64,000 bases of DNA from Natrarchaeobius halalkaliphilus (GTDB lineage: Archaea; Halobacteriota; Halobacteria; Halobacteriales; Natrialbaceae): positions 248,001 to 312,000 of the forward strand of contig NZ_REFY01000002.1 in NCBI RefSeq assembly GCF_003841485.1, in the 5' to 3' direction. The notes beneath the pieces were generated by a model. It did no database searches. It was not told where the DNA came from and saw only the letters and a program-made list of their open reading frames with translations. This document shows positions 1 through 64,000 of this stretch, piece after piece; within the stretch, counting starts at the first letter, position 1; each line of letters starts with the position of its first letter. The position numbers were made by a program, and so were the translations under genes.

Positions 1-155
1 GGATCGGAGCTGACGACGAGGTCGCCGCCGGGCCAGTCGATCACGGCGGCGTCTTCGCCCTCCGCCGGTCCCTGAAGGATCGTTTCGTCGGCCCCGCTGT
101 CCGTCCGATCGAAGACGTGAGCGAGCAACTCGTCGGGAGGTACCTTTCCGGGCAT
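1..155 (-). CDS. AIR synthase-related protein (HypE/PurM-like), N-terminal fragment
   Basis: Reading leftward from the ATG at 155, the first 51 codons give a start like MPGKVPPDELLAHVFDRT, then a GEDAAVIDW segment and LVVSSD, which is the N-terminal ATP-binding pattern of the AIR synthase (PurM/HypE/ThiL) fold. The gene is cut by the window edge, so substrate and C-terminal domain are unseen. It starts one base after the stop of the F420-type oxidoreductase, so the two are almost surely one transcript. Family members bind ATP and phosphorylate or dehydrate small substrates; which reaction applies here cannot be told. Confidence 0.75.
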   Translation of the reverse strand, partial: MPGKVPPDELLAHVFDRTDSGADETILQGPAEGEDAAVIDWPGGDLVVSSD

Positions 156-156
156 G

Positions 157-1161
157 TTAGCCCCGGTCGGGTGCCAGTTCGTCCATCGTCTCTCGGATCT
201 CGTCCGCCTCCGCACCACGGGGAAAGCTGACCGTGACCGCATCGACGCCGTCGATCCCCTCGAAACGGCGGAGCGTTTCGCGTGCGGTTTTCGGGTCGCC
301 GGCAGCACAGAGTTCGTCGAGGAGATCGTCGTCCAGGGCGTCCAGCGCGCGCGTCCGGTCCCCTTCTTGCCAGGCGTCGTGGATCGTTTCGGCCTCGGCG
401 TACCCCTGGCGGACGAGCGAGTCGCGGTAGAACGTCCCCATCCCGCCGACGTAAAAGCCCGCGTGCTGACGGGCGAGCGCTCGAGCCCGGTCGCCGTCCG
501 ATAGCGCACAGCAGGTCACGCCGACGGTGACGCGGACGTCGTCGGCGTCGCGCTCACCGAGGTCCGTCCCGCGTTCGACGTCCTCGAGTCGGCTTCGCAC
601 CCCATCAGGGGTGAGCATGATTCCGTGCCAGCCGTCGGCAAACCGACCGGCGAGTTCGACCGCCTTCGGCCCCATCCCGGTCACCTCGATCGGCGGCACC
701 GGCTCCGGCGGCTCACACCGGAGTCGAAAGCCAGAAACCGAGACGGACTCGCCGTCGTACTCGACCGGTTCGCCCGAGAGAACCTGTCGAACGACCTCGA
801 CGGTCTCCCGGGTTCGTTTGAGCGGGTTTCCGTACGCCACGCCGTGCCAGTTCTCGACGACCGCGGGGCCGCTTGGACCGATTCCGAGTCGGAACCGACC
901 GTTCGAGACCTCCTGAAGCGTCGCGGCGGTCTGTCCCAACAGCGCAGGCGTTCGCGAGTAGGTGTTGAGGATGCTCGAGCCGAGGTCGATGCTGTCGGTT
1001 CGCTCGGCGATCGTCGCCAGCACGGTTACCGCGTCTCTGCCCCACGTCTCGGGGAGCGAGACGCAGCCGTAGCCGGCGGATTCGGCTCGCCGGGCGTACT
1101 CGACGAGCGAGTCGACCGACGGCTGGGCGGCGACCGGGAGGTGAATCTCCCTGTCAGTCAT
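157..1161 (-). CDS. LLM-class (bacterial luciferase-like) F420-dependent oxidoreductase
   Basis: 334 aa from ATG 1161; the open frame continues upstream but that part is arginine-rich and unlike protein. The fold shows in order: a first strand and ARRAESAGYGCVSLPETWG near residue 25, a GSSILNTYSRTPALLGQTAA segment, RFRLGIGPSG near residue 95, and an IEVTGMGPKAVELAGRFADG segment near 160-180. These are the landmarks of F420-dependent luciferase-like monooxygenase/reductase proteins. Haloarchaea make F420 (cofG lies at 32513 in this window), so F420 rather than FMN is the likely cofactor. The substrate is unknown. It is co-directional with the AIR-synthase-like gene, separated by 1 bp. Confidence 0.85.
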   Translation of the reverse strand: MTDREIHLPVAAQPSVDSLVEYARRAESAGYGCVSLPETWGRDAVTVLATIAERTDSIDLGSSILNTYSRTPALLGQTAATLQEVSNGRFRLGIGPSGPAVVENWHGVAYGNPLKRTRETVEVVRQVLSGEPVEYDGESVSVSGFRLRCEPPEPVPPIEVTGMGPKAVELAGRFADGWHGIMLTPDGVRSRLEDVERGTDLGERDADDVRVTVGVTCCALSDGDRARALARQHAGFYVGGMGTFYRDSLVRQGYAEAETIHDAWQEGDRTRALDALDDDLLDELCAAGDPKTARETLRRFEGIDGVDAVTVSFPRGAEADEIRETMDELAPDRG

Positions 1162-1416
1162 CGATCGACCCCGCGTCGATACTCGGATCGGTCGATACCC
1201 GTTCGTCCTCACTCGCCAGTCGAACGCTCGAGGATCCCATCGATACCAGTAGCTACAGGGATGGCGAAGATAGTAATACCGGTCGGAGCAACGACGCCCG
1301 GACGTCCAGTCTGGCTCATCCCACAAATCGACGGCGTCGTCGGCGTAACCCGTCCCCCACGCTCGAGTATCCGCGATCCAAACGCTTTTGCCGATTATTT
1401 GCGACAGACGTAGTGA

Positions 1417-2046
1417 ATGGGGAGAGACAGCGAGGACGAGGGCGTCGATACGCAGGAAGCGATCATGCGAGCGACGTACCGCGCGCTCTGCAAACACGGG
1501 TACGCGAATCTCACGATGCAGGCGATCGCCGACGAGTTCGACAAGACGAAAGGCGTCATCCACTACCACTACGATACGAAAGAAACCCTTCTCGTCGCCT
1601 TCCTCGAGTACCTGCTCGATGCGTTCAACGAGAACATCGCGGTCGACGAGAACGAGGAGCCGGAAACCCGGTTACTGACGCTGATCGATACCCTGTTGTT
1701 CGGCCCACCCGAGCGGGGCGAGTTCGATCACTGGGAGCTGATGGTCGCGCTGCTCGAAGTGCGAAGCGAAGCACCGTACAACGAGGAGTTTCGCCGGCAG
1801 TTTACGCACAACTACGAGACGATCGAAGCGACGCTCGTCGCGATCATCGAAGACGGAATCGATCGAGGGAAGTTCCGCGACGTCGATCCACAACTCGCCG
1901 CGACGCTGTTTCTCACCGCCCTCAACGGCGCGCGAATCTACCAGGTTGCGCTCCGACGCGACGACGTGGCCCAGCTTACACGCGACGGTCTCGAGGCAAT
2001 CATCGACGACTGGCTCCGTCGTTCGGACGCGTCGACCGATCGATGA
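1417..2046 (+). CDS. TetR/AcrR-family transcriptional regulator
   Basis: 209 aa, usual TetR length. Residues about 12-60 form the DNA-binding domain: AIMRATYRALCKHGYANLTM, then QAIADEFDKTKGVIHYHYDTKETLL, the standard TetR helix-turn-helix ending in a YxHYxxK-type motif. The C-terminal helices (70-200) are the ligand-binding and dimerisation part. It is tail-to-tail with the MFS transporter (14 bp between stops), a common arrangement for a repressor and the exporter it controls. The palindrome at 3385-3398 next to the transporter start is a candidate operator. The ligand is unknown. Confidence 0.9.
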   Translation: MGRDSEDEGVDTQEAIMRATYRALCKHGYANLTMQAIADEFDKTKGVIHYHYDTKETLLVAFLEYLLDAFNENIAVDENEEPETRLLTLIDTLLFGPPERGEFDHWELMVALLEVRSEAPYNEEFRRQFTHNYETIEATLVAIIEDGIDRGKFRDVDPQLAATLFLTALNGARIYQVALRRDDVAQLTRDGLEAIIDDWLRRSDASTDR

Positions 2047-2060
2047 CGGGCCAACCGGCG

Positions 2061-3374
2061 CTAATCGGCGTGGTCCGGCGTTGACTCGGTGTCTCGAGAC
2101 GAGTCGTCCGTCAGGCTGACGGCCGGCAGGAACTGTCCCGTCTCGCGGTGAACGCCGGCGACGAGGATCACGCCGGCGACGATCGGAAGTACCGCACATG
2201 CGACGTAGATGGGCTGAAAGCCGACGATTCCGATCAGCGGAAGGGAGACGATCGGTCCGAGACCGCCGCCGACGTCACCGAGGACGTTGTTCGTGCCGAC
2301 GGCGCGTCCCATCCGCTCTTCGGGAGTGAGATCTGCGAGCAGTGCCATCAGCGGTCCGCTCGTGCCACCCTGACCCGCGCCGATGAAGAGACACGCGATC
2401 GCGAGCGTCCAGACGGAGCCAGCGAACGCGAGGAGGACGAACCCGACGAACGTCGTTCCGAGAAACACCACGAGCGTCGGAACGCGCGACTCGCGACGAT
2501 CGCTCACGTAGCCGCCGAGGAACATGAACGCACCGGCCGCGATCACCGTCAGTGCCATGAAGATGCCGGACGACGCCTGTGCGTCGAACCCGAAGACGCC
2601 CAGTTCGTTTCGATCCAGGAACAACACGAGCGTTGCGAACAGGGCACCGATGTAGGCAAACAGGACGGCGAAGTTCACGAATCCGACGGTCAGCGCCGGC
2701 ACGCTCATGTCGATCTCCCAGGGTTTGATAGCACGGTGCTCGTCGCCCTCGACGTGCGTCTCGGGTACAGTCGCGTACGCGATCGCACTCGCGACGGCTG
2801 CAAACGCCGTCGCCACGACGAAGGCGACGACGGTTCCCCAGAACTCGCTGATAATTCCCCCCAAGACGACTCCACAGGGAAACCCGAACAGCACGCCGCC
2901 ACGAATAAGACCCATGCTAGTTCCTCGAGAACCGCCGTCGCTGACGTCGGCGGCGATCGTATACGCCGTTGCAAAGACCAGTGCGCTCCCGACGCCCCAG
3001 ATGAGACGGGAACCGAGAAACCACGCTTCGGGGACGGGCGCGAGGACCGCAACGACGTAGCCGAAGGTAGCGACGCCCTGAATCACCATACCGACGACGA
3101 ACGGCGTTCGCGTTCCGACTCGGTCGACCAGGATTCCGGCAGGAGCGTTCGAAACGAGCCTCGAGAACCGGTTCGCACTGAGAATAACGCCGACGAGAAA
3201 CGGCGAAATACCGAGGAGCTCCCCCAGATTGGGCAGGATCGGAAAGATGACGCCGCCGCCGAAGCCGACGAAGAACGTACTCACGATAACCGCGCCGATA
3301 ACGAGGGACCGTCCCCGAAACGCGCCGCTCAACGAGTAAGACGATTCTCCGGGTTCGGCGTCGCTCGAGTCCAC
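2061..3374 (-). CDS. Major facilitator superfamily transporter
   Basis: 437 aa with about 12 hydrophobic segments and a short acidic N-terminus. The loop between TM2 and TM3 carries AGILVDRVGTRTPF, the MFS motif A (G-x3-D-x2-G-x-R), and the second half repeats it as GGYVSDRRESRVP. An N-domain stretch RLIWGVGSAL fits motif B. It starts at GTG 3374 with no better upstream start. The direction (efflux) is inferred from the neighbouring TetR gene; the substrate is unknown. The region just upstream holds a palindrome where a repressor would block initiation. Confidence 0.88.
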   Translation of the reverse strand: MDSSDAEPGESSYSLSGAFRGRSLVIGAVIVSTFFVGFGGGVIFPILPNLGELLGISPFLVGVILSANRFSRLVSNAPAGILVDRVGTRTPFVVGMVIQGVATFGYVVAVLAPVPEAWFLGSRLIWGVGSALVFATAYTIAADVSDGGSRGTSMGLIRGGVLFGFPCGVVLGGIISEFWGTVVAFVVATAFAAVASAIAYATVPETHVEGDEHRAIKPWEIDMSVPALTVGFVNFAVLFAYIGALFATLVLFLDRNELGVFGFDAQASSGIFMALTVIAAGAFMFLGGYVSDRRESRVPTLVVFLGTTFVGFVLLAFAGSVWTLAIACLFIGAGQGGTSGPLMALLADLTPEERMGRAVGTNNVLGDVGGGLGPIVSLPLIGIVGFQPIYVACAVLPIVAGVILVAGVHRETGQFLPAVSLTDDSSRDTESTPDHAD

Positions 3375-3384
3375 ACTATCTAAC

Positions 3385-3398
3385 TGACTAGTTAGTCA
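3385..3398. promoter_or_regulatory. Palindromic operator candidate before the MFS gene
   Basis: TGACTA-GT-TAGTCA, two perfect 6-bp arms with a 2-bp spacer, lies 11-24 bp upstream of the GTG start of the MFS transporter. It falls between a probable TATA region and the start codon. The size and symmetry suit a TetR dimer, and a TetR gene lies at the other end of the transporter. Binding is inferred. Confidence 0.55.
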
Positions 3399-3609
3399 AA
3401 AACGGAGAAAAGGGTTTGGGTTTCGGCTGCTGGGAGAGACAAACCCGTCGAATCGACTCGCTGACCGTGACGCGTGAGACGCCGATGTCGTACTCCGCTT
3501 TGAGAACGCCAGTGAGCTCTCGAGAGGACAGCTGAGGATCGCGCGAGAGCTCACAGAGGATCGCGACGTCCCGATCTTTGAACTTGCAGTTCGGTGCGTC
3601 GTCGGTCAT
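3388..3609 (-). pseudogene. Truncated winged-helix regulator, N-terminal domain only
   Basis: From ATG 3609 the frame encodes 73 aa: MTDDAPNCKFKDRDVAILC, then LSRDPQLSSRELTGVLK and GVSRVTVSESIRR. This is the N-terminal winged-helix of a haloarchaeal Lrp-like regulator that, as I recall it, normally continues for about 100 more residues into an effector domain. Here, right after SESIRR, homology ends and the frame finishes in a low-complexity tail (QQPKPKPFSPFLTN) inside the MFS promoter. The simplest reading is a deletion or recombination that removed the 3' two thirds. A functional stand-alone HTH cannot be excluded. Confidence 0.6.
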
Positions 3610-3718
3610 GCTTCGAGAATGAGGCCAAACCTGATTACGCATTCGATTCCGGCGGCTCGGTCGCGGAGTCGCGTGGTGAAATCTCGAGCGTACCGATCAC
3701 CGGACTCCGATTCACGAA

Positions 3719-6556
3719 TTACTGTTCTCCTGGATCCTGTCCTGTGGAGACCAACCCGCTCACGGAGTCCGCTCCGATCTCCGAAAGCACCCGCTCGTGA
3801 AACGCCTGCAGCGCCGCACTCTCGTCTTCCGCGAGGACGACGTCGCTGGCCGAGAGCGTCGCGAGGCCAAACGCCCGCGGCGTCGGTGAGTCGAACAGCT
3901 GACGCTCGAGTTCGATCTCGCCGGTCTCGACCGAGTCGACGAACGACTCGAGCGCTGTGACCGCGAGTTTGTCCTCGAGGATCTCGCGATAGGTCTCTTC
4001 GATCACGGCGAAGTTCTCGAGGTCCGCCGCGAAGCCAAGCAGCATCTCGCTCGAGACCTGCTGTTCGCTGGCGGATTTCTCGTAGCCTTTGTACCGCTTT
4101 AGGATCATGAGCGATCGGGTGGCGTTGATCCGGAAGTACCGCTGAAGCAGATCCGTTCCCGATAACGCCGCTCGCAGGTCCTCGCGGACTCGTTCGGCCG
4201 AGAGATCGTCGACGATTCCCTCGAGGTCGACCTTTCGGTTCAGCGGCATCGAAAGAACGAATCCGTTGTCCGCGACGGCGACGCGCACGTTGGCCGTCGC
4301 TTCCTGTGCACAGCGGTAGGCCAGCAGTCGGGAGAGGCCGTCGTTGAACTGGCGACCGTACGCCGAATGGACGTAGTAGCGGCGTTCGTACTCCTCGCGG
4401 TCGCGCTCGACTTCGATCGCCAGACGTTCGGTCGTGCTTACGCTCTTCGCTCCCGCATACCGGAGCTGATAGTCGAATAGGCGCGCGATAGCCCGGACGC
4501 TGTCGTCGTCGAGGGGAAACTCCCGGAGCCAGGCACGAACGCGCGGCGGGCCACCCTCGTCGTAGTGCGACAGCACCTCCCTCTGAAAGGCGAGTATCTC
4601 ACGTCCGAGATCGTAAGACAGCGGCAGTCGCTCGGAGTACCAGGACGGAACCGTCGGCCTGGCGCTCGTCCGGTCGACGTAGACCTTCGATCCTCGACGA
4701 TAGCGATACTCGAAATTGGCACCGCCGAGAACGAAAACGTCCCCCTTCTCGAGCGTGTCGAGGTACTCCTCGTCGAGCTGGCCGACCCACTCGTCTCCCG
4801 CGCGGGTGGAGACGTCGCAGGTGAACGAGTCGGGGATCGTTCCGATGTTCGTCATGTAGATCACCCGGGCCAGCCGGCCGCGCTTGCCGATCAGCGTCTC
4901 TCCGACGGGATACTCCTCGTAGTGGTGGTCGCCGTCGGGCGGATCGTTCGCGTCCCGCCAGATCTTCGCGTAGACGTTTTTGTCCTCGAGGCCGGTGTAC
5001 CCGGCCGTGAGATACCGGATCAGCGATTCGTACTCCGCTTCGGAGTAGTTCCGATAGGGGTACGCTCGCCGCAGGATCGCCTTCAGTTCGGACTCCGGGC
5101 GAATCTCCGCGATGGCCATCCCGTAGACGTGCTGGGCGGCGACGTCCTGTGCGTTCTCCGGGATCGACACCGAGTCGACGAATCCCTCCTCGGCTTTTTT
5201 CAACATGACCGCACACTCGAGTAACTCGTCGCGATCCAGTGCGATCACCCGACCCGTGACCGTCTGCCCCACCCGGTGGCCCGCGCGGCCGACGCGCTGG
5301 AGCAGCGCCGCTACGCTCTTTGGCGAGCCGACCTGCACGACGAGGTCGACGTGTGGCATGTCGATCCCTAGCTCGAGGCTCGTCGAGGAGGTGACGACGT
5401 CGAGATCGCCGTCCTTGAGTCGTCGTTCGATATCCTGACGGACGTCCTTCGAGAGGCTGCCGTGGTGACACCCCGAGTTCTCCTCGTCGTAGGCGTCGAA
5501 ACGCTCGCGCAGGTTGTGCAACACGCGTTCCGCTCCGGAGCGGGTGTTCGTAAAGACGAGCGTGTTCGTGTGGTCCTGGACGTGGTCGTGGAGGGACCGG
5601 TAGAACCGCTCTTGGACGACCTCTCGGGGCGTGTTGACGAGGTCGTCCGTCGGACACTCGAGGCGGAGATCGAACTCGCGGGCGAAGCGGGCGTCGACGA
5701 TGTCGTACTCCCGGGGCTCGCGACTCGCGTCGGTCTCGAGTTCGGGACCCGCCGAGTCGGTCGCGGAGTTCGAGGTGCGTGACTCCTCGCACCCGACCAG
5801 AAACTCGGCCACGCGGGAAAGCGGCTCGATCGTCGCGGAACAGCCGATTCGCGTGATCCCGCCGTCGCCCATCGCCTCGAGTCGTTCGAGGCTGATCGAG
5901 AGGTGCGTTCCCCGCTTGTTCGCCGCGAGCGAGTGAATCTCGTCGACGATGACGTACTCGACGGTCCGGAGCTTCTCGCGAAACTTCGGTGAATTGAGCA
6001 AGATCGCGAGCGTCTCGGGCGTCGTGTTGAGGATGTGCGGCGTCTCCTCGAGCATCTTCTGGCGCTCGCTCGAGGCCGTATCACCGTGGCGGATGGCGTG
6101 ACGGATCTCACCCATCTCGTCGCCGCGTTGTTCGACGATCGATTCGATCCCCTCGAGTGGGACCTCGAGGTTGCGGTGGATGTCGTTCGCGAGCGATTTC
6201 AGCGGTGAGACGTACAGACAGTACACCGAGTTCTCGAGTCCCGAATCGGAGTCGCGCTCGCGCCGATAGAGTTCGTCGATGATCGCACAGAAACTCGCCT
6301 GCGTTTTTCCGCTCCCCGTCGGCGCACAGATCAACGTGTTCGTCCCCTCGTGAATCTTCGGGATCGCGCCGCGCTGGGGCGGGGTGAAAAAGCCGCCGTT
6401 CTCGGGAACGAACGCGCCGAACTCGGAGAGCCACCACTCCTGGACCGCGGGCTCGAGCAGGTCGAAAACGTCCCCGTCCTGGATCTGCGTCACCTCCGGG
6501 TCGAACGGGAGTTCCGCAACATCGACTGGTAGCTCGAGGCCCTCCGTGTCGGCCAT
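3719..6556 (-). CDS. Lhr-type DEAD/DEAH-box ATP-dependent helicase
   Basis: 945 aa. Q-motif-like FTPPQRGAIPKI at about 57-68, Walker A APTGSGKT at 78-85, Walker B as DEIH in VIVDEIHSLAANKRGTHLS near 210, a SAT motif (GCSATIEPLSRVA), then the second RecA domain with TNTRSGAERVLHNL, TSSTSLELGIDMPHVD and QRVGRAGHRVGQ (motif VI). The long C-terminal part (about 450-945) with YPYRNYSEAEYESL is the Lhr-core winged-helix/beta-barrel region. Lhr proteins unwind DNA or DNA/RNA hybrids 3'-5' and are linked to repair. It is monocistronic, starting at ATG 6556. Confidence 0.88.
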   Translation of the reverse strand: MADTEGLELPVDVAELPFDPEVTQIQDGDVFDLLEPAVQEWWLSEFGAFVPENGGFFTPPQRGAIPKIHEGTNTLICAPTGSGKTQASFCAIIDELYRRERDSDSGLENSVYCLYVSPLKSLANDIHRNLEVPLEGIESIVEQRGDEMGEIRHAIRHGDTASSERQKMLEETPHILNTTPETLAILLNSPKFREKLRTVEYVIVDEIHSLAANKRGTHLSISLERLEAMGDGGITRIGCSATIEPLSRVAEFLVGCEESRTSNSATDSAGPELETDASREPREYDIVDARFAREFDLRLECPTDDLVNTPREVVQERFYRSLHDHVQDHTNTLVFTNTRSGAERVLHNLRERFDAYDEENSGCHHGSLSKDVRQDIERRLKDGDLDVVTSSTSLELGIDMPHVDLVVQVGSPKSVAALLQRVGRAGHRVGQTVTGRVIALDRDELLECAVMLKKAEEGFVDSVSIPENAQDVAAQHVYGMAIAEIRPESELKAILRRAYPYRNYSEAEYESLIRYLTAGYTGLEDKNVYAKIWRDANDPPDGDHHYEEYPVGETLIGKRGRLARVIYMTNIGTIPDSFTCDVSTRAGDEWVGQLDEEYLDTLEKGDVFVLGGANFEYRYRRGSKVYVDRTSARPTVPSWYSERLPLSYDLGREILAFQREVLSHYDEGGPPRVRAWLREFPLDDDSVRAIARLFDYQLRYAGAKSVSTTERLAIEVERDREEYERRYYVHSAYGRQFNDGLSRLLAYRCAQEATANVRVAVADNGFVLSMPLNRKVDLEGIVDDLSAERVREDLRAALSGTDLLQRYFRINATRSLMILKRYKGYEKSASEQQVSSEMLLGFAADLENFAVIEETYREILEDKLAVTALESFVDSVETGEIELERQLFDSPTPRAFGLATLSASDVVLAEDESAALQAFHERVLSEIGADSVSGLVSTGQDPGEQ

Positions 6557-6828
6557 ATCTCGTCTGAGAACCCGGCGCGTAAGAGGGTTTGGACAGCGGA
6601 GTGAAAGTGAACGAGCGAGAGCGGTTCGGTCAGGGACGCGGGGACGCGAGCGCTCTGGGACGACCGACTCGAGCGATCGTCTAGCGTGACCAGACGGGCT
6701 GTTCGTAATCGAGTATCGAGACGATCACTGATACCGAACCACAACTAACCGTATCAAAACGCGTTCCGATCCCGTTTGCGAATCGAGTCAGCGGAACGCT
6801 TTTGCCCGAACCTCACACACGCCATGAC

Positions 6829-7563
6829 ATGCGCGTCACGTTTCTCGGCACGGGAAGTGCGATGCCGACCGGCGAGCGCGTCCAGACGGGCCTCCTCGTC
6901 CAGGAGAGCGGCCGAACGCTCTTGATCGACTGTGGCTCCGGCGTGCTCCACCGGCTTCAACAGTCCGGGGTCGGCTACGAGAGCGTCTCGACGGTCCTGC
7001 TCACTCATCACCACCTGGATCACGTGGCCGATCTCCTCCCGCTGATGAAAGCGCGCTGGCTCGCCGGCGAAGAACACCTCGAGATCGTCGGCCCGCAGGG
7101 GACGAAGGGGCTGGTCGACGGGTTGCTCTCGGTTCACGAGTACATGGAAGGCAGACTCGATCTACAGGTCCGAGAGATCGTTGCCGGGGAGTTCTCGATC
7201 GCTGACTTCGACGTCTCGGCCTACGAGACGCGCCACTCCCTGCCCTGTCTGGCCTACCGCTTCGACGATCGGTTCACGTTCAGCGGCGACAGCGAGGCCT
7301 TCGCCGGACTGGCGAACTTCGCCGACGGCTCCGGGATCCTCGTCCACGACTGTTCGTTCCCCGACGACGTCGACGTTTCCAACCATCCGACGCCGGACAG
7401 CCTCGGGCGCGAACTCGCCGACCGGGATATCGGTCGGGTCTATCTCAGCCACCTCTATCCACACACCGATGGCCGCCACGAGGAGATGCTCGAGTCGATC
7501 GGCGCGCACTACGACGGCGACGTCCGGTTCGCAGAGGACCTCACGACTGTGACGATCGAGTGA
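6829..7563 (+). CDS. MBL-fold metal-dependent hydrolase (RNase Z-like family)
   Basis: 244 aa from ATG 6829, which begins the first strand (MRVTFLGTGSAMP). The metal-binding signature THHHLDH is at residues 59-65, followed by FSGDSEAF with the bridging Asp and a late DIGRVYLSHLYPHTD containing the last His. The size and order match the ElaC/RNase Z-like branch of the metallo-beta-lactamase fold, but the long exosite arm expected of a tRNA 3' processing enzyme is not obvious, so the substrate is left open. It stands alone. Confidence 0.83.
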   Translation: MRVTFLGTGSAMPTGERVQTGLLVQESGRTLLIDCGSGVLHRLQQSGVGYESVSTVLLTHHHLDHVADLLPLMKARWLAGEEHLEIVGPQGTKGLVDGLLSVHEYMEGRLDLQVREIVAGEFSIADFDVSAYETRHSLPCLAYRFDDRFTFSGDSEAFAGLANFADGSGILVHDCSFPDDVDVSNHPTPDSLGRELADRDIGRVYLSHLYPHTDGRHEEMLESIGAHYDGDVRFAEDLTTVTIE

Positions 7564-7824
7564 CCGCCGCTACGGAGCGTTTCTCCACTGCGTGGCTGGC
7601 CGTCGGTGCGAAGTGATCCATCGGTTCGACCGTACTCGAGAGCCCCGCGGCCGCTGTCAGTTTTCCTGACAACAGTGTCCATTGTACGGTCCAACTGGAC
7701 GGAGTGCACTGGGAAACTTTGCCGTAAATGGCACCTATAAAAGATGATTATAGTTCATACGACTATTCTTTTCAGGCGGGAACAGTCCCAGTTATTATAG
7801 CAGGACGAGCAAATCGTTCGACCG
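7564..7824. other. Non-coding stretch with two inverted repeats and two TATA boxes
   Basis: No ORF with plausible codon use. A perfect 6-bp inverted repeat TGTCAG-TTTTC-CTGACA sits at 7655-7671, which could end the hydrolase transcript or bind a regulator. A second, GTCCA-AC-TGGAC, is at 7689-7700. Two A/T boxes follow: CCTATAAAAG near 7734 and TTATTATAG at 7792-7800. The stretch is visibly richer in A+T than its neighbours. Confidence 0.5.
7791..7800 (+). promoter_or_regulatory. TATA box of the 70-aa gene
   Basis: GTTATTATAG ends 25 bp before the ATG at 7825, the spacing expected for a leaderless or near-leaderless haloarchaeal transcript. A second A/T box at about 7734 might give a longer leader. 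Confidence 0.5.
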
Positions 7825-8037
7825 ATGTCTCACTCGGTTCCTGACGTCATTGAAACGATTCTCGAATCAGTCGAAGACGACGTGGCGGATCCGGATCTCC
7901 GGTACAAAATCCGGACAGCACGACAACTACTCGTGTTAGTTGATGAACAACACACGGTTGCGAAAGGTGCACTCGAGGAATCAGGGCTCGAGGAAGACAC
8001 TCGAGAACGGTTGGAGCAGTTAGGGTATCTCGAGTAG
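7825..8037 (+). CDS. Small acidic haloarchaeal protein of unknown function
   Basis: 70 aa, strongly acidic and predicted almost wholly helical ([20 protein letters not shown], then [18 protein letters not shown]). No cysteines, no membrane segment, no motif I recognise. It has its own TATA box 25 bp upstream. It is followed by the GGGP synthase gene in the same direction, 191 bp away, so probably not the same transcript. A small helical protein of this kind could be a partner or adaptor; nothing shows which. Confidence 0.65.
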
Positions 8038-8228
8038 CCTGTTCTCGCGATACCGGTTCATCCGAGCCGATGTCGAACGGGCCGAAACTGAGGGACGGAG
8101 ACTCCGAACCGCGAGACGGCCGGTCGGACGATGGCCGTCCCGTCGACGGATATCTGGTGTTCGATGGGCGAATATCTCGTGTCGGGCGTTTCGTAGCGCT
8201 TTTGCCGGTTGTCGGGAAACGGAGCGGT

Positions 8229-8930
8229 ATGTCTCCCCCATGGGACGACTGGAATCACGTCCTCAAGATCGATCCCGACAAGGAACTCCCACCGGGAACC
8301 ACCTACGGCGATCTCTGTGCGACCGGAACCGACGCGATCGAAGTCGGCGGCACGATGGGTATCACCGAAGCCAACATGGAAGCCGTCGTCGAGGCCTGCT
8401 CCGAACACGGCGTTCCGCTCTATCAGGAACCCTCGAGTCCCGACGTCGTCATCGACAACGAGGCGCTCGAGGGATATCTCATTCCGACCGTTTTCAACGC
8501 CGGCTCGCCGTTCTGGATTACCGGTGCACACAAGGAGTGGGTACGGATCGACAACGGACTCGACTGGGAGCGGACCGCGACCGAGGCCTACATCGTGATG
8601 AACCCCGATGCCGACGTCGCAACGTACACCGAGGCCGACTGCGACCTCGACGCGGACGAAGTCGCCGCGTACGCGACGGTCGCAGAGCGCATGTTCGGTC
8701 AGGAAATCGTCTACCTCGAGTACTCGGGAACCCTTGGTGACGAGGAGATCGTCGCCGCCGCGAGCGACGCGACCGACGAGGCGACGCTGTTCTACGGTGG
8801 CGGTATCCACGACTACGAGTCGGCCTACTCGATGGCCCGGTACGCGGACGTCATCGTCGTCGGTGACCTCGGCCACGACGAGGGCGTCGACGCCGTTCGC
8901 GAGACGGTCGAGGCAGCATCTGATTCGTAA
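8229..8930 (+). CDS. Geranylgeranylglyceryl phosphate synthase
   Basis: 233 aa from ATG 8229. It joins geranylgeranyl diphosphate to sn-glycerol 1-phosphate, the first ether-lipid step in archaea, at the membrane face. Visible TIM-barrel landmarks: the start [14 protein letters not shown], then [16 protein letters not shown] near 35-50, [51 protein letters not shown] (the substrate-binding YxE-x-G region) and [12 protein letters not shown] near 195. Length and motif order are normal for the halobacterial group. The open frame upstream of 8229 is not coding-like. Confidence 0.92.
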
Positions 8931-9011
8931 CGCTTGGTATTACTCGCGTACCCGGATCAAGAATCGTGTTTAGCCTAAACGGTTTTGGGTCTCCGTCCCC
9001 CACCGTACACC

Positions 9012-9656
9012 ATGAGTCTGGTCGCGGAGTTCGAAGCACGGTCGCCCCGGTTTCTCCTCGGATCGACGCTCGAGGCGATGCCGTCGCTCGCCGTCGACCT
9101 CGAGCGACAGTACGCGCTGGATCCGAAGCGACCGATTGCGTTCTGCTGGGTCCGCGCTCGAAATCGGAACCGACTCGAGTCGGCTCTCGATAGCGACCGG
9201 ACGGTCAACGAGTTCGAACGAATCTGTCACCGCGAGGATCGAACGCTGTACCGACTGCGCCAGGCCGGCTCCGGTGTCCAGGCGTATCGGCGGTGGGTTT
9301 CAGATGGCGGGCAATTGCTCGAGTGTCGCGCCTCCGAAGGGGGGTGGGTAATCGAGATGCGATTTCCCGATCGGGAGTCGTTCGTTCGGTATCACACGTT
9401 TCTCGAGGACGAACGCGTGGAGTTCGAACTCCTGCGACTGGCCGACGGTACTGACGTCGTCAGCTCTCACGCCTCCAGAACGGTGACGGAGTCCCAGCGG
9501 GAGGCACTCGAGATCGCCCACGAGTACGGCTTTTTCGACGTACCCCGCGGGACGGATCTGGCGACGATCGCGGATCACCTCGGAATCTCGACGCAGGCGG
9601 TCAGCGAGCGGCTCCGCCGTGGACAGGCTCGGCTGGTCGAGAACTACGTCTGTTGA
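9012..9656 (+). CDS. HTH-10 (Bat-like) transcriptional regulator
   Basis: 214 aa from ATG 9012. The C-terminal 50 residues are the HTH-10 domain of bacterioopsin-activator-like proteins: TESQREALEIAHEYGFFDVP, then TDLATIADHLGISTQAVSER and LRRGQARLVENYV. The N-terminal about 140 residues match the BAT sensory half without PAS or GAF. Like most of its class it should bind DNA as a one-component regulator; no ligand is known. It is tail-to-tail (50 bp) with a second HTH-10 gene. Confidence 0.88.
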   Translation: MSLVAEFEARSPRFLLGSTLEAMPSLAVDLERQYALDPKRPIAFCWVRARNRNRLESALDSDRTVNEFERICHREDRTLYRLRQAGSGVQAYRRWVSDGGQLLECRASEGGWVIEMRFPDRESFVRYHTFLEDERVEFELLRLADGTDVVSSHASRTVTESQREALEIAHEYGFFDVPRGTDLATIADHLGISTQAVSERLRRGQARLVENYVC

Positions 9657-9705
9657 AGCCGTCATCGGGCCGAACGTGGCTCAGCCGGTCGAACGGCGTG
9701 CTCAG

Positions 9706-10383
9706 TTAGCCCGAAAATTCGGCCTCGCTCAGCGCCAGGTTTCGCTCGATCCGCTGAAGATGTTCACCGACCGTTCCCGGCGAGATCTCGAGGCGGTCCG
9801 CGAGCTCTCGGTGGGTCGTCTCGCGCGGGATCTCGTAGTATCCGTCGCGGAGTGCGACCTCGAAGACGTCGCGCTGTCGAGGCGTCAGCGTCGGCCCGCC
9901 GCGACCGGGGTGGTCGTACTCGCCCGTCCGCTGGACGGTCAGATCGATTCCCTCGGGAAGCGCTGTGGCTGCGCGCTGGATCGCTTCGTTCGTTCCGATC
10001 ACCGTCACCTCGAGTCCGCAGCCGGTCCCTGCCCACTCTTCGGGTTCGATGTGTGCGATCGGCCAGTCGAGGACGATTTCGTGCTCTCGAAGGATCGCCA
10101 GCAGGTCGGTGACGGGGGCGACGCTACGGCAGGTGACGTAGGCGTGGCCGCGTCCGTTGCGTCCGGCGACGGCGTATTCGAGCGCGTCGGGTGCTCCGGC
10201 GAGCAACGACCGCCCGCACTCGAGATCGCCGCGGAGCTCGAGGAGTTCGACGTACCGGCGGTCGTCGACGAGGGTCAAGTCCCGGATCGCCCGGATGGAT
10301 ACCGCGTCGCTTCGGGCGAACGCCCCGTCTATCGAGTCGAGTTCGTCGGCGGTCCACGTCAGTACGACCGTCGCGTATCTCAT
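9706..10383 (-). CDS. HTH-10 (Bat-like) transcriptional regulator
   Basis: 225 aa. N-terminal half begins MRYATVVLTWTADELDSIDG; C-terminal HTH-10 domain reads LTPRQRDVFEVALRDGYYEI, then TTHRELADRLEISPGTVGEH and LQRIERNLALSE. It is head-to-head with the cytochrome P450 gene (103 bp between starts) and tail-to-tail with the other HTH-10 gene, so it is the obvious candidate regulator of the P450. No PAS, GAF or receiver domain is present. Confidence 0.87.
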   Translation of the reverse strand: MRYATVVLTWTADELDSIDGAFARSDAVSIRAIRDLTLVDDRRYVELLELRGDLECGRSLLAGAPDALEYAVAGRNGRGHAYVTCRSVAPVTDLLAILREHEIVLDWPIAHIEPEEWAGTGCGLEVTVIGTNEAIQRAATALPEGIDLTVQRTGEYDHPGRGGPTLTPRQRDVFEVALRDGYYEIPRETTHRELADRLEISPGTVGEHLQRIERNLALSEAEFSG

Positions 10384-10421
10384 CGGTTACTTTCGACGCT
10401 CATACCGGATCGGTCGGCCGG

Positions 10422-10432
10422 TTAATATAAAA
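10422..10432 (+). promoter_or_regulatory. TATA box of the P450 gene
   Basis: TTAATATAAAA is a near-ideal archaeal TATA element. It ends 54 bp before the P450 ATG, which would leave a leader of roughly 30 nt. It lies in the shared promoter region between the P450 and the divergent HTH-10 gene. Confidence 0.6.
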
Positions 10433-10486
10433 GCACCTCGTATGATCGGGGATAGACGCAGGTACTCGGCGGGCCGTTGTACTGAC

Positions 10487-11887
10487 ATGTTAGGCGACAC
10501 TCCCGCAGTGGACGAGGGGCGACCGCCGGGTCCAGACGGGTTGCCGATCATCGGAACCCAGCTTGCGTTCCTTCGGGATCCCTATGACTTCATGACGGGC
10601 GTCGCTCGAAAGTACGGTGACATCGCCCACTGGCGTGATTCCGGCGGTGACGTCTACCAGCTCAATCACCCGGCGTACATCGAGCAGGTGCTCGTCGGGA
10701 ACAACGAATCCTACGTCAAGGGAGCGACGTTTCAGAACATCCTCGGTCCGATCACGGGAAACGGTATTCTGAACAGCGAGGGCGAAGTCTGGCGACGAAA
10801 TCGTCACCGGATCCAGCCGGCGTTTCACCCCGATCGTATCCGGGAGTACGCCGAGATGATAACCGAGTTCACCGAAGACGTACTCGAGGACTGGCGCGAC
10901 GGCGAGACGCGGAACGTTCACGAGGACATGATGGAGCTGACCTTGAAAATCGTCGCACGGGCGCTGTTCGGTGCCGAGGTCGACGCACACGTCGACACCG
11001 TCGGCTCGGCACTCGAGGAGTTCATGCTGGCGACGGAGAACCTGGCGCATCTCGTGTTGCCGCCGTCGGTTCCGACGCCGGGCCGACTGCGGATTCGGCG
11101 GGCGCGAAAGAACCTCGACGAGGTCGTCTACCGGTTGATCGAGGAACGGCGAAGAAATCCGACGGAACACGACGTCATCTCGACGTTGCTCGATGCGGGC
11201 CACGGTGGTGACGGTCGGAGCGAAACCGCGGGTCGCGGCCCGACGGGGACCGAACGGGGAGTCGACGGAACGATGTCGACCGAACAGCTGAGAGACGAGG
11301 TCGTGACGCTCTTGCTCGCCGGACACGAGACGACCGCGCTGGCGCTGACGCTGACGTTCTATCTCCTTTCGAAAAACCCGGCGGCCGAGGAGACGCTCGT
11401 CACCGAACTCGAGGACGTCCTCGACGGCGAGACGCCGACGGTGGACGACCTCTCTGAGCTTTCGTACACCGAACGGGTCGTCGAGGAGTCGATGCGGCTC
11501 TATCCGCCGGTGCCGGGAGTCGTCCGCGAGCCGGTCAAGCCGGACGTGATCGGCGGCTACGAGATTCCGCCGGGATCGACGATCCGAATGCACCAGTGGG
11601 TCGTCCACCGGGATCCGCGGTGGTACGACGACCCGCTCGCGTTCCGCCCGGAGCGCTGGAGCGACGAGATGAAAGCCGACCTGCCGAAACTGGCGTACTT
11701 CCCGTTCGCCGCGGGTCCGCGGCGCTGTATCGGTGACCGGTTCGCGATGCTCGAGGCCCGCCTCATTCTCGCGGCGGTCTACCGGGAGTATCACCTCGAG
11801 GCCGTCCCCGGAACGGATCTCGATCTCATGGCGACGATCACGGCGCGTCCGAAACACGAGATTCCGATGACGATCCGGGAACGGTGA
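10487..11887 (+). CDS. Cytochrome P450
   Basis: 466 aa from ATG 10487. Signatures in order: proline-rich hinge GRPPGPDGLPIIG, the C-helix WRRNRHRIQPAFHP, the I-helix oxygen-binding LLLAGHETTALAL near 275, the K-helix EESMRLYPP (ExxR), the PERF-like FRPERW, and the heme loop FPFAAGPRRCIGDRFA with the thiolate Cys at 414. It is soluble, with no N-terminal membrane anchor. About 30 poorly conserved residues (GHGGDGRSETAGRG region) precede the I-helix. The substrate is unknown and no ferredoxin or reductase partner is adjacent. Related haloarchaeal P450s are widespread and of undefined role. Confidence 0.92.
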   Translation: MLGDTPAVDEGRPPGPDGLPIIGTQLAFLRDPYDFMTGVARKYGDIAHWRDSGGDVYQLNHPAYIEQVLVGNNESYVKGATFQNILGPITGNGILNSEGEVWRRNRHRIQPAFHPDRIREYAEMITEFTEDVLEDWRDGETRNVHEDMMELTLKIVARALFGAEVDAHVDTVGSALEEFMLATENLAHLVLPPSVPTPGRLRIRRARKNLDEVVYRLIEERRRNPTEHDVISTLLDAGHGGDGRSETAGRGPTGTERGVDGTMSTEQLRDEVVTLLLAGHETTALALTLTFYLLSKNPAAEETLVTELEDVLDGETPTVDDLSELSYTERVVEESMRLYPPVPGVVREPVKPDVIGGYEIPPGSTIRMHQWVVHRDPRWYDDPLAFRPERWSDEMKADLPKLAYFPFAAGPRRCIGDRFAMLEARLILAAVYREYHLEAVPGTDLDLMATITARPKHEIPMTIRER

Positions 11888-12125
11888 GTTGCGGATCGCT
11901 GTGAGGACCGACAGCTGTCCGTATCAGTCGTCTCGAGCGAGTCGAAATCGGGGGGAACGGTAGTTCCCGCCGGTCACGCCGTGCATGATCGCTCAGAAGT
12001 GGGAAGGGGTACGATGGCAGGGATTCGTGCGTGTATGGCGCAGGTGATGATGTGGATTCCCTGCCTGCATTCTGATACCGCCCGGACGCCCATAGCCGTG
12101 ATGCCAAAGCACAATGGTATCGGCG

Positions 12126-12338
12126 TCACTCGTCTCCGTCGCCGCTCCGCGGGAGATCGTCCCGCCGGGAGACGTAGATCGGGACGACGATGATCCCCCC
12201 GGCGGGGACGAGGATTCCGAACACGTACACCAGTGGATTCTCGAGGGCGAGGCGTCTGGCGTCGACGTAGACCAAAAGCGCGATCGGAACCTGAACGACG
12301 AGAAACGCGTTGAACAGCAGGGCCGCGAGATCGGACAT
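12126..12338 (-). CDS. Small membrane protein, two transmembrane segments
   Basis: 70 aa. Two hydrophobic helices (about 6-24 and 35-55) joined by YVDARRLALENPL, ending in a charged tail RRDDLPRSGDGDE. The pattern resembles short haloarchaeal phospholipase D-nuclease N-terminal-like membrane proteins, but no motif is decisive. It is co-directional with the antiporter 48 bp upstream and may share its transcript. Confidence 0.7.
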   Translation of the reverse strand: MSDLAALLFNAFLVVQVPIALLVYVDARRLALENPLVYVFGILVPAGGIIVVPIYVSRRDDLPRSGDGDE

Positions 12339-12386
12339 GAGGTGAAACGTTACCGTCCGCGAGCAAAAGCGCTCGGGAAGTGTGTG

Positions 12387-14516
12387 TCAGTCGAATCGGA
12401 AGAACTGTCGGTCGTCGTCCTGGACGTCGGTGGCTGGATAGACGACGACGAAGTTGCCGTCGGTGACACTCGAGATGCGGCTGGGCAGACGTTGTAACTG
12501 CGGGTGCCAGCCGACGTCGCTTCGGCGGGAGCTCAGACAGACGACGAGGTCGGTCGGCCGGCGCTCCTCGCGCAGTTGCTGGAGCAACTCGTCCCAGCCG
12601 CCGATCCGACCGAACGTTCCGGGCGCTTCGGGATCGATACCGTCGAACCGCCGTTCGATCGGTCGGGTGGCGTCGTCGACGACGAGTCCGCGAACGGGTG
12701 CGACCGTCCGCCGAGAGACGAGTTTGACGGTGTGGAGCGCTTCGTCGATACCGTCGTTGTCGACGATTCCCGGCGGAACCACGAGGAGGATTCGGTCGGT
12801 CGTGTTGAGGGGTGTGCGAATTCGTCCGACGAGCGCGAGCTGTGTGGTGCGATCTAGCACCTGGTCGATGACGTGTCCGAACGTCGCCTGCGTCCGGGAG
12901 CGCGCGCCGTCCCAGCCGATGACGAGCGTCGTGATTCGGTTATCCAGAACCGACCGAACGATGCCGGACGCGACGTTGTGATCGACGCGGGTGTGAGTTT
13001 CGATCGAAATTTCCGCACCGGAGGCGTACGATTCGACCCCCTCGAGCATCGCCTCCGCCTCGGCCACGTCAGCCTGCGTCCGCGAGTAGCCACTCGGCCT
13101 GACGACCGAGACGGTGTGGATCGGCTCCTCGGATCGGTCGTCGCGGATCGACAGCGCCAGATCCAGCAGCGACTCCCGGTACGTCGATCCCCTCGAGATC
13201 GGAACGAGAACCCGCTGTGGGGCCGCAGTCGGGTCGTAGGGCTCTCGATCGCGGGCGCGAACGAGAGCGCTCCCGGCGCGGTCGACGACGGCGGGGCTGA
13301 ACAGGCTCACCACCAGGATCATCAGTACGACGGCGTTGATCATGTGCTGGCCGAAGCCGGGAACGCCGGCGTCGAAGCCGATCTGGACGATCGCGAGAGC
13401 GGCGGCCGCCTGTCCGACGGAGAGGCCGAAGATACCCAGCACTTCCTCGCGACCGTAGCCGTACAGCCGTCCGGTTGCCCACGCGGCGGCGTACTTGGTG
13501 ACGACGACCATGAGGATCAGTGAGAGCGCGAGCCCGATCGTCTCGAGGCCCTCGAGGAGGACCCGGACGTCGACGAGCATTCCGACGGAGAGCAAGAAAA
13601 AGGGGATGAACAGCGCGTTGCCGACGAACTGAATCCGGTTCATCAACGGCCCGGTCTCCGGAACGAGGCGATTGAGCGCGAGGCCGGCGAGAAAGGCTCC
13701 GACGATGTGTTCGACGCCGACGAGTTCGGCGAGCGCGGCACAGACGAACAGGACGGACAGCACGAACAGGAACTCGAAGTAGCTCTCCTCGGAGTGGATT
13801 CGGAAGAACCACCGGCCGATGCGGGGGACGAGCACCCAGACGCCGACGAAGAACGCCGACAGCCCGATCGCCAAACCGAGCCAGAACGCGGCGTCGAGGG
13901 TTCCGCCGACGGCCGCGATCACGACGGCGAGGACGAGCAGCGCGAGCGTATCGGTCAGGATGGTTCCGCCGACGGTCACCGTCATCGCTTCGTTTTTCGC
14001 GAGACCGAACTGGGTGACGACGGGATACGCCAGTAGCGTGTGCGAGGCGAATATCGCGGCGAACAGCGACGCCGCGGGAAGCGTGAACTCGAGGACGATC
14101 ACCCCGACGACGGTGCCGACGATCTGGGGGATCACGAACGAGAGCACCCCGAACACCACGCTTCGCTCGCTGTACTCGACGAACCGGTTGAGATCGATCT
14201 CGAGGGCGGCGACGAACAGGAGATAGATCAGTCCGACCTCCCCCAGTAGCTGGATCGTCTCGTCCCGCTCGAGGAGGGCAAGCCCGTTCGGACCGATCGC
14301 CGCCCCCGCGAGGATGATCCCGACGATACCGGGCAGCCGATACCGTTTGAGCACGAGCGGCGCGACCAGAAAGATCACCACCGCGAGCCCGAAGACGAGG
14401 ATCGGATCGTCGAACGGCGGCGAGTGCGGCGACTCGAGCGCGGCCATCGCTTCGGGCGTGGAGAATCCGTCGCTCCAGTGCGGGAGCACCATCGTGGTCT
14501 CCTGAGGGGAGTTCAT
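12387..14516 (-). CDS. CPA2/KefB-type cation:proton antiporter with C-terminal UspA-like region
   Basis: 709 aa from ATG 14516; ATGs at 14567 and 14492 are also possible. Residues about 35-430 hold 12-13 membrane helices of the Na+/H+ exchanger fold, including RYRLPGIVGIILAGAAIGP, ALEIDLNRF and HIVGAFLAGLALNR. The soluble remainder begins APQRVLVPISRGSTYRE and has two Usp-like repeats (VLVPIS, LVIGWDGARSRTQATFGHVI). Such fusions exchange K+ or Na+ for protons, with the Usp part possibly binding nucleotide. Monovalent-cation balance is central in halophiles. The ion specificity is not visible. Confidence 0.86.
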   Translation of the reverse strand: MNSPQETTMVLPHWSDGFSTPEAMAALESPHSPPFDDPILVFGLAVVIFLVAPLVLKRYRLPGIVGIILAGAAIGPNGLALLERDETIQLLGEVGLIYLLFVAALEIDLNRFVEYSERSVVFGVLSFVIPQIVGTVVGVIVLEFTLPAASLFAAIFASHTLLAYPVVTQFGLAKNEAMTVTVGGTILTDTLALLVLAVVIAAVGGTLDAAFWLGLAIGLSAFFVGVWVLVPRIGRWFFRIHSEESYFEFLFVLSVLFVCAALAELVGVEHIVGAFLAGLALNRLVPETGPLMNRIQFVGNALFIPFFLLSVGMLVDVRVLLEGLETIGLALSLILMVVVTKYAAAWATGRLYGYGREEVLGIFGLSVGQAAAALAIVQIGFDAGVPGFGQHMINAVVLMILVVSLFSPAVVDRAGSALVRARDREPYDPTAAPQRVLVPISRGSTYRESLLDLALSIRDDRSEEPIHTVSVVRPSGYSRTQADVAEAEAMLEGVESYASGAEISIETHTRVDHNVASGIVRSVLDNRITTLVIGWDGARSRTQATFGHVIDQVLDRTTQLALVGRIRTPLNTTDRILLVVPPGIVDNDGIDEALHTVKLVSRRTVAPVRGLVVDDATRPIERRFDGIDPEAPGTFGRIGGWDELLQQLREERRPTDLVVCLSSRRSDVGWHPQLQRLPSRISSVTDGNFVVVYPATDVQDDDRQFFRFD

Positions 14517-14648
14517 CGACGACCAGACGCCGCTGGCTCTCATCGACGGACCGGTGGTTCCGACCACGCGCCCGCTAATCAGTAGGCAGCGAGTACGCGT
14601 TCCGAGGCCACCCGTACCCTTACCTTAGTGAGGTGCATAGGGGAATCG

Positions 14649-14972
14649 ATGACAGTCACGGTCCGGTACACCTGTCCACACTGTGATGCGGTCACCAGCG
14701 TCGAGCGCGAGCCGGACCTGGCGGATCGGTCGGTCACGGCGCTCTCTCAGCCGGGCTGGGAGTACGCAGCGCCCGGCGACGACGACCTCGAGTCGGCGGA
14801 CGGAATCGCGTTCGTCTGCGGCGAGGACGGACCGGTCACCGACCTCGAGGAAGAGCCGGTCGAGGGCTGTGGGCGGCCCTTTTTCCTCAATTTCGTACGC
14901 TACGAACGGGGCGTCGAACTCGAGCCGAACCCGCCGACGTACGGCGGCCCGCGGTTCGATTTCGTGGAGTAG
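14649..14972 (+). CDS. Hypothetical protein with an N-terminal CxxC
   Basis: 107 aa from ATG 14649, preceded by CTTACCTTAG, a weak TATA-like element. RYTCPHCDAVTSV gives one CxxC; other cysteines (FVCGED, GCGRPFFLNF) could complete a zinc site. The rest is acidic. I do not recognise the family. It is an isolated gene between the antiporter and mrp. Confidence 0.65.
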   Translation: MTVTVRYTCPHCDAVTSVEREPDLADRSVTALSQPGWEYAAPGDDDLESADGIAFVCGEDGPVTDLEEEPVEGCGRPFFLNFVRYERGVELEPNPPTYGGPRFDFVE

Positions 14973-15118
14973 TCACCCGGTAATTTGCCGAGTATCTACC
15001 GATTAGGCATCTGCAACCAATACTTCGATTTTCGAAGTAATGGCGGCAATGGCGAACGCGGAGGGGATGCGTTTCTCGCGAACACAACCCTTTTCGACGC
15101 CCAGCAGTACCTACGACC

Positions 15119-16192
15119 ATGGACGAAGACGCCGTTCTCGAGCGCCTCCGGTCGGTCGAGGACCCGGAGCTTGGCGACGACATCGTGTCGCTCGGACTCG
15201 TCAACGAGATCGCGGTCGACGGAGAGGCGGTCACGATCGACCTCGCACTCGGTGCGCCGTACTCCCCGACGGAGTCCGATATCGCCGGCGAGATCCGCGA
15301 GCTGCTCCTGTCGGAGGGACTCGAGCCCGACCTCACGGCGAGCATCCCGGATCGTGACGAAGTCTCGAGCGAAGAACAGGTCCTCCCGAACGTCAAGAAC
15401 GTCATCGCCGTCGCCTCGGGCAAAGGTGGCGTCGGCAAGTCGACCGTCGCGGTCAACCTCGCGGCGGGTCTCTCGCAGCTGGGTGCCCGCGTCGGCCTCT
15501 TCGACGCGGACGTCTACGGCCCGAACGTACCCCGAATGGTCGACGCCGACGAGCCGCCGATGGCCACCGAGGACGAAACCCTCGTCCCGCCCGAGAAGTA
15601 CGGCGTGAAGCTGATGAGCATGGCCTTTCTCACCGGCGAGGACGATCCAGTCATCTGGCGCGGGCCGATGGTCCACAAGGTCATCACGCAACTCACCGAG
15701 GACGTCGAGTGGGGCCACCTCGATTACCTCGTGGTCGATCTCCCGCCGGGGACGGGCGACACCCAGTTGACGATGCTCCAGACGATGCCCGTCACGGGCG
15801 CGGTGATCGTCACGACGCCCCAGGGCGTCGCACTGGACGACGCCCGCAAGGGCCTCGAGATGTTCGCCAAACACGACACCGTCGTGCTCGGGATCACCGA
15901 GAACATGTCGACGTTCGCCTGTCCCGACTGTGGCGGCGAACACGACATCTTCGGCTCCGGCGGCGGCGAGGAGTTCGCCGCCACCCACGAGATGCCGTTC
16001 CTCGGTTCGATTCCGCTCGACCCGTCCGTCCGGGAGGGCGGCGACGGCGGCAAACCGACGGTGCTCGAAGAGGGCGAGACGAGCGACGCGCTCCGGTCGA
16101 TCACCGAGAACGTCGCCAACAACACGGGAATCGTCCACAGACGAGGCGTTTCGAGGTCCACCGGTCGCCGGTCGCCGTCGCCCGAACGATGA
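15119..16192 (+). CDS. Mrp/NBP35-family iron-sulfur carrier ATPase
   Basis: 357 aa. The N-terminal 80 residues are a MIP18 (DUF59) domain (LRSVEDPELGDDIVSLGLV). The ParA/Mrp NTPase follows: deviant Walker A SGKGGVGKST at 100-109, FDADVYGPNVPRM, and VVDLPPGTGDTQLT. A conserved CPDC pair in FACPDCGGEHDIFG is the bridging Fe-S site of dimeric Mrp. It assembles and delivers [4Fe-4S] clusters in the cytoplasm. The 55-aa gene after it starts inside its stop codon (ATGA). Confidence 0.92.
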   Translation: MDEDAVLERLRSVEDPELGDDIVSLGLVNEIAVDGEAVTIDLALGAPYSPTESDIAGEIRELLLSEGLEPDLTASIPDRDEVSSEEQVLPNVKNVIAVASGKGGVGKSTVAVNLAAGLSQLGARVGLFDADVYGPNVPRMVDADEPPMATEDETLVPPEKYGVKLMSMAFLTGEDDPVIWRGPMVHKVITQLTEDVEWGHLDYLVVDLPPGTGDTQLTMLQTMPVTGAVIVTTPQGVALDDARKGLEMFAKHDTVVLGITENMSTFACPDCGGEHDIFGSGGGEEFAATHEMPFLGSIPLDPSVREGGDGGKPTVLEEGETSDALRSITENVANNTGIVHRRGVSRSTGRRSPSPER

Positions 16193-16356
16193 CCGACGAC
16201 GTCCGGGGCGAAACGAGCGAGAGCAAACAGCTCGCGAACGTCCCGTATCGGACGAGCGACCTCTACGCCGAGGACGAGCGGACGACGCCCGAAGAGCTCA
16301 TCCGCAACGTGAAATTCATTCTCGAGGTCGCCGAACGCGGCGGGCTCGATCGATAG
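16189..16356 (+). CDS. 55-aa conserved-looking protein coupled to Mrp
   Basis: 55 aa; its ATG overlaps the TGA of mrp by 4 bases (ATGA), so translation is probably coupled. The sequence is hydrophilic, with TSDLYAEDERTTPEELIRNV and a short C-terminal helix FILEVAERGG. No cysteines. The overlap implies a shared job or at least a shared mRNA with the Fe-S carrier; the function is unknown. Confidence 0.7.
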   Translation: MTDDVRGETSESKQLANVPYRTSDLYAEDERTTPEELIRNVKFILEVAERGGLDR

Positions 16357-16426
16357 CTAGCTCCGGTCGTCGTCGACAGCCACCAGCAGTCGCGTCGCTT
16401 TTGGTACCCCGCGCCGAGACTCGAGT

Positions 16427-17089
16427 GTGGACGCGAATCAGCGAACTCGAGCGAACCCGTTCAACATGGACGAAGCGTGTCGGAACTGTCCCGACCTCTG
16501 TGAGACGCGAACGCGGGTCGTCCACGGCTACGGCGACGTCGGCGCGGACTTCCTGTTCGTTGGCGAACGACCGACGCCGGAAGCCGACGAAACGGGAGTT
16601 CCGCTCGTCGGCACGCTCGAGACGACCGACGACGAGCGCGCCGAGTCGACGGCGGACGGACTCCGACGAATCCTCGAGCGACTCGCGCTGTGTGACGCCA
16701 CGTCGCCCTCGGAGCGGCCGAAACTCGAGAACGTCTACCTGACGAATCTCACGCGCTGTCGCGATCCGGACCGAGCGCCGACGGACGAGGAGGTCGACAG
16801 CTGCGAGCCCTACCTCAACGCCGAGATCCGAATGATCAACCCCGAGGTCATCGTTCCCGTCGGGGACCGAGCACTTCGCGAGATCGCCACCGAATATACG
16901 ACGACCGCGGCCGACGATCTCGCGTTTCCCGATGCTCACGCGACGACGATCCGCGGTCGCGGGTTCGCGCTCGTCCCGATGGTCGACCCGCGAGCGCAGA
17001 CCGACGACCAGACCCAGGACTGGCTCGAGCACTTCGCGGCGCTGATGGCCTCGGACTACCGCCAGACGAAAGGACGACGGGAGCGGTAA
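16427..17089 (+). CDS. Uracil-DNA glycosylase-like Fe-S protein (UDG family 4/5-like)
   Basis: 220 aa from GTG 16427. FLFVGERPTPEADETGVPLV is the family's GExPG...G-x-PF motif. The N-terminal EACRNCPDLC pair together with the TRC...SC pair (14 residues between) matches the [4Fe-4S] ligand pattern of family-4 enzymes. The later IVPVGDRALREI strand is normal. The C-terminal active-site motif (usually HPS/HPA) reads LVPMVDPRAQ instead, so catalysis on uracil is not assured. A repair role is plausible but unproven. Confidence 0.75.
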   Translation: MDANQRTRANPFNMDEACRNCPDLCETRTRVVHGYGDVGADFLFVGERPTPEADETGVPLVGTLETTDDERAESTADGLRRILERLALCDATSPSERPKLENVYLTNLTRCRDPDRAPTDEEVDSCEPYLNAEIRMINPEVIVPVGDRALREIATEYTTTAADDLAFPDAHATTIRGRGFALVPMVDPRAQTDDQTQDWLEHFAALMASDYRQTKGRRER

Positions 17090-17141
17090 CTGATCGCTCT
17101 CGCGGCCGGTTCACGCTCCCGTCCATCTCTATTGCACCCGG

Positions 17142-17357
17142 CTACCAGTAGGGGGTTCGCCGTCGCACCGATCGCGTACCGAGAGCGATCAGCCCCGCGA
17201 CCACGGCGGTCGCGACGGCGAGCGTCCCGACCGTCGGTGCGAGCAGTTCGTCCGGCGACTCGAGTACCGATCCACCCGCAAAGCCGTAGATGCCGGCGAG
17301 CACCACCACGAGAACGCCGATCGAACCGAGTGCGCCGGCGACCGTTCGCCCGTTCAT
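17142..17357 (-). CDS. Small membrane protein, two transmembrane segments
   Basis: 71 aa from ATG 17357: NGRTVAGALGSIGVLVVVLA, then LESPDELLAPTVGTLAVATA and a basic tail TRSVRRRTPYW. Two hydrophobic helices separated by a short acidic loop. No recognised family. It is convergent with the UDG-like gene and divergent from the DUF5788-like gene. Confidence 0.6.
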   Translation of the reverse strand: MNGRTVAGALGSIGVLVVVLAGIYGFAGGSVLESPDELLAPTVGTLAVATAVVAGLIALGTRSVRRRTPYW

Positions 17358-17469
17358 GCGCCGTTCGACGTGGCGCTCGATAGTAGTTGTTTGGCGAGGA
17401 GGCGACTCGACTGGTCTTTGACCACCACGCTCGAGTGAGAGTTCAGGTTCGATGTGAGACACCGCACGC

Positions 17470-17949
17470 GTGACTACACTTTTGCCGATCAACACCCTAC
17501 GACGAATCGTGCAAGAGTACGAGCGAAAGCAGTTGCTCGAGCGCGTCGAGCGCGAGAGCGCGACCGTCGGCGCGGATATCCCGGAGACGATCACCGTCCA
17601 GGGCGAGGAGATCGACCTTCGGACGTTCGTCTTCGAGATCAAACGCCGCGAGACGGTTCCGCCCGGCGAACGCGACCGCGTCGAACGGGCCAAACGAAAC
17701 CTGCGACGGGAACGAACCGACCGACTCGAGCGAATCGAGGACGGACCGATCTCGCGCGAGGAGGGGGAGACGCTCGCCAGGGACGTCATCGGCATCGACC
17801 GGGCGCTCAACGCCCTCGAGAACCTGGGTCAGACCGACCTGGAACGGGAACAACAGACACAGCAGGCCGCGGACACCAAACGCTGGATGTCGTTCCTCGA
17901 GAAGGCCCTCGGGCGCGCGGACGACGCCGGCGCACGGAGGGGGCGCTGA
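17470..17949 (+). CDS. DUF5788-like haloarchaeal protein
   Basis: 159 aa from GTG 17470; a second GTG at 17509 (protein beginning VQEYERKQLLERVERES) may be the true start, since CACTTTTGCC at about 17477 would serve as its promoter. The protein is rich in Arg and Glu and helical: TFVFEIKRRETVPPGERDRV, GIDRALNALENLGQTDLE. I recall this family beside PolX in haloarchaea. Its stop overlaps the polX ATG by one base, so the two are co-translated. The function is unknown; a role in repair follows only from the neighbour. Confidence 0.75.
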   Translation: MTTLLPINTLRRIVQEYERKQLLERVERESATVGADIPETITVQGEEIDLRTFVFEIKRRETVPPGERDRVERAKRNLRRERTDRLERIEDGPISREEGETLARDVIGIDRALNALENLGQTDLEREQQTQQAADTKRWMSFLEKALGRADDAGARRGR

Positions 17950-19700
17950 TGGCGACGAACGCCGAGATCGCCGGCCGCTTCGAGGAGTTCGCGGACTTAC
18001 TCGAGGCCGACGACGTCGAGTACAAACCTCGGGCGTACCGGCGCGCGGCCGAGAACATTCGCGCACATCCGACGCCGATCGCGGATCGCGTCGAGGAGGA
18101 CGATCACGACGTACTCGCGGAGATCGAAGGCGTCGGGGATGCGATCTCCGCGAAGATCGTCGAGTACGTCGAGACCGGTTCGATCGACGAACTCGAGGAG
18201 TTGCGCGCCGAGTTACCGATCGAGATCGCGGACATCACCCGAATCGAGGGTGTCGGCCCCAAAACCGCCGGAAAGCTCTATCGCGAACTCGATATCGAAA
18301 CGCTCGACGACCTCGAGGCGGCCGCCGAAGCCGGCGACATTCGGTCGGTCAGCGGATTCGGCCCGAAGACCGAAGCGAACATCCGCGAGAACATCGCGTT
18401 CGCCCGCGAGGTTGGCCAGCGTCACCTGCTCGGGGAGGGACGGCCGCTCGCCGACGACGTCATCGACTTTCTGGCCGGCCTGGATGCGGTCGAACGGTGT
18501 GAGGTCGCGGGTTCGATCCGCCGGTGGCGAGAAACGATCGGCGACATCGACGTCCTGGTCGGAACGGATGCGGGCGACGACGTCGTCGAGTCGTTCGTCG
18601 ACTGGGGCTCCGTCGACAGCGAGATCGAATCCGGCCCGGAGAAAGCGAGCGTCCGCGTGGGCGAGATCCGCGTCGATCTCCGCGTCGTCGTCCCCGAGGA
18701 GTTCGGCTCCGCGCTGCAGTACTTCACGGGGAGTAAAGATCACAACGTTCGCCTGCGAAACTACGCCATCTCGCGCGGGATGAAGCTCAACGAGTACGGC
18801 GCGTTCGACGTCTCGTCGCTCCCGGCGGACGAAGAGGGCAGGCGAGTGGGCGAGCGCGTCGCCGGCGAGACGGAAGCGGAGATGTACGAAGCGCTCGAGC
18901 TCCCCTGGATTCCGCCGGAGCTTCGGGAGGACCGCGGAGAGATCGAAGCCGCCGAATCCGGCGACCTCCCCGAGTTGCTCACCCGCGAGGACGTCCGCGG
19001 CGACGTACACACCCACACCGAGTGGTCGGATGGACAGACCAGTATCGAGGAGATGGTCGACGCCGCCGAGGCGATGGGCTACGACTACTACGGCGTTGCC
19101 GACCACGCCGAGGGACCCGGCGTCGTCGGCGGAATGGGACTTTCGGACACCGAGATACTCGAGCAGGTCGAGGCGATCCGAGAGGTCGACGCCGCACGCG
19201 AGATCACGGTGTTCGCCGGTATCGAAGCCAACATCGACGCGTCGGGACGCATCGGACTGAGCGACGCGGTGATCGACGCCCTCGACGTGATCGTCGCCTC
19301 GCCACACAGCGGACTCGATCAGGACGCCGAAACGGCCACGAGTCGCCTCCTTCGCGCGGTCGAAGATCCGGCGGTCGACGTCCTCGGGCACCCGAGCGGA
19401 CGGCTCATAAACGAACGCTCCGGCCTCGAGTTCGACGCGACCGAACTCGGACGGGCGGCCGCCGACCACGACACCGCACTCGAGGTCAACAGCAATCCCC
19501 GTCGCCTCGATCTCTGGGGAAGTGCCGTCCAGGCGGCGATCGACGAGGGGGCATCGATCGCGATCGACACGGACGCTCACCGCCCCTCCACGCTCGAGTA
19601 CATGCGCTGGGGCGTCCACACGGCTCGACGCGGCTGGGCCGAACCCGACGACGTGATCAACGCCCGAACGCTCGAGGAGCTACGCGCGTTCTTGCACTGA
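17949..19700 (+). CDS. polX: DNA polymerase X family with PHP exonuclease domain
   Basis: 583 aa. Residues 1-90 are the 8-kDa-like HhH domain (AYRRAAENIR, IEGVGDAISAKIVEYV), with further HhH motifs IEGVGPKTAGKLYREL and VSGFGPKTEANI. The palm carries GSIRRWRETIGDIDVLVG and IRVDLRVV, with catalytic aspartates DID and D in VDL. From about 350 the PHP domain shows HTHTEWSDG, GVADHAEGPG, GIEANI, SPHSG, LGHPSGR and IDTDAHR, the metal ligands of a 3'-5' exonuclease. This layout is that of bacterial and archaeal PolX, a gap-filling repair enzyme with proofreading. Confidence 0.93.
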   Translation: MATNAEIAGRFEEFADLLEADDVEYKPRAYRRAAENIRAHPTPIADRVEEDDHDVLAEIEGVGDAISAKIVEYVETGSIDELEELRAELPIEIADITRIEGVGPKTAGKLYRELDIETLDDLEAAAEAGDIRSVSGFGPKTEANIRENIAFAREVGQRHLLGEGRPLADDVIDFLAGLDAVERCEVAGSIRRWRETIGDIDVLVGTDAGDDVVESFVDWGSVDSEIESGPEKASVRVGEIRVDLRVVVPEEFGSALQYFTGSKDHNVRLRNYAISRGMKLNEYGAFDVSSLPADEEGRRVGERVAGETEAEMYEALELPWIPPELREDRGEIEAAESGDLPELLTREDVRGDVHTHTEWSDGQTSIEEMVDAAEAMGYDYYGVADHAEGPGVVGGMGLSDTEILEQVEAIREVDAAREITVFAGIEANIDASGRIGLSDAVIDALDVIVASPHSGLDQDAETATSRLLRAVEDPAVDVLGHPSGRLINERSGLEFDATELGRAAADHDTALEVNSNPRRLDLWGSAVQAAIDEGASIAIDTDAHRPSTLEYMRWGVHTARRGWAEPDDVINARTLEELRAFLH

Positions 19701-19765
19701 TCGCTCTTTCCGCCTCATCCATGGGATCTCTTCTCGACGTGAGTCCGACCCGTACCGAGAGATCG

Positions 19766-20455
19766 TCACGGATCGATTTCCGACGTCGTCAGTCCCTCTG
19801 AAAGTTCCGCGCTGATGAGTGCGGCGTGGCTCCGCCGAAGTCGTTCCGAGAGCGCCTGATGGGAGATGTCCAACTCGGCCGCGAGCTCCTGTAGCGTTAT
19901 CTCCCGTGGCACGTCGAAATATCCCAGCTCGTGGGCCGCACAGATCGTCTCGTACTGCGTATCTGTAAGCGGCGTGCGAGCGCGGTCGAGGTCGTCGAAG
20001 CCCGCGACGCGCGTGACGTTCACCTGATACTCGTAGTGTTCGAACAGCTCGTGACACGCGGACACCGTTTCGTGCTCGTGAAAGAGGAGCTGGACCGACC
20101 AGGTGGTGTCCCGCCCGCGGGCGGTCAGGATCGCCCCGTCGTTCTCCGTGACGATTTCCTGAAAGAGTTTGACGCCGTCTCCGAACTCGAGGCGGAACAG
20201 CCACTGGTCACGGGTTCCGTCCTCTCGGGTCGGATCGGGTCGCTCGCTGTCGGTCAAACTCGCGATCACGTCCACCGAGGGGTCGCCCTCGAGTGCGTTC
20301 TCGACCGTCCGACTGTCCGAACCCGACGCGCGAACGAGCGGCGGTGCATCACCGATCATGCCCGCGACCTGAAACTCGAACGTCGGGACGCGATCGAACG
20401 TCTGGGCGAATCCGAGTCGATCGGCAGGTATCTCGAGTTCGACAACCGTGGTCAT
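19766..20455 (-). CDS. HTH-10 (Bat-like) transcriptional regulator
   Basis: 229 aa from ATG 20455; the open frame upstream is not coding-like. N-terminal half MTTVVELEIPADRLGFAQTF is typical of BAT-associated sensory regions; the C-terminal HTH-10 reads LTDTQYETICAAHELGYFDV, then TLQELAAELDISHQALSERL. No PAS or GAF. It is monocistronic between polX (convergent) and the catalase gene (same direction, 231 bp upstream). Confidence 0.87.
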   Translation of the reverse strand: MTTVVELEIPADRLGFAQTFDRVPTFEFQVAGMIGDAPPLVRASGSDSRTVENALEGDPSVDVIASLTDSERPDPTREDGTRDQWLFRLEFGDGVKLFQEIVTENDGAILTARGRDTTWSVQLLFHEHETVSACHELFEHYEYQVNVTRVAGFDDLDRARTPLTDTQYETICAAHELGYFDVPREITLQELAAELDISHQALSERLRRSHAALISAELSEGLTTSEIDP

Positions 20456-20686
20456 CACCCGGATCCACCACAACGACGTATAGACGGATTTGGTTTCCGG
20501 TAGCCTTTCCCGCCACCCAATCGCGATGAGAGTCTTCGGTTTCTGAGCCTCACGATGGCTAACACTCTGGCTATCCGGGCGGGCGATGGTGTGAGGCGAA
20601 CCGATCTCCCGGTGGACCGGTCCGAGCGATGGCCGTTCGGATCGACCACTGGGAGAGGGCGGCGTCGACGCCGGCTTCGGGCGCAA

Positions 20687-23047
20687 TCAGGCGGAAACCT
20701 CGCTCGGTTCCCGATCCCAGTGGCGGTGGGCTGCGATCGAATCGATGACCGCCTCGAGAAACGCCGACGTTTCCTCGGATCGGCAGGTGACCACGCCGGA
20801 ATCGGTCACCAGCTCGCCGTCGGCTGCGGTCTCGACGTCCGGCAGATCGAGCGCAGAGAGCAGCTCGGTTCCTCGGCCGAGGGCGGCGATCGGCTTGTAA
20901 TGTTTGAACGCTTCCGAGACGAACTGCTTTGCGTCTCCCTGCTCGAGAAGCGCGTCGACGCTGCCTTCGCCGCCGGGAACGACGACCGCATCGAAGAGGA
21001 TCGAGCCGGTCGTGACGTGGCTTTTGTCCGCTTCGATTTCGCCGCCCTCCGCATCGTCGCCACCCGTCCCGTCTTTCTCTCCGAGCGTCTCCGAGACGAT
21101 TTCGACTCGTGCGCCCTCGTCCTCGAGCGTCGATCGGATCTCCGAGACCTGATCACCGTCGACCCCGTCGTCGACGAGAACGGCGATTTTCCGGGTTTCG
21201 ATCGTCTCCGGTGTCCGGTTCGCCATGCTCAGTGACGGATCGGCGTCATCATGCGTCGGCATCTCCTCGCCCGGTGACTCGGGTGGTTCGACGCCGATAC
21301 CCTCCGCGACGCGGACGGCGAAGTCGTGATCGACGTTGTTGAAGAGGTCGTACACCATTCGTTCGCGGATCTCCATCCGATCGACCTTTCCCAGTTCGAA
21401 GTGGGCCGCGTCGACGATGTTCTGTTGCTCCGGTTCGCTCATGCTGTTCCAGAACAGCCGTGCCTGATCGAAGTGCGTCTCGAAACTCTCGCTTCTGTCG
21501 CGGATCTTTCTCCCGTCGATCTTCTCCGCGTAGTGTTCGTACCCGCCGTCCTCCGCGGAGGCCTCCTCGGGATACTCGTCTCCGATCGAATTCGGTTTGT
21601 ACGAGGCCGTGCCGGCGTTGATCTCCTGGCGCATGAAGCCGGCGCGCTGGTTGTTGTGACGGGGTGCGAGCGGCCTGTTGATCGGAATCTCGTCCCAGTT
21701 GGCGCTGTTAAAACGATTCAACTGGGTGTCCTGATAGGAAAAGAGCCGTCCCTGCAGAAGCGGATCGTTCGTGAAGTCGATACCCGGAATCACGTTTCCG
21801 GGGTGGAACGCGACCTGTTCGGTCTCCGCAAAGAAGTTGTCCGGCGTCTCGTTCAGGACCATCCGTCCGAGCGGCTGGACGGGAACCTCCGTCTCGGGGA
21901 TGATCTTCGTCGGATCGAGGAGATCGAACTCGAAACGGTCTGCGTCGTCCGTTTCGACGATCTGGACGCCGAGTTCCCACTCGGGTTCGTGGCCCGCCTC
22001 GATGACGTCGTAGAGGTCCTGACGGTTGAAATCAGGGTTTTTGCCCGCGATCTTCTGCGTCTCGTCCCAGACGAGCTGGTTAGTCCCGTACTTCGGCGTC
22101 CAGTGAAACTTTACGAACCTCGAGTCCCCCTCCTCGTCGACGAGTCGGAAGGTGTGGACGCCGAACCCCTGCATCATCCGGTAGGCTCGCGGGAGCGCGC
22201 GGCCGGACAGGATCCACATGATCATGTGGGTGATCTCGGGTTTGAGCGACGCGAAGTCCCAGAAGGTGTCGTGGGCCGCCGACGCCTGGGGGATTCCGTC
22301 GTCGGGCTCGGGTTTGATCGCGTGGACCAGGTCGGGGAACTCCATCGCGTCCTGGATGAAAAAGATCGGGATGTTGTTGCCGACGAGATCCCAGTTTCCG
22401 TCTTCGGTGTAGAACTTCGTGGCGAATCCCCTGACGTCGCGAACGGTGTCCGCCGATCCGCGGGAGCCGACCACCGTCGAAAACCGGACGAATACGGGCG
22501 TTTTCTGCTCCGGATCCTGAAACGGCGTCGCCTTCGTCAGCTCCGAAACGTCGTCGTATCCCTCGAGATCGGGATCCTCGTACGGCTGGAAGTAGCCGTG
22601 CGCGCCGGTCCCGCGGGCGTGGACGACCCGTTCCGGGATCGACTCGTGGTCGAACTGAGTCATCTTCTCCCGGAAGTGGAAATCCTCCATGATCGTCGGC
22701 CCGCGCTGGCCCGCCTTCAGGGAGTTATCCGTCTCGGAGATGCGGACGCCGTGATCCGACGTCAGGAACTCCCCGTCGGGACTCTCCCGGACGTCGTCCA
22801 GTTGGCGCCGCTTGCTCTCGTCGTCGATCTCGTCTCCGTGATCGTCGCTCGTTCCGGTTCCTGAGTTCCCATCCGAGCCGGAGCCGTCCGCTCGAGTCCC
22901 CCTCGAGTCGGCCGGTTCGGTTTCCGTCGTCTCGTCCGTTCCGCCGGCCCCGTCACTCCTCCCGTCGGCCTCGATCGTCGACTCGTCCTCTGTTCCGGTT
23001 CGATCCGGTTCGGTTCGCTCGCGTTCGTCGTCGTTGTCCGTGGTCAT
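20687..23047 (-). CDS. katE: Clade-2 large-subunit catalase (HPII type)
   Basis: 786 aa. Residues 1-85 are a low-complexity acidic tail rich in D, E, G, T. The catalase core has the distal His at 143 in [11 protein letters not shown], Asn in [10 protein letters not shown] near 224, and the proximal heme Tyr in [12 protein letters not shown]. From about 640 a flavodoxin/class-I amidotransferase-like domain follows ([25 protein letters not shown]), the hallmark of large-subunit catalases. It destroys hydrogen peroxide. Function is secure; the tail is unusually long. Confidence 0.95.
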
Positions 23048-23160
23048 GATGAATCGGTGTCCCGGTTCGGCCGGGTGCGGTCGGATACCACGGTCTCGTC
23101 ACTTGCTGCTGTGCATGGAACTGCAAGCACCCCCGGTCAGTGGTCGCCGGACACCCGCAG

Positions 23161-23544
23161 TCAGTGTTCGACGAACTCGAAGAGGACGCCGCCGGTATCG
23201 CTCGGATGGAGGAACGCGACCGTATGTCCCCACGCGCCCGGCCGGGGCCGCTCGTCGAGAACCCGGACGTCGTGTTCCCGGACGGACTCGAGTGCGCCGG
23301 CGATATCCTCGGTCGCGAACGCCACGTGGTGAATCCCCGGCCCGTTGGTCTCTATGTACTTGGCGATCGGCCCCTCCTCGAGCGGCTCGAGAAGTTCGAA
23401 ATAGCCGCCGTCGCACTCGAGAAAGACGATCCGCATTCCGTCGAACTCCTCTTCGTGGATCGCCTCGAGGCCGAAGAGCGTTTCGTACAGTTCAGCGAGT
23501 TCGCGCGCGTCTTCGGTCGCGATTCCCGCGTGATCGAAGTGCAT
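23161..23544 (-). CDS. mce: Methylmalonyl-CoA epimerase
   Basis: 127 aa from ATG 23544, normal family length. The vicinal-oxygen-chelate fold shows MHFDHAGIATEDARELAELY with the first metal His, ETNGPGIHHVAFATEDI with the second, and LFEFVEH with the terminal Glu. It interconverts (R)- and (S)-methylmalonyl-CoA, used in propionate breakdown and in the haloarchaeal methylaspartate cycle. The mutase genes are not next to it here. Confidence 0.9.
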   Translation of the reverse strand: MHFDHAGIATEDARELAELYETLFGLEAIHEEEFDGMRIVFLECDGGYFELLEPLEEGPIAKYIETNGPGIHHVAFATEDIAGALESVREHDVRVLDERPRPGAWGHTVAFLHPSDTGGVLFEFVEH

Positions 23545-23641
23545 AGTCCCCCGTTCGAAGCGCCGTTGCAAATAGCGACGGGTTCCCATCCAGCGAGACG
23601 ATCCCCGGTAAGCTTAACAGGCGACTGGGTAATGCAGTGAT

Positions 23642-24211
23642 ATGAGCGTTCGGCGTGAATTTTGGTCGATCTATCGAGAGGCACTCCCCATTTTGCTCAT
23701 CGCACTCGGCGGCGGTCTCTTCGCCGGCCTTGTTCTCGAACGAATCATCGAGAGCGTCGAGCGGTTTCCCGGGCTTCTCGTCATGGTGCCGGTGTTCCTT
23801 GCGACGCGCGGGAACGTCTATGGCGCACTCGGCGGGCGGATCTCGAGCGGGCTCCACCAGGGGCTGATCGAGCCGCGCTTTTCCTGGGACGACCGTCTCG
23901 TCAACGCCGTCCTCGCGTCGTTCGTCAACGGGATCGGAATCTCGATCGTCATCGGCGTCGTGACCTGGAGCGCGCTGTTGCTCCTCGGCTGGGAACCCGC
24001 AGCGCTGTACGAACTCGTTGGAATCATGCTGATCGCCGGCGTGTTGACGTCGGTAATACTCATCTTCGGTCTTCTCGCGTTGATCTTCGCGGGATACACT
24101 CGAGGGTACGATCCGGATAATCTGGTTGGCCCGATCGTCACGACGCTCGGTGACATCTTCGGAATGCTCTTCATGCTGTTTTCGATCGCCATCGTCGAGG
24201 TGATCGTCTGA
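23642..24211 (+). CDS. MgtE/SLC41-like divalent-cation transporter, first half
   Basis: 189 aa, about five membrane helices, no cytoplasmic N or CBS domain. LLVMVPVFLATRGNVYGALG is the MgtE membrane-domain signature (P-x-F...N-x-G-A-x-G type). GDIFGMLFML near the end fits the last helix. The next gene starts on the last base of this stop codon and encodes a second copy of the same domain, so the two proteins probably make one heterodimeric Mg2+ (or similar) channel. Confidence 0.83.
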   Translation: MSVRREFWSIYREALPILLIALGGGLFAGLVLERIIESVERFPGLLVMVPVFLATRGNVYGALGGRISSGLHQGLIEPRFSWDDRLVNAVLASFVNGIGISIVIGVVTWSALLLLGWEPAALYELVGIMLIAGVLTSVILIFGLLALIFAGYTRGYDPDNLVGPIVTTLGDIFGMLFMLFSIAIVEVIV

Positions 24212-24795
24212 TGGTCGTTCCGAGCGCGACCGCGTCGCTCGGAAGCTGGAACTGGAAACGGATCGTCCGAAACATGTTTCCGTTGCTGGTTATCCTCTCT
24301 ATCATCGTACTCTGGGCCGGAATCACCCTCGAGAGCGCCGAAGAGTGGCTCGACCGGTACGTTATCCTCGCGGTGATGGTGCCGACGATGGTCGACATGG
24401 GCGGAAACCTCGGGGCGATCTTGAGTTCGCGGCTGTCGACGCGATTTCACCTGGGGACGACCGAACTCGACCCGACCGACCGCGTCCTGTGGGCCAACGT
24501 GGGCGCGGTTCTGGCACTCGCTGCGACGATTTTCACCGCCCTCGGAATCGGTGCGTACCTGCTTGGATTCGCCATCGGATCGACGCTCCCGCTGTCGACG
24601 TTGTTACTGATCTCGCTGACCAGCGGAATGTCCGTCGCCGTGATCGCCGTCGTTTTTAGCTTCGCAGCGACGTACGGTTCCTATCGGTTGGGGATCGATC
24701 CCGACGACACCACGATCCCGATCGTCACGAACGTCGTGGACGTGTTCGGCATGGTGATATTTATCGGCGTCTCGATCGCGGTTCTTGGCTCCTAA
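24211..24795 (+). CDS. MgtE/SLC41-like divalent-cation transporter, second half
   Basis: 194 aa, about five membrane helices. LAVMVPTMVDMGGNLGAILS is the MgtE membrane signature. The end NVVDVFGMVIFIGVS mirrors the partner gene (GDIFGMLFML), so they arose by duplication. It overlaps the upstream gene by one base. It lacks the regulatory CBS domains of bacterial MgtE, so any Mg2+ gating must differ. Confidence 0.83.
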   Translation: MVVPSATASLGSWNWKRIVRNMFPLLVILSIIVLWAGITLESAEEWLDRYVILAVMVPTMVDMGGNLGAILSSRLSTRFHLGTTELDPTDRVLWANVGAVLALAATIFTALGIGAYLLGFAIGSTLPLSTLLLISLTSGMSVAVIAVVFSFAATYGSYRLGIDPDDTTIPIVTNVVDVFGMVIFIGVSIAVLGS

Positions 24796-24899
24796 CGCTG
24801 CTCTGCCGGAGATCTCCACCAGTCTACGACGGGATAGACACGCTCCGGACGGAGCGAAACCACGGCGTAACTAACACCGCGCCGGTCGGAGGCAGCGAT

Positions 24900-25751
24900 A
24901 TGATACCTCCCGTCGCGGGCCGCTTTATCGCCGGTGAAACGCCAACCGAAGCGCTCGAGTACGCTCGCCGCCGGAACGCGGCGGGCCTGGACACGATGCT
25001 CAACCGACTCGGATCGCACCACGACGACCGCGAGAGCGTTCGACACGATACCGCGGAGTACCGCGAGCTTCTCCGTGACCTCGAGCGCGTCGCGGACGAT
25101 CCGGCGATATCGGTCAAACCGACGCAGCTCGGCCTCGAGATCGATCGTTCACTCTTTCGGGACTCCCTCTCTGAGATCGTCGATCGCGCCGTCGATCGGT
25201 CGGTCTTCGTCTGGCTCGACATGGAAGAACACTGGACGGTCGATCCGACGCTCGAGGCGAGCGTCGACCTCGCCCGTGAACACGATGGCGGTGTGGGCGT
25301 CTGCCTGCAGGCCGATCTGAAACGGACTCGAGCGGATCTCGAGCGGCTCGCCGGCGATCCTCTCGCCGTTCGCCTGGTCAAAGGTGGGGCGTACGATCGA
25401 CCGTCTCCGATCGCCTACACCGACCCGGACCGACGCGACCGCGCCTACCGGGCACTGCTCGAGGACGCGTTCGACTGCATGGACGACGGAATCGCCGTGG
25501 CAACGCACGATCCCGAAATGATCGCACGCGCGGTGACGCTGAGCGATCGTCACGGCACCGATTTCGAGATTCAGATGCTGATGGGCGTTCGTCCGACGGC
25601 CCAGCGCGACCTCGCCACCCGACACGACGTCCGACAGTTCGTACCCTACGGTGAGCGCTGGAAGCGATGGGCGTTGAACCGTGCCAGACGAAACCTCTCG
25701 TTCACCGCACGGGCGATCGTCTCACCGATCGCCCCGTCGGGGATAGGATGA
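24900..25751 (+). CDS. Proline dehydrogenase family protein
   Basis: 283 aa. The FAD TIM-barrel landmarks are visible: ISVKPTQLGLEID near 75, VWLDMEEHWTVDPTLE, VCLQADLKRTRADLERL, VRLVKGGAYDRP, ATHDPEMIARA, FEIQMLMGVR and VPYGERWKRWALNRARRN. It oxidises L-proline to pyrroline-5-carboxylate with electrons to FAD and then quinone. The size matches the monofunctional short form. No P5C dehydrogenase gene is adjacent. Confidence 0.9.
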   Translation: MIPPVAGRFIAGETPTEALEYARRRNAAGLDTMLNRLGSHHDDRESVRHDTAEYRELLRDLERVADDPAISVKPTQLGLEIDRSLFRDSLSEIVDRAVDRSVFVWLDMEEHWTVDPTLEASVDLAREHDGGVGVCLQADLKRTRADLERLAGDPLAVRLVKGGAYDRPSPIAYTDPDRRDRAYRALLEDAFDCMDDGIAVATHDPEMIARAVTLSDRHGTDFEIQMLMGVRPTAQRDLATRHDVRQFVPYGERWKRWALNRARRNLSFTARAIVSPIAPSGIG

Positions 25752-25786
25752 CACGCGTCGTCACTCGCGAGTGAGTGACCGACGGG

Positions 25787-26803
25787 TCACGACTCGAGTC
25801 GACGCGAAAGCGTCCGTCCCGCGTTGAGCACCGGCAACGCGGGAGACGGATAGCCACGCTCGTAGACGAGCAGCGGGATCGTCTCCGCGCCGAAGTACTC
25901 CTTGAACCGGAAGACGCCGTTTCTGAAGTCCGGCGGTGAGCCTCGAAGCTCGTACGTCTCGTATCCTTCCTCGATTCCCCACCTGATCGCGTGCTCGTGG
26001 AGCAGTTCCGGCGCGTGATACTCGAAGTGATCCTCCGTGACGGCGGTAAAGAGGTGCTGGAGTGCGGACTGTTCGTCGTCGAGTAGATACATGTACATTC
26101 CCTGTCGTTCGCCGTCGACACGCAGCGAGAACAGCGCGATCCGCTCGTCGAACGCGCGTAGCTCACCGAAGAACGAGCGGGGCTGTTTCGGCAGTCCGAC
26201 TCGATCGGCTACCGCCGCGTAGTCGGTGTAAAACACGGATAGCGTCCGTTCGGTCAGCTCCTCTTCGACGACGTCGAAGTCGTAGTCGTGTCCGCGTCGG
26301 ATTCCTCGTCTCCGCTTGCCGTCCATCCCCTCGAACAGGTCGTCCCATCCGCGGGAGAGATCCAGCGTGAACCGACACGAGAGGATCGTCGGCCGGTAGC
26401 CCCGCTGCTCGAGGAGGTCGTGATACCGGACGTAGTTCTGATCGTACGTCCGAATCTCGTTGAACAGGATCCGTCCCGTACAGAGCTCTCCGACGGAATC
26501 GAGCAGTAATTCGAGTGCCGTCTCCTCGTCGGTCATGGTGACTGGACCGCCGTAGCCCGGTCTGATCGAACTCAGTCGATTGATTCGTCCGAGTTCGGTG
26601 ACGAAGTTCGGAAAGACGGCGATCGGATTCCCGCCCTTCGAGACGATCAGGTGCCGCGGCTCGTACTCGAGGCCCGATTCGATCGCTCGGAGCCACTCGT
26701 AGCGGTGCGTGACACAACTGAGATCGGACTGATCGACGACGTTGTTCCACTGGTTCCGGTTGACCGCTTCGATACTCTCTACGTGTCGGACGTCGTGGCC
26801 CAT
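25787..26803 (-). CDS. FemAB/GNAT-fold acyl- or aminoacyltransferase
   Basis: 338 aa. Two GNAT-like halves: MGHDVRHVESIEAVNRNQWN... through SSIRPGYGGP, and a second with KRRRGIRRGHDYDFDV, FYTDYAAVADRVGLP, LFSLRVDGERQGMYMYLLDD and the C-terminal FRFKEYFGAETIPL. That order (R-rich turn after the first half, then the FKxxFG-A end) is typical of FemAB-like/CelD-related transferases that attach amino acids or acyl groups to surface polymers. It lies downstream of an ATP-grasp ligase and a barrel protein, 112 bp from the latter. The substrate is unknown. Confidence 0.75.
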   Translation of the reverse strand: MGHDVRHVESIEAVNRNQWNNVVDQSDLSCVTHRYEWLRAIESGLEYEPRHLIVSKGGNPIAVFPNFVTELGRINRLSSIRPGYGGPVTMTDEETALELLLDSVGELCTGRILFNEIRTYDQNYVRYHDLLEQRGYRPTILSCRFTLDLSRGWDDLFEGMDGKRRRGIRRGHDYDFDVVEEELTERTLSVFYTDYAAVADRVGLPKQPRSFFGELRAFDERIALFSLRVDGERQGMYMYLLDDEQSALQHLFTAVTEDHFEYHAPELLHEHAIRWGIEEGYETYELRGSPPDFRNGVFRFKEYFGAETIPLLVYERGYPSPALPVLNAGRTLSRRLES

Positions 26804-26915
26804 CTATGGGGGTGGGTTCGACGACGACGTACATAATTACGAATCCGCTTCCTGAGTTACCGTCCTCCTACACGACCGTTGCCCACCGTTTTCTCATCCG
26901 TTCGTCCACCGCTTT

Positions 26916-28187
26916 TCATCCTCGCAGTCGGATACGCCAGAGATGCCTCGAGAGTGCGTAGGCCATCCAGGCCTGACACCACCGCATCAGCGTGAACCGC
27001 TTCGTGTACCACCGCCGCTGCTGGTAGTAAAACTGCCCGTCGCCCGCGTAGAGGGCGTCTCGCGTCCAGTCGATGATCCGGCGGGCGAAAGCGATATCGT
27101 CCAGTTCCGAGAAGACGACGATGCCCTGTGCAGCCGCGTGGATATCCCGCGGATACGAACTCGATTCGTCCCACCTCGGCGCGCCGTCGTCGTCGAACAG
27201 CCGGTGGCGGTAGAACTCGAGGGCGCGCTCGAGCGTCGCGTCGTAACGGTCCTCGTCCGTTACGTCGTGATGTCGAACCAGCGACTCGACGATGAAGCCG
27301 TTGTGGAAGTTATCCATCGAGAGATGCGACGCCGTCGGCGGATCCGTGTACATCCAGCCGCCCAGCGCGGTCTGTTTGCTCGTCACGTAATCGAGGATAG
27401 CGGTCGCCGCCTCGAGCAGCCGTCGTTCGCCGGAGTCGTCGTAGAGATCGAGCAGTAACCTGGCTCCGAGAGCGTTCGCGTTGAGCGTATAGGAATCGCG
27501 TTCGGACGATCCACCTCTCGAAGCGGTGTAGTTGATGCGAGCACCCTCGTCGATCTCGGTGTACGCGAGGTCCTCGAAGACGAACTGGCTCGCGGTCCGT
27601 GCAACGTCGGCGTACCGCGGTTCCGCCAGCGCGTTCGCTCCGCACAACAGGGCTCTCACGGCGTACGACGTCGAGACGACGCCCGACACCTCTCCCGGCG
27701 TCGAGGCACCGTCGCTTGAGAGATCCTGCAGCGGGTGGCGGTGACCGCCGCCGCCGAAGCCGGTACACCACTCGTTCTGGGTCTCGAGCAACCACTCGAG
27801 GAGCGAGCGGGCCTCTCGGGCGTAGCGCTTCTCGCCCGTGAGTTCGTAGACGTCGAGGTTGGCAAGCGCGAACAACGCGGCTCCCTTGTAGTTGCGTCGC
27901 TGCTCGACGGCGAAGATCGGTCGGAGGTTGATCGGCGCTCGTTTGATGACCTCCTGGACGCCGAGGTTGACGAGTTTGCTCTCGACGGGGAGGCGATCGA
28001 GATAGGCGCTGCTGAGGCCGTCAGCGTAATCCCAGCCGGTGTAGTCGCGCTCGCTCGCGTACGACAGGACGTCGGTACAGAGACGAAGGGTCGACTGCTG
28101 GTCGCGTTCGAGAGGGGTGGTCATCGGTCTCGTCTCGGCTTCGCTGTCGCCTCCGGTCGTGGCCATCGGTGCGTCGGTCTTATCCAT
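26916..28187 (-). CDS. Alpha/alpha-barrel (glycan-processing-like) protein
   Basis: 423 aa, soluble, no signal peptide. Helical repeats such as YKGAALFALANLDVYELTG, RYADVARTASQF, YTLNANALGARLLLDLYDDS and DNFHNGFIVESLVRHHDVT show an (alpha/alpha)-toroid like glycoside hydrolases, epimerases or terpene cyclases. In haloarchaeal databases I recall relatives labelled antibiotic ABC transporter permease, which the sequence does not support. Its start overlaps the end of the ATP-grasp gene by 8 bp, so both are translated from one mRNA. Confidence 0.7.
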   Translation of the reverse strand: MDKTDAPMATTGGDSEAETRPMTTPLERDQQSTLRLCTDVLSYASERDYTGWDYADGLSSAYLDRLPVESKLVNLGVQEVIKRAPINLRPIFAVEQRRNYKGAALFALANLDVYELTGEKRYAREARSLLEWLLETQNEWCTGFGGGGHRHPLQDLSSDGASTPGEVSGVVSTSYAVRALLCGANALAEPRYADVARTASQFVFEDLAYTEIDEGARINYTASRGGSSERDSYTLNANALGARLLLDLYDDSGERRLLEAATAILDYVTSKQTALGGWMYTDPPTASHLSMDNFHNGFIVESLVRHHDVTDEDRYDATLERALEFYRHRLFDDDGAPRWDESSSYPRDIHAAAQGIVVFSELDDIAFARRIIDWTRDALYAGDGQFYYQQRRWYTKRFTLMRWCQAWMAYALSRHLWRIRLRG

Positions 28188-29433
28188 ACGTTTCCCCCCT
28201 CGAGGAGGATTTCGACTGTGATTCCCCGTTCGAGTTCTGTGTGGCTGTCGTCCCGATTCCGTTCTCGGACGAGCGCCGGCTCGTCACCTTCTGTGCGACG
28301 TCCGGCGGCGGGGTAAGCCAGGCCCCGAGATCGCGCGGATCGACGTCCCACGCCGCGTCGGGTCCGAAGACGGTTTTTACGTACTTCGAAAGCGACGCCT
28401 CATCGAGGTTCTCGAGGTGATACTTCAGTTCCCGGAGCGGGAACACCATCTCGCCGCTCGTTTCTGGTGTCTCGGTGAGCGACCGGGCCTCGAGTCCGAG
28501 GTGCTCCGCCACGATCGTCGACGCGAACCGGTAGCCGAACCGGCTCGCGAGCGCGTAAGACGCCCAGAACTTCGGATTGATCTCCATCAGGACGAACGTC
28601 CCGTCGGATCGACGCTTGAATTCGACGAGGGCAATGCCGTGCCAGCCGATCTTCCGAAGCAGCCGGATCGCATCCCGCTCGAAGCGGGGTTCGTCCAGCA
28701 ACTGGAGGTGGGTTCCACTTCCGCCGTGGCGCGGAACGGATCGAAGCTCTTCGTGCGTACAGACGAGTTCGACGTCGTTGTCGAAACACAGCACGCCACA
28801 GCCGTACGTCGACCGTGATCCGTCGACGTACTCCTGAATGAGCACCTCGTTCTCGGGTGCGCTCGCACGAATCCGGTCGTACGTCGACCAGAAGTCCGCA
28901 GCATCGTCTACCGGCGCGGTCGTCGCCGCTCCGTTTTCGGTTCGCGCCTTGAGAAACACGGGAAACGGGAGCCGATCCGAGACGGACGGTCGTCCGTCGG
29001 CATCGAGGTCCGAAACCAGAGCCGTGTACTCGGTCGGCGTGTCGATCCCGAGTTTGTGGCCGGTCTCGAGGGTCGCGCGCTTGTCGGCCGCGGTCCGAAA
29101 CGACTCCGACGGCGGCAGACACACCGAGACGCCCGCCGGTACGTCGGATCTGATCGCATCCAGACTCGACGCCGACTCGTAGCCCACCGGAAGCACGATG
29201 TCCGGACGGGATTCGGTGATTACCGCGAGCAACGCGTCCGCGTACGTCGACTCCTCCGGCGGCGGAACGACGGCGGCGTAATCGCAGTACGTCGAGCGCA
29301 ACAGCCTGCTCTGTCGCGTCGTTCCGATCCCGACGATCGTCGCCTCGAGGTCCTCCGTCAGCTCCCTCGCGATGACGAGGGACGTATCGTAGTCCCCATC
29401 GAGCACCAACGCCGTCGGCCGATCCGAGTCCAT
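28180..29433 (-). CDS. ATP-grasp carboxylate-amine ligase
   Basis: 417 aa. Residues 1-110 are the pre-ATP-grasp Rossmann part (TALVLDGDYDTSLVIAREL). The ATP-grasp core has FPVFLKARTENGAATT near 165, EVLIQEYVDGSRSTYGCGV, and the metal-binding end GTFVLMEINPKFWASY near 300. The C-terminal about 60 residues are Ser-rich and disordered. Such enzymes form a carboxyl-phosphate and join it to an amine. A TATA box 28-35 bp upstream marks this as the first gene of the three-gene cluster. Confidence 0.85.
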   Translation of the reverse strand: MDSDRPTALVLDGDYDTSLVIARELTEDLEATIVGIGTTRQSRLLRSTYCDYAAVVPPPEESTYADALLAVITESRPDIVLPVGYESASSLDAIRSDVPAGVSVCLPPSESFRTAADKRATLETGHKLGIDTPTEYTALVSDLDADGRPSVSDRLPFPVFLKARTENGAATTAPVDDAADFWSTYDRIRASAPENEVLIQEYVDGSRSTYGCGVLCFDNDVELVCTHEELRSVPRHGGSGTHLQLLDEPRFERDAIRLLRKIGWHGIALVEFKRRSDGTFVLMEINPKFWASYALASRFGYRFASTIVAEHLGLEARSLTETPETSGEMVFPLRELKYHLENLDEASLSKYVKTVFGPDAAWDVDPRDLGAWLTPPPDVAQKVTSRRSSENGIGTTATQNSNGESQSKSSSRGETYG

Positions 29434-29460
29434 AGCGAGCGACCACCGACGAGAAACAAA

Positions 29461-29468
29461 AGTATAAG
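29461..29468 (-). promoter_or_regulatory. TATA box of the ATP-grasp cluster
   Basis: On the minus strand CTTATACT lies 28-35 bp ahead of the ATG at 29433, which predicts a leaderless mRNA covering the ATP-grasp gene and the overlapping barrel gene. Confidence 0.55.
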
Positions 29469-29585
29469 ACTGCTAGTGGTCGTTCGACGGCGGTAAGTCC
29501 TCCATATTGAGACGATCGTGGCTCGATGAACGAACTCGAGTGAGAGGGTGCTCGTACAACCGACCGATCTGGCGGTAACCCCGCC

Positions 29586-30794
29586 TTACACCCGCGAGAG
29601 CGCTTCGAACCTCTCCGCAGCCGTTCGAGTCCCCTTCGAGATGAGGACGTCCCCGGCCCGGAGTTCGGTGTTCGAGTCGGCAACCAGTATCCAGCCCTCC
29701 TCGGGCCGACGAATCGCGATCACCGACATGGTCGACTCCGTGTCCGGAACGCCGGCCGCCACCGTAGTCCCGTCCAGATCACTGCCGGCCTCGATCTCGA
29801 CGCGCGTGATGATCTCGTCGCTCTCTTGAACCGCGAGCTGGACGACCGGGTGAACGTCGAAGTCCCGAAGCACCCCTTCACTGATGTCGATCGCGGCGTC
29901 GCTGATCACTTCCGTACTCGTACCCAGTCGGATCAGTCCGCGAAGAACGACCGGATCCTCCGCGTCGGCGGCCGCCCGAAGCGTCCACGCCTCGAATCGC
30001 GACTGCATGGCGTCGACCTCGACCTCGAGGTTACGCACCTCTTCAGCGAGCGCCGCACTGTCGAAGAGGATGCTGCTGTAGGCCAGATCGACCGCGAGCT
30101 CCGAGAGGTTTTTCATGTGGACGATCGTGTCCACGGCCCGCTCGAGGTCCGGAATACCGGGAGAATCGACCGAGGGGAACTCGTGCGCCGTCCCGGTCAG
30201 CGTTTCGAAGACGTCACCGATTACGGTATCGGGGCCACGAAGCAGCGCCACGTCGTCGGTCGCGATTACCGTGTCCGGGCCGGGATTGAGCAACCAGTCG
30301 TCGCCGCGCCGAAGCGCGATTACGCGGACGCCGGTTTCGGACTCGAGATCGATATCCGCGAGCGTGCGACCGGCGTAGGGCGAGTCGGGGTCGACGACGC
30401 CGCGAACGAGCGTTTCCGTGGCCTCGGGGAGCGCCGCCCGCATCGCTTCGGGGAGTCCCATCTCCTCCAGAACGACCTTCGCGATATCGCCCGCGGCGTC
30501 GCTGATATCGTCCGTTGCGGCGACGATTCCCAGAACGGGTGCGAGCCGTTCGGCATCGTCGGGGTTCCGTGCGGCCATCAGCAGACTCATTCGGGCTTTG
30601 AGTTCGAGGACGTTCATTCGCTCTTCCAGGCGGAGCACTTCCCGCGCCAGGTCCTCGTTACGGTGCAACACTGCCGAATACGAGAGGTCGATCAACAGCT
30701 CCGCAGTGTCTTTCATCTCGATGAGTACGTCCTTGACACTGATCGGCTCGTACTCGACCGACGTCGACGACGCTTCACCCTCGAGCGGATCCAT
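29586..30794 (-). CDS. PhoU/TrkA_C two-repeat potassium-channel regulator-like protein
   Basis: 402 aa from ATG 30794. Two copies of the same pair: a PhoU-like helical unit (VKDVLIEMKDTAELLIDLSY, later VDTIVHMKNLSELAVDLAYS) and a TrkA_C (RCK_C) unit (YAGRTLADIDLESETGVRVI with RGPDTVIGDVFETL; LDGTTVAAGVPDTESTMSVI with RAGDVLISKGTRTAAER). No membrane segment, so it is a cytoplasmic partner that would sense a ligand and gate a K+ transporter. It is divergent from serS. Confidence 0.82.
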   Translation of the reverse strand: MDPLEGEASSTSVEYEPISVKDVLIEMKDTAELLIDLSYSAVLHRNEDLAREVLRLEERMNVLELKARMSLLMAARNPDDAERLAPVLGIVAATDDISDAAGDIAKVVLEEMGLPEAMRAALPEATETLVRGVVDPDSPYAGRTLADIDLESETGVRVIALRRGDDWLLNPGPDTVIATDDVALLRGPDTVIGDVFETLTGTAHEFPSVDSPGIPDLERAVDTIVHMKNLSELAVDLAYSSILFDSAALAEEVRNLEVEVDAMQSRFEAWTLRAAADAEDPVVLRGLIRLGTSTEVISDAAIDISEGVLRDFDVHPVVQLAVQESDEIITRVEIEAGSDLDGTTVAAGVPDTESTMSVIAIRRPEEGWILVADSNTELRAGDVLISKGTRTAAERFEALSRV

Positions 30795-30934
30795 ACGTCG
30801 AAAGAGGGATTCCCGTCGAAAAAAGCGTTTCCCGCCGGCTCGTGGAACCGACCCACCCGAACGACCCCGGCCGACGCATCGCTCTTCGACAGTATCCGAC
30901 ACGGTTTTGCCCGGGCACAAAGAATCCACGGCCA

Positions 30935-32314
30935 ATGCTCGACCGGACCCACCTGCGAGAGAACCCCGACGAGGTGCGCGACGCCCTCGAGAACCGGGGG
31001 GCGGACGTCGACCTCGACGAGATCATAGAGATCGACGAACGATGGCGGGAGCTGAAAGCTCGCGGCGACGAACTGCGTCACGAACGCAACGAGATCACCC
31101 AGCAGATCGGCCAACTGGTCGCTGAGGGAAAAGACGAACAGCGAGAGGAGGCTATCGACCGATCGACGGAGCTCAAAGGTGAAATCGAGGGCGTCGAAAC
31201 CGAGGCCGACGAGCTTCGATCCGAACTCGACGACCGGATGCTCGAGATTCCCCAGGTGCCACACGAGAGCGTCCCGCTGGGACTCGACGAGCGCCACAAC
31301 GTCGAGGACCGGCGCTGGGGGTTCGACGATCTCCGTGATCTCCCGACCGACGTGACACCTCACTACGAACTCGGTGCGGAGATGGATATCATCGACGAAG
31401 AACGCGCCGCAAAGACGACCGGATCTGGCTTTTATTTCCTGAAAGGGGACGGTGCGCGACTCGAGCACGCCCTGATCCAGTTCATGATGGACGTCCATCG
31501 CGAGCAGGGGTACGTCGACCTCTTTCCGCCGGTTCCCGTCAAGAGCGCGTCGATGCGAGGGACCGGTCAGCTCCCCAAGTTCGCTGACGACGCCTACCGG
31601 CTCGGCGGGGACAACGACGAGGCCTACGACGACGAAGATCTCTGGCTCTGTCCGACCGCGGAGGTCCCCGTCACCAACATGTACGCAAACGAGATCCTGC
31701 TCGGGGACGATCTCCCGCTCAAACACCAGGCCTACACCCCGAACTTCCGTCGCGAAGCCGGCGAACACGGTACCGAAACGCGGGGAATCGTACGCGTCCA
31801 CCAGTTCAACAAGGTCGAACTGGTGAACTTCGTCGAACCCGAAGAGAGCTACGACCGACTCGAGGGACTGCTCGACGAGGCCGAGGACATTCTCCAGCGA
31901 CTCGGACTTCCCTACCGCATTCTCGAACTCTGCACTGGCGATCTCACCTTCGCCTCGGCCAAGACCTACGATATCGAGGTCTGGGCCCCCGGCGACGACT
32001 TCGAGGACGGCCCCGAGGAGGGCGGCCGCTGGCTCGAGGTCTCGAGCGCCTCGAACTTCGAGGCGTTTCAGGCTCGTCGCGCCGGCCTGCGCTATCGACC
32101 CGAGCGCCACGAATCGGCCGAGTACCTCCACACCCTGAACGCCTCCGGACTCGCACTCCCCAGGGTGATGGTCGCGATTCTCGAGTACTACCAGAACGAG
32201 GACGGCACGGTGACGATTCCCGAGGCGCTCCGTCCGTACATGGGAGACAGGGAGGTTCTCGAAAGCCTCGAGAAGGTAGGCGAGAGCGCGCTGGGTGCCG
32301 GCGAGCGGGAGTAA
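30935..32314 (+). CDS. serS: Seryl-tRNA synthetase
   Basis: 459 aa from ATG 30935. Residues 1-110 form the N-terminal tRNA-binding coiled coil (RWRELKARGDELRHERNEIT). The class-II core shows motif 1 near the FMMDVHREQGYVDLFPP segment, motif 2 FRREAGEHGTETRGIVRVHQ and motif 3 as VSSASNFEAFQARRAGLRYR, LNASGLALPRVMVAILE. This is the common bacterial/eukaryotic type SerRS, not the rare methanogen type. It charges tRNA-Ser and tRNA-Sec with serine. Confidence 0.95.
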   Translation: MLDRTHLRENPDEVRDALENRGADVDLDEIIEIDERWRELKARGDELRHERNEITQQIGQLVAEGKDEQREEAIDRSTELKGEIEGVETEADELRSELDDRMLEIPQVPHESVPLGLDERHNVEDRRWGFDDLRDLPTDVTPHYELGAEMDIIDEERAAKTTGSGFYFLKGDGARLEHALIQFMMDVHREQGYVDLFPPVPVKSASMRGTGQLPKFADDAYRLGGDNDEAYDDEDLWLCPTAEVPVTNMYANEILLGDDLPLKHQAYTPNFRREAGEHGTETRGIVRVHQFNKVELVNFVEPEESYDRLEGLLDEAEDILQRLGLPYRILELCTGDLTFASAKTYDIEVWAPGDDFEDGPEEGGRWLEVSSASNFEAFQARRAGLRYRPERHESAEYLHTLNASGLALPRVMVAILEYYQNEDGTVTIPEALRPYMGDREVLESLEKVGESALGAGERE

Positions 32315-32377
32315 GCGTTCTTCGAAAACGCCTCCTCGATCTCGTGTCAGCACGCCAGTCCTTGATGACCTCGGCTG

Positions 32378-32383
32378 TTTTTT
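32378..32383 (+). terminator. T-tract after serS
   Basis: A run of six T residues lies 64 bp past the serS stop codon. Archaeal RNA polymerase can stop at such tracts without a hairpin. The rest of 32315-32512 shows no coding sequence. Confidence 0.35.
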
Positions 32384-32512
32384 CGCGTGTCCAACACGCA
32401 CTCGGAGAAGCTGTCTGTGAACCGCTCGAGTTCACGCCCTTCGAGAATCGTCGGTTCCCGTGACCCGGCGAGACCTCGGCCTCGCGGACCTGGCTGATCG
32501 TTCCCCCTGTAG

Positions 32513-33664
32513 TCACGAAAATGTCCGGTTTTCGGACGACTCGAGTACGCGCCGGTACCGCTCCCCCGCGTCGTCGTCGGCCGAGAGCGCCTCGCGGATC
32601 GGCGGCGAGATCCACTCGCGCCCGCTTGCCGCAACGTCGTCGAAGCCGTCGGGACGCAGGGCGGGCGGGAAGAACCGCTCGTAGACGGGAAGCCGCTCGC
32701 GCAGGGGCAGGTCCGACGAGGCGGCGATCTCCTCGAGTTCGCGCAGGGCGGGCCAGGCGTACTCGGGGTTGATGTGGTCGTCGGTGACCGGCGAGACGCC
32801 GCCCAGATCGTCGACGCCGCAGTCGATCAGTTCTCGAGCGGGCGCGAGGTTCGGCGGCACCTGTACGGAGACCTCCTCGGGAAGGGCGACGCGGGCCATC
32901 GCCGTCACGCGACGCATGGTCTCCGTATCGGGCGAGCCTTCGGACCAGCGCTCGTTGTTCACCACCGGCTGGACGATGACCTCCTGGACGTGATCGTAGC
33001 GCTCGTGTAACTCGGTGATAGCGAGCAGGCTCTCGGCCCGGTCGCGCCAGGTCTCCCCGATCCCGACGAGGATACCGGTCGTGAACGCCACGTCGAGTTC
33101 GCCCGCGGTCCGGATGGTTTGCAGGCGCTGGCCCGGTTCCTTCCTGCGGGGACCGGCGTGGGCGTCGACCGTCGCAGTCGACTCGAGCATCACCCCCATG
33201 CTGGCGTTGACGTCCGCGACTTCGGCCATCTGCTCTCGGGTCTGGTCGCCGGGATTGGCGTGGGGGAGCAGCCCCTCCGCCAGGGCGACCTCGCAGGCCT
33301 CCCGTAGGTACGAGTGGATCGAGTCGTGGCCCCACGTCACGAGCTGGTCGTAGATGTCGGTGTAGCGGTCGTCCGGGTCGTCACCGAAGGTGAACAACGC
33401 CTCCGTACAGCCGGCGTCAGCACCCCGTCGGCAGATTTTTCGGACTTCCTCGAGCGAGAGGAGCGACGCCTGCCCCGGCGGGTCGAAGTAGGTGCAGTAG
33501 GTACAGGTGTACCGACACGCGGTAGTCAGGGGAACGAAGACGTTTCGTGCGAACGTCAACGCGGCAGGTGCTTCGACGTCAGCGGGTTCGATCGAGCACA
33601 ACGCTTCGACGTCCGCCTCGTCGACCGCGATATCGACGCCGTACTCGCTCGCCCCGGGAATCAT
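32513..33664 (-). CDS. cofG: 7,8-didemethyl-8-hydroxy-5-deazariboflavin synthase subunit CofG
   Basis: 383 aa from ATG 33664. The radical-SAM CxxxCxxC is CRYTCTYC at 50-57, after LTFARNVFVPLTTA. Later FTFGDDPDDRYTD, LLPHANPGD, MGVMLESTA, FTTGILVGIGETWRDR, IVQPVVNNERW and GVDDLGGVSPVTDDHINPEY are all CofG hallmarks. With CofH it builds the deazaflavin ring of coenzyme F420 from tyrosine and a ribityl-uracil. cofH is not in the window. F420 use is consistent with the oxidoreductase at the left end. Confidence 0.93.
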   Translation of the reverse strand: MIPGASEYGVDIAVDEADVEALCSIEPADVEAPAALTFARNVFVPLTTACRYTCTYCTYFDPPGQASLLSLEEVRKICRRGADAGCTEALFTFGDDPDDRYTDIYDQLVTWGHDSIHSYLREACEVALAEGLLPHANPGDQTREQMAEVADVNASMGVMLESTATVDAHAGPRRKEPGQRLQTIRTAGELDVAFTTGILVGIGETWRDRAESLLAITELHERYDHVQEVIVQPVVNNERWSEGSPDTETMRRVTAMARVALPEEVSVQVPPNLAPARELIDCGVDDLGGVSPVTDDHINPEYAWPALRELEEIAASSDLPLRERLPVYERFFPPALRPDGFDDVAASGREWISPPIREALSADDDAGERYRRVLESSENRTFS

Positions 33665-33777
33665 TACGTCGCAGTGTCGTCGCCCCGCACATAAGGGCTT
33701 CACTTCGGCCCGAACGTCGGTCCCCGTTCGAACCCGGGTCGGCCGGTGGACGACCACCGTTACGCTCGAGAGAGGTG

Positions 33778-34242
33778 TCACGGGGCGAGACGTGGAGATT
33801 CCTGCCAGATTCGTAGCCGAGACGTGATTCGATCGACCGTCTCCCGAGGGGTTCGTTCGTCGGTGTCGATAACGAGATCGGCCTCCGGCGGCTCGAACTC
33901 GCGGTAAACGACCTGGACGCCCTGCTCGTCGATCGCGTCGTCGCGGTGTCGATTGCGCTCGAGGCAGGTCTCGAGGCTAGCAGTGAGCCGAACGAATCGA
34001 ACGGGCTCGAGGGTTCGAAACAGGGTGTGCCACTCGCGCCGGTAGAAGGTTCCGTCGATCAGACAAAATCCCTCATCCGGCGCGTTCCGAACCTGCTCGT
34101 ACAGTCTGTCGTAGGTCCGCCTCGAGAAGTCGTCGGAGTGATAGTTCCGCACGGGAGTTCCGTCTTTCTCGAGACGGCGACCGAGCTCCGTCGTGGTCGT
34201 GGTTTTCCCGGTTCCCGGCGGTCCACAGATAACGACGTTCAC
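33778..34242 (-). CDS. P-loop kinase-like protein (zeta-toxin/APS-kinase-like AAA_33)
   Basis: 154 aa from GTG 34242, where the first strand begins (VNVVICGPPGTGKTTTT); an upstream GTG at 34269 is less likely. Walker A GPPGTGKT is at 7-14. DDFSRRTYDRL, CLIDGTFYRREWHTLF and VRFVRLTASLETCLERNRHR follow, the pattern of small nucleotide, sugar or tRNA kinases of the AAA_33 group. It ends 113 bp before cofG, same direction, so a link to F420 is only positional. Confidence 0.75.
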   Translation of the reverse strand: MNVVICGPPGTGKTTTTTELGRRLEKDGTPVRNYHSDDFSRRTYDRLYEQVRNAPDEGFCLIDGTFYRREWHTLFRTLEPVRFVRLTASLETCLERNRHRDDAIDEQGVQVVYREFEPPEADLVIDTDERTPRETVDRITSRLRIWQESPRLAP

Positions 34243-34453
34243 GGTTGACGGTGGTCGTAGAATCCCCACGTACTATATCCGTTGCATTCCAGTCGACCGA
34301 CCGGCGATTCGCGTTCGCAGACACAGCACATGAGACAGACACGACTAATTACTTCGGGTAATACTTTTCACGGCGAACGGGTTGAACAGTGAAGAAAAGT
34401 CGAAAGTATTAGTTACCACTGGAAATATAGTGTTCGTACGAGAGTGAACGAGA

Positions 34454-34810
34454 GTGAAGCTACGTCAACCAACTGACTTCTTGATCCTCGAGGCCCTCGA
34501 GGACAAGGGACGAAACGTCGCGACTAACCTCGCGGCCCACACCGGAAAAAGCCGCAAGAACATCAACACCAGACTTCCCGTCCTCGAAGACTACGGACTG
34601 GTCGATAAGATCGGGCCCGCGGAGCGATCCGGTCTGTACGAGATCTCCACGCAAGGAAAAGCAGCCCTCATCTACCAGGATCAGTACGATGAGGCGGACG
34701 ATTTCGAGGCGCTGATCGAGGGACCGAGCGCAGCGGATGCACCCTCGAGTGCCGACGCACAGGCGAGTTTCGTCCGCGGGGAAGAAAACGACGAAACCGA
34801 AGACGAGTAG
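34454..34810 (+). CDS. Winged-helix protein, phage PhiH1-repressor-like
   Basis: 118 aa from GTG 34454. FLILEALEDKGRNVATNLAA, then KSRKNINTRLPVLEDYGLVD and GLYEISTQGKAALI form a winged helix. I recall this type as the PhiH1-repressor-like family common in haloarchaeal chromosomes. The last 40 residues are acidic and disordered (SAADAPSSADAQASF). No phage genes surround it. Confidence 0.78.
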   Translation: MKLRQPTDFLILEALEDKGRNVATNLAAHTGKSRKNINTRLPVLEDYGLVDKIGPAERSGLYEISTQGKAALIYQDQYDEADDFEALIEGPSAADAPSSADAQASFVRGEENDETEDE

Positions 34811-34935
34811 AGCGATCTACTGCCTCTGGGTGGGGCTGGGGATCTCTCCTATCTACTCGTCGTTCGGCGTCTTCGTCGTCGGTGATGGCACCACTGTGCG
34901 TCCGGGTCTGACCGCCGTGAAGCGAACGAATCCGG

Positions 34936-35736
34936 TCACTCCCCGATCGTTCGGCGCGGTCCGATTCCGCCGGTATAGGTCCGAAGCTCCCGGCGCGCAC
35001 ACCGTGAGAAGGCGAGACTGAGCCGACGTTCGTGGTCGTCGAGAGTCGCGAAACCCGTTCCGCAGCGAGAACGATCGACGTCGTACGTCGGATCGAAAGC
35101 GTAGGTGCTGATCATCGGCGTCGCGACGACCGCGTCGCCGTATCGAAACGCGACGCCATGGTCGTGATGGAGCCCCAGTGCGTGACCGATCTCGTGGAGC
35201 AGCACCTGCATCGTCCGAGTGGGCGTTCTGACGGGAACGATCGAGCGCTCGACGTCACCGTCCGCTCCCGTTCCGACGAGGTCGTCGAACGGCTCGAGCG
35301 AATCGAGATAGCGAGCACCGCCGACCGACGCGACGTGCGGAAGTCCGTACCCCGTGGGCGCACGCCGCATCTGTCCGTCCGTCACCAGTAGATTGACGTC
35401 TGATGCGGGCTCGATGTCGCCCGGTCCGACCGTCCCGGACGTGACGGCAAGCGGCCATTCGCCGCTACTCGTGACGAGAGCACCGTCCTCGGTGGAAACC
35501 GAAATCGTCCCGCCGAGCGATACGTCGACCGTCCAGAACTCGAAGTCGAGGAGTCGTCCCAGATACTCGAGCACTCGCCGTCGAGCGGTCCCGTACGTCG
35601 CTGCCCGCTCCGAGAGCCAGAGTCGAATCTCGAGGGTGTCGACGGGATCTCGCGTCGCGTACGCGAGGGTTCCGAGCGAGGTGGCCGTGCCGAGCGCACC
35701 GAGGACGTGTCGGCGGTTCACGGTGATCGGTACCAC
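34936..35736 (-). CDS. Matrixin-like zinc metalloprotease (metzincin), probably exported
   Basis: About 266 aa from GTG 35736. The open frame starts at GTG 35772, but a TATA box at 35775-35785 would put transcription start near 35757, so 35736 or GTG 35721 fits better. NRRHVLGALGTATSLGTLAY looks like a Tat signal with the RR pair. The zinc motif is HEIGHALGLHHDHG (HExxHxxGxxH), and the later VATPMISTYAFDP carries the Met-turn of metzincins. It should be a secreted endopeptidase. The substrate is unknown. Confidence 0.75.
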   Translation of the reverse strand: MVPITVNRRHVLGALGTATSLGTLAYATRDPVDTLEIRLWLSERAATYGTARRRVLEYLGRLLDFEFWTVDVSLGGTISVSTEDGALVTSSGEWPLAVTSGTVGPGDIEPASDVNLLVTDGQMRRAPTGYGLPHVASVGGARYLDSLEPFDDLVGTGADGDVERSIVPVRTPTRTMQVLLHEIGHALGLHHDHGVAFRYGDAVVATPMISTYAFDPTYDVDRSRCGTGFATLDDHERRLSLAFSRCARRELRTYTGGIGPRRTIGE

Positions 35737-35774
35737 GGAAAGCCGTCTCGATGTTGTGCTTCTCATATTCACGA

Positions 35775-35785
35775 GTTATATATCG
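35775..35785 (-). promoter_or_regulatory. TATA box of the metzincin gene
   Basis: On the minus strand CGATATATAAC is a strong TATA element. Its position makes a start codon at 35772 unlikely and supports the in-frame GTG codons at 35736 or 35721. Confidence 0.5.
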
Positions 35786-35828
35786 ATCGACGCGCACCGC
35801 GTCACCCTCGGAGAGTGTGAACCGGCGA

Positions 35829-36209
35829 TCACCGGCTACGGTAGCGCCTTCGATGAGGAATCGATCGTCGTCGGTCCACGACGCGAGTAGCCATCCCACG
35901 AACACGAACCTCGAGCCAGTTCGGCAGCCGCTCCAGATCGATCGAGGTGAGCAACAAAAGGACATCCGCCCCGGTTTCGACCAGATACCGTACGGGAGTT
36001 CGCTGTCGGATACAGAGTTTCCAGTGCCCGTTTTCGAGGTTTCGACGGATCTGCCAGCCGGTGTAGTACCGTCCGTTCGATCCCTCGAATACGGTTTCGA
36101 CGGCAGTCGTCTTCACGGAACCGTCACCATCGCTCGTTCGATCCGTCGGCGTTCGTTCATCGGTGTGCAAACGACGGTCGGGACCGACTATCGACGCTCG
36201 GATTAACAT
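35829..36209 (-). pseudogene. Probable frameshifted gene of unknown family
   Basis: The first frame reads 126 aa (GSNGRYYTGWQIRRNLENGH, LVETGADVLLLLTSIDLERL) and then turns into arginine-rich text (RRRSIPHRRRYRSR). From about 35900 downward a different frame looks far more protein-like (WTDDDRFLIEGATVAGDRRF, TLSEGDAVRVDRYITREYEK), continuing to about 35760. A single-base indel near 35890-35920 would join them into one roughly 150-aa protein. A TATA-like CTATTAAAG at about 36218-36226 precedes it, so the GTG at 36116 may be the real start. I do not recognise the family. Confidence 0.45.
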
Positions 36210-36269
36210 ACTCGACCTTTAATAGATCGTGACTGTCCCGCAATCGTGACAGAGACGGTCGACCATCGC

Positions 36270-38264
36270 TTACTCGGATGTCGCTGTGGCCTCGAAGAAC
36301 TCTCCGAGAATCGTTTTGAGTCCTTTCCGGAGATGCTGGTGCATCGTCGGCGGTGAAATGTTCATGCTGCTAGCGATTTCCTCGCCTGTGCGCTCACGTG
36401 GCCAATCGAAGAATCCACCGTAGTACGCGAGTCGAAGCGTCGTCAACTGTCGCTCGGTAAGCTCATCGAGGATGCGATCGTGTCGCTCCGCTGCTGTTCG
36501 AACCGGTCGGTCGACGTCTCGACGGGCCACGAGCTCCGTCTGGTCGTACACGCGACCGAGTGCATTCGAAATCTCCCTGACGTTTGCGCTCTGTGGAACC
36601 TCGATGAGACAGGTCCCGACGTCGCTTTCCACCACGACATCCCGGATGGTCACGCCGTGGTTCGTCAGCGTCCGAACGCCGGAGTCACGCAGGCGCAACT
36701 CGAGCGTACAGCCCTCGGTACCGTCCTGAACCAGTTGACACTCCTCGACGGATTCGTGTTCGTTGGCCGCTTCGAGAGCCGTTTCACCGTCGATTCCATC
36801 GATCGTCACGAACTGATACGTCCGTCCGCCGGTGGTCGTTCCCGCCCACTCGAGCGTACAGGAGCAGCCGTACTCCCTCGAGATATCGAACGAAAACGTC
36901 TCCCCACCGTTAATTCGAAACTCGAGTTCGACGACGCTATCCGCGAACAGCAGCTGTCGGTTCTTGATCGCCATGATCGTGAATCCGATCGTCTCACCGA
37001 GTAAGTCGAAACTCGTCTGCTCGCTATCGCTGAACGCGTCGGCACGGCCCGAAAGAACGGACAGAACGCCGTACGTCGTCTCGTTGTGGGTGATCGGAAC
37101 GGCGATAGCGGCCCGAATGCCGTCCTCTCGGGCAGCCCCCTGAAGTGGGTGTGGAAACGGTTCGCGCTCGAGAATACGGTTGATCGTCTGTATCTCACCG
37201 GTTCGTGCTGCTCGTCGGAACGGGCAGTCCGAACTGGACGTGGTCTCTCTCGCGCACGAGAGATATTCGGTCGCCCCGCCGGAACCGGTTCGATACGCGA
37301 GTTCGTCGTTGCCGGTCCACTCGGCTATCCAGGATCCGCAGTACAGCTCCGACTCGACGAGCTGATCGCAGACTCCTCGTTCGATCGCGTCGCGCCCGGG
37401 TGCATCGACCAGCGTCTCGATAACCTGTCTGACGACCGCATTGATACGATTGAGCGTCTCGAGTTGCGCCTGGCGCGAACGGAGTTCTCGCTCTCGATTC
37501 GCCCGCTCCGTGATGTCGCGTGCCAGCCAGATGACCGCCCGACGACCTTCGATCCACTCCTCGACTGGCACCACTCGAGCGTCGAACCGTCGGCAGCCGT
37601 CGGTCGTCTCCAGATCGTACTCGATCGACTGTACGTTCCCGGTCCTGAGCGTCCGATCGACACAGTCCTGCAACGACGCTGCGGTTTCGTCGGGAACGAA
37701 CTCGGTGAGGTTCATCCCGACCAGACTGTCGGCTGAAACCGAATACAGCCCCTCCGATCGCGCCCGAAATCTCGCCTCGAGACACGTCCCGTCCTCCCCG
37801 ATGACGAACGCCTCGTCGGGCAGTTCGTTCGCGAGAATGCGACGGAAATCACCGTCTGGATCACGCGCTGATCTCCCCGTCGTTCGGATCGGCTCGAGGA
37901 TCCGAGCGACTGCCTCGTCGCTCCCGGCCGAAACGTAGTCGGTCGCTCCACCTCGAAGCGCTGCCGTTGCGAGAGCTTCACTGCCCCGCTCTGGGACCAC
38001 GACGATCGGCAGATCGATCGCCATCGACCGAACGAGATCGACGCGGTCGCGGAGGACATCGGGGTCATCGATCTCGAAAACGACGCCTACCGGACAGTTC
38101 GCTTCGAGTACCGTCTCGAGTTCGTCGACCGAAATCGACCGCACTCGAGCCGTCGTCTCCTCACGCAGCCTACTTGACAGGCGACTTTCCCCCGCTCGCT
38201 CTCCAGATACGAGAACGATCAACTCGCTTCGAGTCTCGTTGTTCATACCATCGATTGTATCCAT
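36270..38264 (-). CDS. PAS/GAF-containing HTH-10 (Bat-type) regulator
   Basis: 664 aa from ATG 38264 (ATG 38246 also possible); a GTATATAC box near 38314-38322 supports these over the longer frame. Layout: a receiver-like N-terminal domain (SELIVLVSGERAGESRLSSR, LPIVVVPERG) lacking a clear phospho-Asp context, a PAS domain (about 140-260, ending WLARDITERANRERELRSR), a GAF domain (290-430, AIAVPITHNETTYGVLSVLS), the BAT middle region with VVELEFRINGGETFSFDISR, and the C-terminal HTH-10 (LTERQLTTLRLAYYGGFFDW, EIASSMNISPPTMHQHLRKG). A one-component sensor-regulator; its signal is unknown. Confidence 0.9.
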   Translation of the reverse strand: MDTIDGMNNETRSELIVLVSGERAGESRLSSRLREETTARVRSISVDELETVLEANCPVGVVFEIDDPDVLRDRVDLVRSMAIDLPIVVVPERGSEALATAALRGGATDYVSAGSDEAVARILEPIRTTGRSARDPDGDFRRILANELPDEAFVIGEDGTCLEARFRARSEGLYSVSADSLVGMNLTEFVPDETAASLQDCVDRTLRTGNVQSIEYDLETTDGCRRFDARVVPVEEWIEGRRAVIWLARDITERANRERELRSRQAQLETLNRINAVVRQVIETLVDAPGRDAIERGVCDQLVESELYCGSWIAEWTGNDELAYRTGSGGATEYLSCARETTSSSDCPFRRAARTGEIQTINRILEREPFPHPLQGAAREDGIRAAIAVPITHNETTYGVLSVLSGRADAFSDSEQTSFDLLGETIGFTIMAIKNRQLLFADSVVELEFRINGGETFSFDISREYGCSCTLEWAGTTTGGRTYQFVTIDGIDGETALEAANEHESVEECQLVQDGTEGCTLELRLRDSGVRTLTNHGVTIRDVVVESDVGTCLIEVPQSANVREISNALGRVYDQTELVARRDVDRPVRTAAERHDRILDELTERQLTTLRLAYYGGFFDWPRERTGEEIASSMNISPPTMHQHLRKGLKTILGEFFEATATSE

Positions 38265-38489
38265 GTGTTTCGATATCGACGAACGACCGCGCTGACAGAC
38301 CGCGCTCTCTTTCTGTATATACCTGTCTCGTGTAATTAAAAAACTGGTGGCACATGGACCCGAACGCCCGGCCCAGGAGAATACTGTGGGCACACCGGGA
38401 CGCTCGAGCGGATCGTTACCGTCAGCTCTCGACGAACGCTCCGGCCGAAAACGACCGCTCCTGGTGAAGGCGAATAGTCCCGATCGAAG

Positions 38490-38741
38490 CTACAGTTCAC
38501 CCTGTTCTTTGAGATCCTCGATGATGTCGTCGACGAACGTTTCCACGTCGTCGTACGGGAAGTCACCACCCGACGTCTTCGTATTCAGTTCCATCGCCGT
38601 CATCGAGAACTCCCCGGACTCGAACGACGTTCCAGGCCCGTTCGGAAGCGCTGGAACGAGATCCATCGGACTCGAAATCGGATACTCTGCGCCTTCGAAC
38701 GCCTCGATCATCTGCTCGCGGATGTCGGTTTCGTCTACCAT
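38490..38741 (-). CDS. MTH865-family protein
   Basis: 83 aa from ATG 38741. MVDETDIREQMIEAFEGAEY, then ISSPMDLVPALPNGPGTSFE, SGEFSMTAMELN and DFPYDDVETFVDDIIEDL match the small EF-hand-like MTH865 family, which has a known fold but no known function. It shares its upstream region with the ribbon-helix-helix gene in the opposite direction. Confidence 0.85.
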   Translation of the reverse strand: MVDETDIREQMIEAFEGAEYPISSPMDLVPALPNGPGTSFESGEFSMTAMELNTKTSGGDFPYDDVETFVDDIIEDLKEQGEL

Positions 38742-38884
38742 CGCCTCTCCGTTACACACGATAAATAATAAATTTGCAGGTAGTTGCTTTTTGCTCGGGA
38801 GTCAAACGACAACCCGGGAACACCACACCGATCACGTGTACACCTCCGAAACAATAAATAGTGAGTAGTGCTGAATTTCGGGGC

Positions 38885-39274
38885 ATGGCGAAAGATACCG
38901 TCAGATATCCCGACGAAGTCGTCGAGGAGATCGACACTCTCGTCCAAGACGGTATGTTCGAAAGTAAATCCGAGTTCTACCGGTTCTCCGCGGAGTACGT
39001 TCTGACGCTCGTCAATCCGGATCACGACGTGAAGACGTTCAATTACGACGAAATCAAGACCGAACTCGACATCTCCGACGCCGACCACGGAAAAGCCCTG
39101 GGTACGGACGGCGGAACCTTTTTCCTAGATGCCGTTATCACCGTCCGAAAACAGGGACTCCGCGGCAACTACGAGGCCGCAGAGCGGTTCATCGACACCC
39201 ATTACGATGCAACCGATCAGGAGTGTATCATCCTCGAGGAACTGCTCGGAACCTACCGAAACGGACCGGAGTGA
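38885..39274 (+). CDS. Ribbon-helix-helix (CopG/CdrS-like) DNA-binding protein
   Basis: 129 aa from ATG 38885. The N-terminal 45 residues are an RHH domain: [36 protein letters not shown]. The start resembles the haloarchaeal cell-division regulators CdrS/CdrL, but ftsZ2 is not adjacent, so I do not assign that role. The remaining 80 residues are an acidic region ending [13 protein letters not shown]. Its last 22 bp overlap the 3' end of the cobyric acid synthase gene on the other strand. Confidence 0.8.
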
Positions 39275-40902
39275 TCGAACGGCTCTCCGAGCGCCTCGAG
39301 ATCGATGTGTTCGCGGACGAGCGCTGCGGCCCGGTCGTACGGAGTCGACCCGCGTGCAGCCTCGGCGTTCGATTCGTCCTCCGAATCGCCCGCGTTCTGT
39401 CGGTCGATTCCCGCGCTTTCGGCGATGGAGTCGAGAACAGCCGTTCGAACGGAATCGTCGTCGAACAGTCCGTGGAGATACGTCCCGAGTACCGATCCAC
39501 ACGCTACGCTCGAGTCGCCAAGCGGACGCGAGACGGATTCGTCTTCGAGCACCGTCGTTCGGCCCGCGTGAATCTCGTAACCGGTGACGGAACCCTTCGC
39601 ACCGAACAGAAGCGACGTCGCGTCTTCGTCGATCGAGACCGTCGTTCGCTCGAGTGACTTTTTCGCGACGAAGCGGGTCTCGACCGGCAACAATCCCAGT
39701 CCCCGTACAACGTCGTCGGAACCGGTCCCCTCGAGTGATGCGTTCGTGATCCGCTCGCCCAGTAGCTGGTAGCCCCCACAGAGGCCGATAATCGGTCCGG
39801 AAAACGAGTGGAGTGCGTCCTCGTACCCGGCCGTTCGAAGCGCCAGCAGGTCGTCGACGGTATTCTTCGTCCCGGGCAGAACCACGGCGTCCGCGTCGAC
39901 CGCAGCCAGTGGATCGGGGCGCTCGTCCGTTCGGCCCGTCGCCGGCTCGGTTCCGTCGCTGTCGTCGACCGGGACGTAGATCACGGAGACGCCGGGCTCG
40001 GCTGCGAGCGCCTCGAGATCGGTCGCATTCGAGATGCGCGGCAGCCGGGGAACGGCGATTCGGAGCCGGCGCTCATCGGGGACGCCGTCGTCGTCCCCGA
40101 CGACGCCGCACTCGCCCGGGCCGGGCAGCGAAACGCTGTCTTCCTCGGGGAGTCCCGGATCGTCGTAGGGAACCACGCCGAGTATCGGAACGCCCGCTCG
40201 CGACTCGATCTCCTCGATTCCGGGCTCGAGCAACGAGGGATCGCCGCGGAATTTCGTGATAACCGCCCCGATCACGCGGTCTCGTAGCGAGTCGGGCAAC
40301 AGTTCGATCGTTCCGTAGAGGCTGGCGAAGGCCCCGCCGCGTTCGATGTCGACGAGCAGGAGGACGTCGGCGTCCGCAAAGCGGGCGGTTTCGACGTTCG
40401 CCAGGTCGCGGTCGTGGAGGTTGATCTCCGCGATACTCCCCGCGCCCTCGGCCACGATCACGTCGTGGTCGGCCGCGAGCCGTCGGTAGGACTCCTCGGC
40501 AGCCTCGCGAGCGACGTCCCAGTACGCCTCGTAGTACTGACCGGCGCGAACGTGTTCGTGCGCCCGTCCCTGAACGACGAGTTGGCTCTCCCCGCCACCG
40601 CGAGGCTTCAACAGAACCGGGTTACAGTCCGTCGTCGGTGTGGTCCGTGCGGCTCGAGCCTGTACGAACTGAGAGACGCCGATCTCGCCCCACTGATCGA
40701 CGCGCTCGCGCGCATCCGCCTCTTCGGTTTCGTTTCCGGGACCGTCCGGTCGAACGACGACGCGAGCGTTATTGCTCATATTCTGTGCCTTGAACGGAGC
40801 GACGGCGACGGTTCGGTCGGCAAGCAGCCGACAGAGTCCGGCGGCGATCGTCGATTTTCCCACGTGGCTCGCCGTCCCCGCAACGAGGAGAGTCCGTGTC
40901 AT
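39253..40902 (-). CDS. cbiP: Cobyric acid synthase
   Basis: 549 aa from ATG 40902. The N-terminal dethiobiotin-synthetase-like domain has the P-loop [10 protein letters not shown] at 9-18, [29 protein letters not shown] and [15 protein letters not shown]. The C-terminal class-I glutamine amidotransferase has the nucleophile Cys in [15 protein letters not shown] and the His of [11 protein letters not shown]. It amidates four side chains of adenosylcobyrinic acid diamide in cobalamin synthesis. An extra acidic insert ([18 protein letters not shown]) precedes the C-terminus. CobO is encoded about 450 bp upstream. Confidence 0.93.
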
Positions 40903-40965
40903 CCGCGTAGTGAGCACTCACTCGCACGGGGCTATCGTCCTATCGGTTCACCGTGGTGAGAACGA

Positions 40966-41193
40966 TCACCCCTCGTCATCGCCACGAATCGGTGGCTCTC
41001 CGTCCTCGAACGCGACCGCTTCGCCCGCGTGGGGCTCGATGTGACTCAGGATCTCGTGTGGAACGTAGCCGATGTTGTAGCCGTTTTCGTCGTGCAAGAC
41101 GATACCGTAGTCGTATTCTCGAAAGTCGAAACAGTTGATCTCTTCGTAGGTGTTTCCGGGTTTGTAGACGACTTTCACGGATTCGCTCTCCAC
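40966..41193 (-). CDS. Small conserved-looking protein of unknown function
   Basis: 75 aa from GTG 41193 (GTG 41178 possible). Sequence VKVVYKPGNTYEEINCFDFR, EYDYGIVLHDENGYNIGYVP, EILSHIEPH: a small beta-rich, acidic protein with a single Cys. It sits between cobO and cbiP, all on the minus strand, so it may share the cobalamin transcript. I do not recognise the family. Confidence 0.65.
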   Translation of the reverse strand: MESESVKVVYKPGNTYEEINCFDFREYDYGIVLHDENGYNIGYVPHEILSHIEPHAGEAVAFEDGEPPIRGDDEG

Positions 41194-41351
41194 GTCCGAA
41201 CACGTTTCGGAACAGCTTGCGTTTGCAAGGCCCAGCTCGAGCGCACGACCGCGGGTCGCCCGACACGCCCTCGAGCGCCATACGTCTGCTGTAGCGATTC
41301 ACCGCCCACACGGGTCGCGAATACGTCGGAACTGACGGACAACAGCCCGTC

Positions 41352-42041
41352 TCAGTACTCGGTTCCCCGTCGCGCTCGCTGGCCCTCGTCGATCGGATGT
41401 TTCTGCTTTCGAACGTTCGTCACGAGATCCGCTCGCTCCTCGAGATAGGTTGGTTCGGCGTGGCTCCCTGACAACACCAACTCGAGGTCGTTCGGCTTCG
41501 TCTCGATCAGTTCGAGTACGTCGGCCTCCGCGAGCAGTCCCTGATCGACGGCATAGAGGATTTCGTCGAGTACAAGCATGTGAACCCCCGCCTCGGGCGG
41601 TCCATCGAGATCGAACGCCGTCCCGAGATCGGCCTCGGACGCCGCCTCGAGCAACTCGTGGGCTCGCTCGAGGCCGGCCCGCGCCTTGTCCTCGTGACCG
41701 GCCTCGTCGCTGCCGTCTGCCATCCCGTGCCAGCCGTAGTGGCCGAGGTTCTCGTAACTGATCCCCGGAAGCGCCTCGATCGCGTTGTACTCGCCCCGAA
41801 CCGCTTCGACGCTCGAGGCACCGCCTTTCATGAACTGGAGGACGTGAACACGATAGCCGTGGCCCGCCGCGCGTACCCCCATCCCGAGCGTCGCCGTCGT
41901 TTTCCCTTTCCCGTCGCCCCACCAAACCTGGACGAGTCCGAACTCCTCCGGTGCCGACGGATCGATCCGTTCGGCCGTCGGCGTTCGTCCCTGTCCGGGC
42001 GTGTTCTCGAGGGTCGCGTCGCGACTCTGATCCTCGCTCAT
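41352..42041 (-). CDS. cobO: Cob(I)yrinic acid a,c-diamide adenosyltransferase (CobO/BtuR type)
   Basis: 229 aa from ATG 42041. P-loop GDGKGKTTATLGMGVRAAGH near residue 42, FMKGGASSVEAVRGEYNAIE, a DE pair in MLVLDEILYAVDQGLL, and ELVLSGSHAEPTYLEERADL, the typical end of CobO/BtuR. It transfers the adenosyl group of ATP to cob(I)yrinate. The N-terminal 35 residues are a disordered acidic tail. Confidence 0.92.
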   Translation of the reverse strand: MSEDQSRDATLENTPGQGRTPTAERIDPSAPEEFGLVQVWWGDGKGKTTATLGMGVRAAGHGYRVHVLQFMKGGASSVEAVRGEYNAIEALPGISYENLGHYGWHGMADGSDEAGHEDKARAGLERAHELLEAASEADLGTAFDLDGPPEAGVHMLVLDEILYAVDQGLLAEADVLELIETKPNDLELVLSGSHAEPTYLEERADLVTNVRKQKHPIDEGQRARRGTEY

Positions 42042-42175
42042 ACGGAAGCCGTCGATCCGATCGCACATGTAGTTGTTCGTCCCCGCCGCTCACTCGGGTT
42101 CAGGAGGAAGATCGCATAACGCCGAAACCGTACCGAACGGTCGTACTCCGGAAACTGAGACTGGATCGGTCTCCG

Positions 42176-42709
42176 TCAGTGGTCCGTCGACACGCGCTCA
42201 TCGAACGTCTCCCGGACCTTCTCGACCTTCGGGGCCGCGTGCATCCTGCAGTAGGCATCAGTCGGGTTCTTTTCGAAGTAGTTCTGGTGGTACTCCTCGG
42301 CTTCGTAAAACTCCTCGAGCGGTTCGATTTCCGTGACGATCCCGTCGTAAACGCCGGTACGTTCGAGTTCGTCGACGAACGCCGTCGCGGTCTCGAGTTG
42401 GCCCTCGTCGTGCGTGTAGATCGCAGATCGGTACTGAGAGCCGACGTCCGGTCCCTGACGGTTCGGCGTCGTCGGATCGTGGATCGTCATGAACACCTCG
42501 AGCAGATCCGCGTACTCGATTCGATCCGGATCGTACTCGAGCTGGACGACCTCCGCGTGGCCAGTCTCACCCGAGCAGACCGCCCGGTACGTCGGATCCT
42601 CGGTGTAGCCGCCGGCGTATCCCGAGGTCGCTGATTCGACGCCCTCGAGCTCTTCGAAGGCCGCTTCGACGCACCAGAAACAGCCGCCGCCGAACGTGGC
42701 TCGTTCCAT
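42176..42709 (-). CDS. msrA: Peptide-methionine (S)-S-oxide reductase
   Basis: 177 aa from ATG 42709, normal length. GGGCFWCVEAAFEELEGV carries the catalytic Cys (residue 10) in the GCFWC motif, followed by GYAGGYTEDPTYRAVCSGET, GHAEVVQLEYDPD and EEYHQNYFEKNPTDAYCRMH. It repairs oxidised methionine and fits with the catalase as oxidative-stress defence. The MsrB partner is not here. Confidence 0.94.
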   Translation of the reverse strand: MERATFGGGCFWCVEAAFEELEGVESATSGYAGGYTEDPTYRAVCSGETGHAEVVQLEYDPDRIEYADLLEVFMTIHDPTTPNRQGPDVGSQYRSAIYTHDEGQLETATAFVDELERTGVYDGIVTEIEPLEEFYEAEEYHQNYFEKNPTDAYCRMHAAPKVEKVRETFDERVSTDH

Positions 42710-42776
42710 GTCCCGTCGTAAGCGACGCCGGAGGAAAGGTGTGACGGGGAGCGACGCGTCCCGTCGTCGGTCGGCG

Positions 42777-43442
42777 CTACCGGCCGCCGATCGTCCACCG
42801 CAGCAACGCACCGTCGTCCAGCCGCCGAACGGACTCGAGTGCGAGCGTGGGAAACTCGTCGACGAATCCCTCGCCATCAGCGAGCGTCGGTGCGTCGCGT
42901 CCCCCGATCACCGTCGGACCGACGAACACCTGAAGCTCGTCGACCAGTCCGGCCTCGAACAGCGAGAAGATGAGTTCGCCGCCTCCCTCGACCATGAGCC
43001 GCTCGAGTCCCCGCGCTTCGAGCGCGGCGAACGCACGCAGGAGATCGACCCGGTCGTCGCCCGCGGTTACGAGTTCCGCGTGATTCTCGATTCCCATTCG
43101 GCTGTCGACGGGTGCGGCGTCGGTCACGCAGACGTACGTCGTCGCCGCGTCGTCGAGCACCGCGGCGTCCGTCGGCGTTCGGGCCGTCGAATCTACGACG
43201 ACGCGGGCAGGGTGTTCACTCTGTCCCTCCTCGAGACGCCGCCTGCAAAGCGTCTCGTCCTTGACGGTGAGATGCGGATCGTCCGCCAGCACCGTACCGA
43301 CGCCCACCACGACGGCGTCGCTATCAGCTCGAAGTTGATCGACGCGTTCGAAATCCGCGTCGCCGCTGATCACGATCTGATCGCGGCGTCTGGAGGAGAG
43401 CTTGCCGTCCGCGCTCATGGCGGCGTTGACGACGACGTGCAT
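42777..43442 (-). CDS. 2,5-diamino-6-ribosylamino-pyrimidinone 5'-phosphate reductase (RibD C-domain)
   Basis: 221 aa. MHVVVNAAMSADGKLSSRRR is the DHFR-like N-terminus of this family; DAVVVGVGTVLADDPHLTV, ARVVVDSTARTP, RLMVEGGGELIFSLFEAGLV and LQVFVGPTVIGGRDAPTLAD are the remaining motifs, including the substrate-binding EGG. It reduces the ribosylaminopyrimidine with NADPH in archaeal riboflavin (and so F420/FAD) synthesis. Convergent with nothing; monocistronic. Confidence 0.92.
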   Translation of the reverse strand: MHVVVNAAMSADGKLSSRRRDQIVISGDADFERVDQLRADSDAVVVGVGTVLADDPHLTVKDETLCRRRLEEGQSEHPARVVVDSTARTPTDAAVLDDAATTYVCVTDAAPVDSRMGIENHAELVTAGDDRVDLLRAFAALEARGLERLMVEGGGELIFSLFEAGLVDELQVFVGPTVIGGRDAPTLADGEGFVDEFPTLALESVRRLDDGALLRWTIGGR

Positions 43443-43640
43443 GGCGGTCCTTCGGTAGCCGCCCGGAAATACTGTTCGTCCGGATCGATGCGACGGTTCT
43501 CGGTGACCGGTCCGGATATCGTCGGGAGGGAACGCTCGCCAGTACCTCTGCCTCGAGTCACCAGTATCGATTAATGACGATCGGTTTTCCGTGAACGGTA
43601 GGTCTTTGTGTGTCTATCACATGGTGCCGAGTGCATCGAT

Positions 43641-43910
43641 ATGAAACCGTGCCACAACTGTCAGGCGGTCATCGACGAGTACATCCTCGACAAACAACTC
43701 GAACCCCTGCGCGAACTCACAGTCGACGACTTCAACCTCTGTGTCGACTGCGCGACCATCGTCCCCGGTGCGTGCATAGAGTGCAACGGCGCGGTCTACG
43801 TTCCGCGAGACGTAACCGTCACGCCCGATTTCTGTCCCGCGTGTCGATCCGACCACATCGAACGCTCGGGTTACGACCCCGGCTGGAATCTCGAGACCAC
43901 GTCAGTCTGA
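43641..43910 (+). CDS. Zinc-ribbon protein with four CxxC motifs
   Basis: 89 aa from ATG 43641. Four CxxC pairs, CHNC, CVDC, CIEC and CPAC, can bind two zinc ions, and the spacing alternates in a treble-clef-like way. No DNA-binding or enzymatic motif is seen. It is the last ordinary gene before the accessory stretch. Confidence 0.7.
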   Translation: MKPCHNCQAVIDEYILDKQLEPLRELTVDDFNLCVDCATIVPGACIECNGAVYVPRDVTVTPDFCPACRSDHIERSGYDPGWNLETTSV

Positions 43911-44063
43911 ACGGCACGCCTCCGTCCACGGCGTTCGTCCGAACCGAGAGGTAACACGTGCTTGAGGAGATCCTCACGGTAGCGATTCACTCGAAAAGCG
44001 CCTCGAGTCGTACCTCTCCGGGATCGTTCGTCAGACCTATTGAGCGATGCTGACTGATAGTAA

Positions 44064-44310
44064 TTAGGTCGAATCGTTACCGGTAAGATACGGCCAAATG
44101 CTTGGTTCGGTGATCGCGTTCACTCCTCGTGGGATGTAGTCTTTCAACGTTGAGAGATCAGGTGCGAGTCGATACTTGAACCACTCTCGCAACTGACCCA
44201 CCACCCTTCGACGGCGTTTAGCTCGGGAAGTTTCGACGGAAAGTACCATACTTCGATGATCGTCCCCACGCCGCACGGGATCGAAAACTGTCTCGACTTG
44301 GAGCAGGCCG
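44064..44310 (-). pseudogene. IS630-type DDE transposase remnant, frameshifted
   Basis: The C-terminal end of an IS630-family transposase. In one frame, just upstream, IIEVWYFPSKLPELNAVEGW is the conserved PELN-VE-W catalytic-Glu block. In the next frame the same protein continues as GQLREWFKYRLAPDLSTLKD, IPRGVNAITEPSIWPYLTGN and stops at 44064. A single-base change near 44195-44200 breaks the reading frame. The N-terminal two thirds are absent. It is a dead insertion-sequence fragment. Confidence 0.75.
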
Positions 44311-44416
44311 CTCACACATTTGGAACCGTTGGCTCGTTGAATCTCGCTGGCGCATCCCTCGTGAGCGTTATCGACTGCCTTGCTATGGAGGATTCCACAG
44401 CTCTACTTGACATCCT

Positions 44417-44436
44417 CCTCCGCGTTCACGCGGAGG
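44417..44436 (-). repeat. Right-end hairpin of the TnpB element
   Basis: CCTCCGCG-TTCA-CGCGGAGG, a perfect 8-bp stem with a 4-nt loop, lies 34 bp past the tnpB stop. Hairpins here are the right-end recognition structures of IS200/IS605-family elements and the 3' part of the guide RNA made from them. Flanking GACATCCTCC/GGAGGAATCC is typical of haloarchaeal copies. Confidence 0.6.
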
Positions 44437-44469
44437 AATCCCACGGTACCGCACCGCTGGATTGGGATA

Positions 44470-44859
44470 TTAGGGTTTACAGTCTACCACTTGTTCCTGC
44501 GGTTGGAATCCACTGGACAAGTCATGAAGGTAGACTCCGGGCTGTGCCAACCAGCCGGTACTCCTATCCCCACCCAAACTGGGTGCAGACTTGGAGTTAC
44601 TTTCCTTGTTGATGTTGAGACGGATGTTTTCCGCCCCGTTCACATCAGCGTTGAACGCCGCGTCACACGCCTCACAGACGTACAACCCGCGTTCAATACG
44701 CTGATTATCGTCTTCCGTACCGCACACACAACACGTCTTGCTCGTGTCGCGCTCTGGAACTTCTACGACTTCGATCCCCTCGACTTTCGCCTTGTAGGAG
44801 AGGATTTTCGCTCGATGGGTGCGGTGGACTTCCAACATTCTGAACGTCTGTATAATCAC
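44470..44859 (-). pseudogene. TnpB (IS200/IS605-type RNA-guided nuclease) C-terminal fragment
   Basis: Only about 120 residues remain of a normal roughly 400-aa TnpB. They begin in the helix before RuvC-III (FRMLEVHRTHRAKILSYKAK), then GIEVVEVPERDTSKTCCVCG and YVCEACDAAFNADVNGAENI, i.e. the four-Cys zinc finger and the last catalytic Asp (NADVNGA). The tail WLAQPGVYLHDLSSG ends as in intact haloarchaeal copies. RuvC-I/II are missing, so no nuclease can be made. Confidence 0.8.
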
Positions 44860-44953
44860 TTATACTCGCGCTTCTTGCAAAAGTTCGGATTGGAAACGCG
44901 GAATATCCGGGCCTGCCATCGGCGGTGGATTGTTGAGGAGGTGTCGGATTCAT

Positions 44954-44973
44954 CCTGACCCTAAAGGGCCAGG
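44954..44973 (-). repeat. Second, solo hairpin resembling an IS605 right end
   Basis: CCTGACCCTAAAGGGCCAGG can form an 8-9 bp stem with one G-U pair. Downstream on the minus strand the bases ATGAATCCGACA follow, as at haloarchaeal IS605 right ends. No tnpB is attached, so this is probably a relic end or a minimal (PATE/MITE-like) derivative. Confidence 0.4.
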
Positions 44974-45028
44974 TATTCTCCTCGATTCTGTATAAGAGCG
45001 AATTCGACCCAGTTGAACGCACTTGCTG

Positions 45029-45577
45029 TCACGGGAGGTTCTCAGTCACGTCAACGAGTTGCTCCTCGGTCCGCCAGCGATACAGTCGCCCTTTTTTCTC
45101 GAACAGTTCGAAGACGCCGTCCTGCATCCAACCAAACGGGTACGTTTCATCCTCATACTCTCGCTTGAGGACATGACTCTTCGAGAAGTACTCGGTCGTA
45201 CCGACGAGGAGTCCCTGTTCGACGAGGAAGTCGCTCGGTTCCTTCTCAGCGACGCCGACGAGGTAGGTCACGATATCGGCGATCAGGCAGAACTTCTGGA
45301 TGCTATTGTCCCACTCTCCACGGATGTCTACCATCCGGAAGGCATAGGTATCCTGGCGACGGTTAAGGCGGTCAACCACCAAGTTCAACCGACGAATTGG
45401 CTCTCGATCATAGTTCCCGAGCACAAAGTACGATCGATCGTTCTCGTAGACCAGTGTCAACTCGCTCAAAGCGTGGAGAATTTCCTCGTTGTCTGCCAAC
45501 GAGATTTCATCCTCATTGAGTTGGTCCTTAGCGCTCGTAAGAACCCCTTCAGGGACAGGCGACTCCTCGTCGGACAT
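45029..45577 (-). CDS. Unknown 182-aa haloarchaeal protein, possible Rossmann-like effector
   Basis: 182 aa. After an acidic N-terminus, SYFVLGNYDREPIRRLNLVV and DRLNRRQDTYAFRMVDIRGE give strand-helix-strand, then KFCLIADIVTYLVGVAEKEP and SDFLVEQGLLVGTTEYFSK look like the ADxV...ELG part of TIR/SLOG/deoxyribosyltransferase-like nucleotide-binding folds. That comparison is by eye. No signal peptide or membrane segment. It is divergent from a winged-helix regulator with operators between them, the layout of a regulated accessory module. A TATA box (CATAAATCATAT) lies about 30 bp upstream. Confidence 0.6.
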   Translation of the reverse strand: MSDEESPVPEGVLTSAKDQLNEDEISLADNEEILHALSELTLVYENDRSYFVLGNYDREPIRRLNLVVDRLNRRQDTYAFRMVDIRGEWDNSIQKFCLIADIVTYLVGVAEKEPSDFLVEQGLLVGTTEYFSKSHVLKREYEDETYPFGWMQDGVFELFEKKGRLYRWRTEEQLVDVTENLP

Positions 45578-45604
45578 ACACGGCCCTTCTCAGTGACGTG
45601 AAAT

Positions 45605-45616
45605 ATGATTTATGGA
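45605..45616 (-). promoter_or_regulatory. TATA box of the 182-aa gene
   Basis: On the minus strand CATAAATCATATTT sits about 28-40 bp before the ATG at 45577, predicting a leaderless transcript. A TTTACC half-site at 45621 lies immediately upstream, over the BRE. Confidence 0.5.
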
Positions 45617-45620
45617 GTAA

Positions 45621-45675
45621 TTTACCGAGTTGACCATAGCCTGGTTTACCCTTCGGTAATTTACCCGAGGGTAAA
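45621..45675. promoter_or_regulatory. Tandem palindromic operators between the divergent genes
   Basis: Three related TTTACC sites: a half-site at 45621-45626; TTACC-CTTC-GGTAA at 45646-45659; and a perfect 16-bp palindrome TTTACCCGAGGGTAAA at 45660-45675. The last abuts CTTAT at about 45679-45683, the probable TATA of the regulator gene, and the first abuts the TATA of the 182-aa gene. A dimeric winged-helix protein binding here would control both genes. Confidence 0.65.
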
Positions 45676-45706
45676 CTACTTATCACCGGGACGTATACCC
45701 TTCCAT

Positions 45707-46120
45707 ATGAGCACTAATCTGGAGGCTGCTAAAGGGACCAAACCTCGCGAACTGATCCACTTCGTCACCCAACAGACACGGTTCGCGCTCATCAACAACA
45801 TCCTCCAGCACCCCGAGCAACTCCCCTCGATGTACGAACTAGAGGAACTCAACCCCAGCGTGAGCGATGCCACTGTCTACAAGCATATCCAGAAGCTCAT
45901 CGATGCTGGCATCGTGAATGAAGTCGCGCTAGACGACGATCAGCGCCGGCAGGGCTACCCCTGGAAGTTCTACGGTCTTACAGAGGAGGGACGAGACTTC
46001 CTCGAGGAGCACAACCTGCTCGCCGCCGAGGAGACCCTCCAGCAAATCTACGAAACAATCTCCGACAAATCCGAAAAGATGGTCAAATACGAGAACGCAC
46101 CACGTCCCGACGAGTCGTAG
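45707..46120 (+). CDS. PadR/MarR-like winged-helix regulator
   Basis: 137 aa from ATG 45707. TRFALINNILQHPEQLPSMY, ELNPSVSDATVYKHIQKLID and FYGLTEEGRDFLEEH form a winged helix; the recognition helix is around SDATVYKHIQKL. The C-terminal helix ETLQQIYETISDKSEKM could dimerise. Codons use more A/T than the ribosomal genes nearby. It most likely controls itself and the divergent 182-aa gene through the palindromes at 45621-45675. Confidence 0.8.
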   Translation: MSTNLEAAKGTKPRELIHFVTQQTRFALINNILQHPEQLPSMYELEELNPSVSDATVYKHIQKLIDAGIVNEVALDDDQRRQGYPWKFYGLTEEGRDFLEEHNLLAAEETLQQIYETISDKSEKMVKYENAPRPDES

Positions 46121-46180
46121 TTGGTCACACTCTCCGCCCGCAGAAGAGAAACACGGTTATCCACGACAGATCGAAGCGCG

Positions 46181-46317
46181 TTATTCGCTCTCGAGGAGTT
46201 CGCCGACGTATTGATCTTCCTGTCCCTTCTCGACGAGACCTTTGTCGACGATGGTATCGAGGTTTGGGTACAACCGTCCGTGGTGGATATCCTTTTCGTA
46301 AGCACGATCCGGTCAAT
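46181..46317 (-). pseudogene. PadR-family regulator remnant
   Basis: Reading leftward to a TAA at 46181-46183, the frame gives AYEKDIHHGRLYPNLDTIVD, KGLVEKGQEDQYVGELLESE. HGRLYPNLDxLVxKGLVEK is the wing of PadR-type helix-turn-helix proteins. An in-frame stop lies just upstream at about 46318, and no start codon or N-terminal helix is present, so this is a broken 3' fragment. Confidence 0.65.
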
Positions 46318-46366
46318 CTTGTAGTTACTGTTCAGAAGAGTGTTCTCAGAATACCCCAGTAATCGG

Positions 46367-46537
46367 TCAGGACATCCCTTCGAAGTAAAGCCATTCGAGT
46401 AGATCCCTCTTCCACGTTTGGTGGTTTTTCTGGTATTTCTGATTATGCGCGCGCGTGTTGACCGATGCCTCTGTGGTTTCTTGGGCAGGGAGAAGAAAAT
46501 CAGAGTTAACTTCTCGCGCTTCCCGCTTGAACGTCAT
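46367..46537 (-). CDS. 56-aa small protein with a perfect Shine-Dalgarno
   Basis: From ATG 46537 to TGA at 46367-46369: MTFKREAREVNSDFLLPAQE, TTEASVNTRAHNQKYQKNHQ, TWKRDLLEWLYFEGMS. An in-frame TAA precedes the ATG directly and GGAGG lies 8 nt upstream, complementary to the 16S rRNA 3' end; few haloarchaeal genes have so clear a site. The protein is basic in the middle and Trp/Leu-rich at the end, unlike a random frame. It may be a complete small gene or the end of a lost one. No family is recognised. Confidence 0.55.
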   Translation of the reverse strand: MTFKREAREVNSDFLLPAQETTEASVNTRAHNQKYQKNHQTWKRDLLEWLYFEGMS

Positions 46538-46670
46538 TTACTGGCCTCCAGGCTACTTTTTGCACCCGCCTGTCAGTCGAAACGGTGTAATCGAATCGAT
46601 GGAATCATAGCCGTCTTCTTTCTTTGCTGAAGACGACAGAAAATGCAGAGTTCGGATCGGAGAGCCGGTG
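46538..46670. other. AT-rich stretch, nothing recognised
   Basis: No coding frame of substance on either strand. It includes the region upstream of the 56-aa gene, where GATTACACCG and GCAAAAAGTAG (minus strand) are possible promoter elements. Confidence 0.3.
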
Positions 46671-46692
46671 ATGCGCTGGCTGGGATTTGAAC
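46671..46692. repeat. attachment-site-like copy of the tRNA-Gly 3' end
   Basis: 22 bp identical to 46807-46828, i.e. the discriminator base, the 3' acceptor strand, the T-arm 3' strand and part of the T loop of the tRNA-Gly gene. Identity stops sharply on both sides. Such 3'-end duplications are left by tRNA-targeting integrases. The 114 bp between the copies contain CTCGCTCACGCTCACTTCG-type low-complexity repeats and a stray TTCAAATCC. No integrase is seen in the window. Confidence 0.65.
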
Positions 46693-46807
46693 AACGCGAA
46701 GACGGTCCTGCTCGCTCACGCTCACTTCGTTCGCTCGCGGGTGCGACTTCTCTCGTTCAAATCCAAGTTCGATTCCTCTCGCTCACGGAGTTGTTCGCGA
46801 AAGAAAT

Positions 46808-46878
46808 GCGCTGGCTGGGATTTGAACCCAGGTTGTGACCATGGCAAGGTCACGTGATACCACTACACTACCAGCGCC
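46808..46878 (-). tRNA. tRNA-Gly(GCC)
   Basis: On the minus strand a complete cloverleaf: acceptor GCGCTGG pairing with CCAGCGC, D-arm region TAGTGTAGTGG, anticodon stem GTGAC/GTCAC with loop CTTGCCATG (anticodon GCC), T-arm CTGGG-TTCAAAT-CCCAG and discriminator A. No intron. CCA is not encoded. A GTATAAG box on the other strand (46911-46917) lies about 35 bp upstream. Confidence 0.95.
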
Positions 46879-46910
46879 CCGTTGCACTCTTATCTACTCC
46901 CGGAGGGATG

Positions 46911-46917
46911 TATAAGG
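46911..46917 (-). promoter_or_regulatory. TATA box of tRNA-Gly
   Basis: CTTATAC on the minus strand, 33-39 bp before the tRNA 5' end. Confidence 0.5.
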
Positions 46918-47190
46918 GTTGCGAATCGGGTCACCATCGACAGAGGGACACACGAAAGCCGCTCGAACGACAGTCGACGCCGAGTGCGTTTCCTCGAGTC
47001 AGTTCGTGGAAAAACCGGTGAGTCGATGTGACGCTCGGGACGACGGTTTGCCAGTCGTGAGTGTGTGCCCGTTCACCACGAATTCGTGGGTGTGAGGGGT
47101 TCACAGCCGTGATCGAATCCGCTATCCTTTTAAGACCTTGTCCGCAACACATCGCTACAGTCTAGTGACGCGGCGCCGAAGCGTTTCGGC
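46918..47190. promoter_or_regulatory. Leader region of the ribosomal operon
   Basis: 273 bp without a gene. CCTTTTAAGACC at 47126-47137 is a good TATA element about 54-60 bp before the first start codon at 47191. Upstream, a perfect 14-bp palindrome CCACGAATTCGTGG at 47076-47089 sits about 40 bp before the TATA, where an activator would bind. Confidence 0.5.
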
Positions 47191-48060
47191 ATGACCGTCA
47201 GCGTACTCGTTCCGTCGTCACTGACCCGGGAAGCCGAGGACAAACGCGAGGCAACTCGCAAACTCGGATACGTCGCCCGCGCGGCGACGGTCTTCCGGGC
47301 CGATCGCCTGCTCGTCTACCCCGACCGGGGCGGCGAAACAGGTCGATTCGACGGCGGGTTCGTACACACCGTCTTGCGGTACGCCGCAACGCCTCCGTAC
47401 CTCCGAAACGAGGTCTGGGGGATGCGGGACGAACTGGAGTACGTGGGCGTCTTGCCCCCGCTCCGCGCCGCGTCGCAGACCGGCTCCGAATCGAACGGTT
47501 CGGGGTCGACAAGACAAGGGATCGTGACCGAGGTCGGACCTGATCAGCGCGTCCGGGTCAATTGCGGCTTGCAACACCCGATCTCCCTCAACGTGCCTTC
47601 CCAAATGAAGGTCGTCGAGGGTGAGCGCGTGACAGTCAGGATCTCTTCGCGACGACCGGTCCGGGCGAAACTCGAGGACAGTCCCCTACCGGGGCTCGTC
47701 GTCGAGCGGACGGACCTTTCGACAGCACTCGGCCGTGAGGACGCTGGCGTGTGTATCGCAGCCTCTCGATTCGGTGAGGAGCTCACCGTCGGGAGACTCG
47801 AGACGCTGGCCGGACGCATCGAGCGGGACGGGCTGACCGTCGCGTTCGGCGCGCCCGAGAGAGGGCTGCCGGACATCTTCGGAATCGAGGCGTCGACCGT
47901 TTCCTCGAGCGACGAGGGGACGACCGACGACGGAGTCGAACCCACAGCCGATCCGGGGTTCGACCTCTGGCTAAACACGGTTCCGGATCAGGGAAGCGAG
48001 GTGATTCGAACGGAGGAGGCTCTGTTCGCGTCGCTCGCTCCCCTCTCACTCAGAGAGTGA
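47191..48060 (+). CDS. SPOUT-family RNA methyltransferase-like protein
   Basis: 289 aa. The start MTVSVLVPSSLTREAEDKRE, then ATRKLGYVARAATVFRADRL (N-domain), RQGIVTEVGPDQRVRVNCGL with an inserted OB-like beta-barrel, and a C-terminal RLETLAGRIERDGLTVAFGA, PERGLPDIFG, FDLWLNTVPDQGSEVIRTEE typical of the DUF171/SPOUT knot that ends with the NTIP(Q/D) motif. The family is thought to methylate rRNA uridine N3. It heads the S10 operon, four bases before rpl3, as in other haloarchaea. Confidence 0.85.
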   Translation: MTVSVLVPSSLTREAEDKREATRKLGYVARAATVFRADRLLVYPDRGGETGRFDGGFVHTVLRYAATPPYLRNEVWGMRDELEYVGVLPPLRAASQTGSESNGSGSTRQGIVTEVGPDQRVRVNCGLQHPISLNVPSQMKVVEGERVTVRISSRRPVRAKLEDSPLPGLVVERTDLSTALGREDAGVCIAASRFGEELTVGRLETLAGRIERDGLTVAFGAPERGLPDIFGIEASTVSSSDEGTTDDGVEPTADPGFDLWLNTVPDQGSEVIRTEEALFASLAPLSLRE

Positions 48061-48064
48061 TAGA

Positions 48065-49087
48065 ATGCCACAACCAAACGCACCACGCAAAGGCTCACTC
48101 GGGTTCGGCCCACGACAGCGTGCGACCAGCGAGGTCCCGCGCTTCAATTCGTGGCCGGACGACGACGGACAGCCGACGCTCCAGGGCTTCGCGGGCTACA
48201 AGGCCGGCATGACCCACGTCGTGATGGTCGACGACAAAGCGAACTCGTCGACCGAGGGGATGGAACAGACCGTCCCCGTAACGATCGTGGAGACGCCGCC
48301 GATGCGCGCCGTTGCCCTGCGTGCGTACGAAAACACACCGTACGGTATGAAACCGGTAACCGAGGTCTGGACCGACGAGTTCACGCCCGAACTCGACCGC
48401 GTTCTCGACCTTCCCGGCGATGACTACGATACCGACGCCGCCGCGGACGAACTCCGTGGCCTCCTCGAGGAGGGACGCGTCGACGACGTTCGCGTCATCA
48501 CGCACACGGTTCCCGGCGACATCCCATCGGTGCCCAAGAAGAAACCGGACGTTATGGAGACGCGCGTCGGCGGGGGTTCCGCCGACGAGCGCCTCGAGTA
48601 CGCCCTCGAGTTACTCGACGAGGACGGCGGCGAGCACGTCATGAACGACGTCTTCCGCGCCGGCGAGTACGTCGACGCAAGCGGCGTCACGAAAGGGAAA
48701 GGAACCCAGGGTCCCGTCAAGCGATGGGGGGTCCAGAAACGCAAGGGCAAGCACGCCCGGCAGGGCTGGCGTCGCCGTATCGGCAACCTCGGCCCCTGGA
48801 ACCCGTCTCGTGTTCGTTCGACGGTTCCCCAGCAGGGACAGACCGGCTACCACCAGCGGACGGAACTGAACAAGCGCCTCGTCGACATCGGCGACGGCGC
48901 GGACGCGACGGTCGACGGCGGCTTCGTCAACTACGGCGAAGTCGACGGACCGCACGCGTTGATCAAGGGTTCGCTTCCCGGGCCACAGAGGCGTCTCGTG
49001 CGCTTCCGCCCGGCGATCCGACCCGGAGACCAGCCGCGCCTCGATCCCGAGGTTCGGTACGTCTCCACCGCATCCAACCAGGGCTGA
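48065..49087 (+). CDS. rpl3: 50S ribosomal protein uL3
   Basis: 340 aa. PQPNAPRKGSLGFGPRQRAT, FAGYKAGMTHVVMVDDKANS, the central GVTKGKGTQGPVKRWGVQKR, and RRIGNLGPWNPSRV are signature stretches; the rRNA-contacting loop around the peptidyl-transferase centre is included. Archaeal/eukaryotic length (about 330-340 aa). It follows the SPOUT gene by 4 bp. Confidence 0.97.
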   Translation: MPQPNAPRKGSLGFGPRQRATSEVPRFNSWPDDDGQPTLQGFAGYKAGMTHVVMVDDKANSSTEGMEQTVPVTIVETPPMRAVALRAYENTPYGMKPVTEVWTDEFTPELDRVLDLPGDDYDTDAAADELRGLLEEGRVDDVRVITHTVPGDIPSVPKKKPDVMETRVGGGSADERLEYALELLDEDGGEHVMNDVFRAGEYVDASGVTKGKGTQGPVKRWGVQKRKGKHARQGWRRRIGNLGPWNPSRVRSTVPQQGQTGYHQRTELNKRLVDIGDGADATVDGGFVNYGEVDGPHALIKGSLPGPQRRLVRFRPAIRPGDQPRLDPEVRYVSTASNQG

Positions 49088-49093
49088 TAGACT

Positions 49094-49846
49094 ATGGAAG
49101 CAACAGTACGAGACCTGGACGGCGGCGACGCGGGCTCGGTTACACTCCCGGCGGTCTTCGAGACCCAGTACCGCCCGGATCTGATCGCTCGCGCCGTTCG
49201 TGTCGCCCAGGCGAACCGAACACAGGACTACGGCGCCGACGAGTTCGCCGGCAAGCGGACGCCGGCCGAATCGCTCGGGAGCGGTCGCGGGATGGCTCAC
49301 GTTCCACGACAGGACGGACGCGCTCGGCGCGTCCCACAGGCTGTCAAAGGACGAAAGGCACACCCGCCGAAAGCCGAAAAGGACTGGACCGAATCGATCA
49401 ACACGAAAGAACGAAAACTGGCCATCCGCAGCGCGATCGCTGCGACGGCCGACGCAGAAGTCGTCGCCGAACGCGGCCACGAGTTCGACGACGACGCCGA
49501 GATTCCGGTCGTCGTCGCAGACGAGTTCGAAGACCTCACGAAGACGAACGAGGTCGTCTCCTTCCTCGAGGCAGCCGGTCTCGAGGCGGATATCGAACGC
49601 GCTGACGAGGGTCGAAGCGTCCGATCCGGACAGGGGAAAGCCCGTGGCCGGAAGTACAAGACGCCGACGTCGATCCTCTTCGTGACCGCGAGCGAGACCG
49701 GGCCGTCCCGTGCGGCGCGAAACCTCGCCGGGGCGGACGTCGCGACCGCGGCGGAGGTCAACGCGGAAGACCTCGCACCCGGAACGCAGCCGGGTCGACT
49801 CACCGTCTGGACCGAGAGCGCACTCGAGGAGGTGGCCGACCGATGA
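49094..49846 (+). CDS. rpl4: 50S ribosomal protein uL4
   Basis: 250 aa. EATVRDLDGGDAGSVTLPAV and the conserved RGMAHVPRQDGRARRVPQAV loop, then AHPPKAEKDWTESINTKERK. The extended basic loop reaches the exit tunnel. Its stop overlaps the rpl23 ATG by 4 bases. Confidence 0.97.
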   Translation: MEATVRDLDGGDAGSVTLPAVFETQYRPDLIARAVRVAQANRTQDYGADEFAGKRTPAESLGSGRGMAHVPRQDGRARRVPQAVKGRKAHPPKAEKDWTESINTKERKLAIRSAIAATADAEVVAERGHEFDDDAEIPVVVADEFEDLTKTNEVVSFLEAAGLEADIERADEGRSVRSGQGKARGRKYKTPTSILFVTASETGPSRAARNLAGADVATAAEVNAEDLAPGTQPGRLTVWTESALEEVADR

Positions 49847-50097
49847 GTTCGATCATCGAACACCCGCTCGTGACGGAGAAGGCGATGAACGACATGGACT
49901 TCGAGAACAAGCTCCAGTTCGTCGTCAATCCGGATGCGACCAAACCCGAGATCCGGGACGTGGTCGAATCTCGATTCGACGTTGGAGTCGATTCCATCAA
50001 CACGCAGCTAACGATGAAGGGCAAAAAGAAAGCAATCGTCAAACTCTCCGAGGACGACGACGCTCAGGAAGTCGCCTCGCGAATCGGGGTGTTCTGA
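49843..50097 (+). CDS. rpl23: 50S ribosomal protein uL23
   Basis: 84 aa. MSSIIEHPLVTEKAMNDMDF and ATKPEIRDVVESRFDVGVDS, normal archaeal length, at the exit-tunnel docking site for SRP. It overlaps rpl4 by 4 bases. Confidence 0.97.
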   Translation: MSSIIEHPLVTEKAMNDMDFENKLQFVVNPDATKPEIRDVVESRFDVGVDSINTQLTMKGKKKAIVKLSEDDDAQEVASRIGVF

Positions 50098-50099
50098 CG

Positions 50100-50819
50100 A
50101 TGGGACGACGAATCTTCGGACAACGACGTGGCCGCGGGACGCCGACGTTCCGTGCCCCGTCACACCGGTACAAGGCGAAGCTCGAACACAAGAAAGAAGA
50201 AAGCGACGTCGTTCGCGGGACGGTCGTGGACATCGAACACGATCCAGCTCGCTCGGCCCCGATCGCTGCCGTCGAATTCGACGACGGCGATCAGCGTCTT
50301 ATCCTCGCTCCGGAGGGCATCTCCGTCGGAGAGGAGCTACAGGTCGGAGTCTCAGCCGAGATTAAACCCGGCAACACGCTCCCGCTCGCGGAGATTCCCG
50401 AAGGAGTTCCGGTCTGTAACGTCGAGGCGAACCCCGGCGACGGCGGCCGATTCGCCCGTGCATCGGGAACGAACGCTGACCTGATCACCCACGACCGCAA
50501 CGCGGCGGTCGTCCAGTTGCCAAGCGGTGAGGTCAAGCGCCTCGATCCGCAGTGTCGTGCCACCATCGGCGTCGTCGCCGGCGGTGGCCGCACGGAGAAA
50601 CCGATGGTCAAAGCAGGAAACAAGTATCACAAGATGAGAGCACGGGGCACGAAATGGCCTCGCGTCCGTGGTGTCGCGATGAACGCCGTCGACCACCCTT
50701 TCGGTGGCGGTGGCCGACAGCACCCCGGCAAACCGAAGTCCGTCTCGCGGGATGCCCCGCCGGGACGGAAGGTCGGTGACATCTCCTCGCGCCGAACCGG
50801 CCGAGGTGGAAACAAATGA
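50100..50819 (+). CDS. rpl2: 50S ribosomal protein uL2
   Basis: 239 aa from ATG 50100. [20 protein letters not shown], then [20 protein letters not shown] and the conserved [20 protein letters not shown], containing the essential His next to the peptidyl-transferase centre. The stop overlaps rps19 by 4 bases. Confidence 0.97.
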
Positions 50820-51241
50820 GTCAGGAGTACCGAACCGGCCGTGAGGGTGATGAGTTCACCTACCGCGGCCACACGCTCGAGGAGCTGCAGGATCTGGAGC
50901 TCGAGGACGTCGCGGAACTGCTGCCCGCACGAAAGCGGCGAAGTATCGAACGCGGTCTCTCCGTCGAGAAGCAGAAGCTTCTCGAGAAGGGCCGCGAGAA
51001 AGGCGAAGAAGAGACGGCGAACGCGCCGATCCGAACCCACCTGCGGGATATGCCGATCCTGCCGGAGTTCGTCGGACTGACCTTCGAAGTGTACAACGGC
51101 CAGTCCTTCGAGCGCGTTCGCGTCGAACCCGAGATGATCGGACACTATCTCGGCGAGTTCCAGCTGACCCGCACGTCCGTCGAACACGGACAGGCCGGGA
51201 TCGGTGCGACTCGATCTTCGAAGTTCGTCCCACTGAAGTGA
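50816..51241 (+). CDS. rps19: 30S ribosomal protein uS19
   Basis: 141 aa. [20 protein letters not shown], then [20 protein letters not shown] and [20 protein letters not shown], the head-domain protein contacting the decoding tRNA. Archaeal length; an N-terminal extension about 30 aa longer than bacterial S19. Confidence 0.97.
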
Positions 51242-51248
51242 TCCACGC

Positions 51249-51746
51249 ATGGGAATCAACTACTCAGTCGACGCCGATCCGGAGACGACCGCGAGAGCGA
51301 TGCTCCGGGAGCGTCACATGAGCCACAAGCACAGCAAGGAAATCGCACGCGAACTGAAGGGACGAACCATCGACGACGCGCGGGCGTACCTTCAGGACGT
51401 CATCGACGGCGAGCGCTCAGTTCCGTTCCGATCTCACAACAGCGGCGTCGGTCACCGCTCGGATATCGACGGCTGGGACGCCGGCCGCTATCCCGAGAAG
51501 GTTTCCAACGAGTTCCTCGAACTACTCGAGAACGTCGAGGCCAACGCGGACCATCAGGGCTTCGACGGCGCATCGATGGAAATCGTTCACGTCGCCGCCC
51601 ACAAGGTCGGTGAATCGGTCGGGCGCAAACCCCGCGCGATGGGGCGAGCGTCGGCCTGGAACACGCCCGAAGTCGACGTCGAAATCGTCGTCGGCGAGGA
51701 GCCACGCTCCTCGGACGAGGACGGTTCTACGGAGGATAATAACTAA
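51249..51746 (+). CDS. rpl22: 50S ribosomal protein uL22
   Basis: 165 aa. MGINYSVDADPETTARAMLR, SHKHSKEIARELKGRTIDDA, then GRASAWNTPEVDVEIVVGEE with the hairpin that lines the exit tunnel. Its stop overlaps the ATG of rps3 by one base. Confidence 0.97.
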   Translation: MGINYSVDADPETTARAMLRERHMSHKHSKEIARELKGRTIDDARAYLQDVIDGERSVPFRSHNSGVGHRSDIDGWDAGRYPEKVSNEFLELLENVEANADHQGFDGASMEIVHVAAHKVGESVGRKPRAMGRASAWNTPEVDVEIVVGEEPRSSDEDGSTEDNN

Positions 51747-52696
51747 TGGCTGACGAACACCAGTTCATCGAAAACGGCCTGCAGCGGTCACAGATCAACG
51801 AGTTCTTCAGCGAAGAACTCGGCCGTGCAGGGTACGGTGGCATGGACGTCGCCAAAACGCCGATGGGAACCCAGATCGTTCTCAAGGCCGAAAAGCCCGG
51901 GATGGTCATCGGCAAAGGCGGCGAGAACATTCGGAAAGTCACGACCGCACTCGAGGAGAAGTTCAACCTCGAGGATCCACAGATCGACGTTCAGGAAGTC
52001 GAGGAACCGGACCTCAACGCACGGATCGTCGCGGATCGACTGGCCAACGCACTCGAGCGTGGCTGGTACTTCCGGAAAGCCGGTCACACGACGATCGACC
52101 GGATCATGGAGGCCGGCGCGCTCGGCGCAGAGATCGTCCTCTCGGGGAAAGTCACGGGCGCACGGTCGCGCGTGGAGAAGTTCAACCGAGGCTACATCAA
52201 GCACAACGGCGAACCCGCCGAGGAGATCGTCGACGAGGGACAGGGCGTCGCCGTCATGAAACTCGGAACGATCGGCGTCACGGTGAAGATTATCCCGCCG
52301 AACGCCGAACTCCCCGACGACTTCCGCATTCTCGAAGATCTCGATCCCGAAGAAGTCGTTCCGGACGCCGTCGAGGCCAACGAGGCCGAGGGTGTCGAGG
52401 AACTCCTCGAGGGCGAACCCGAGGAGGCCGAGGCTACCGAGAGCGGTGCCGAAGCGCCTGCCGAGGACGCCGTCGAGCCCGAACCGGCGGTCGACGAAGA
52501 AGACATCGAGGAGGTCATCGAGGAAGAGGTCTCGGATGACGACGAAGAAGAGGTCGAGACTCCAGCCGAGTCACCGATCGAAGAGGATCTGGACGAACTC
52601 GAGGAGGACGTCGAAGCCGAAGCCGAGGAGCTGATGGCGGAGATGGACGACGACGAGGCCGACTCGGACGAACCCGACGAGGGAGGTGACGCCTGA
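51746..52696 (+). CDS. rps3: 30S ribosomal protein uS3
   Basis: 316 aa. KH type-II domain with [20 protein letters not shown] near 50-70, then [20 protein letters not shown] and the [21 protein letters not shown]-domain. From about 210 the protein becomes an acidic, repetitive tail (Glu/Asp/Ala), typical of haloarchaeal S3 and longer than elsewhere. One-base overlap with rpl29. Confidence 0.97.
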
Positions 52697-52902
52697 TGGC
52701 GATCATCCACGTCGAGGAGATCCGCGACATGACCGCCGCCGAGCGAGAGGAGGAACTCGAGGAGCTCGAAACCGAGCTGCTGAACGCGAAGTCCGTCCTC
52801 GCGGCCGGTGGTGCCCCGGAGAACCCGGGTCGAATCGGAGAACTCGGTCGCACGATCGCGCGGATCAAAACGATCCAGCGTGAGGAAGGTGATTTCGAAT
52901 GA
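52696..52902 (+). CDS. rpl29: 50S ribosomal protein uL29
   Basis: 68 aa. [40 protein letters not shown] and [20 protein letters not shown], a two-helix hairpin. Its stop is overlapped by an ATG (ATGA) starting a 13-codon ORF described separately. Confidence 0.96.
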
Positions 52903-52940
52903 GGTTCGAAATCCGAACGGGCGACCGCGACGACGAATAA
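52899..52940 (+). other. 13-codon ORF between rpl29 and rnp1
   Basis: ATG overlaps the rpl29 stop (ATGA); codes [13 protein letters not shown] then TAA, eight bases before the RNase P component start. It could keep ribosomes on the mRNA into the next gene. No protein function is implied. Confidence 0.3.
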
Positions 52941-52948
52941 CGATACCA

Positions 52949-53398
52949 ATGGCACTGACACCCGAGACACTCCCGCGACACGAACTCAACGGACTTCCCG
53001 TCCGAGTCGTCGAGAGCGACGACCCCTCGCGGGTTGGCCTCGAGGGGCGCGTCGTCATCGAGACGGCGAACACGCTCTCGATAGAGGTTTGCGTTCCGCC
53101 GGAGACGGACCGGTGGCGAGACGATGCCGTCGAGCGCACCGACGGAGAGTCTCGGGTCGTCATGGTGCCCAAATCGGGCTCGGTATTCGAGTTTGCGATC
53201 ACAGATGACGCCGCCGGAGACGAGAAGTCACCGGGGACTGCGTCCAAACTGGCCGACACTCAACCTGGTGTCCACGAGCTATCGACGACACCAGACGGCG
53301 CTGGCGAGGACGCAGCCTACGTTACGGTCGATGGATCGCGGCTGCTCTCACGACCCGCCCGACGAACGGAAACGAATGGTGATTCACCATGGCAATAG
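52949..53398 (+). CDS. rnp1: Ribonuclease P protein component 1 (Rpp29/Pop4 homologue)
   Basis: 149 aa from ATG 52949. [38 protein letters not shown] and [15 protein letters not shown] are the Sm-like barrel motifs of Rnp1. An acidic stretch (about 85-125) is inserted before the end [16 protein letters not shown]. It binds the RNase P RNA and helps mature tRNA 5' ends. It sits in the ribosomal operon as usual in archaea and overlaps rps17 by 10 bases. Confidence 0.92.
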
Positions 53399-53835
53399 GA
53401 CTAGACGTTGAAACCCCTCCGGAACCGGATAACCCGGAGGAATACGACTACGAGAAGTGTCCGTTTTACGGCGAGCTCCCCGCTCGAGGCCAGATCCTCG
53501 AGGGGACCGTCGTTTCCACGGACATGGACAAGACCGTAGTCGTCGAACGAGAGTACGATGTAGCGGTCCCGAAGTACGACCGGTACATGAAACGTCGTTC
53601 GCGCATCCCGGCACACGTGCCGGGCGTGCTCGAGCCGCTCTCGCTCGGTGACACGGTCAAGATCGCAGAGACCCGACCACTATCGAAAACCAAATCGCAC
53701 GTGGTCGTCGAGATAACCGAAGAAGCGACCGCGGCTGACGTCGCAGAGCTGACGCGACCGGGCGAGCCCGAGCGCGAGCTCTCGAGCGAAGACGTCACCG
53801 CAGACGCCGACGACGAACCCGAAGGTGATCAGTGA
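53389..53835 (+). CDS. rps17: 30S ribosomal protein uS17
   Basis: 148 aa. [20 protein letters not shown], then [36 protein letters not shown] and [13 protein letters not shown]. An acidic C-terminal tail of about 30 aa is added. Its stop overlaps the rpl14 ATG by one base. Confidence 0.96.
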
Positions 53836-54233
53836 TGGAGGCGATGAAAGCCGACGTCACCCAGGGACTCAAGAAAGGGTCGCTGATCACGTGTGCCGAC
53901 AACACCGGCGCGCGCGAACTGAAAGTCATCAGCGTTTCGGGCTACCACGGCACCAAGAACCGCCAGCCGAAGGCGGGACTCGGTGACAAGGTAACCGTCT
54001 CGGTCACGAAAGGGACCCCGGAGATGCGCCGCCAGGTTCTCGAGGCAGTCGTTGTCCGCCAGCGAAAGTCGATTCGTCGGCCGGACGGAACCCGACTCAA
54101 ATTCGAGGACAACGCGGCAGTCATCATCGACGAGAACGAAGAGCCCCGCGGTACCGAGATCAAGGGACCGATCGCTCGCGAAGTCGCAGAGCGTTTCGGT
54201 GCAATCGCATCAACCGCGACGATGATCGTATAG
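53835..54233 (+). CDS. rpl14: 50S ribosomal protein uL14
   Basis: 132 aa from ATG 53835. [20 protein letters not shown], the hallmark NTGA motif, then [20 protein letters not shown] and [20 protein letters not shown]. It bridges to the 30S subunit and the factor-binding region. Confidence 0.97.
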
Positions 54234-54236
54234 ACC

Positions 54237-54605
54237 ATGAGCAAGCAACCACACAAACAGCGAAATCGAACGGAGCGCGCACCGCTTCACAAGCGGGGGA
54301 CGCAGCTTCACGCGACGCTTTCGGACGATCTTCGCGATGAGTACGACACGCGTCGAACTCGCGTCAACGCGGGCGACACGGTCGAGGTCATGCGCGGCGA
54401 CCACGCCGGCGAAGAAGGCGAGGTCCTTCGTGCAGTCCTCGAAGACGGCGTCGTTCACGTCGAGGACGTGACGGTCGAAACGGCAGACGGTGAAGAAGTG
54501 CCACGACCGCTCGACACCTCGAACGTCCGGATCACGGAACTCGATCTCTCGGACGAGCGACGCGAAGCACGCCTCGAAGGCGACGCGGACGGTGATACCG
54601 AATGA
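54237..54605 (+). CDS. rpl24: 50S ribosomal protein uL24
   Basis: 122 aa. [20 protein letters not shown], then [20 protein letters not shown] (KOW motif) and [20 protein letters not shown]. The stop overlaps rps4e by 4 bases. Confidence 0.96.
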
Positions 54606-55354
54606 CGAAACACCAGAAACGACTATCCGTTCCGAAGTCCTGGCCGGTCGAACGAAAGACCGAGGTCTTCACGGTCAAAGCCGGAGCCGGTCCCCACGGC
54701 GAGGAGGGTGTCCCCCTCGTCGTCCTCTTGCGGGACGTTCTCGGTTACGTTGACTCGAAAAAGGAAGCACGGTACGCACTCTCAGAGGATTCGATCCTCG
54801 TCAACGGAGAGTCGATCAACGACGAGCAGCGTCCGATCGGAATCTTCGACATTCTCGCGTTCCCTGGACGCGAAGAGAGCTACCGGATCTTCCCCGATGA
54901 GGGCGGCCGTCTCGCTCTGACGGAGATCGACGAGGAATCCGCTGGCAGCCGCCTCGGCAAGATCGAGGGCAAACAGCAGGTTCCGGGCGGCGACACGCAG
55001 CTGTCGCTTCACGACGGTACGAACGTCATCGTCGACGCCGAAAGCGAGTACGTCGCGAACGATTCCATCGTCATCGACAACGAAGACAAGTCGATCGTCG
55101 CTCACTTCCCCTACGAGGAAGGTGCACTCGTCACCGCGATCCGGGGCAACCACGGCGGCAAGATCGGTGAGGTCGAAACGATCGACGTCACGCCCGGTAG
55201 CGGTCCGAACACCGTCGCCGTCTCGACGGACGACGGCGAGTTCGAGACCATCGAGGAGTACGTCGTCGTCATCGACGAGAACTTCACGAGCGACGACTCG
55301 TCGTCGGAAGATGAGAGCGGTGAAACCGCGAGCGACGGAGGTGACGACGAATGA
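54602..55354 (+). CDS. rps4e: 30S ribosomal protein eS4
   Basis: 250 aa, archaeal/eukaryotic S4e. [21 protein letters not shown]4-like RNA-binding [20 protein letters not shown], the S4e domain, and a KOW region ([20 protein letters not shown]). An acidic Ser/Asp tail follows. It overlaps rpl5 by 4 bases. Confidence 0.96.
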
Positions 55355-55890
55355 GCGAAGCCGACTCCGGTGAGCTCCACGAAATGCGAGAACCTCGCGT
55401 CGAAAAGGTCGTCGTCCACATGGGCGTCGGTCAGGGTGGCCGCGAACTCGGCAAGGCCGAGGACATCATCGAGGAGGTTACCGACCAACAGAGCGTCCGA
55501 ACCCAGGCGAAACGGACGGAGCCCGACTTCGGCATTCGTCAGGGTGACCCGATCGGAACGAAGGTCACCCTTCGCGGTCAGGATGCCAACGAGTTCCTCG
55601 AGACGGCCCTGCCGCTTGCGGAGCTCTCGTCGAAGCAGTTCGACGATACGGGTAACTTCAGCTTCGGAGTCGAAGAGCACACGGCGTTCCCGAGCCAGGA
55701 GTACGATCCCGCGATCGGGATCTACGGACTCGACGTCACTGTCAACATGGTTCGGCCGGGCTACCGTATCGCCAAGCGCGACAAGGCGAATCGGTCGATT
55801 CCATCGAGTCACCGCCTGACTCCCGAGGACGCCATTTCGTTCCTCGAGGCGAACTTCGACGTATCTGTAGAGGAGACCGACGATGAGTGA
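55351..55890 (+). CDS. rpl5: 50S ribosomal protein uL5
   Basis: 179 aa. [40 protein letters not shown], then [20 protein letters not shown], the 5S rRNA-binding protein of the central protuberance. It overlaps rps14 by 8 bases. Confidence 0.97.
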
Positions 55891-56065
55891 AAGCGAACAC
55901 GAAAACGACCAGACGGGCGAGCACGCCGCAAAGCGCACTGGCCAGTTCGAGCAGTGCCAGCGCTGTGGCCGTAAGCAGGGCCTCGTCGGCAAGTACGACA
56001 TCAATCTTTGCCGACAGTGCTTCCGCGAGATCGCCCGCGACATGGGATTCAAGAAGTACCGATAA
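55883..56065 (+). CDS. rps14: 30S ribosomal protein uS14, zinc type
   Basis: 60 aa. The zinc ribbon is [20 protein letters not shown] with [18 protein letters not shown], two CxxC pairs. The N-terminal 18 residues are an acidic extension. It fits the archaeal short zinc-binding form. Confidence 0.96.
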
Positions 56066-56066
56066 T

Positions 56067-56459
56067 ATGACCGGGAACGATCCACTCAGCAACGCGCTCT
56101 CGGGGCTCGACAACGCCGAAAGCGTTGGCCATCTGAGCCACGAGGTAACGCCCGCCTCCAACGAAATCGGCAGCGTACTCGAGGTCTTTTACGACCGCGG
56201 GTACATCGACGGCTTCGAGTACGTCGACGACGGCAAAGCCGGTCAGTTCGAGGTCGAATTGAAAGGAGCGATCAACGCGTGTGGCCCCGTCAAGCCCCGC
56301 TACAGTGCCGGTGCCGAGGACTTCGAGAAGTGGGAGAAGCGATTCCTCCCCGCTCGAGACTTCGGCGCGCTCGTCGTCACGACGAGTAACGGCATCATGA
56401 GCCACTACGAGGCTCGTGAGCAGGGGATTGGGGGTCAGGTGATCGCATACGTCTACTAA
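56067..56459 (+). CDS. rps8: 30S ribosomal protein uS8
   Basis: 130 aa from ATG 56067. [20 protein letters not shown], then [20 protein letters not shown] and [19 protein letters not shown], with the conserved S-x-GI-x-SHxEA 16S-binding end. Confidence 0.97.
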
Positions 56460-56461
56460 CC

Positions 56462-56995
56462 ATGCGAGTCGAACTGGAAATCCCCGACAACGTAACCGTC
56501 GAGACCGACCACCTCGATGTGACCGTCGACGGACCGGAAGGCACCGTTTCACGGCGTCTCTGGTACCCCGACGTGACCGTCGATGTGGAAGACGACACCC
56601 TGGTAATCGAAAGCGACACCGACGACGCGAAAACGAACGCGACCGTCGGTACCTTCGAGAGCCACGTCCAGAACGCGTTCCACGGCGTGACCGAGGGCTG
56701 GGAGTACGAGATGGAAGTCTTTTACTCTCACTTCCCGATGCAGGTCCGTGCGGAAGGAACCGACGTCGTCATCGAGAACTTCCTCGGCGAGAAGGCACCG
56801 CGACGAACGACTATCCACGGTGACACCGACGTCTCCGTCGACGACGAAGTCGTCGTCCTCACCGGTCCGAACAAAGAGGACGTCGGCCAGACGGCGGCAG
56901 ACATCGAGCAGCTGACGAAAGTCAGCGGCAAGGACACCCGCGTCTTTCAGGACGGGGTTTACATCACCAAAAAGCCAGCCAAAGGAGGTGCCTGA
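56462..56995 (+). CDS. rpl6: 50S ribosomal protein uL6
   Basis: 177 aa. LDVTVDGPEGTVSRRLWYPD and GTFESHVQNAFHGVTEGWEY, FLGEKAPRRTTI, then TGPNKEDVGQTAADIEQLTK and VFQDGVYITKKPAKG. Two homologous domains near the sarcin-ricin loop. Confidence 0.97.
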   Translation: MRVELEIPDNVTVETDHLDVTVDGPEGTVSRRLWYPDVTVDVEDDTLVIESDTDDAKTNATVGTFESHVQNAFHGVTEGWEYEMEVFYSHFPMQVRAEGTDVVIENFLGEKAPRRTTIHGDTDVSVDDEVVVLTGPNKEDVGQTAADIEQLTKVSGKDTRVFQDGVYITKKPAKGGA

Positions 56996-56998
56996 TAG

Positions 56999-57763
56999 AT
57001 GGCAGACGACGATCCAGAGCCGGACGTGGAGGCGGACGACGTCGACGCGACCGACGACGACGACCAGCAGGAACTCGAGGATATCAGCGGCGTCGGCGCG
57101 AGCAAAGCCGACGCGCTGCGCGACGCAGGCTTCGAGTCCATCGAGGACGTCAAGGAAGCCGATCAGGACGAACTGGCGGAGGCCGACGGCATCGGGAACG
57201 CACTCGCTGCCCGTATCAAAGCCGACGTCGGTGATCTCGAGGTCACGGCAGATACCGACGCCGAGATCGAAGACGACGCCGACGAGGACGACGAGGTCGC
57301 AGTCGAGGACGTGGAGACGGAACTCCAGCCTCGTGGACTGACCGAGAAAACGCCCGAACTCTCTGCGGACGAACAGCGATTGCTCGATCGGCGCAAGGCC
57401 GAGGGCAAACCGCAGTTCAACCGTCAGGACTACCACATGAAAAAGCGGACGCCGGAATCGTGGCGTCGGCCACGCGGCGGCCTCTCGAAACAGCGCCGTG
57501 GCATCAAAGGCAAAGGACCGAAGGTTCAGGCCGGCTACCGAACGCCCGAATCAGTTCGCGGGAAACATCCGAGCGGATTCGACGAGGTCTACGTGGAGAA
57601 CACCGACGATCTCGAGGGCGTCGACGGCGACACGGAAGCGGTCCGAATCGCGTCCTCGGTCGGTGCGCGAAAACGCGAACGAATCGAAGAAACCGCCGAA
57701 GACAACGGCGTTCGCGTGCTGAATCCGACCTACGAAGAAGTCGAGGTGGATACAGATGACTGA
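56999..57763 (+). CDS. rpl32e: 50S ribosomal protein eL32 with N-terminal HhH domain
   Basis: 254 aa, about twice the eukaryotic core. Residues 20-85 are two helix-hairpin-helix motifs ([38 protein letters not shown]). The L32e core starts near 120: [40 protein letters not shown], then [20 protein letters not shown]. The HhH extension is known in haloarchaea. It overlaps rpl19e by 8 bases. Confidence 0.95.
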
Positions 57764-58205
57764 TCTCTCCGCACAGAAGCGACTCGCGGCCGACGTCCTC
57801 GACGTGGGACAGAACCGCATCTGGTTCGATCCCACCGCACAGGGCGACATCGCTGAGGCGATTACCCGCGACGAGATCCGCGAACTCGTCGACGACGGCC
57901 TCATTCAGGCCGACGACGCCCGTGGAAACTCCCGCGGCCGCGCTCGAAAGCGAAACGAAAAGCGTTCGTACGGTCACCAGAAGGGGGCCGGTAAGCGCAA
58001 AGGCAAGAAGGGTGCTCGCCAGAACGAAAAAGAGCAGTGGCAGAACAAGATTCGTGCACAGCGACGGACGCTCCGTGAACTCCGAGACAAGGGCGAGCTG
58101 ACGCCCACCCAGTACCGCGAGCTCTACAAGAAGGCTGGCGGTGGGGAGTTCCGTAGCGTCCAGTATCTGTTGAACTACATCGACGACAACTACGGTGACA
58201 ACTAA
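57756..58205 (+). CDS. rpl19e: 50S ribosomal protein eL19
   Basis: 149 aa. [40 protein letters not shown], then [20 protein letters not shown] and [20 protein letters not shown]. Long helices at the subunit interface. The stop overlaps the rpl18 ATG by one base. Confidence 0.97.
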
Positions 58206-58753
58206 TGGCGACAGGACCACGATACAAGGTACCGATGCGTCGTCGCCGTGAGGTCCGGACGGACTACCATCAGAGGTTGCGCCTGCTGAAATCGGGCAAG
58301 CCCCGCCTCGTTGCTCGCAAGAGCAACAAGCACACTACGGCGCAGCTGATCACGCCCGGCCCTCAGGGAGACGAAACCCTCGCCAGCGCGTACTCGGGAG
58401 ACCTCGAAGAGTACGGCTGGGAGGCACCAACGAGTAACATATCCGCGGCCTATCTGACCGGCCTACTGGCCGGAAAACGAGCCGTCGACGCAGGCCTCGA
58501 GGAAGCGGTCCTCGACATCGGCCTCAACACTGCAACGCCCGGCAACAAGGTGTTCGCACTACAGGAAGGTGCGATCGACGCGGGCCTCGAGATTCCGCAC
58601 AACGACAGCGTGCTCGCGGACTGGTCGCGTACTCGCGGTGAACACATCGCTGAGTACGCAGAGCAGCTCGACGAGCCGCTGTACAGCGGAGAGTTCGACG
58701 CAGTCGAACTCCCAGAACACTTCGACGAGGTACGAGAGGCGATTCTCGAATGA
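58205..58753 (+). CDS. rpl18: 50S ribosomal protein uL18
   Basis: 182 aa. [40 protein letters not shown], then [20 protein letters not shown]. The 5S rRNA-binding protein. Overlaps rps5 by 4 bases. Confidence 0.97.
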
Positions 58754-59412
58754 GCGCAAACGACTACAACGACGACGGCTGGCAGCCGGTCACCCGTCTC
58801 GGCCGGAAGGTTCAGGAGGGCGAAATCGATACGATGGAGACTGCCCTCAACTCGGGACTCCCGCTGAAGGAGCCCGAACTCGTCGATCAGCTCCTTCCGG
58901 GGCTGGACGACGAAGTGCTGGACATCAACATGGTCCAGCGAATGACCGACTCCGGACGCCGCGTGAAGTTTCGATGTGTCGTCGTGGTGGGTAACCGCGA
59001 CGGCTACGTCGGCTACGCGGAAGGCCGAGACGATCAGGTCGGCTCCGCCATCCAGAAGGCGATCGGTATCGCGAAGCTAAACATCATTCAGGTTCCACGC
59101 GGCTCCGGTTCGTGGGAGGATCGATCCGACCGTCCGCACTCGCTGACCCGCCGAACGAGCGGCAAGGCCGGCTCGGTCGAAGTCGACGTCATCCCGGCTC
59201 CGGAAGGACTCGGCCTCGCCGCGAGTGACACCGTCCGCGCCGTCCTCGAGCTTGCAGGGCTCGAGAACGCCTGGACGAAAAGTCACGGCAACACGCGAAC
59301 GACGGTCAACCTCGCGAAGGCGACGTTCAACGCACTCGAGAACGCCTCGCAGTCGCGACTGCCGCGTTCGGTCGGTGCCGACCGGGAGGACGCCGAGGTG
59401 GCTGACCAATGA
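58750..59412 (+). CDS. rps5: 30S ribosomal protein uS5
   Basis: 220 aa. DIMVQ-type stretch as [20 protein letters not shown], then [40 protein letters not shown] and [20 protein letters not shown]. The fidelity-related protein with a dsRBD-like N-domain. Overlaps rpl30 by 4 bases. Confidence 0.97.
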
Positions 59413-59876
59413 AGGCCGTCGTCCAGGTCCGTGGCGAAGTCAACCGCCAGGAGGACGTCCAGGACACGCTCGAGATGCTCAACATCCACAGCGTCAACCA
59501 CTGTGCACTCATTCCCGAAACCGACACGTACCGGGGAATGATCACCAAAGTCAACGATTACGTCGCTCACGGAGTGCCGGAGTCCGCCGTCCTCGAGACG
59601 GTCCTCGAAAAGCGTGCAGAGCCGCTCGAAGGCTCACAGTCCGACGTCGACGAGGAGTGGCTCGCGGACAACACCGACTACGACGATTTCGCCGCGCTTG
59701 CCGAGGCGCTGCTCGCAGAGGAGACGACCCTTCGCGATGAGGGGCTCTCTCCGACGTTGCGACTTCACCCGCCGCGCGGTGGTCACGACGGCATCAAGAA
59801 GCCGACCGCCGAGGGAGGCCAACTCGGAAAGCATACAACAGCGCAGATTAACGACCTGCTAGAATCGATGCGATAA
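59409..59876 (+). CDS. rpl30: 50S ribosomal protein uL30
   Basis: 155 aa, archaeal length. [40 protein letters not shown] and [18 protein letters not shown], then FTLHPPRGG-like [20 protein letters not shown]. Confidence 0.96.
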
Positions 59877-59878
59877 CT

Positions 59879-60370
59879 ATGACGAGCAAAAAACGACGCC
59901 AGCGCGGATCCCGAACCCACAGCGGTGGTACTCACAAGAATCGACGAGGTGCGGGTCATCGCGGTGGTCGCGGCCGTGCCGGACGAAGCAAACACGAGTT
60001 TCACAACTACGAACCGAAGGGCAAACACGGGTTCAAGCGACCACACGACATTCGTGACGAGGTCGCAGAGATCGACGTCCAGAAGCTAGACGAAGACGCG
60101 ATCCTCTACGTTGCCGACGATCTCGCTGACGAGACCGACGGTGGCTACGAACTCGACGCACGGGACATCGTCGAGGACGGTTACGACGTCGACATCGTCA
60201 AGGTCCTCGGCTCCGGTCAGGTCCGCAACCAGCTAACGGTGACGGCTGACGCCTTTTCCGAGACCGCTCGCGAGAAACTCGAGGCGGCAGGCGGTGAGGC
60301 TATCGTTTCGGAGCGAGCCCAGGAAGACGACGCCGAAACCGACGACGAACCCGAACAGAACGAGGACTAA
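59879..60370 (+). CDS. rpl15: 50S ribosomal protein uL15
   Basis: 163 aa. KKRRQRGSRTHSGGTHKNRR, GAGHRGGRGRAGRSKHEFHN, YEPKGKHGFKRPHDI and a C-terminal GSGQVRNQLTVTADAFSETA, followed by an acidic tail. Three bases before secY. Confidence 0.97.
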   Translation: MTSKKRRQRGSRTHSGGTHKNRRGAGHRGGRGRAGRSKHEFHNYEPKGKHGFKRPHDIRDEVAEIDVQKLDEDAILYVADDLADETDGGYELDARDIVEDGYDVDIVKVLGSGQVRNQLTVTADAFSETAREKLEAAGGEAIVSERAQEDDAETDDEPEQNED

Positions 60371-60373
60371 CAG

Positions 60374-61837
60374 ATGGGATGGAAGGAAGCCGCCGAACCA
60401 GTCTTGACGCGGATGCCCGCAGTCCAGCGTCCACAGAAGCACGTTCCGTTCAAGCGGAAACTGGCCTGGACAGCTGGCATTCTCGTGTTGTACTTCTTCC
60501 TGACGAACATCGGGTTGCTCGGGATGGAAGCCGGGCAGGGCGACGACCTCTTCGGTGAGTTTCGTGCCGTTCTCGCCGGAGAACACGGTTCGCTGATGCA
60601 AGTCGGTATCGGACCGATCGTCACGGCCAGCATCGTCATGCAACTCCTCGGCGGTGCGAACCTGCTCGGTCTCGACACGGACGATCCTCGAGACCAGGTG
60701 CTCTATCAGGGACTGCAGAAACTGCTCGTCATCTTGATGACGGCGCTAACTGCGCTCCCGATGGTGTTCGCCGGCGGTTTCCTGCCAGCCCAGCCGACGC
60801 TGACGCTCGGCGGGTTCTCGTTCGATCAGACCCAGGTCCAGGCGCTGATGTTCCTCCAGATATTCATCGGCGGCGTCCTGATCCTCTATATGGACGAAGT
60901 CGTCAGTAAGTGGGGAGTCGGGAGCGGGATCGGGCTGTTCATCATCGCCGGTGTCAGCCAGCGTCTCGTCACCGGGTTTATTCAACCCACCGAAGGCGGA
61001 TTCTTCTACGACTGGTATCTGATCCTTACCGGCCAGGTGAATATCGGATCGATCGTCGCCGGTGACGGTCTCTACACGTTGTTACTTCAGGAGGGGCACA
61101 TCATCGCCCTGTTCACGACGCTGTTGATCTTCGGGATCGTCGTCTATGCCGAATCCGTTCGGGTAGAGATTCCACTCAGTCACTCACGCGTCAAAGGCGC
61201 TCGCGGTCGCTTCCCCGTGAAGCTCATCTACGCGAGCGTCCTGCCGATGATCCTCGTTCGCGCGCTGCAGGCGAACATTCAGTTCATCGGACAGATCATG
61301 GAGCGACAGTGGGCAGATATGCCGGCCTGGCTCGGACAGTACGGTCCGCAGGGTCAGCCGGTCAGTGGGTTCTTCTACTACACCGCACCGATCTACTCGC
61401 CCGAAGACTGGATGTGGTGGACCGGTGAAGTCGCCCAGGACGCCTGGATGGTGATGATCCGCGTCTCCGTCGACCTGACGTTCATGGTCATCGGTGGTGC
61501 GATCTTCGCGATTTTCTGGGTCGAGACGACGAACATGGGTCCAGAGGCGACCGCCCAGCAGATCCAGAACTCCGGGATGCAGATCCCCGGTTTCCGACAG
61601 AACACGGGCGTCATCGAGAAGGTCATGGAGCGATACATTCCACAGGTGACCGTTATCGGTGGTGCGCTCGTCGGGCTGCTCGCCGTCTGGGCGAACATGC
61701 TCGGCACCATCGGGGCCGTCACCGGGACCGGCCTGCTGCTGGCCGTTTCCATCACCTACAAGCTCTACGAGGAGATCGCAGAAGAGCAGATGATGGAGAT
61801 GCACCCGATGATGCGCCAGATGTTCGGCAAGGAGTAA
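60374..61837 (+). CDS. secY: Protein translocase subunit SecY (Sec61 alpha)
   Basis: 487 aa with ten membrane helices. MGWKEAAEPVLTRMPAVQRP, the plug/TM2 region, QLLGGANLLGLDTDDPRDQV, MDEVVSKWGVGSGIGLFIIA, VRVEIPLSHSRVKGARGRFP (cytosolic loop 8-9 that meets the ribosome) and a long external loop (WADMPAWLGQYGPQGQPVSG). It forms the channel for Sec-dependent export and membrane insertion, and closes the spc operon. Confidence 0.97.
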   Translation: MGWKEAAEPVLTRMPAVQRPQKHVPFKRKLAWTAGILVLYFFLTNIGLLGMEAGQGDDLFGEFRAVLAGEHGSLMQVGIGPIVTASIVMQLLGGANLLGLDTDDPRDQVLYQGLQKLLVILMTALTALPMVFAGGFLPAQPTLTLGGFSFDQTQVQALMFLQIFIGGVLILYMDEVVSKWGVGSGIGLFIIAGVSQRLVTGFIQPTEGGFFYDWYLILTGQVNIGSIVAGDGLYTLLLQEGHIIALFTTLLIFGIVVYAESVRVEIPLSHSRVKGARGRFPVKLIYASVLPMILVRALQANIQFIGQIMERQWADMPAWLGQYGPQGQPVSGFFYYTAPIYSPEDWMWWTGEVAQDAWMVMIRVSVDLTFMVIGGAIFAIFWVETTNMGPEATAQQIQNSGMQIPGFRQNTGVIEKVMERYIPQVTVIGGALVGLLAVWANMLGTIGAVTGTGLLLAVSITYKLYEEIAEEQMMEMHPMMRQMFGKE

Positions 61838-62171
61838 CGAATAGCTCCACTTCTTTCTGTTCGTAAACATCCCTGATCATCGGCTTCGTCTCGAGCAGCT
61901 ACGTTCGTGATGTCGCTGTGATCGTCCGCTGGTTCCTCGAGACGACGTACGGTCTCGCCTGACGGTATCGCTCGTCGGTGGTTTGGCTATCGCAGTCGTT
62001 GTACGTCACTGCACGCTCGTTTGCGAACTGCCGGCTACACGCTCGGTACTGGCCGCTCGAGTTCGAGTGGATCGGGATTTCGACGGTCACGTTCGCTCAC
62101 TCGAGTGACGCTAAAGGCTGTGTGACTGACTCAGTGACGACCCGAACTGAAAGTATGAAAACGGCGGTCGA
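61838..62171. other. Non-coding stretch after secY
   Basis: 334 bp. No gene I can support. Open frames here have atypical composition. On the plus strand a frame around 61915-62160 (LETTYGLA, interrupted by a stop) could be an old transposase relic, but I could not match it. Confidence 0.3.
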
Positions 62172-62429
62172 CTACTGGATGGAGTAGCCGGCTGCGACGG
62201 TGAGCAGGAACACCATAAACACGGCCATCCCCATCATGTAGGTGATCGATCGGGGTTCCTCGATGAGGTGCTGGTAGTAGCCGGCGATGAGGAGGATTTT
62301 AGCAACGGCGAGAACGATCGTTGCCGCCAGTGCGATCTCGTACGTGAAGAACTCGAAGAAGGCGAACTTACCCGTACCGAGTGCCAGCAGTACGACGTAA
62401 ATTAGCGCGTACGTTCGAACGTCAGCCAT
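62172..62429 (-). CDS. Cytochrome c oxidase subunit IV-like membrane protein
   Basis: 85 aa from ATG 62429. Three membrane helices: TYALIYVVLLALGTGKFAFF, IALAATIVLAVAKILLIAGY and TYMMGMAVFMVFLLTVAAGY, with YQHLIEEPRS between the last two, as in prokaryotic COX4-type (CtaF/CyoD-like) subunits. With the subunit III gene about 650 bp upstream on the same strand it belongs to a heme-copper oxidase. Confidence 0.8.
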   Translation of the reverse strand: MADVRTYALIYVVLLALGTGKFAFFEFFTYEIALAATIVLAVAKILLIAGYYQHLIEEPRSITYMMGMAVFMVFLLTVAAGYSIQ

Positions 62430-62562
62430 TGATCTCCATTCTGAGCGACGACCACTTATACCTTCCTCAATGCGGCTGATGCAGGGGTGATTCGGTCGTG
62501 TCGGCAACGGGTTTCTTCCGATCGTAACTCGGGTACTCCCATCGCGTCCGGGATGGCCGCGG

Positions 62563-62988
62563 GTGACGGAATTGCGGGTCGCCGTTTTCGACACGGGCAT
62601 CGACGACGATCATCCTGATATCGAACTGTACTCAGAGAACCCGTCGGATCCCACCTATCCCGGTGGATGAACCGAGTTCACCGAGACCGGCGAGCGACTC
62701 GAGAGCGCCTGGCATCCCGAAGACGGACCGGACCAGAATCGGTACGAACACGGTATTATCGACGCAGAAACCGCGGCTGAGGAACTCGTCGAGAGCTACG
62801 AGGAGTCCGAACCACTCACCGAAGCGAATTCCGACGACGCCGGAGCCAGTCCGGTCTCAAGCGTCGAAGCCAGCGAGCGGGACGAGGAGCCGTCCTGGTG
62901 GCTCGATGCCGATCCACTCGTCGTGGCCGTCTATCTGGGTCTGTTCGCCGTCGCCGGTGGAATCGCTGCCATCGCGATTCGAAACTGA
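62563..62988 (+). pseudogene. Subtilisin-like (S8) protease remnant
   Basis: One frame reads LRVAVFDTGIDDDHPDIELY, where DTG is the catalytic-Asp motif of subtilases, then an in-frame TGA at 62668-62670. The same frame then continues: ERLESAWHPEDGPDQNRYEH, after which the expected HGTHV region is missing and the C-terminal part follows, with acidic EELVESYEESEPLTEANSDD and a membrane anchor LVVAVYLGLFAVAGGIAAIA before the stop at 62988. A point stop (probably from TGG) plus a large internal deletion removed His and Ser of the triad. It is not functional. Confidence 0.6.
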
Positions 62989-63077
62989 CTCCCAGGCTTT
63001 CGAACCGGATCGATCACTCTCCTCGAGTCGGCTCGTATTCGGTAGCAAAAGTCGACGAAAAGCGTCGGAGATCGACG

Positions 63078-64000
63078 CTACATCAGGTAGAACAGCGGGA
63101 AGAGAATGACCCAGACGATATCGACGAAGTGCCAGTAGAGTCCGAAGAACTCGACCGGCCGGTGATCCTCGAGATACGCGTCGACGCTTACGATCCGGTA
63201 GATCATGAAGATAGCGATGAGCACGCCGAGGATGACGTGAAGCGCGTGCAGGCCCGTGGTCACGAAGTAGATCGAGTGCTCGATGCTGGTCCACCAATAT
63301 TCACCGATCGCGAACTTGTAGTTGTACTCGTAGGCCTTGACGACCATGAAGGTGAGGGCAAGCGCAAGCGTCGCGCCCATCGCACCGAGCAGCCCCTTCT
63401 TGTTCTTGCGTTCAGCGAAGACGAGCGCCATGATGACCGTGAAACTCGAGGTCAACAGGACGTACGTGTTGAGTAGCCCGGGCCAGGAGGCGAACGGAAC
63501 GGTCGTCCAGTCGGACCAACCAGTGTGCAGACGCATGAAGACGAACGCACCGATCGCAGCACCGAAGACGACGACGTCGGATGCGAGGAACACCCAGACG
63601 CCCATTTTGGTGTTTCCGACGCCGCCGAACGGCCACCGTTCGGCAACTGCCATCTCCGGGACGGTGAACTGCTCGAGACCGAACTTGAAGAGGGTGTATC
63701 CGAGCAGGACGATGCCGAGTGCGACCAGACCCAGATACAAGGCGTTCGGCTCGGCACTGGTCCCGACGACGGAGTGACCGCGATTTTCAGCGAATTCGAC
63801 GAGGTACGGTGTGATTCCCGTCAGTCCGAGGAAAAACACGAAGGTCCCGATACCGATTCCGAGAGGCCAGATACTGGCGTGATCTGGGTGTTCTTCTTCG
63901 TGGCCAGCGACCGTTTCGGAGGCGGTTCCCTCACCGTGGGCAACGCCGCCGTCCGTCGCCGCCGCCGAATCCTCGACGAACTCGAGGTGACCGCTCGCGT
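63078..64000 (-). CDS. Heme-copper oxidase subunit III, 5' end beyond the window
   Basis: At least 306 aa; the frame is open to the right edge, so the start lies outside. An acidic N-region (EFVEDSAAATDGGVAHGE, AGHEEEHPDHASIWPLG) leads into the membrane part: GKWPF-like AERWPFGGVGNTKMGVWVFL, ASDVVVFGAAIGAFVFMRLH, then MALVFAERKNKKGLLGAMGA, YWWTSIEHSIYFVTTGLHAL, HVILGVLIAIFMIYRIVSVD, and VEFFGLYWHFVDIVWVILFP. The WHFVDxVW end is the subunit III signature. It stabilises the oxidase that reduces oxygen at the membrane. An internal GTG at 63839 is not the start. Confidence 0.9.
   Translation of the reverse strand, partial: ASGHLEFVEDSAAATDGGVAHGEGTASETVAGHEEEHPDHASIWPLGIGIGTFVFFLGLTGITPYLVEFAENRGHSVVGTSAEPNALYLGLVALGIVLLGYTLFKFGLEQFTVPEMAVAERWPFGGVGNTKMGVWVFLASDVVVFGAAIGAFVFMRLHTGWSDWTTVPFASWPGLLNTYVLLTSSFTVIMALVFAERKNKKGLLGAMGATLALALTFMVVKAYEYNYKFAIGEYWWTSIEHSIYFVTTGLHALHVILGVLIAIFMIYRIVSVDAYLEDHRPVEFFGLYWHFVDIVWVILFPLFYLM

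Follow-up and report, generated by a model that had tools for sequence, protein, structure and literature searches.

Three open reading frames are carried on the minus strand of the window, that is, the whole stretch of 64,000 nucleotides of Natrarchaeobius halalkaliphilus that was analysed (contig NZ_REFY01000002.1, positions 248,001 to 312,000). The features referred to below, numbered from the first letter of the window, are:

28180-29433, minus strand: ATP-grasp ligase, predicted carboxylate-amine ligase, 417 aa
26916-28187, minus strand: (alpha/alpha)6-toroid barrel of the VpsJ-position family, predicted uronate epimerase, 423 aa
25787-26803, minus strand: FemX-like tandem-GNAT protein, predicted aminoacyl-tRNA-dependent transferase to a sugar amine, 338 aa
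28180-28187, minus strand: 8-bp overlap between the ATP-grasp stop and the barrel start, from the ORF coordinates
27303-27305, minus strand: barrel His295 codon, unchanged in all 100 family members, at the N-terminus of an inner helix
27138-27140, minus strand: barrel His350 codon, unchanged in all 100 family members, at the N-terminus of an inner helix
25901-25903, minus strand: FemAB-like Lys301 codon, invariant in 30 sequences, aligned to FemX Lys305

The ORF coordinates bore out the arrangement given in the preliminary description, in which the ATP-grasp and barrel genes overlap by 8 bp and the FemAB-like gene follows after a gap of 112 bp, and the overlap is likely to couple the translation of the first two genes. 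In the window, the trio is flanked by housekeeping genes (serS, TrkA-like, PRODH and MgtE), with no WecB or WecC at the locus. A horizontal island was considered and dropped, the GC3 of the trio being equal to that of the window. Kyte-Doolittle hydropathy (19-residue mean) revealed no hydrophobic segment, and hence no membrane helices, in any of the three proteins.

The order ATP-grasp, barrel, FemAB was found intact in 6 of 61 relatives (Natrialbaceae genomes; the genus of the window and two other genera) and, being kept in six genomes of three genera, the linkage of the trio is beyond chance. The first two genes overlap, or nearly so, in most genomes that keep the trio, and a 4- or 8-bp overlap recurs in genomes G001, G002, G003 and G042, in Halostella and in a Natrialbaceae MAG. 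In 10 of 12 distinct cases, spread over two separate barrel clades, the barrel gene directly follows a gene of this ATP-grasp subfamily. The ATP-grasp gene (at least 50%) and the FemAB gene (at least 62%) are confined to the identical 9 of the 61 genomes, a co-occurrence spanning about four independent lineages. Relatives L129 and L130 hold ATP-grasp and FemAB orthologues with a deacetylase and a flippase and without the barrel, and the barrel is thus dispensable for the action of the other two. The independent scattering in related genomes that had been named as the opposite outcome was encountered in part: the three genes stay together for close orthologues only, and FemAB paralogues are also found outside the trio, and in other genomes their locus is carA/guaA-like.

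The ligase matched Pfam CPSase_L_D2 at 2.2e-6, above the cut-off, and NCBIfam PRK12767.1-1 at 6e-18, under the cut-off, and the ATP-grasp-type residues K162, E271, E284 and N286 were invariant in an alignment of nine homologues. Judged by its sequence, the protein carries an ATP-grasp domain with the metal/ATP residues, resembling carbamoyl-phosphate synthase and D-Ala ligase.

The FemAB-like protein matched the Pfam families Acetyltransf_6 (3.6e-9) and FemAB (4.1e-8), and its profile match to FemX reached 1.6e-15. When its AlphaFold model (pLDDT 91.5) was searched with Foldseek, FemX was recovered at E 1.8e-17 and TM 0.70, and the best nine PDB matches were FemX and Sbb17/Sba18 (E 1.8e-17 to 1.8e-16), all of them aminoacyl-tRNA-dependent enzymes, with the tandem acetyl-CoA GNATs ranking lower. 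The residue of FemX (1xe4) aligned with K301, K305, has a catalytic role. Considering this model, aminoacyl-tRNA is most likely the donor from which the FemAB-like protein takes the amino acid that it transfers. It shares the tandem GNAT fold and the conserved lysine with the FemX/FemABX transferases, but is only 16% identical to them, and its acceptor must be an amine other than that of peptidoglycan; to our knowledge, archaea have no peptidoglycan. It could instead be an ordinary acyl-CoA N-acyl- or acetyltransferase, the ATP-grasp enzyme yielding a free dipeptide or osmolyte and the trio being only loosely tied to surface glycans, as the GNAT-type Pfam domain, the housekeeping surroundings of the trio in the family of the window and the carA/guaA-like placement of the paralogues might suggest. 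This alternative is clearly unlikely in our estimation, given the ranking of the structural matches, the retained catalytic-type lysine and the L066, L129 and L130 orthologues, which lie in glycan clusters with a deacetylase.

The NCBI name of the barrel protein, 'antibiotic ABC transporter permease', had been described as a misfit for a protein without membrane helices, and it was found to be wrong: its Kyte-Doolittle hydropathy, averaged over 19 residues, peaks at 1.24, whereas a membrane control reaches 2.8, and the AlphaFold model (pLDDT 88.5) is a soluble (alpha/alpha)6 toroid. Foldseek placed AGE/cellobiose 2-epimerases at the top (E 1.7e-8, TM 0.60), followed by GH76, GH88 and PL structures with nearly equal scores. 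This fold match holds at the superfamily level only (TM 0.6), hydrolases and lyases being about equally close. Y220, H295, H350 and R402 are invariant in 100 of 100 members, and the barrel thus resembles the AGE/cellobiose 2-epimerase superfamily in both the toroid and the invariant histidines at inner-helix ends. However, it differs in sequence, where neither Pfam nor the PDB gave a match of weight to that superfamily: the AGE Pfam family was absent among the matches of 32 members, and the best PDB profile hit had only E 0.006, which leaves the barrel outside the AGE sequence family. For the window protein, Pfam gave only sub-threshold toroid glycosidase/lyase families. Matches to LanC, prenyltransferase and squalene cyclase were set aside as toroid-repeat noise, a search of the viral structure library with the barrel returned nothing useful, and a pattern-based scan, which detects close relatives only, gave no named Halococcus match.

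The closeness of hydrolases and lyases raises the possibility that the aminoacyl-glycan pathway proposed below is at work, but that the barrel acts in it, within the cytoplasm, as a glycoside hydrolase, lyase or transglycosidase, trimming or proof-reading lipid-linked intermediates. Besides the almost equal Foldseek scores, Pfam matches to GH76, given by 10 among the 32 members with the best at 4e-7, and additional pectate-lyase and GH127/GH88 matches point in this direction. The GH76 motif is a conserved Asp-Asp pair, and no pair of this kind is present among the invariant residues of the barrel; since the window protein, in addition, has no GH76 match, GH76 membership was not accepted. Moreover, the barrel has no signal peptide and therefore no access to an exported polymer, and it is often accompanied by uronate makers rather than by degradation genes. 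A hydrolase or lyase role is, in consequence, regarded as somewhat unlikely.

The company of the barrel was read within 9 kb of 82 distinct loci, where FemAB was found in 56, a DUF354 glycosyltransferase in 48, a polysaccharide deacetylase in 46 and WecB or WecC in 42, the remaining 40 loci being without WecB or WecC inside this distance. WecB and WecC are makers of UDP-ManNAcA. They were nearby in eight of nine non-haloarchaeal archaeal loci, likewise at a barrel on a Methanosarcina plasmid, and in all three loci on proteobacterial plasmids, so that the barrel accompanies WecB/WecC in Halobacteria, methanogens, Vibrio, Pseudoalteromonas and Burkholderia. The recurring neighbourhood with polysaccharide deacetylases that had been anticipated was therefore encountered at these 46 loci, and trio members are directly linked to a deacetylase in relatives L066, L129 and L130, but no deacetylase lies beside the trio of the window. 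The haloarchaeal barrel cluster additionally contains Wbp enzymes and a VimE-like deacetylase.

In bacteria, the homologue in a VPS-like cluster of Pseudoalteromonas aligned over its full length (hhalign E 1.9e-49, 370 columns), and the barrels of Pseudoalteromonas, Vibrio sp. and Burkholderia each lie between a glycosyltransferase of the GT4 family and one of the WecB/TagA type. Judged from gene order, these bacterial barrels appear to occupy the vpsJ slot. In all three bacteria, the cluster is like that for the Vibrio polysaccharide (vps) in gene order and joins the barrel homologue to WecB and WecC. Unlike the archaeal trio, the bacterial clusters contain no recognised FemAB, and an AMP-binding ligase-like gene is found in two of the three instead of the ATP-grasp gene; identity is about 29%.

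The genome of the window does encode the Wbp set, WecB, WecC and a deacetylase, all away from the trio and over several loci, the deacetylase being on another contig. At C2:171985-176355, an acetyltransferase, a DegT, a Gfo/Idh and a sugar dehydrogenase gene adjoin one another (homologues of WbpA, WbpB, WbpE and WbpD), and their equivalents in Haloferax mediterranei, whose barrel gene is E6P09_RS16710, bear NCBIfam names. The VimE-like deacetylase matched VimE at 2.7e-16 and 1e-15, far under the curated cut-off (for NF053580, 2.7e-16 and 59 bits against 440). The FemAB-like orthologues were matched by TIGR03019, the XrtA-associated FemAB equivalog, at 5e-11 to 8e-16, and the cut-off was missed with 42 bits against 260.

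Wbp enzymes, a candidate VimE-like deacetylase and a TIGR03019-related FemAB are shared by the haloarchaeal barrel clusters and the genome of the window with the Wbp/Vim pathway of Porphyromonas gingivalis and Tannerella forsythia, whose product is a 2-N-seryl/glycyl-3-N-acetyl uronic acid linking sugar. However, this pathway as published has no counterpart of the barrel or the ATP-grasp enzyme, the haloarchaeal VimE and TIGR03019 matches are below cut-off, and the genome of the window scatters its genes over loci; besides, we know of no type IX secretion system in archaea. In the bacterial pathway, VimA, which also matches TIGR03019, adds Ser or Gly after VimE (PMC7468200). A link to the exosortase-associated FemAB has been drawn for VimA in the same study (PMC7468200), and the trio might similarly make an aminoacyl-sugar nucleophile for the archaeosortase joining of processed surface proteins, a role proposed for VimA-type sugars together with the sortases of Bacteroidetes and of bacteria that have exosortases. 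The nearness of the FemAB-like protein to the exosortase-linked TIGR03019 and a PGF-pre-PGF protein in a paralogous barrel cluster agree with this proposal, which is nonetheless very unlikely: a general reading of the neighbours, rather than a dedicated search, recognised no archaeosortase gene at the loci, and the barrel, present in 21 of the 61 relatives, is far patchier than suits a general anchor.

We give about an even chance to the trio being a module that decorates a surface glycan of aminoacylated aminouronic acids, with the barrel as epimerase, the FemAB-like protein as transferase and the ATP-grasp enzyme as ligase. The data establish that the three genes exist and are kept together, and they give the predicted folds, the conserved candidate catalytic residues and the frequent occurrence of WecB/WecC, deacetylase and glycosyltransferase genes nearby; all reactions and substrates, and the choice of amino acid, are inferred. 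WecB, WecC and the Wbp-type set encoded elsewhere (acetyltransferase, DegT aminotransferase, Gfo/Idh dehydrogenase) would provide a UDP-ManNAcA-type or 2,3-diamino-uronic acid sugar, on which the VimE-like deacetylase would free an amino group. Using His and Tyr for acid-base catalysis at its mouth, the cytoplasmic toroid would act as an epimerase of the uronic acid, with C5 the most probable centre (ManNAcA to L-GulNAcA). The free sugar amine would receive an amino acid that the FemX-like protein takes from aminoacyl-tRNA, and the ATP-grasp enzyme would form an amide on the uronate carboxyl with an amino acid or ammonia. Amino acids or peptides had earlier been proposed to be added to a surface sugar or lipid; fold, family and neighbourhood evidence favours the sugar, and nothing supported the lipid. 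Against the decoration module count the superfamily-level fold of the barrel, the 40 loci without WecB/WecC, the separation of the trio from the sugar genes, the absence of the barrel from L129 and L130, and VimE and TIGR03019 matches far below curated cut-offs.

Sugars bearing amino acids have been described in several polymers. In the Vibrio polysaccharide, GulNAcA is amidated with glycine (PMC3901696); the C5-epimerase and the glycine ligase were described as unknown (PMC3901696, PMC4432689), as was the function of vpsJ (PMC5109742). Gulosaminuronic acid and glycine occur in the walls of Halococcus, together with bridges of N-glycyl-glucosamine (PMC4187196), and the archaellin glycan of Methanococcus carries ManNAcA6Thr, whose amino-acid-adding enzyme was unidentified in 2010 (PMC2952790). 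The latter resembles our proposal in being an archaeal, WecB/WecC-derived uronic acid bearing an amino acid, but it is an N-glycan of a methanogen. A broader reading, which we advance tentatively and would not favour at present, is that the VpsJ-position family represents the missing uronate C5-epimerase (ManNAcA to L-GulNAcA) of bacteria as well as archaea; this new family of (alpha/alpha)6 epimerases would, in haloarchaea, be coupled to tRNA-dependent FemX-like and ATP-grasp steps building an aminoacylated guluronate-type polysaccharide, a route to glycine-bearing halococcal-type wall polymers.

If true, two steps would be named at once, namely the C5-epimerase of the Vibrio polysaccharide, described as unknown (PMC4432689), and the genes behind the amino-acid-bearing sugars of archaea, which have been known chemically for decades, as in the N-glycyl-glucosamine and gulosaminuronic acid of Halococcus and the threonine on ManNAcA of Methanococcus. 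The misleading permease name would be corrected, and tRNA-dependent, peptidoglycan-like chemistry would be placed in the surface polymers of archaea.

Re-reading of the window revealed that the preliminary description, which had proposed a pathway adding amino acids or peptides to a surface sugar or lipid, had placed the three genes exactly, including an overlap of 8 bp between the ATP-grasp and barrel genes and a gap of 112 bp from the barrel to the FemAB-like gene:

25787-26803, minus strand: FemAB-like transferase
26916-28187, minus strand: barrel protein
28180-29433, minus strand: ATP-grasp ligase

In this 3.5-Mb haloarchaeal genome, the trio was flanked by ordinary genes (TrkA-like protein, serS, PRODH, MgtE-like), and none of its proteins had a membrane helix or a signal peptide. 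The MgtE-like transporter (window:23642-24795) was split into two adjoining half-size genes, and such a pair lay beside the trio in all six trio genomes.

The ATP-grasp ligase kept its nucleotide and metal residues. The FemAB-like protein was confidently modelled (pLDDT 91.5), with FemX and the aminoacyl-tRNA-dependent Sbb17 and Sba18 as top PDB matches, aminoacyl-phosphatidylglycerol synthases and acetyl-CoA GNATs ranking below them, and Lys301 aligned to FemX Lys305. Because of these leading matches and this lysine, the protein is most likely an aminoacyl-tRNA-dependent transferase. The barrel, called a permease by NCBI and named by none of the curated family models searched, gave a confident (alpha/alpha)6 toroid (pLDDT 88.5), best matched by AGE-type 2-epimerases and only slightly less well by GH76, GH88 and lyases. 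The active site of such toroids is located at the N-ends of the inner helices, where most of the residues shared by all 100 of the archaeal and bacterial family members compared (Y220, H295, H350 and R402 among them) were found.

The barrel was present in 21 of 61 relatives, and the order ATP-grasp, barrel, FemAB was intact in the window genome, G001, G002, G003, G016 and G017. ATP-grasp (at least 50% identity) and FemAB (at least 62%) each occurred in exactly the same nine of the 61 genomes: these six, G042, in which ATP-grasp adjoined the barrel and FemAB lay at another place, and G005 and G032, of one genus, in which the two genes were about 5 kb apart in a cluster that lacked the barrel but contained a deacetylase, a flippase and a DUF354 glycosyltransferase. 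Since these genomes represent about four lineages, the co-occurrence does not amount to nine independent events. In the barrel tree, an ATP-grasp gene directly upstream required two changes, a count as low as which was reached in 0 of 500 shuffles; such barrels formed a clade of seven, including Halapricum, and a separate clade of three, and all ten ATP-grasp proteins belonged to a single subfamily (at least 49% identity to the window's). Remoter FemAB relatives (42-53%) were located elsewhere in other genomes, so that FemAB also exists apart from the trio.

A second subfamily of FemAB proteins, with 42-49% identity to that of the window, occupied a conserved housekeeping locus in seven other family genomes (L140-L146), with pyrG-, guaA- and carA-like neighbours and no glycan genes nearby. 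In the barrel-less genus (L129, L130), the ATP-grasp orthologue stood between genes of opposite orientation for Tat- or lipobox-type secreted proteins (n46 family), which may make use of the modified glycan or take its place.

Among 82 distinct barrel genes, a FemAB gene lay within 9 kb in 56, a DUF354 glycosyltransferase in 48, a deacetylase in 46, and WecB or WecC in 42. In Halapricum (L066), the ATP-grasp-barrel pair followed a single row of DegT, Gfo/Idh, WecC, GT2, WecB and the deacetylase. The Haloferax mediterranei row comprised an acetyltransferase, DegT, Gfo/Idh (UDP-GlcNAc 3-dehydrogenase family, 2e-67), a UDP-ManNAc-type dehydrogenase (4e-89), WecB (above cut-off), a VimE-like deacetylase (1e-15), the barrel and two FemAB genes. 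The window genome held a second barrel (51% identity), next to which lay genes for a DUF354 glycosyltransferase, a polysaccharide deacetylase and a further FemAB. Its sugar genes on C2 and C3 were:

C2:171985-176355: Wbp set
C2:481635-483955 (L167): a second pair of wecB and wecC, with no barrel nearby
C3:96641: the deacetylase
C3:127013: WecB

Some haloarchaea (L048, L099, L118) had two barrels within a single cluster, one from a divergent clade (34-35% identity), which in L048 and L118 adjoined a WecB/WecC pair and a DUF354 protein of a distinct kind. At L033:5107-6426, and likewise in about 16 of the paralogous clusters with a barrel, a conserved putative secreted protein adjoined the deacetylase; its near-threshold PGF-pre-PGF domain (TIGR04213, 2.4e-6) hints at a link between these glycan clusters and archaeosortase substrates.

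Outside Halobacteria, WecB or WecC lay near the barrel in eight of nine archaeal loci; on a Methanosarcina plasmid, wecB was directly upstream of it. The barrels of Pseudoalteromonas, Vibrio sp. and Burkholderia occupied, by gene order, the vpsJ slot of vps-like clusters with WecB, WecC and a WecB/TagA-type glycosyltransferase, and two of the three clusters held an AMP-binding ligase-like gene. UDP-ManNAcA synthesis is thus what these loci share across two domains of life, to which FemAB, ATP-grasp and the bacterial ligase-like gene are variable additions. In the Burkholderia arboris stretch read (L153), neither ligase nor FemAB was recognised; a polysaccharide lyase-family gene (PF14099, 3.6e-27; L153:13162-13962) lay directly upstream of the barrel.

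A review called the C5-epimerase and the glycine-adding enzyme of the Vibrio polysaccharide unknown (PMC4432689), as is the function of vpsJ (PMC5109742). Since the toroid regularly travels with WecB/WecC, shares its fold with known epimerases and lyases and fills the vpsJ slot, it is the natural candidate for the missing C5-epimerase. In the Wbp/Vim pathway, VimE frees an amine, and serine or glycine is attached by VimA, which is TIGR03019-like as well (PMC7468200); this is matched by the Wbp enzymes and VimE-like deacetylase of haloarchaeal barrel clusters. Halococcus walls contain gulosaminuronic acid, glycine and N-glycyl-glucosamine (PMC4187196). From these parallels and the sugar genes of the window genome, and alongside the gene content, conservation, folds and residues observed, we infer for the trio a chemistry and an order of steps in which a uronate would be epimerised, an amino acid would be placed on the sugar amine, and the uronate carboxyl would be amidated.

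Each of four elements belongs to a known kind: FemAB folds, ATP-grasp ligases, the Wbp/Vim pathway and vps clusters. What is new is that one barrel family connects all four and is joined with a tRNA-dependent step in archaea, and new too is the likely role of this family; that the barrel constitutes a new C5-epimerase family is a tentative, somewhat improbable proposal.

Follow-up and report, generated by a model that had tools for sequence, protein, structure and literature searches.

What is the role of two small divergent genes lodged in a short islet beside a tRNA gene of the haloarchaeon Natrarchaeobius halalkaliphilus, and do they form one unit? The window (the whole stretch of DNA analysed, 64,000 nucleotides) is a piece of haloarchaeal chromosome, in which the islet is bounded by a DUF7571 gene ending at 43910 and by tRNA-Gly(gcc) at 46807-46877 (minus strand). 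The islet contains a C-terminal remnant of a TnpB-type protein (44470-44859, minus strand; PF07282 at E 2.9e-18, and only positions 325-387 of the 389 of NF040570), the ATG-initiated gene of a 182-aa protein (45029-45577, minus strand), hereafter the effector, and a divergent gene for a 137-aa winged-helix protein (45707-46120, plus strand; the start at 45707 is likely, judging by homologues), hereafter the regulator. Both genes are present as described in the first-pass annotation, which had taken them for a tightly repressed, defence- or toxin-like module within a mobile islet. The reading that we favour, with a probability of roughly 0.43, is that the pair is an auto-repressed switch with an effector of nucleotide N-glycosidase fold, frequent in the backbones of large haloarchaeal plasmids and in their integrated relatives.

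The TnpB remnant is debris of mobile DNA within the islet. On the opposite side, a 22-bp copy of the 3' end of tRNA-Gly (46671-46692, identical to 46806-46827) forms an attachment-site-like repeat. Among relatives, 12 of 14 loci (counting the own genome) kept a tRNA-Gly gene close to the downstream gene seen here, partial copies of its 3' end were found in L289, L290, L292, L294-L296, L299 and L301, and the whole tRNA gene was duplicated in L293; islet sequence upstream of 46671 was absent from the relatives' flanks when these were compared by blastn (about 1.5 kb fetched from each). The retained tRNA-Gly, the additional copies of its 3' end and the lack of the islet in relatives fit a hot spot of integration whose elements have decayed. 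The earlier description of the islet as mobile is thus borne out by the adjoining tRNA-Gly repeat and by the existence of plasmid-borne relatives. A single old unit composed of DUF7571, TnpB and the pair was considered and rejected, as in the fetched relatives DUF7571 and the tRNA-Gly with its downstream gene stand apart from the islet. At 46160-46290, next to the pair, inspection by eye revealed what is left of a further PadR-like gene, now decayed.

The 182-aa protein had been called an orphan, which it is not. Relatives of the effector were detected in 93 of 125 genomes of the same family, in 180 of 293 genomes of the same order and, by profile search, in 126 of 194 genomes of the class; in the phylum sample 30 of 294 genomes matched, and all 30 were the own genome or belonged to the same family or order. 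The window effector matched 64 plasmid records and its relative on pNG600 matched 92. The own genome carries two more distant members of the family, at C8:32832-33599 (L002) and C1:623656-624210 (L154), the former also with a divergent winged-helix gene. In the mobile clade, to which the window belongs, both the effector (median dN/dS 0.068, 534 pairs) and the regulator (0.081, 539 pairs) are under purifying selection, and the medians for both genes in this and a related chromosomal clade lie within 0.07-0.15. No family of Pfam, NCBIfam or PADLOC matched the window effector, PHROGs gave no convincing family (best E 0.033), and a sequence search of the PDB returned no meaningful match. When 34 members of the effector family were searched against Pfam, 17 families appeared at E up to 1 (best 0.0094, one family in two members), and neither PF05014 nor the TIR families (PF13676 and kin) were among those 17. 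Origin as a phage gene was rejected: neither protein was matched in the phage collection, and three effector queries found zero confirmed relatives on viral contigs. A description of this gene pair was not found in the literature within reach (most subscription papers lay outside it), and the pair appears to be undescribed as far as such a search could show.

The model of the regulator (pLDDT 89, pTM 0.82) superimposed on the solved structure 3u1d, a winged-helix protein of Halomicrobium mukohataei, with Z 18.1 and an rmsd of 1.9 over 125 aligned residues at 28% identity, and a profile comparison with the same protein gave E 1.5e-20. The two proteins share fold and family, and the title of the 3u1d entry names no function. 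In PADLOC the regulator weakly matched Csa3-type models (E 1.2e-5), as winged helices do.

Between the two genes lies a 129-bp spacer (45578-45706), which is of similar length in most loci whose effector is at least 80% identical. The first-pass annotation had pointed out three TTTACC sites here, and three are indeed present on the plus strand (45621, 45645 and 45660), with a fourth on the minus strand at 45670 in addition. The 64 kb contain six copies in all, a chance-level total (7.0 expected), and four of them sit within 55 bp. The element TTTACCCGAGGGTAAA, described before as a perfect 16-bp palindrome, matches perfectly in its two 7-bp arms, but its 2-bp centre is not palindromic and the strands differ there. 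This element, TTTACCC-GA-GGGTAAA at 45660-45675, is the main candidate operator. A second palindromic unit, TTTACCCTTCGGTAA (45645-45659), lies 15 bp upstream of it, and the two units form a 15-bp tandem. The main unit is directly followed by what looks by eye like the TATA box of the regulator gene, CTACTTATC (45676-45684, plus strand), 31 bp before the regulator ATG. At the other end, back-to-back half-sites, GTAATTTACC (45617-45626), stand beside a TATA-like box of the effector gene, TTTAT at 45609-45613, which by eye adjoins this distal site. A degenerate form of the palindrome with up to one mismatch occurred in none of 100 shuffles of the window.

These elements were followed through 90 distinct spacers, taken from pairs of the mobile clade and of the chromosomal clade related to it whose starts had been aligned. 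The pattern TTTACYC-NN-RRGTAAA, which was written from the same spacers on which it was scored, was found with at most two mismatches in 88 of the 90 (shuffles 0.4%), and the two exceptions are 46%-identical Halococcus pairs. In 83 spacers its distance to the regulator ATG is exactly 31 bp, and in 82 the second unit stands 15 bp upstream of it (shuffles 0.1%); a conserved cTACTTG follows it in the consensus. On the effector side, 52 of the 66 spacers of the mobile clade contain GTAAWNNAC, placed 37-39 nt from the effector ATG. Of 20 solitary close regulators, 19 have retained the palindrome. The proposal of tandem operators therefore stands for the close clades; in 41 distant pairs, the pNG600 type included, no palindrome was found with at most two mismatches. 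This absence means that shared control is shown for the close clades only, and the operators of the distant pairs, if they have any, would have diverged. In the chromosomal clade (L102, L109 and L110 are examples), 19 of 22 spacers carry repeated TTTCCG elements on the effector side, where the mobile clade has its half-site, so the control of the effector may have changed there. In the own genome the pattern occurred once with up to one mismatch, at this very spacer, which suggests a local autoregulator, while the reversed-pattern control gave 3 and 2 hits and leaves room for a weaker regulon. The regulator is a probable autorepressor, probably acting as a dimer.

The two genes were also expected to be conserved together, and they are. 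Effector and regulator were divergent, with starts within 500 bp, in 125 of 133 loci; the collections behind this count overlap, and in L014, L098 and L123, at least, one partner is reduced to a fragment. In the regions of distant relatives, 31 of 40 were paired by direct spacing and 6 more had, on the opposite strand, a regulator that overlaps an over-long frame, leaving 3 (L162, L165 and L166, where the effector was matched only in part) without a regulator. When distinct intact sequences were counted, 93 of 96 effectors shared their locus with an intact regulator; the three others lie at a contig edge (L095), beside a regulator that is mostly gone (L014/L098/L276) or in a locus with altered ends (L271).

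The reverse relationship was looser. Thirty-two of 125 distinct intact regulators had no effector scored as intact, in a sample partly chosen for lacking it; among these, L071 and L082 contain a full effector frame without the expected start codon, and the effector of L067 has a premature stop. Of 28 regulator regions selected by eye for having no listed effector nearby, 19 were without any effector trace within about 2 kb, two held remnants, one held a fragment, and six held a 266-aa paralogue with its own regulator. The loss or breakage of the effector while the regulator is kept is expected of a costly effector, and a dispensable enzyme would fit too.

Further observations were made in these regions. 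Broken or partial effector copies were seen in L239, L262, L265-L270 and L272, with an intact regulator adjoining in L239, L262, L269, L270 and L272. In the six loci with the 266-aa-type paralogue (L249, L251, L252, L254, L257 and L260), which has its own divergent regulator (about 32-33% identity), a second regulator (82-86% identical) follows, so that two regulators flank one effector. In L241, L243, L245, L248, L258 and L259 a palindrome-bearing regulator without an effector, located at about 2.0-2.7 kb of each locus, comes after a 272-aa protein that by eye resembles a SWIM zinc finger; AbiE-like genes (named by eye) lie upstream of the solitary regulator in L243, L245, L258 and L259.

The effector itself was approached through its predicted structure. 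The AlphaFold2 model, built with 39 aligned sequences (the window protein and those of related loci), reached pLDDT 81.4 and pTM 0.80. It predicts an N-terminal helical extension followed, over residues 45-182, by a five-stranded Rossmannoid in a three-layer alpha/beta sandwich, with strands (48-53, 77-81, 105-110, 134-139 and 165-168) alternating with flanking helices from residue 48. Among realigned PDB matches, which cover about residues 45-182, the best was DNPH1 (Z 12.0, 2.7 A, 121 aligned), followed by the CMP N-glycosidase MilB (11.2), TIR-STING (11.1), two 2'-deoxyribosyltransferases (11.0 and 10.1), the SPARTA TIR (10.6), the retron-Eco1 effector (10.3) and SEFIR (10.3); according to the tool's own note, a model for which Foldseek has no clear match typically reaches a best Z of 7-8. 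The fold assignment rests on this realigned list, the plain Foldseek lists being noisy: their single match below 1e-3 was an evidently irrelevant receptor complex, with the retron-Eco1 effector at 2e-3 and NDT at 5e-3. Against viral models Foldseek returned several proteins named nucleoside 2-deoxyribosyltransferase (E about 0.0025-0.04). The resemblance to TIR, SLOG and deoxyribosyltransferase-like proteins that had been suspected from the sequence thus agrees with the structure prediction and with the PDB realignment (Z 10-12), and the segment ADIV...VEQGLLVG, on which the suspicion was based, corresponds in the model to strand 3 and the helix with the conserved glutamate.

Residue conservation was counted over 132 aligned effector sequences, the window included. 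The residues following strand 1 are G54 (130/132), [NS]55 (125/132) and Y56 (122/132); E111 (132/132) ends strand 3, and E120 (131/132) with G122 (129/132) forms an E-x-G in the next helix, E120 being the second residue of helix 119-126 in the model. R139 (130/132), Y141 (131/132) and W168 (131/132) are similarly constant. According to section 15 of PMC9503650, the active site that distinguishes the TIR-DrHyd-SLOG (TDS) class of Rossmannoid nucleotide-processing domains lies where strand 3 ends and in the helix that comes next, and this is the position of E111 and E120 in the model. The predicted effector shares with that class the five-stranded Rossmannoid sandwich, the polar loop after strand 1 and the glutamates at the strand-3 end and in the next helix, as these features are set out in PMC9503650; it differs in matching no named branch by sequence, in its own N-terminal helices and in its own signature of KR-x-Y and W168. 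As no sequence-level homology to any TDS branch was found, we file the effector by fold and pattern, and not as a TIR or an NDT. By its modelled fold it would belong to the nucleotide-processing enzymes of the TIR/deoxyribohydrolase/SLOG type, which act on the N-glycosidic bonds of nucleotides by hydrolysis or transfer, or bind nucleotides, and which count many immune and toxin proteins among them.

The same section of PMC9503650 mentions inactive members of the class that bind nucleotides as sensors, and the effector could accordingly be a sensor instead of an enzyme, binding a nucleotide signal such as a derivative of ADP-ribose or NAD without cleaving it and modulating the repressor, so that the pair would be a ligand-gated transcription switch. 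The steady pairing and the single genomic operator would suit such a co-regulator. However, E111 and E120 are more constant than mere binding would appear to require, the close regulator was found with no trace of its partner in 19 of the 28 regions above and so does not need it, and no reading frame fusing the two proteins was found in 173 loci. We consider a sensor unlikely, though it is the alternative that survives best.

An enzyme of another purpose is a slightly weaker candidate. DNPH1, MilB and the nucleoside 2-deoxyribosyltransferases are standalone metabolic enzymes. They (PF05014) are the closest folds of the effector (Z about 10-12) and have the E-x-G in the helix after strand 3 in common with it, and the effector could be a DNPH1- or MilB-like hydrolase for nucleotide housecleaning or salvage, removing an unwanted nucleotide (e.g., a modified one of phage or plasmid origin) that induces it via the regulator. 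The chromosomal clade is in line with this: its effectors (67-77% identical) were compared in 15 loci from Natrialba, Natrinema, Halopiger and relatives, and they sit at one shared Natrialbaceae locus, where 11 of 15 share a given flanking gene and the effector is under purifying selection (median dN/dS 0.153, 35 pairs). The neighbours in similar places, which by eye we take to be an HTH-CBS-like (11/15), a DUF555-like (11/15), a penicillin-acylase-like (11/15) and a proteasome-beta-like (10/15) protein, describe the same locus. Residence at a single chromosomal locus in Natrialbaceae is accounted for by usefulness to the host no less well than by a plasmid toxin. Against housecleaning, 24 plasmid records from many genera carry the effector at an identity of at least 80%, which is unlike salvage genes, and separate PF05014 (DNPH1-like) genes scored above the cut-off in 19 of 61 sampled genomes of the same family, the own genome having none. 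On balance we regard housecleaning as improbable. By sequence, the PF05014 profile does not match the window effector, and an hhalign comparison with 12 haloarchaeal DNPH1-like proteins was not significant (probability 0.3%, E 0.23), although it placed E120 opposite the E of their YELG motif.

To return to the auto-repressed switch, two kinds of known systems offer parallels. The retron-Eco1 (Ec86) effector, which is held by the reverse transcriptase and msDNA, combines an NDT-like domain and a winged helix in one NAD+-hydrolysing protein. The same two kinds of fold occur here (effector chain Z 10.3), but in two divergent genes instead of one protein; retron effectors with NDT and WH parts are described in an excerpt of PMC12548924. 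A reverse transcriptase was noticed neither in the annotated neighbourhoods that were read nor among the best 25 of 133 Pfam families in 147 neighbouring proteins, and the pair may be likened to a split version of the retron-Eco1 effector by analogy, not by membership. Autoregulated toxin-antitoxin modules and phage-repressor switches resemble the pair in having a small repressor beside its partner and tandem operator-like sites at both promoters; unlike them, the two genes are divergent and the winged-helix regulator also occurs alone, and for a toxic effector neutralised by its neighbour the one sign seen is the asymmetric loss described above.

The settings of the mobile clade were compared in 35 loci of over 11 kb with effector identity of at least 77%. 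Within 9 kb of the effector, a relative of orc1 was present in 18 loci, a 107-aa hypothetical protein in 16, a 273-aa hypothetical protein in 11, polB in 9 and ArdC in 8. In 14 long loci whose effector is less than 77% identical, plasmid-type neighbours of this kind were not seen. The pNG600-type pair lies between ArdC and orc1/polB, so that two alleles, about 44% identical, share this kind of plasmid backbone; an excerpt of PMC3528665 lists pNG600 among replicons with an orc/cdc6-associated origin, and for the bacterial namesake of ArdC an excerpt of PMC7213743 states that it is needed in the recipient during conjugation. The neighbours in 26 loci were also scanned, 147 proteins once the regulator itself, picked up in one locus, had been removed from the initial 148. 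Among the best 25 of 133 Pfam families, Cdc6_lid (13/147) and DNA_pol_B (5/147) were the commonest. PADLOC at 1e-10 gave, among the best 25 of 34 families and with no control set, HEase 4 times, mad3 3 times and others once each. The first-pass annotation had raised a defence role; in these 26 loci, with no control neighbourhoods, replication genes are commonest and PADLOC matches are scattered, and a defence island finds no support in them. In L129, on the Haloplanus rallus plasmid pMBLA003601, a Piwi-domain gene starts at 12365, about 5.8 kb from the effector.

Such company could suggest that the pair serves plasmid maintenance (copy control, incompatibility or exclusion, or post-segregational killing tied to an Orc1/Cdc6 replicon, with the window and pNG600 types as interchangeable alleles), as the frequency of orc1 and polB neighbours, the place of the pNG600-type pair between ArdC and orc1/polB and the 92 plasmid records with its relatives would allow, but many copies are chromosomal, and regulator-only loci and broken effectors exist, so that the effector looks dispensable for maintenance and we hold this the most doubtful of the three alternatives.

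The auto-repressed switch joins what was observed at these loci, namely the pairing, the conserved operator pattern of the close clades, purifying selection, the predicted fold, the near-invariant acidic pair and the frequent plasmid-backbone context. Weighing against it are the lack of significant sequence homology to enzymes of the class in the hhalign and PDB comparisons, the operator pattern missing from the 41 distant pairs, the shared chromosomal locus of Natrialbaceae, and neighbours that are most commonly replication and not defence genes. In its mechanism, the winged-helix protein, probably dimeric, would bind the 15-bp-periodic TTTACYC-NN-RRGTAAA array, and since the array abuts the promoter elements of both genes, the regulator would repress itself and its divergent partner. 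A dimer covering the tandem units would block the regulator's own TATA region, and occupancy of the distal site would block that of the effector. The effector would cut the N-glycosidic bond of NAD+ or of another nucleotide by means of E120, assisted by E111. It would be silent with the repressor in place and expressed once the repressor is missing or inactivated, as might happen upon entry into a naive cell, upon plasmid loss, or under phage attack or stress; the pair may have a role in conflict or in maintenance.

The setting beside ArdC suggests a more specific form of this switch, which we regard as a long shot. Archaeal conjugative-type plasmids would use the pair, placed beside ArdC, Orc1 and PolB, as a zygotic-induction switch that is unrepressed during the first minutes in a repressor-free recipient; a burst of the TIR/NDT-like glycosidase would alter the NAD+ or nucleotide pool or destroy an ADP-ribose-type immune signal, the plasmid would establish itself or exclude competitors, and the repressor would then shut both promoters. 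If true, archaea would, to our knowledge, gain their first nucleotide-cutting entry module of this kind.

As an auto-repressed switch or otherwise, the pair is an unnamed two-gene unit that is present in many haloarchaea, often beside plasmid replication genes. The unit is compact, its operator is sharply defined in the main clades and two alleles are plasmid-borne, which makes both its regulation and its enzymology directly testable in common laboratory strains of haloarchaea. With its effector, a widespread and unnamed archaeal family would join, by predicted fold, the class that stands behind TIR immunity, retron effectors and SPARTA.
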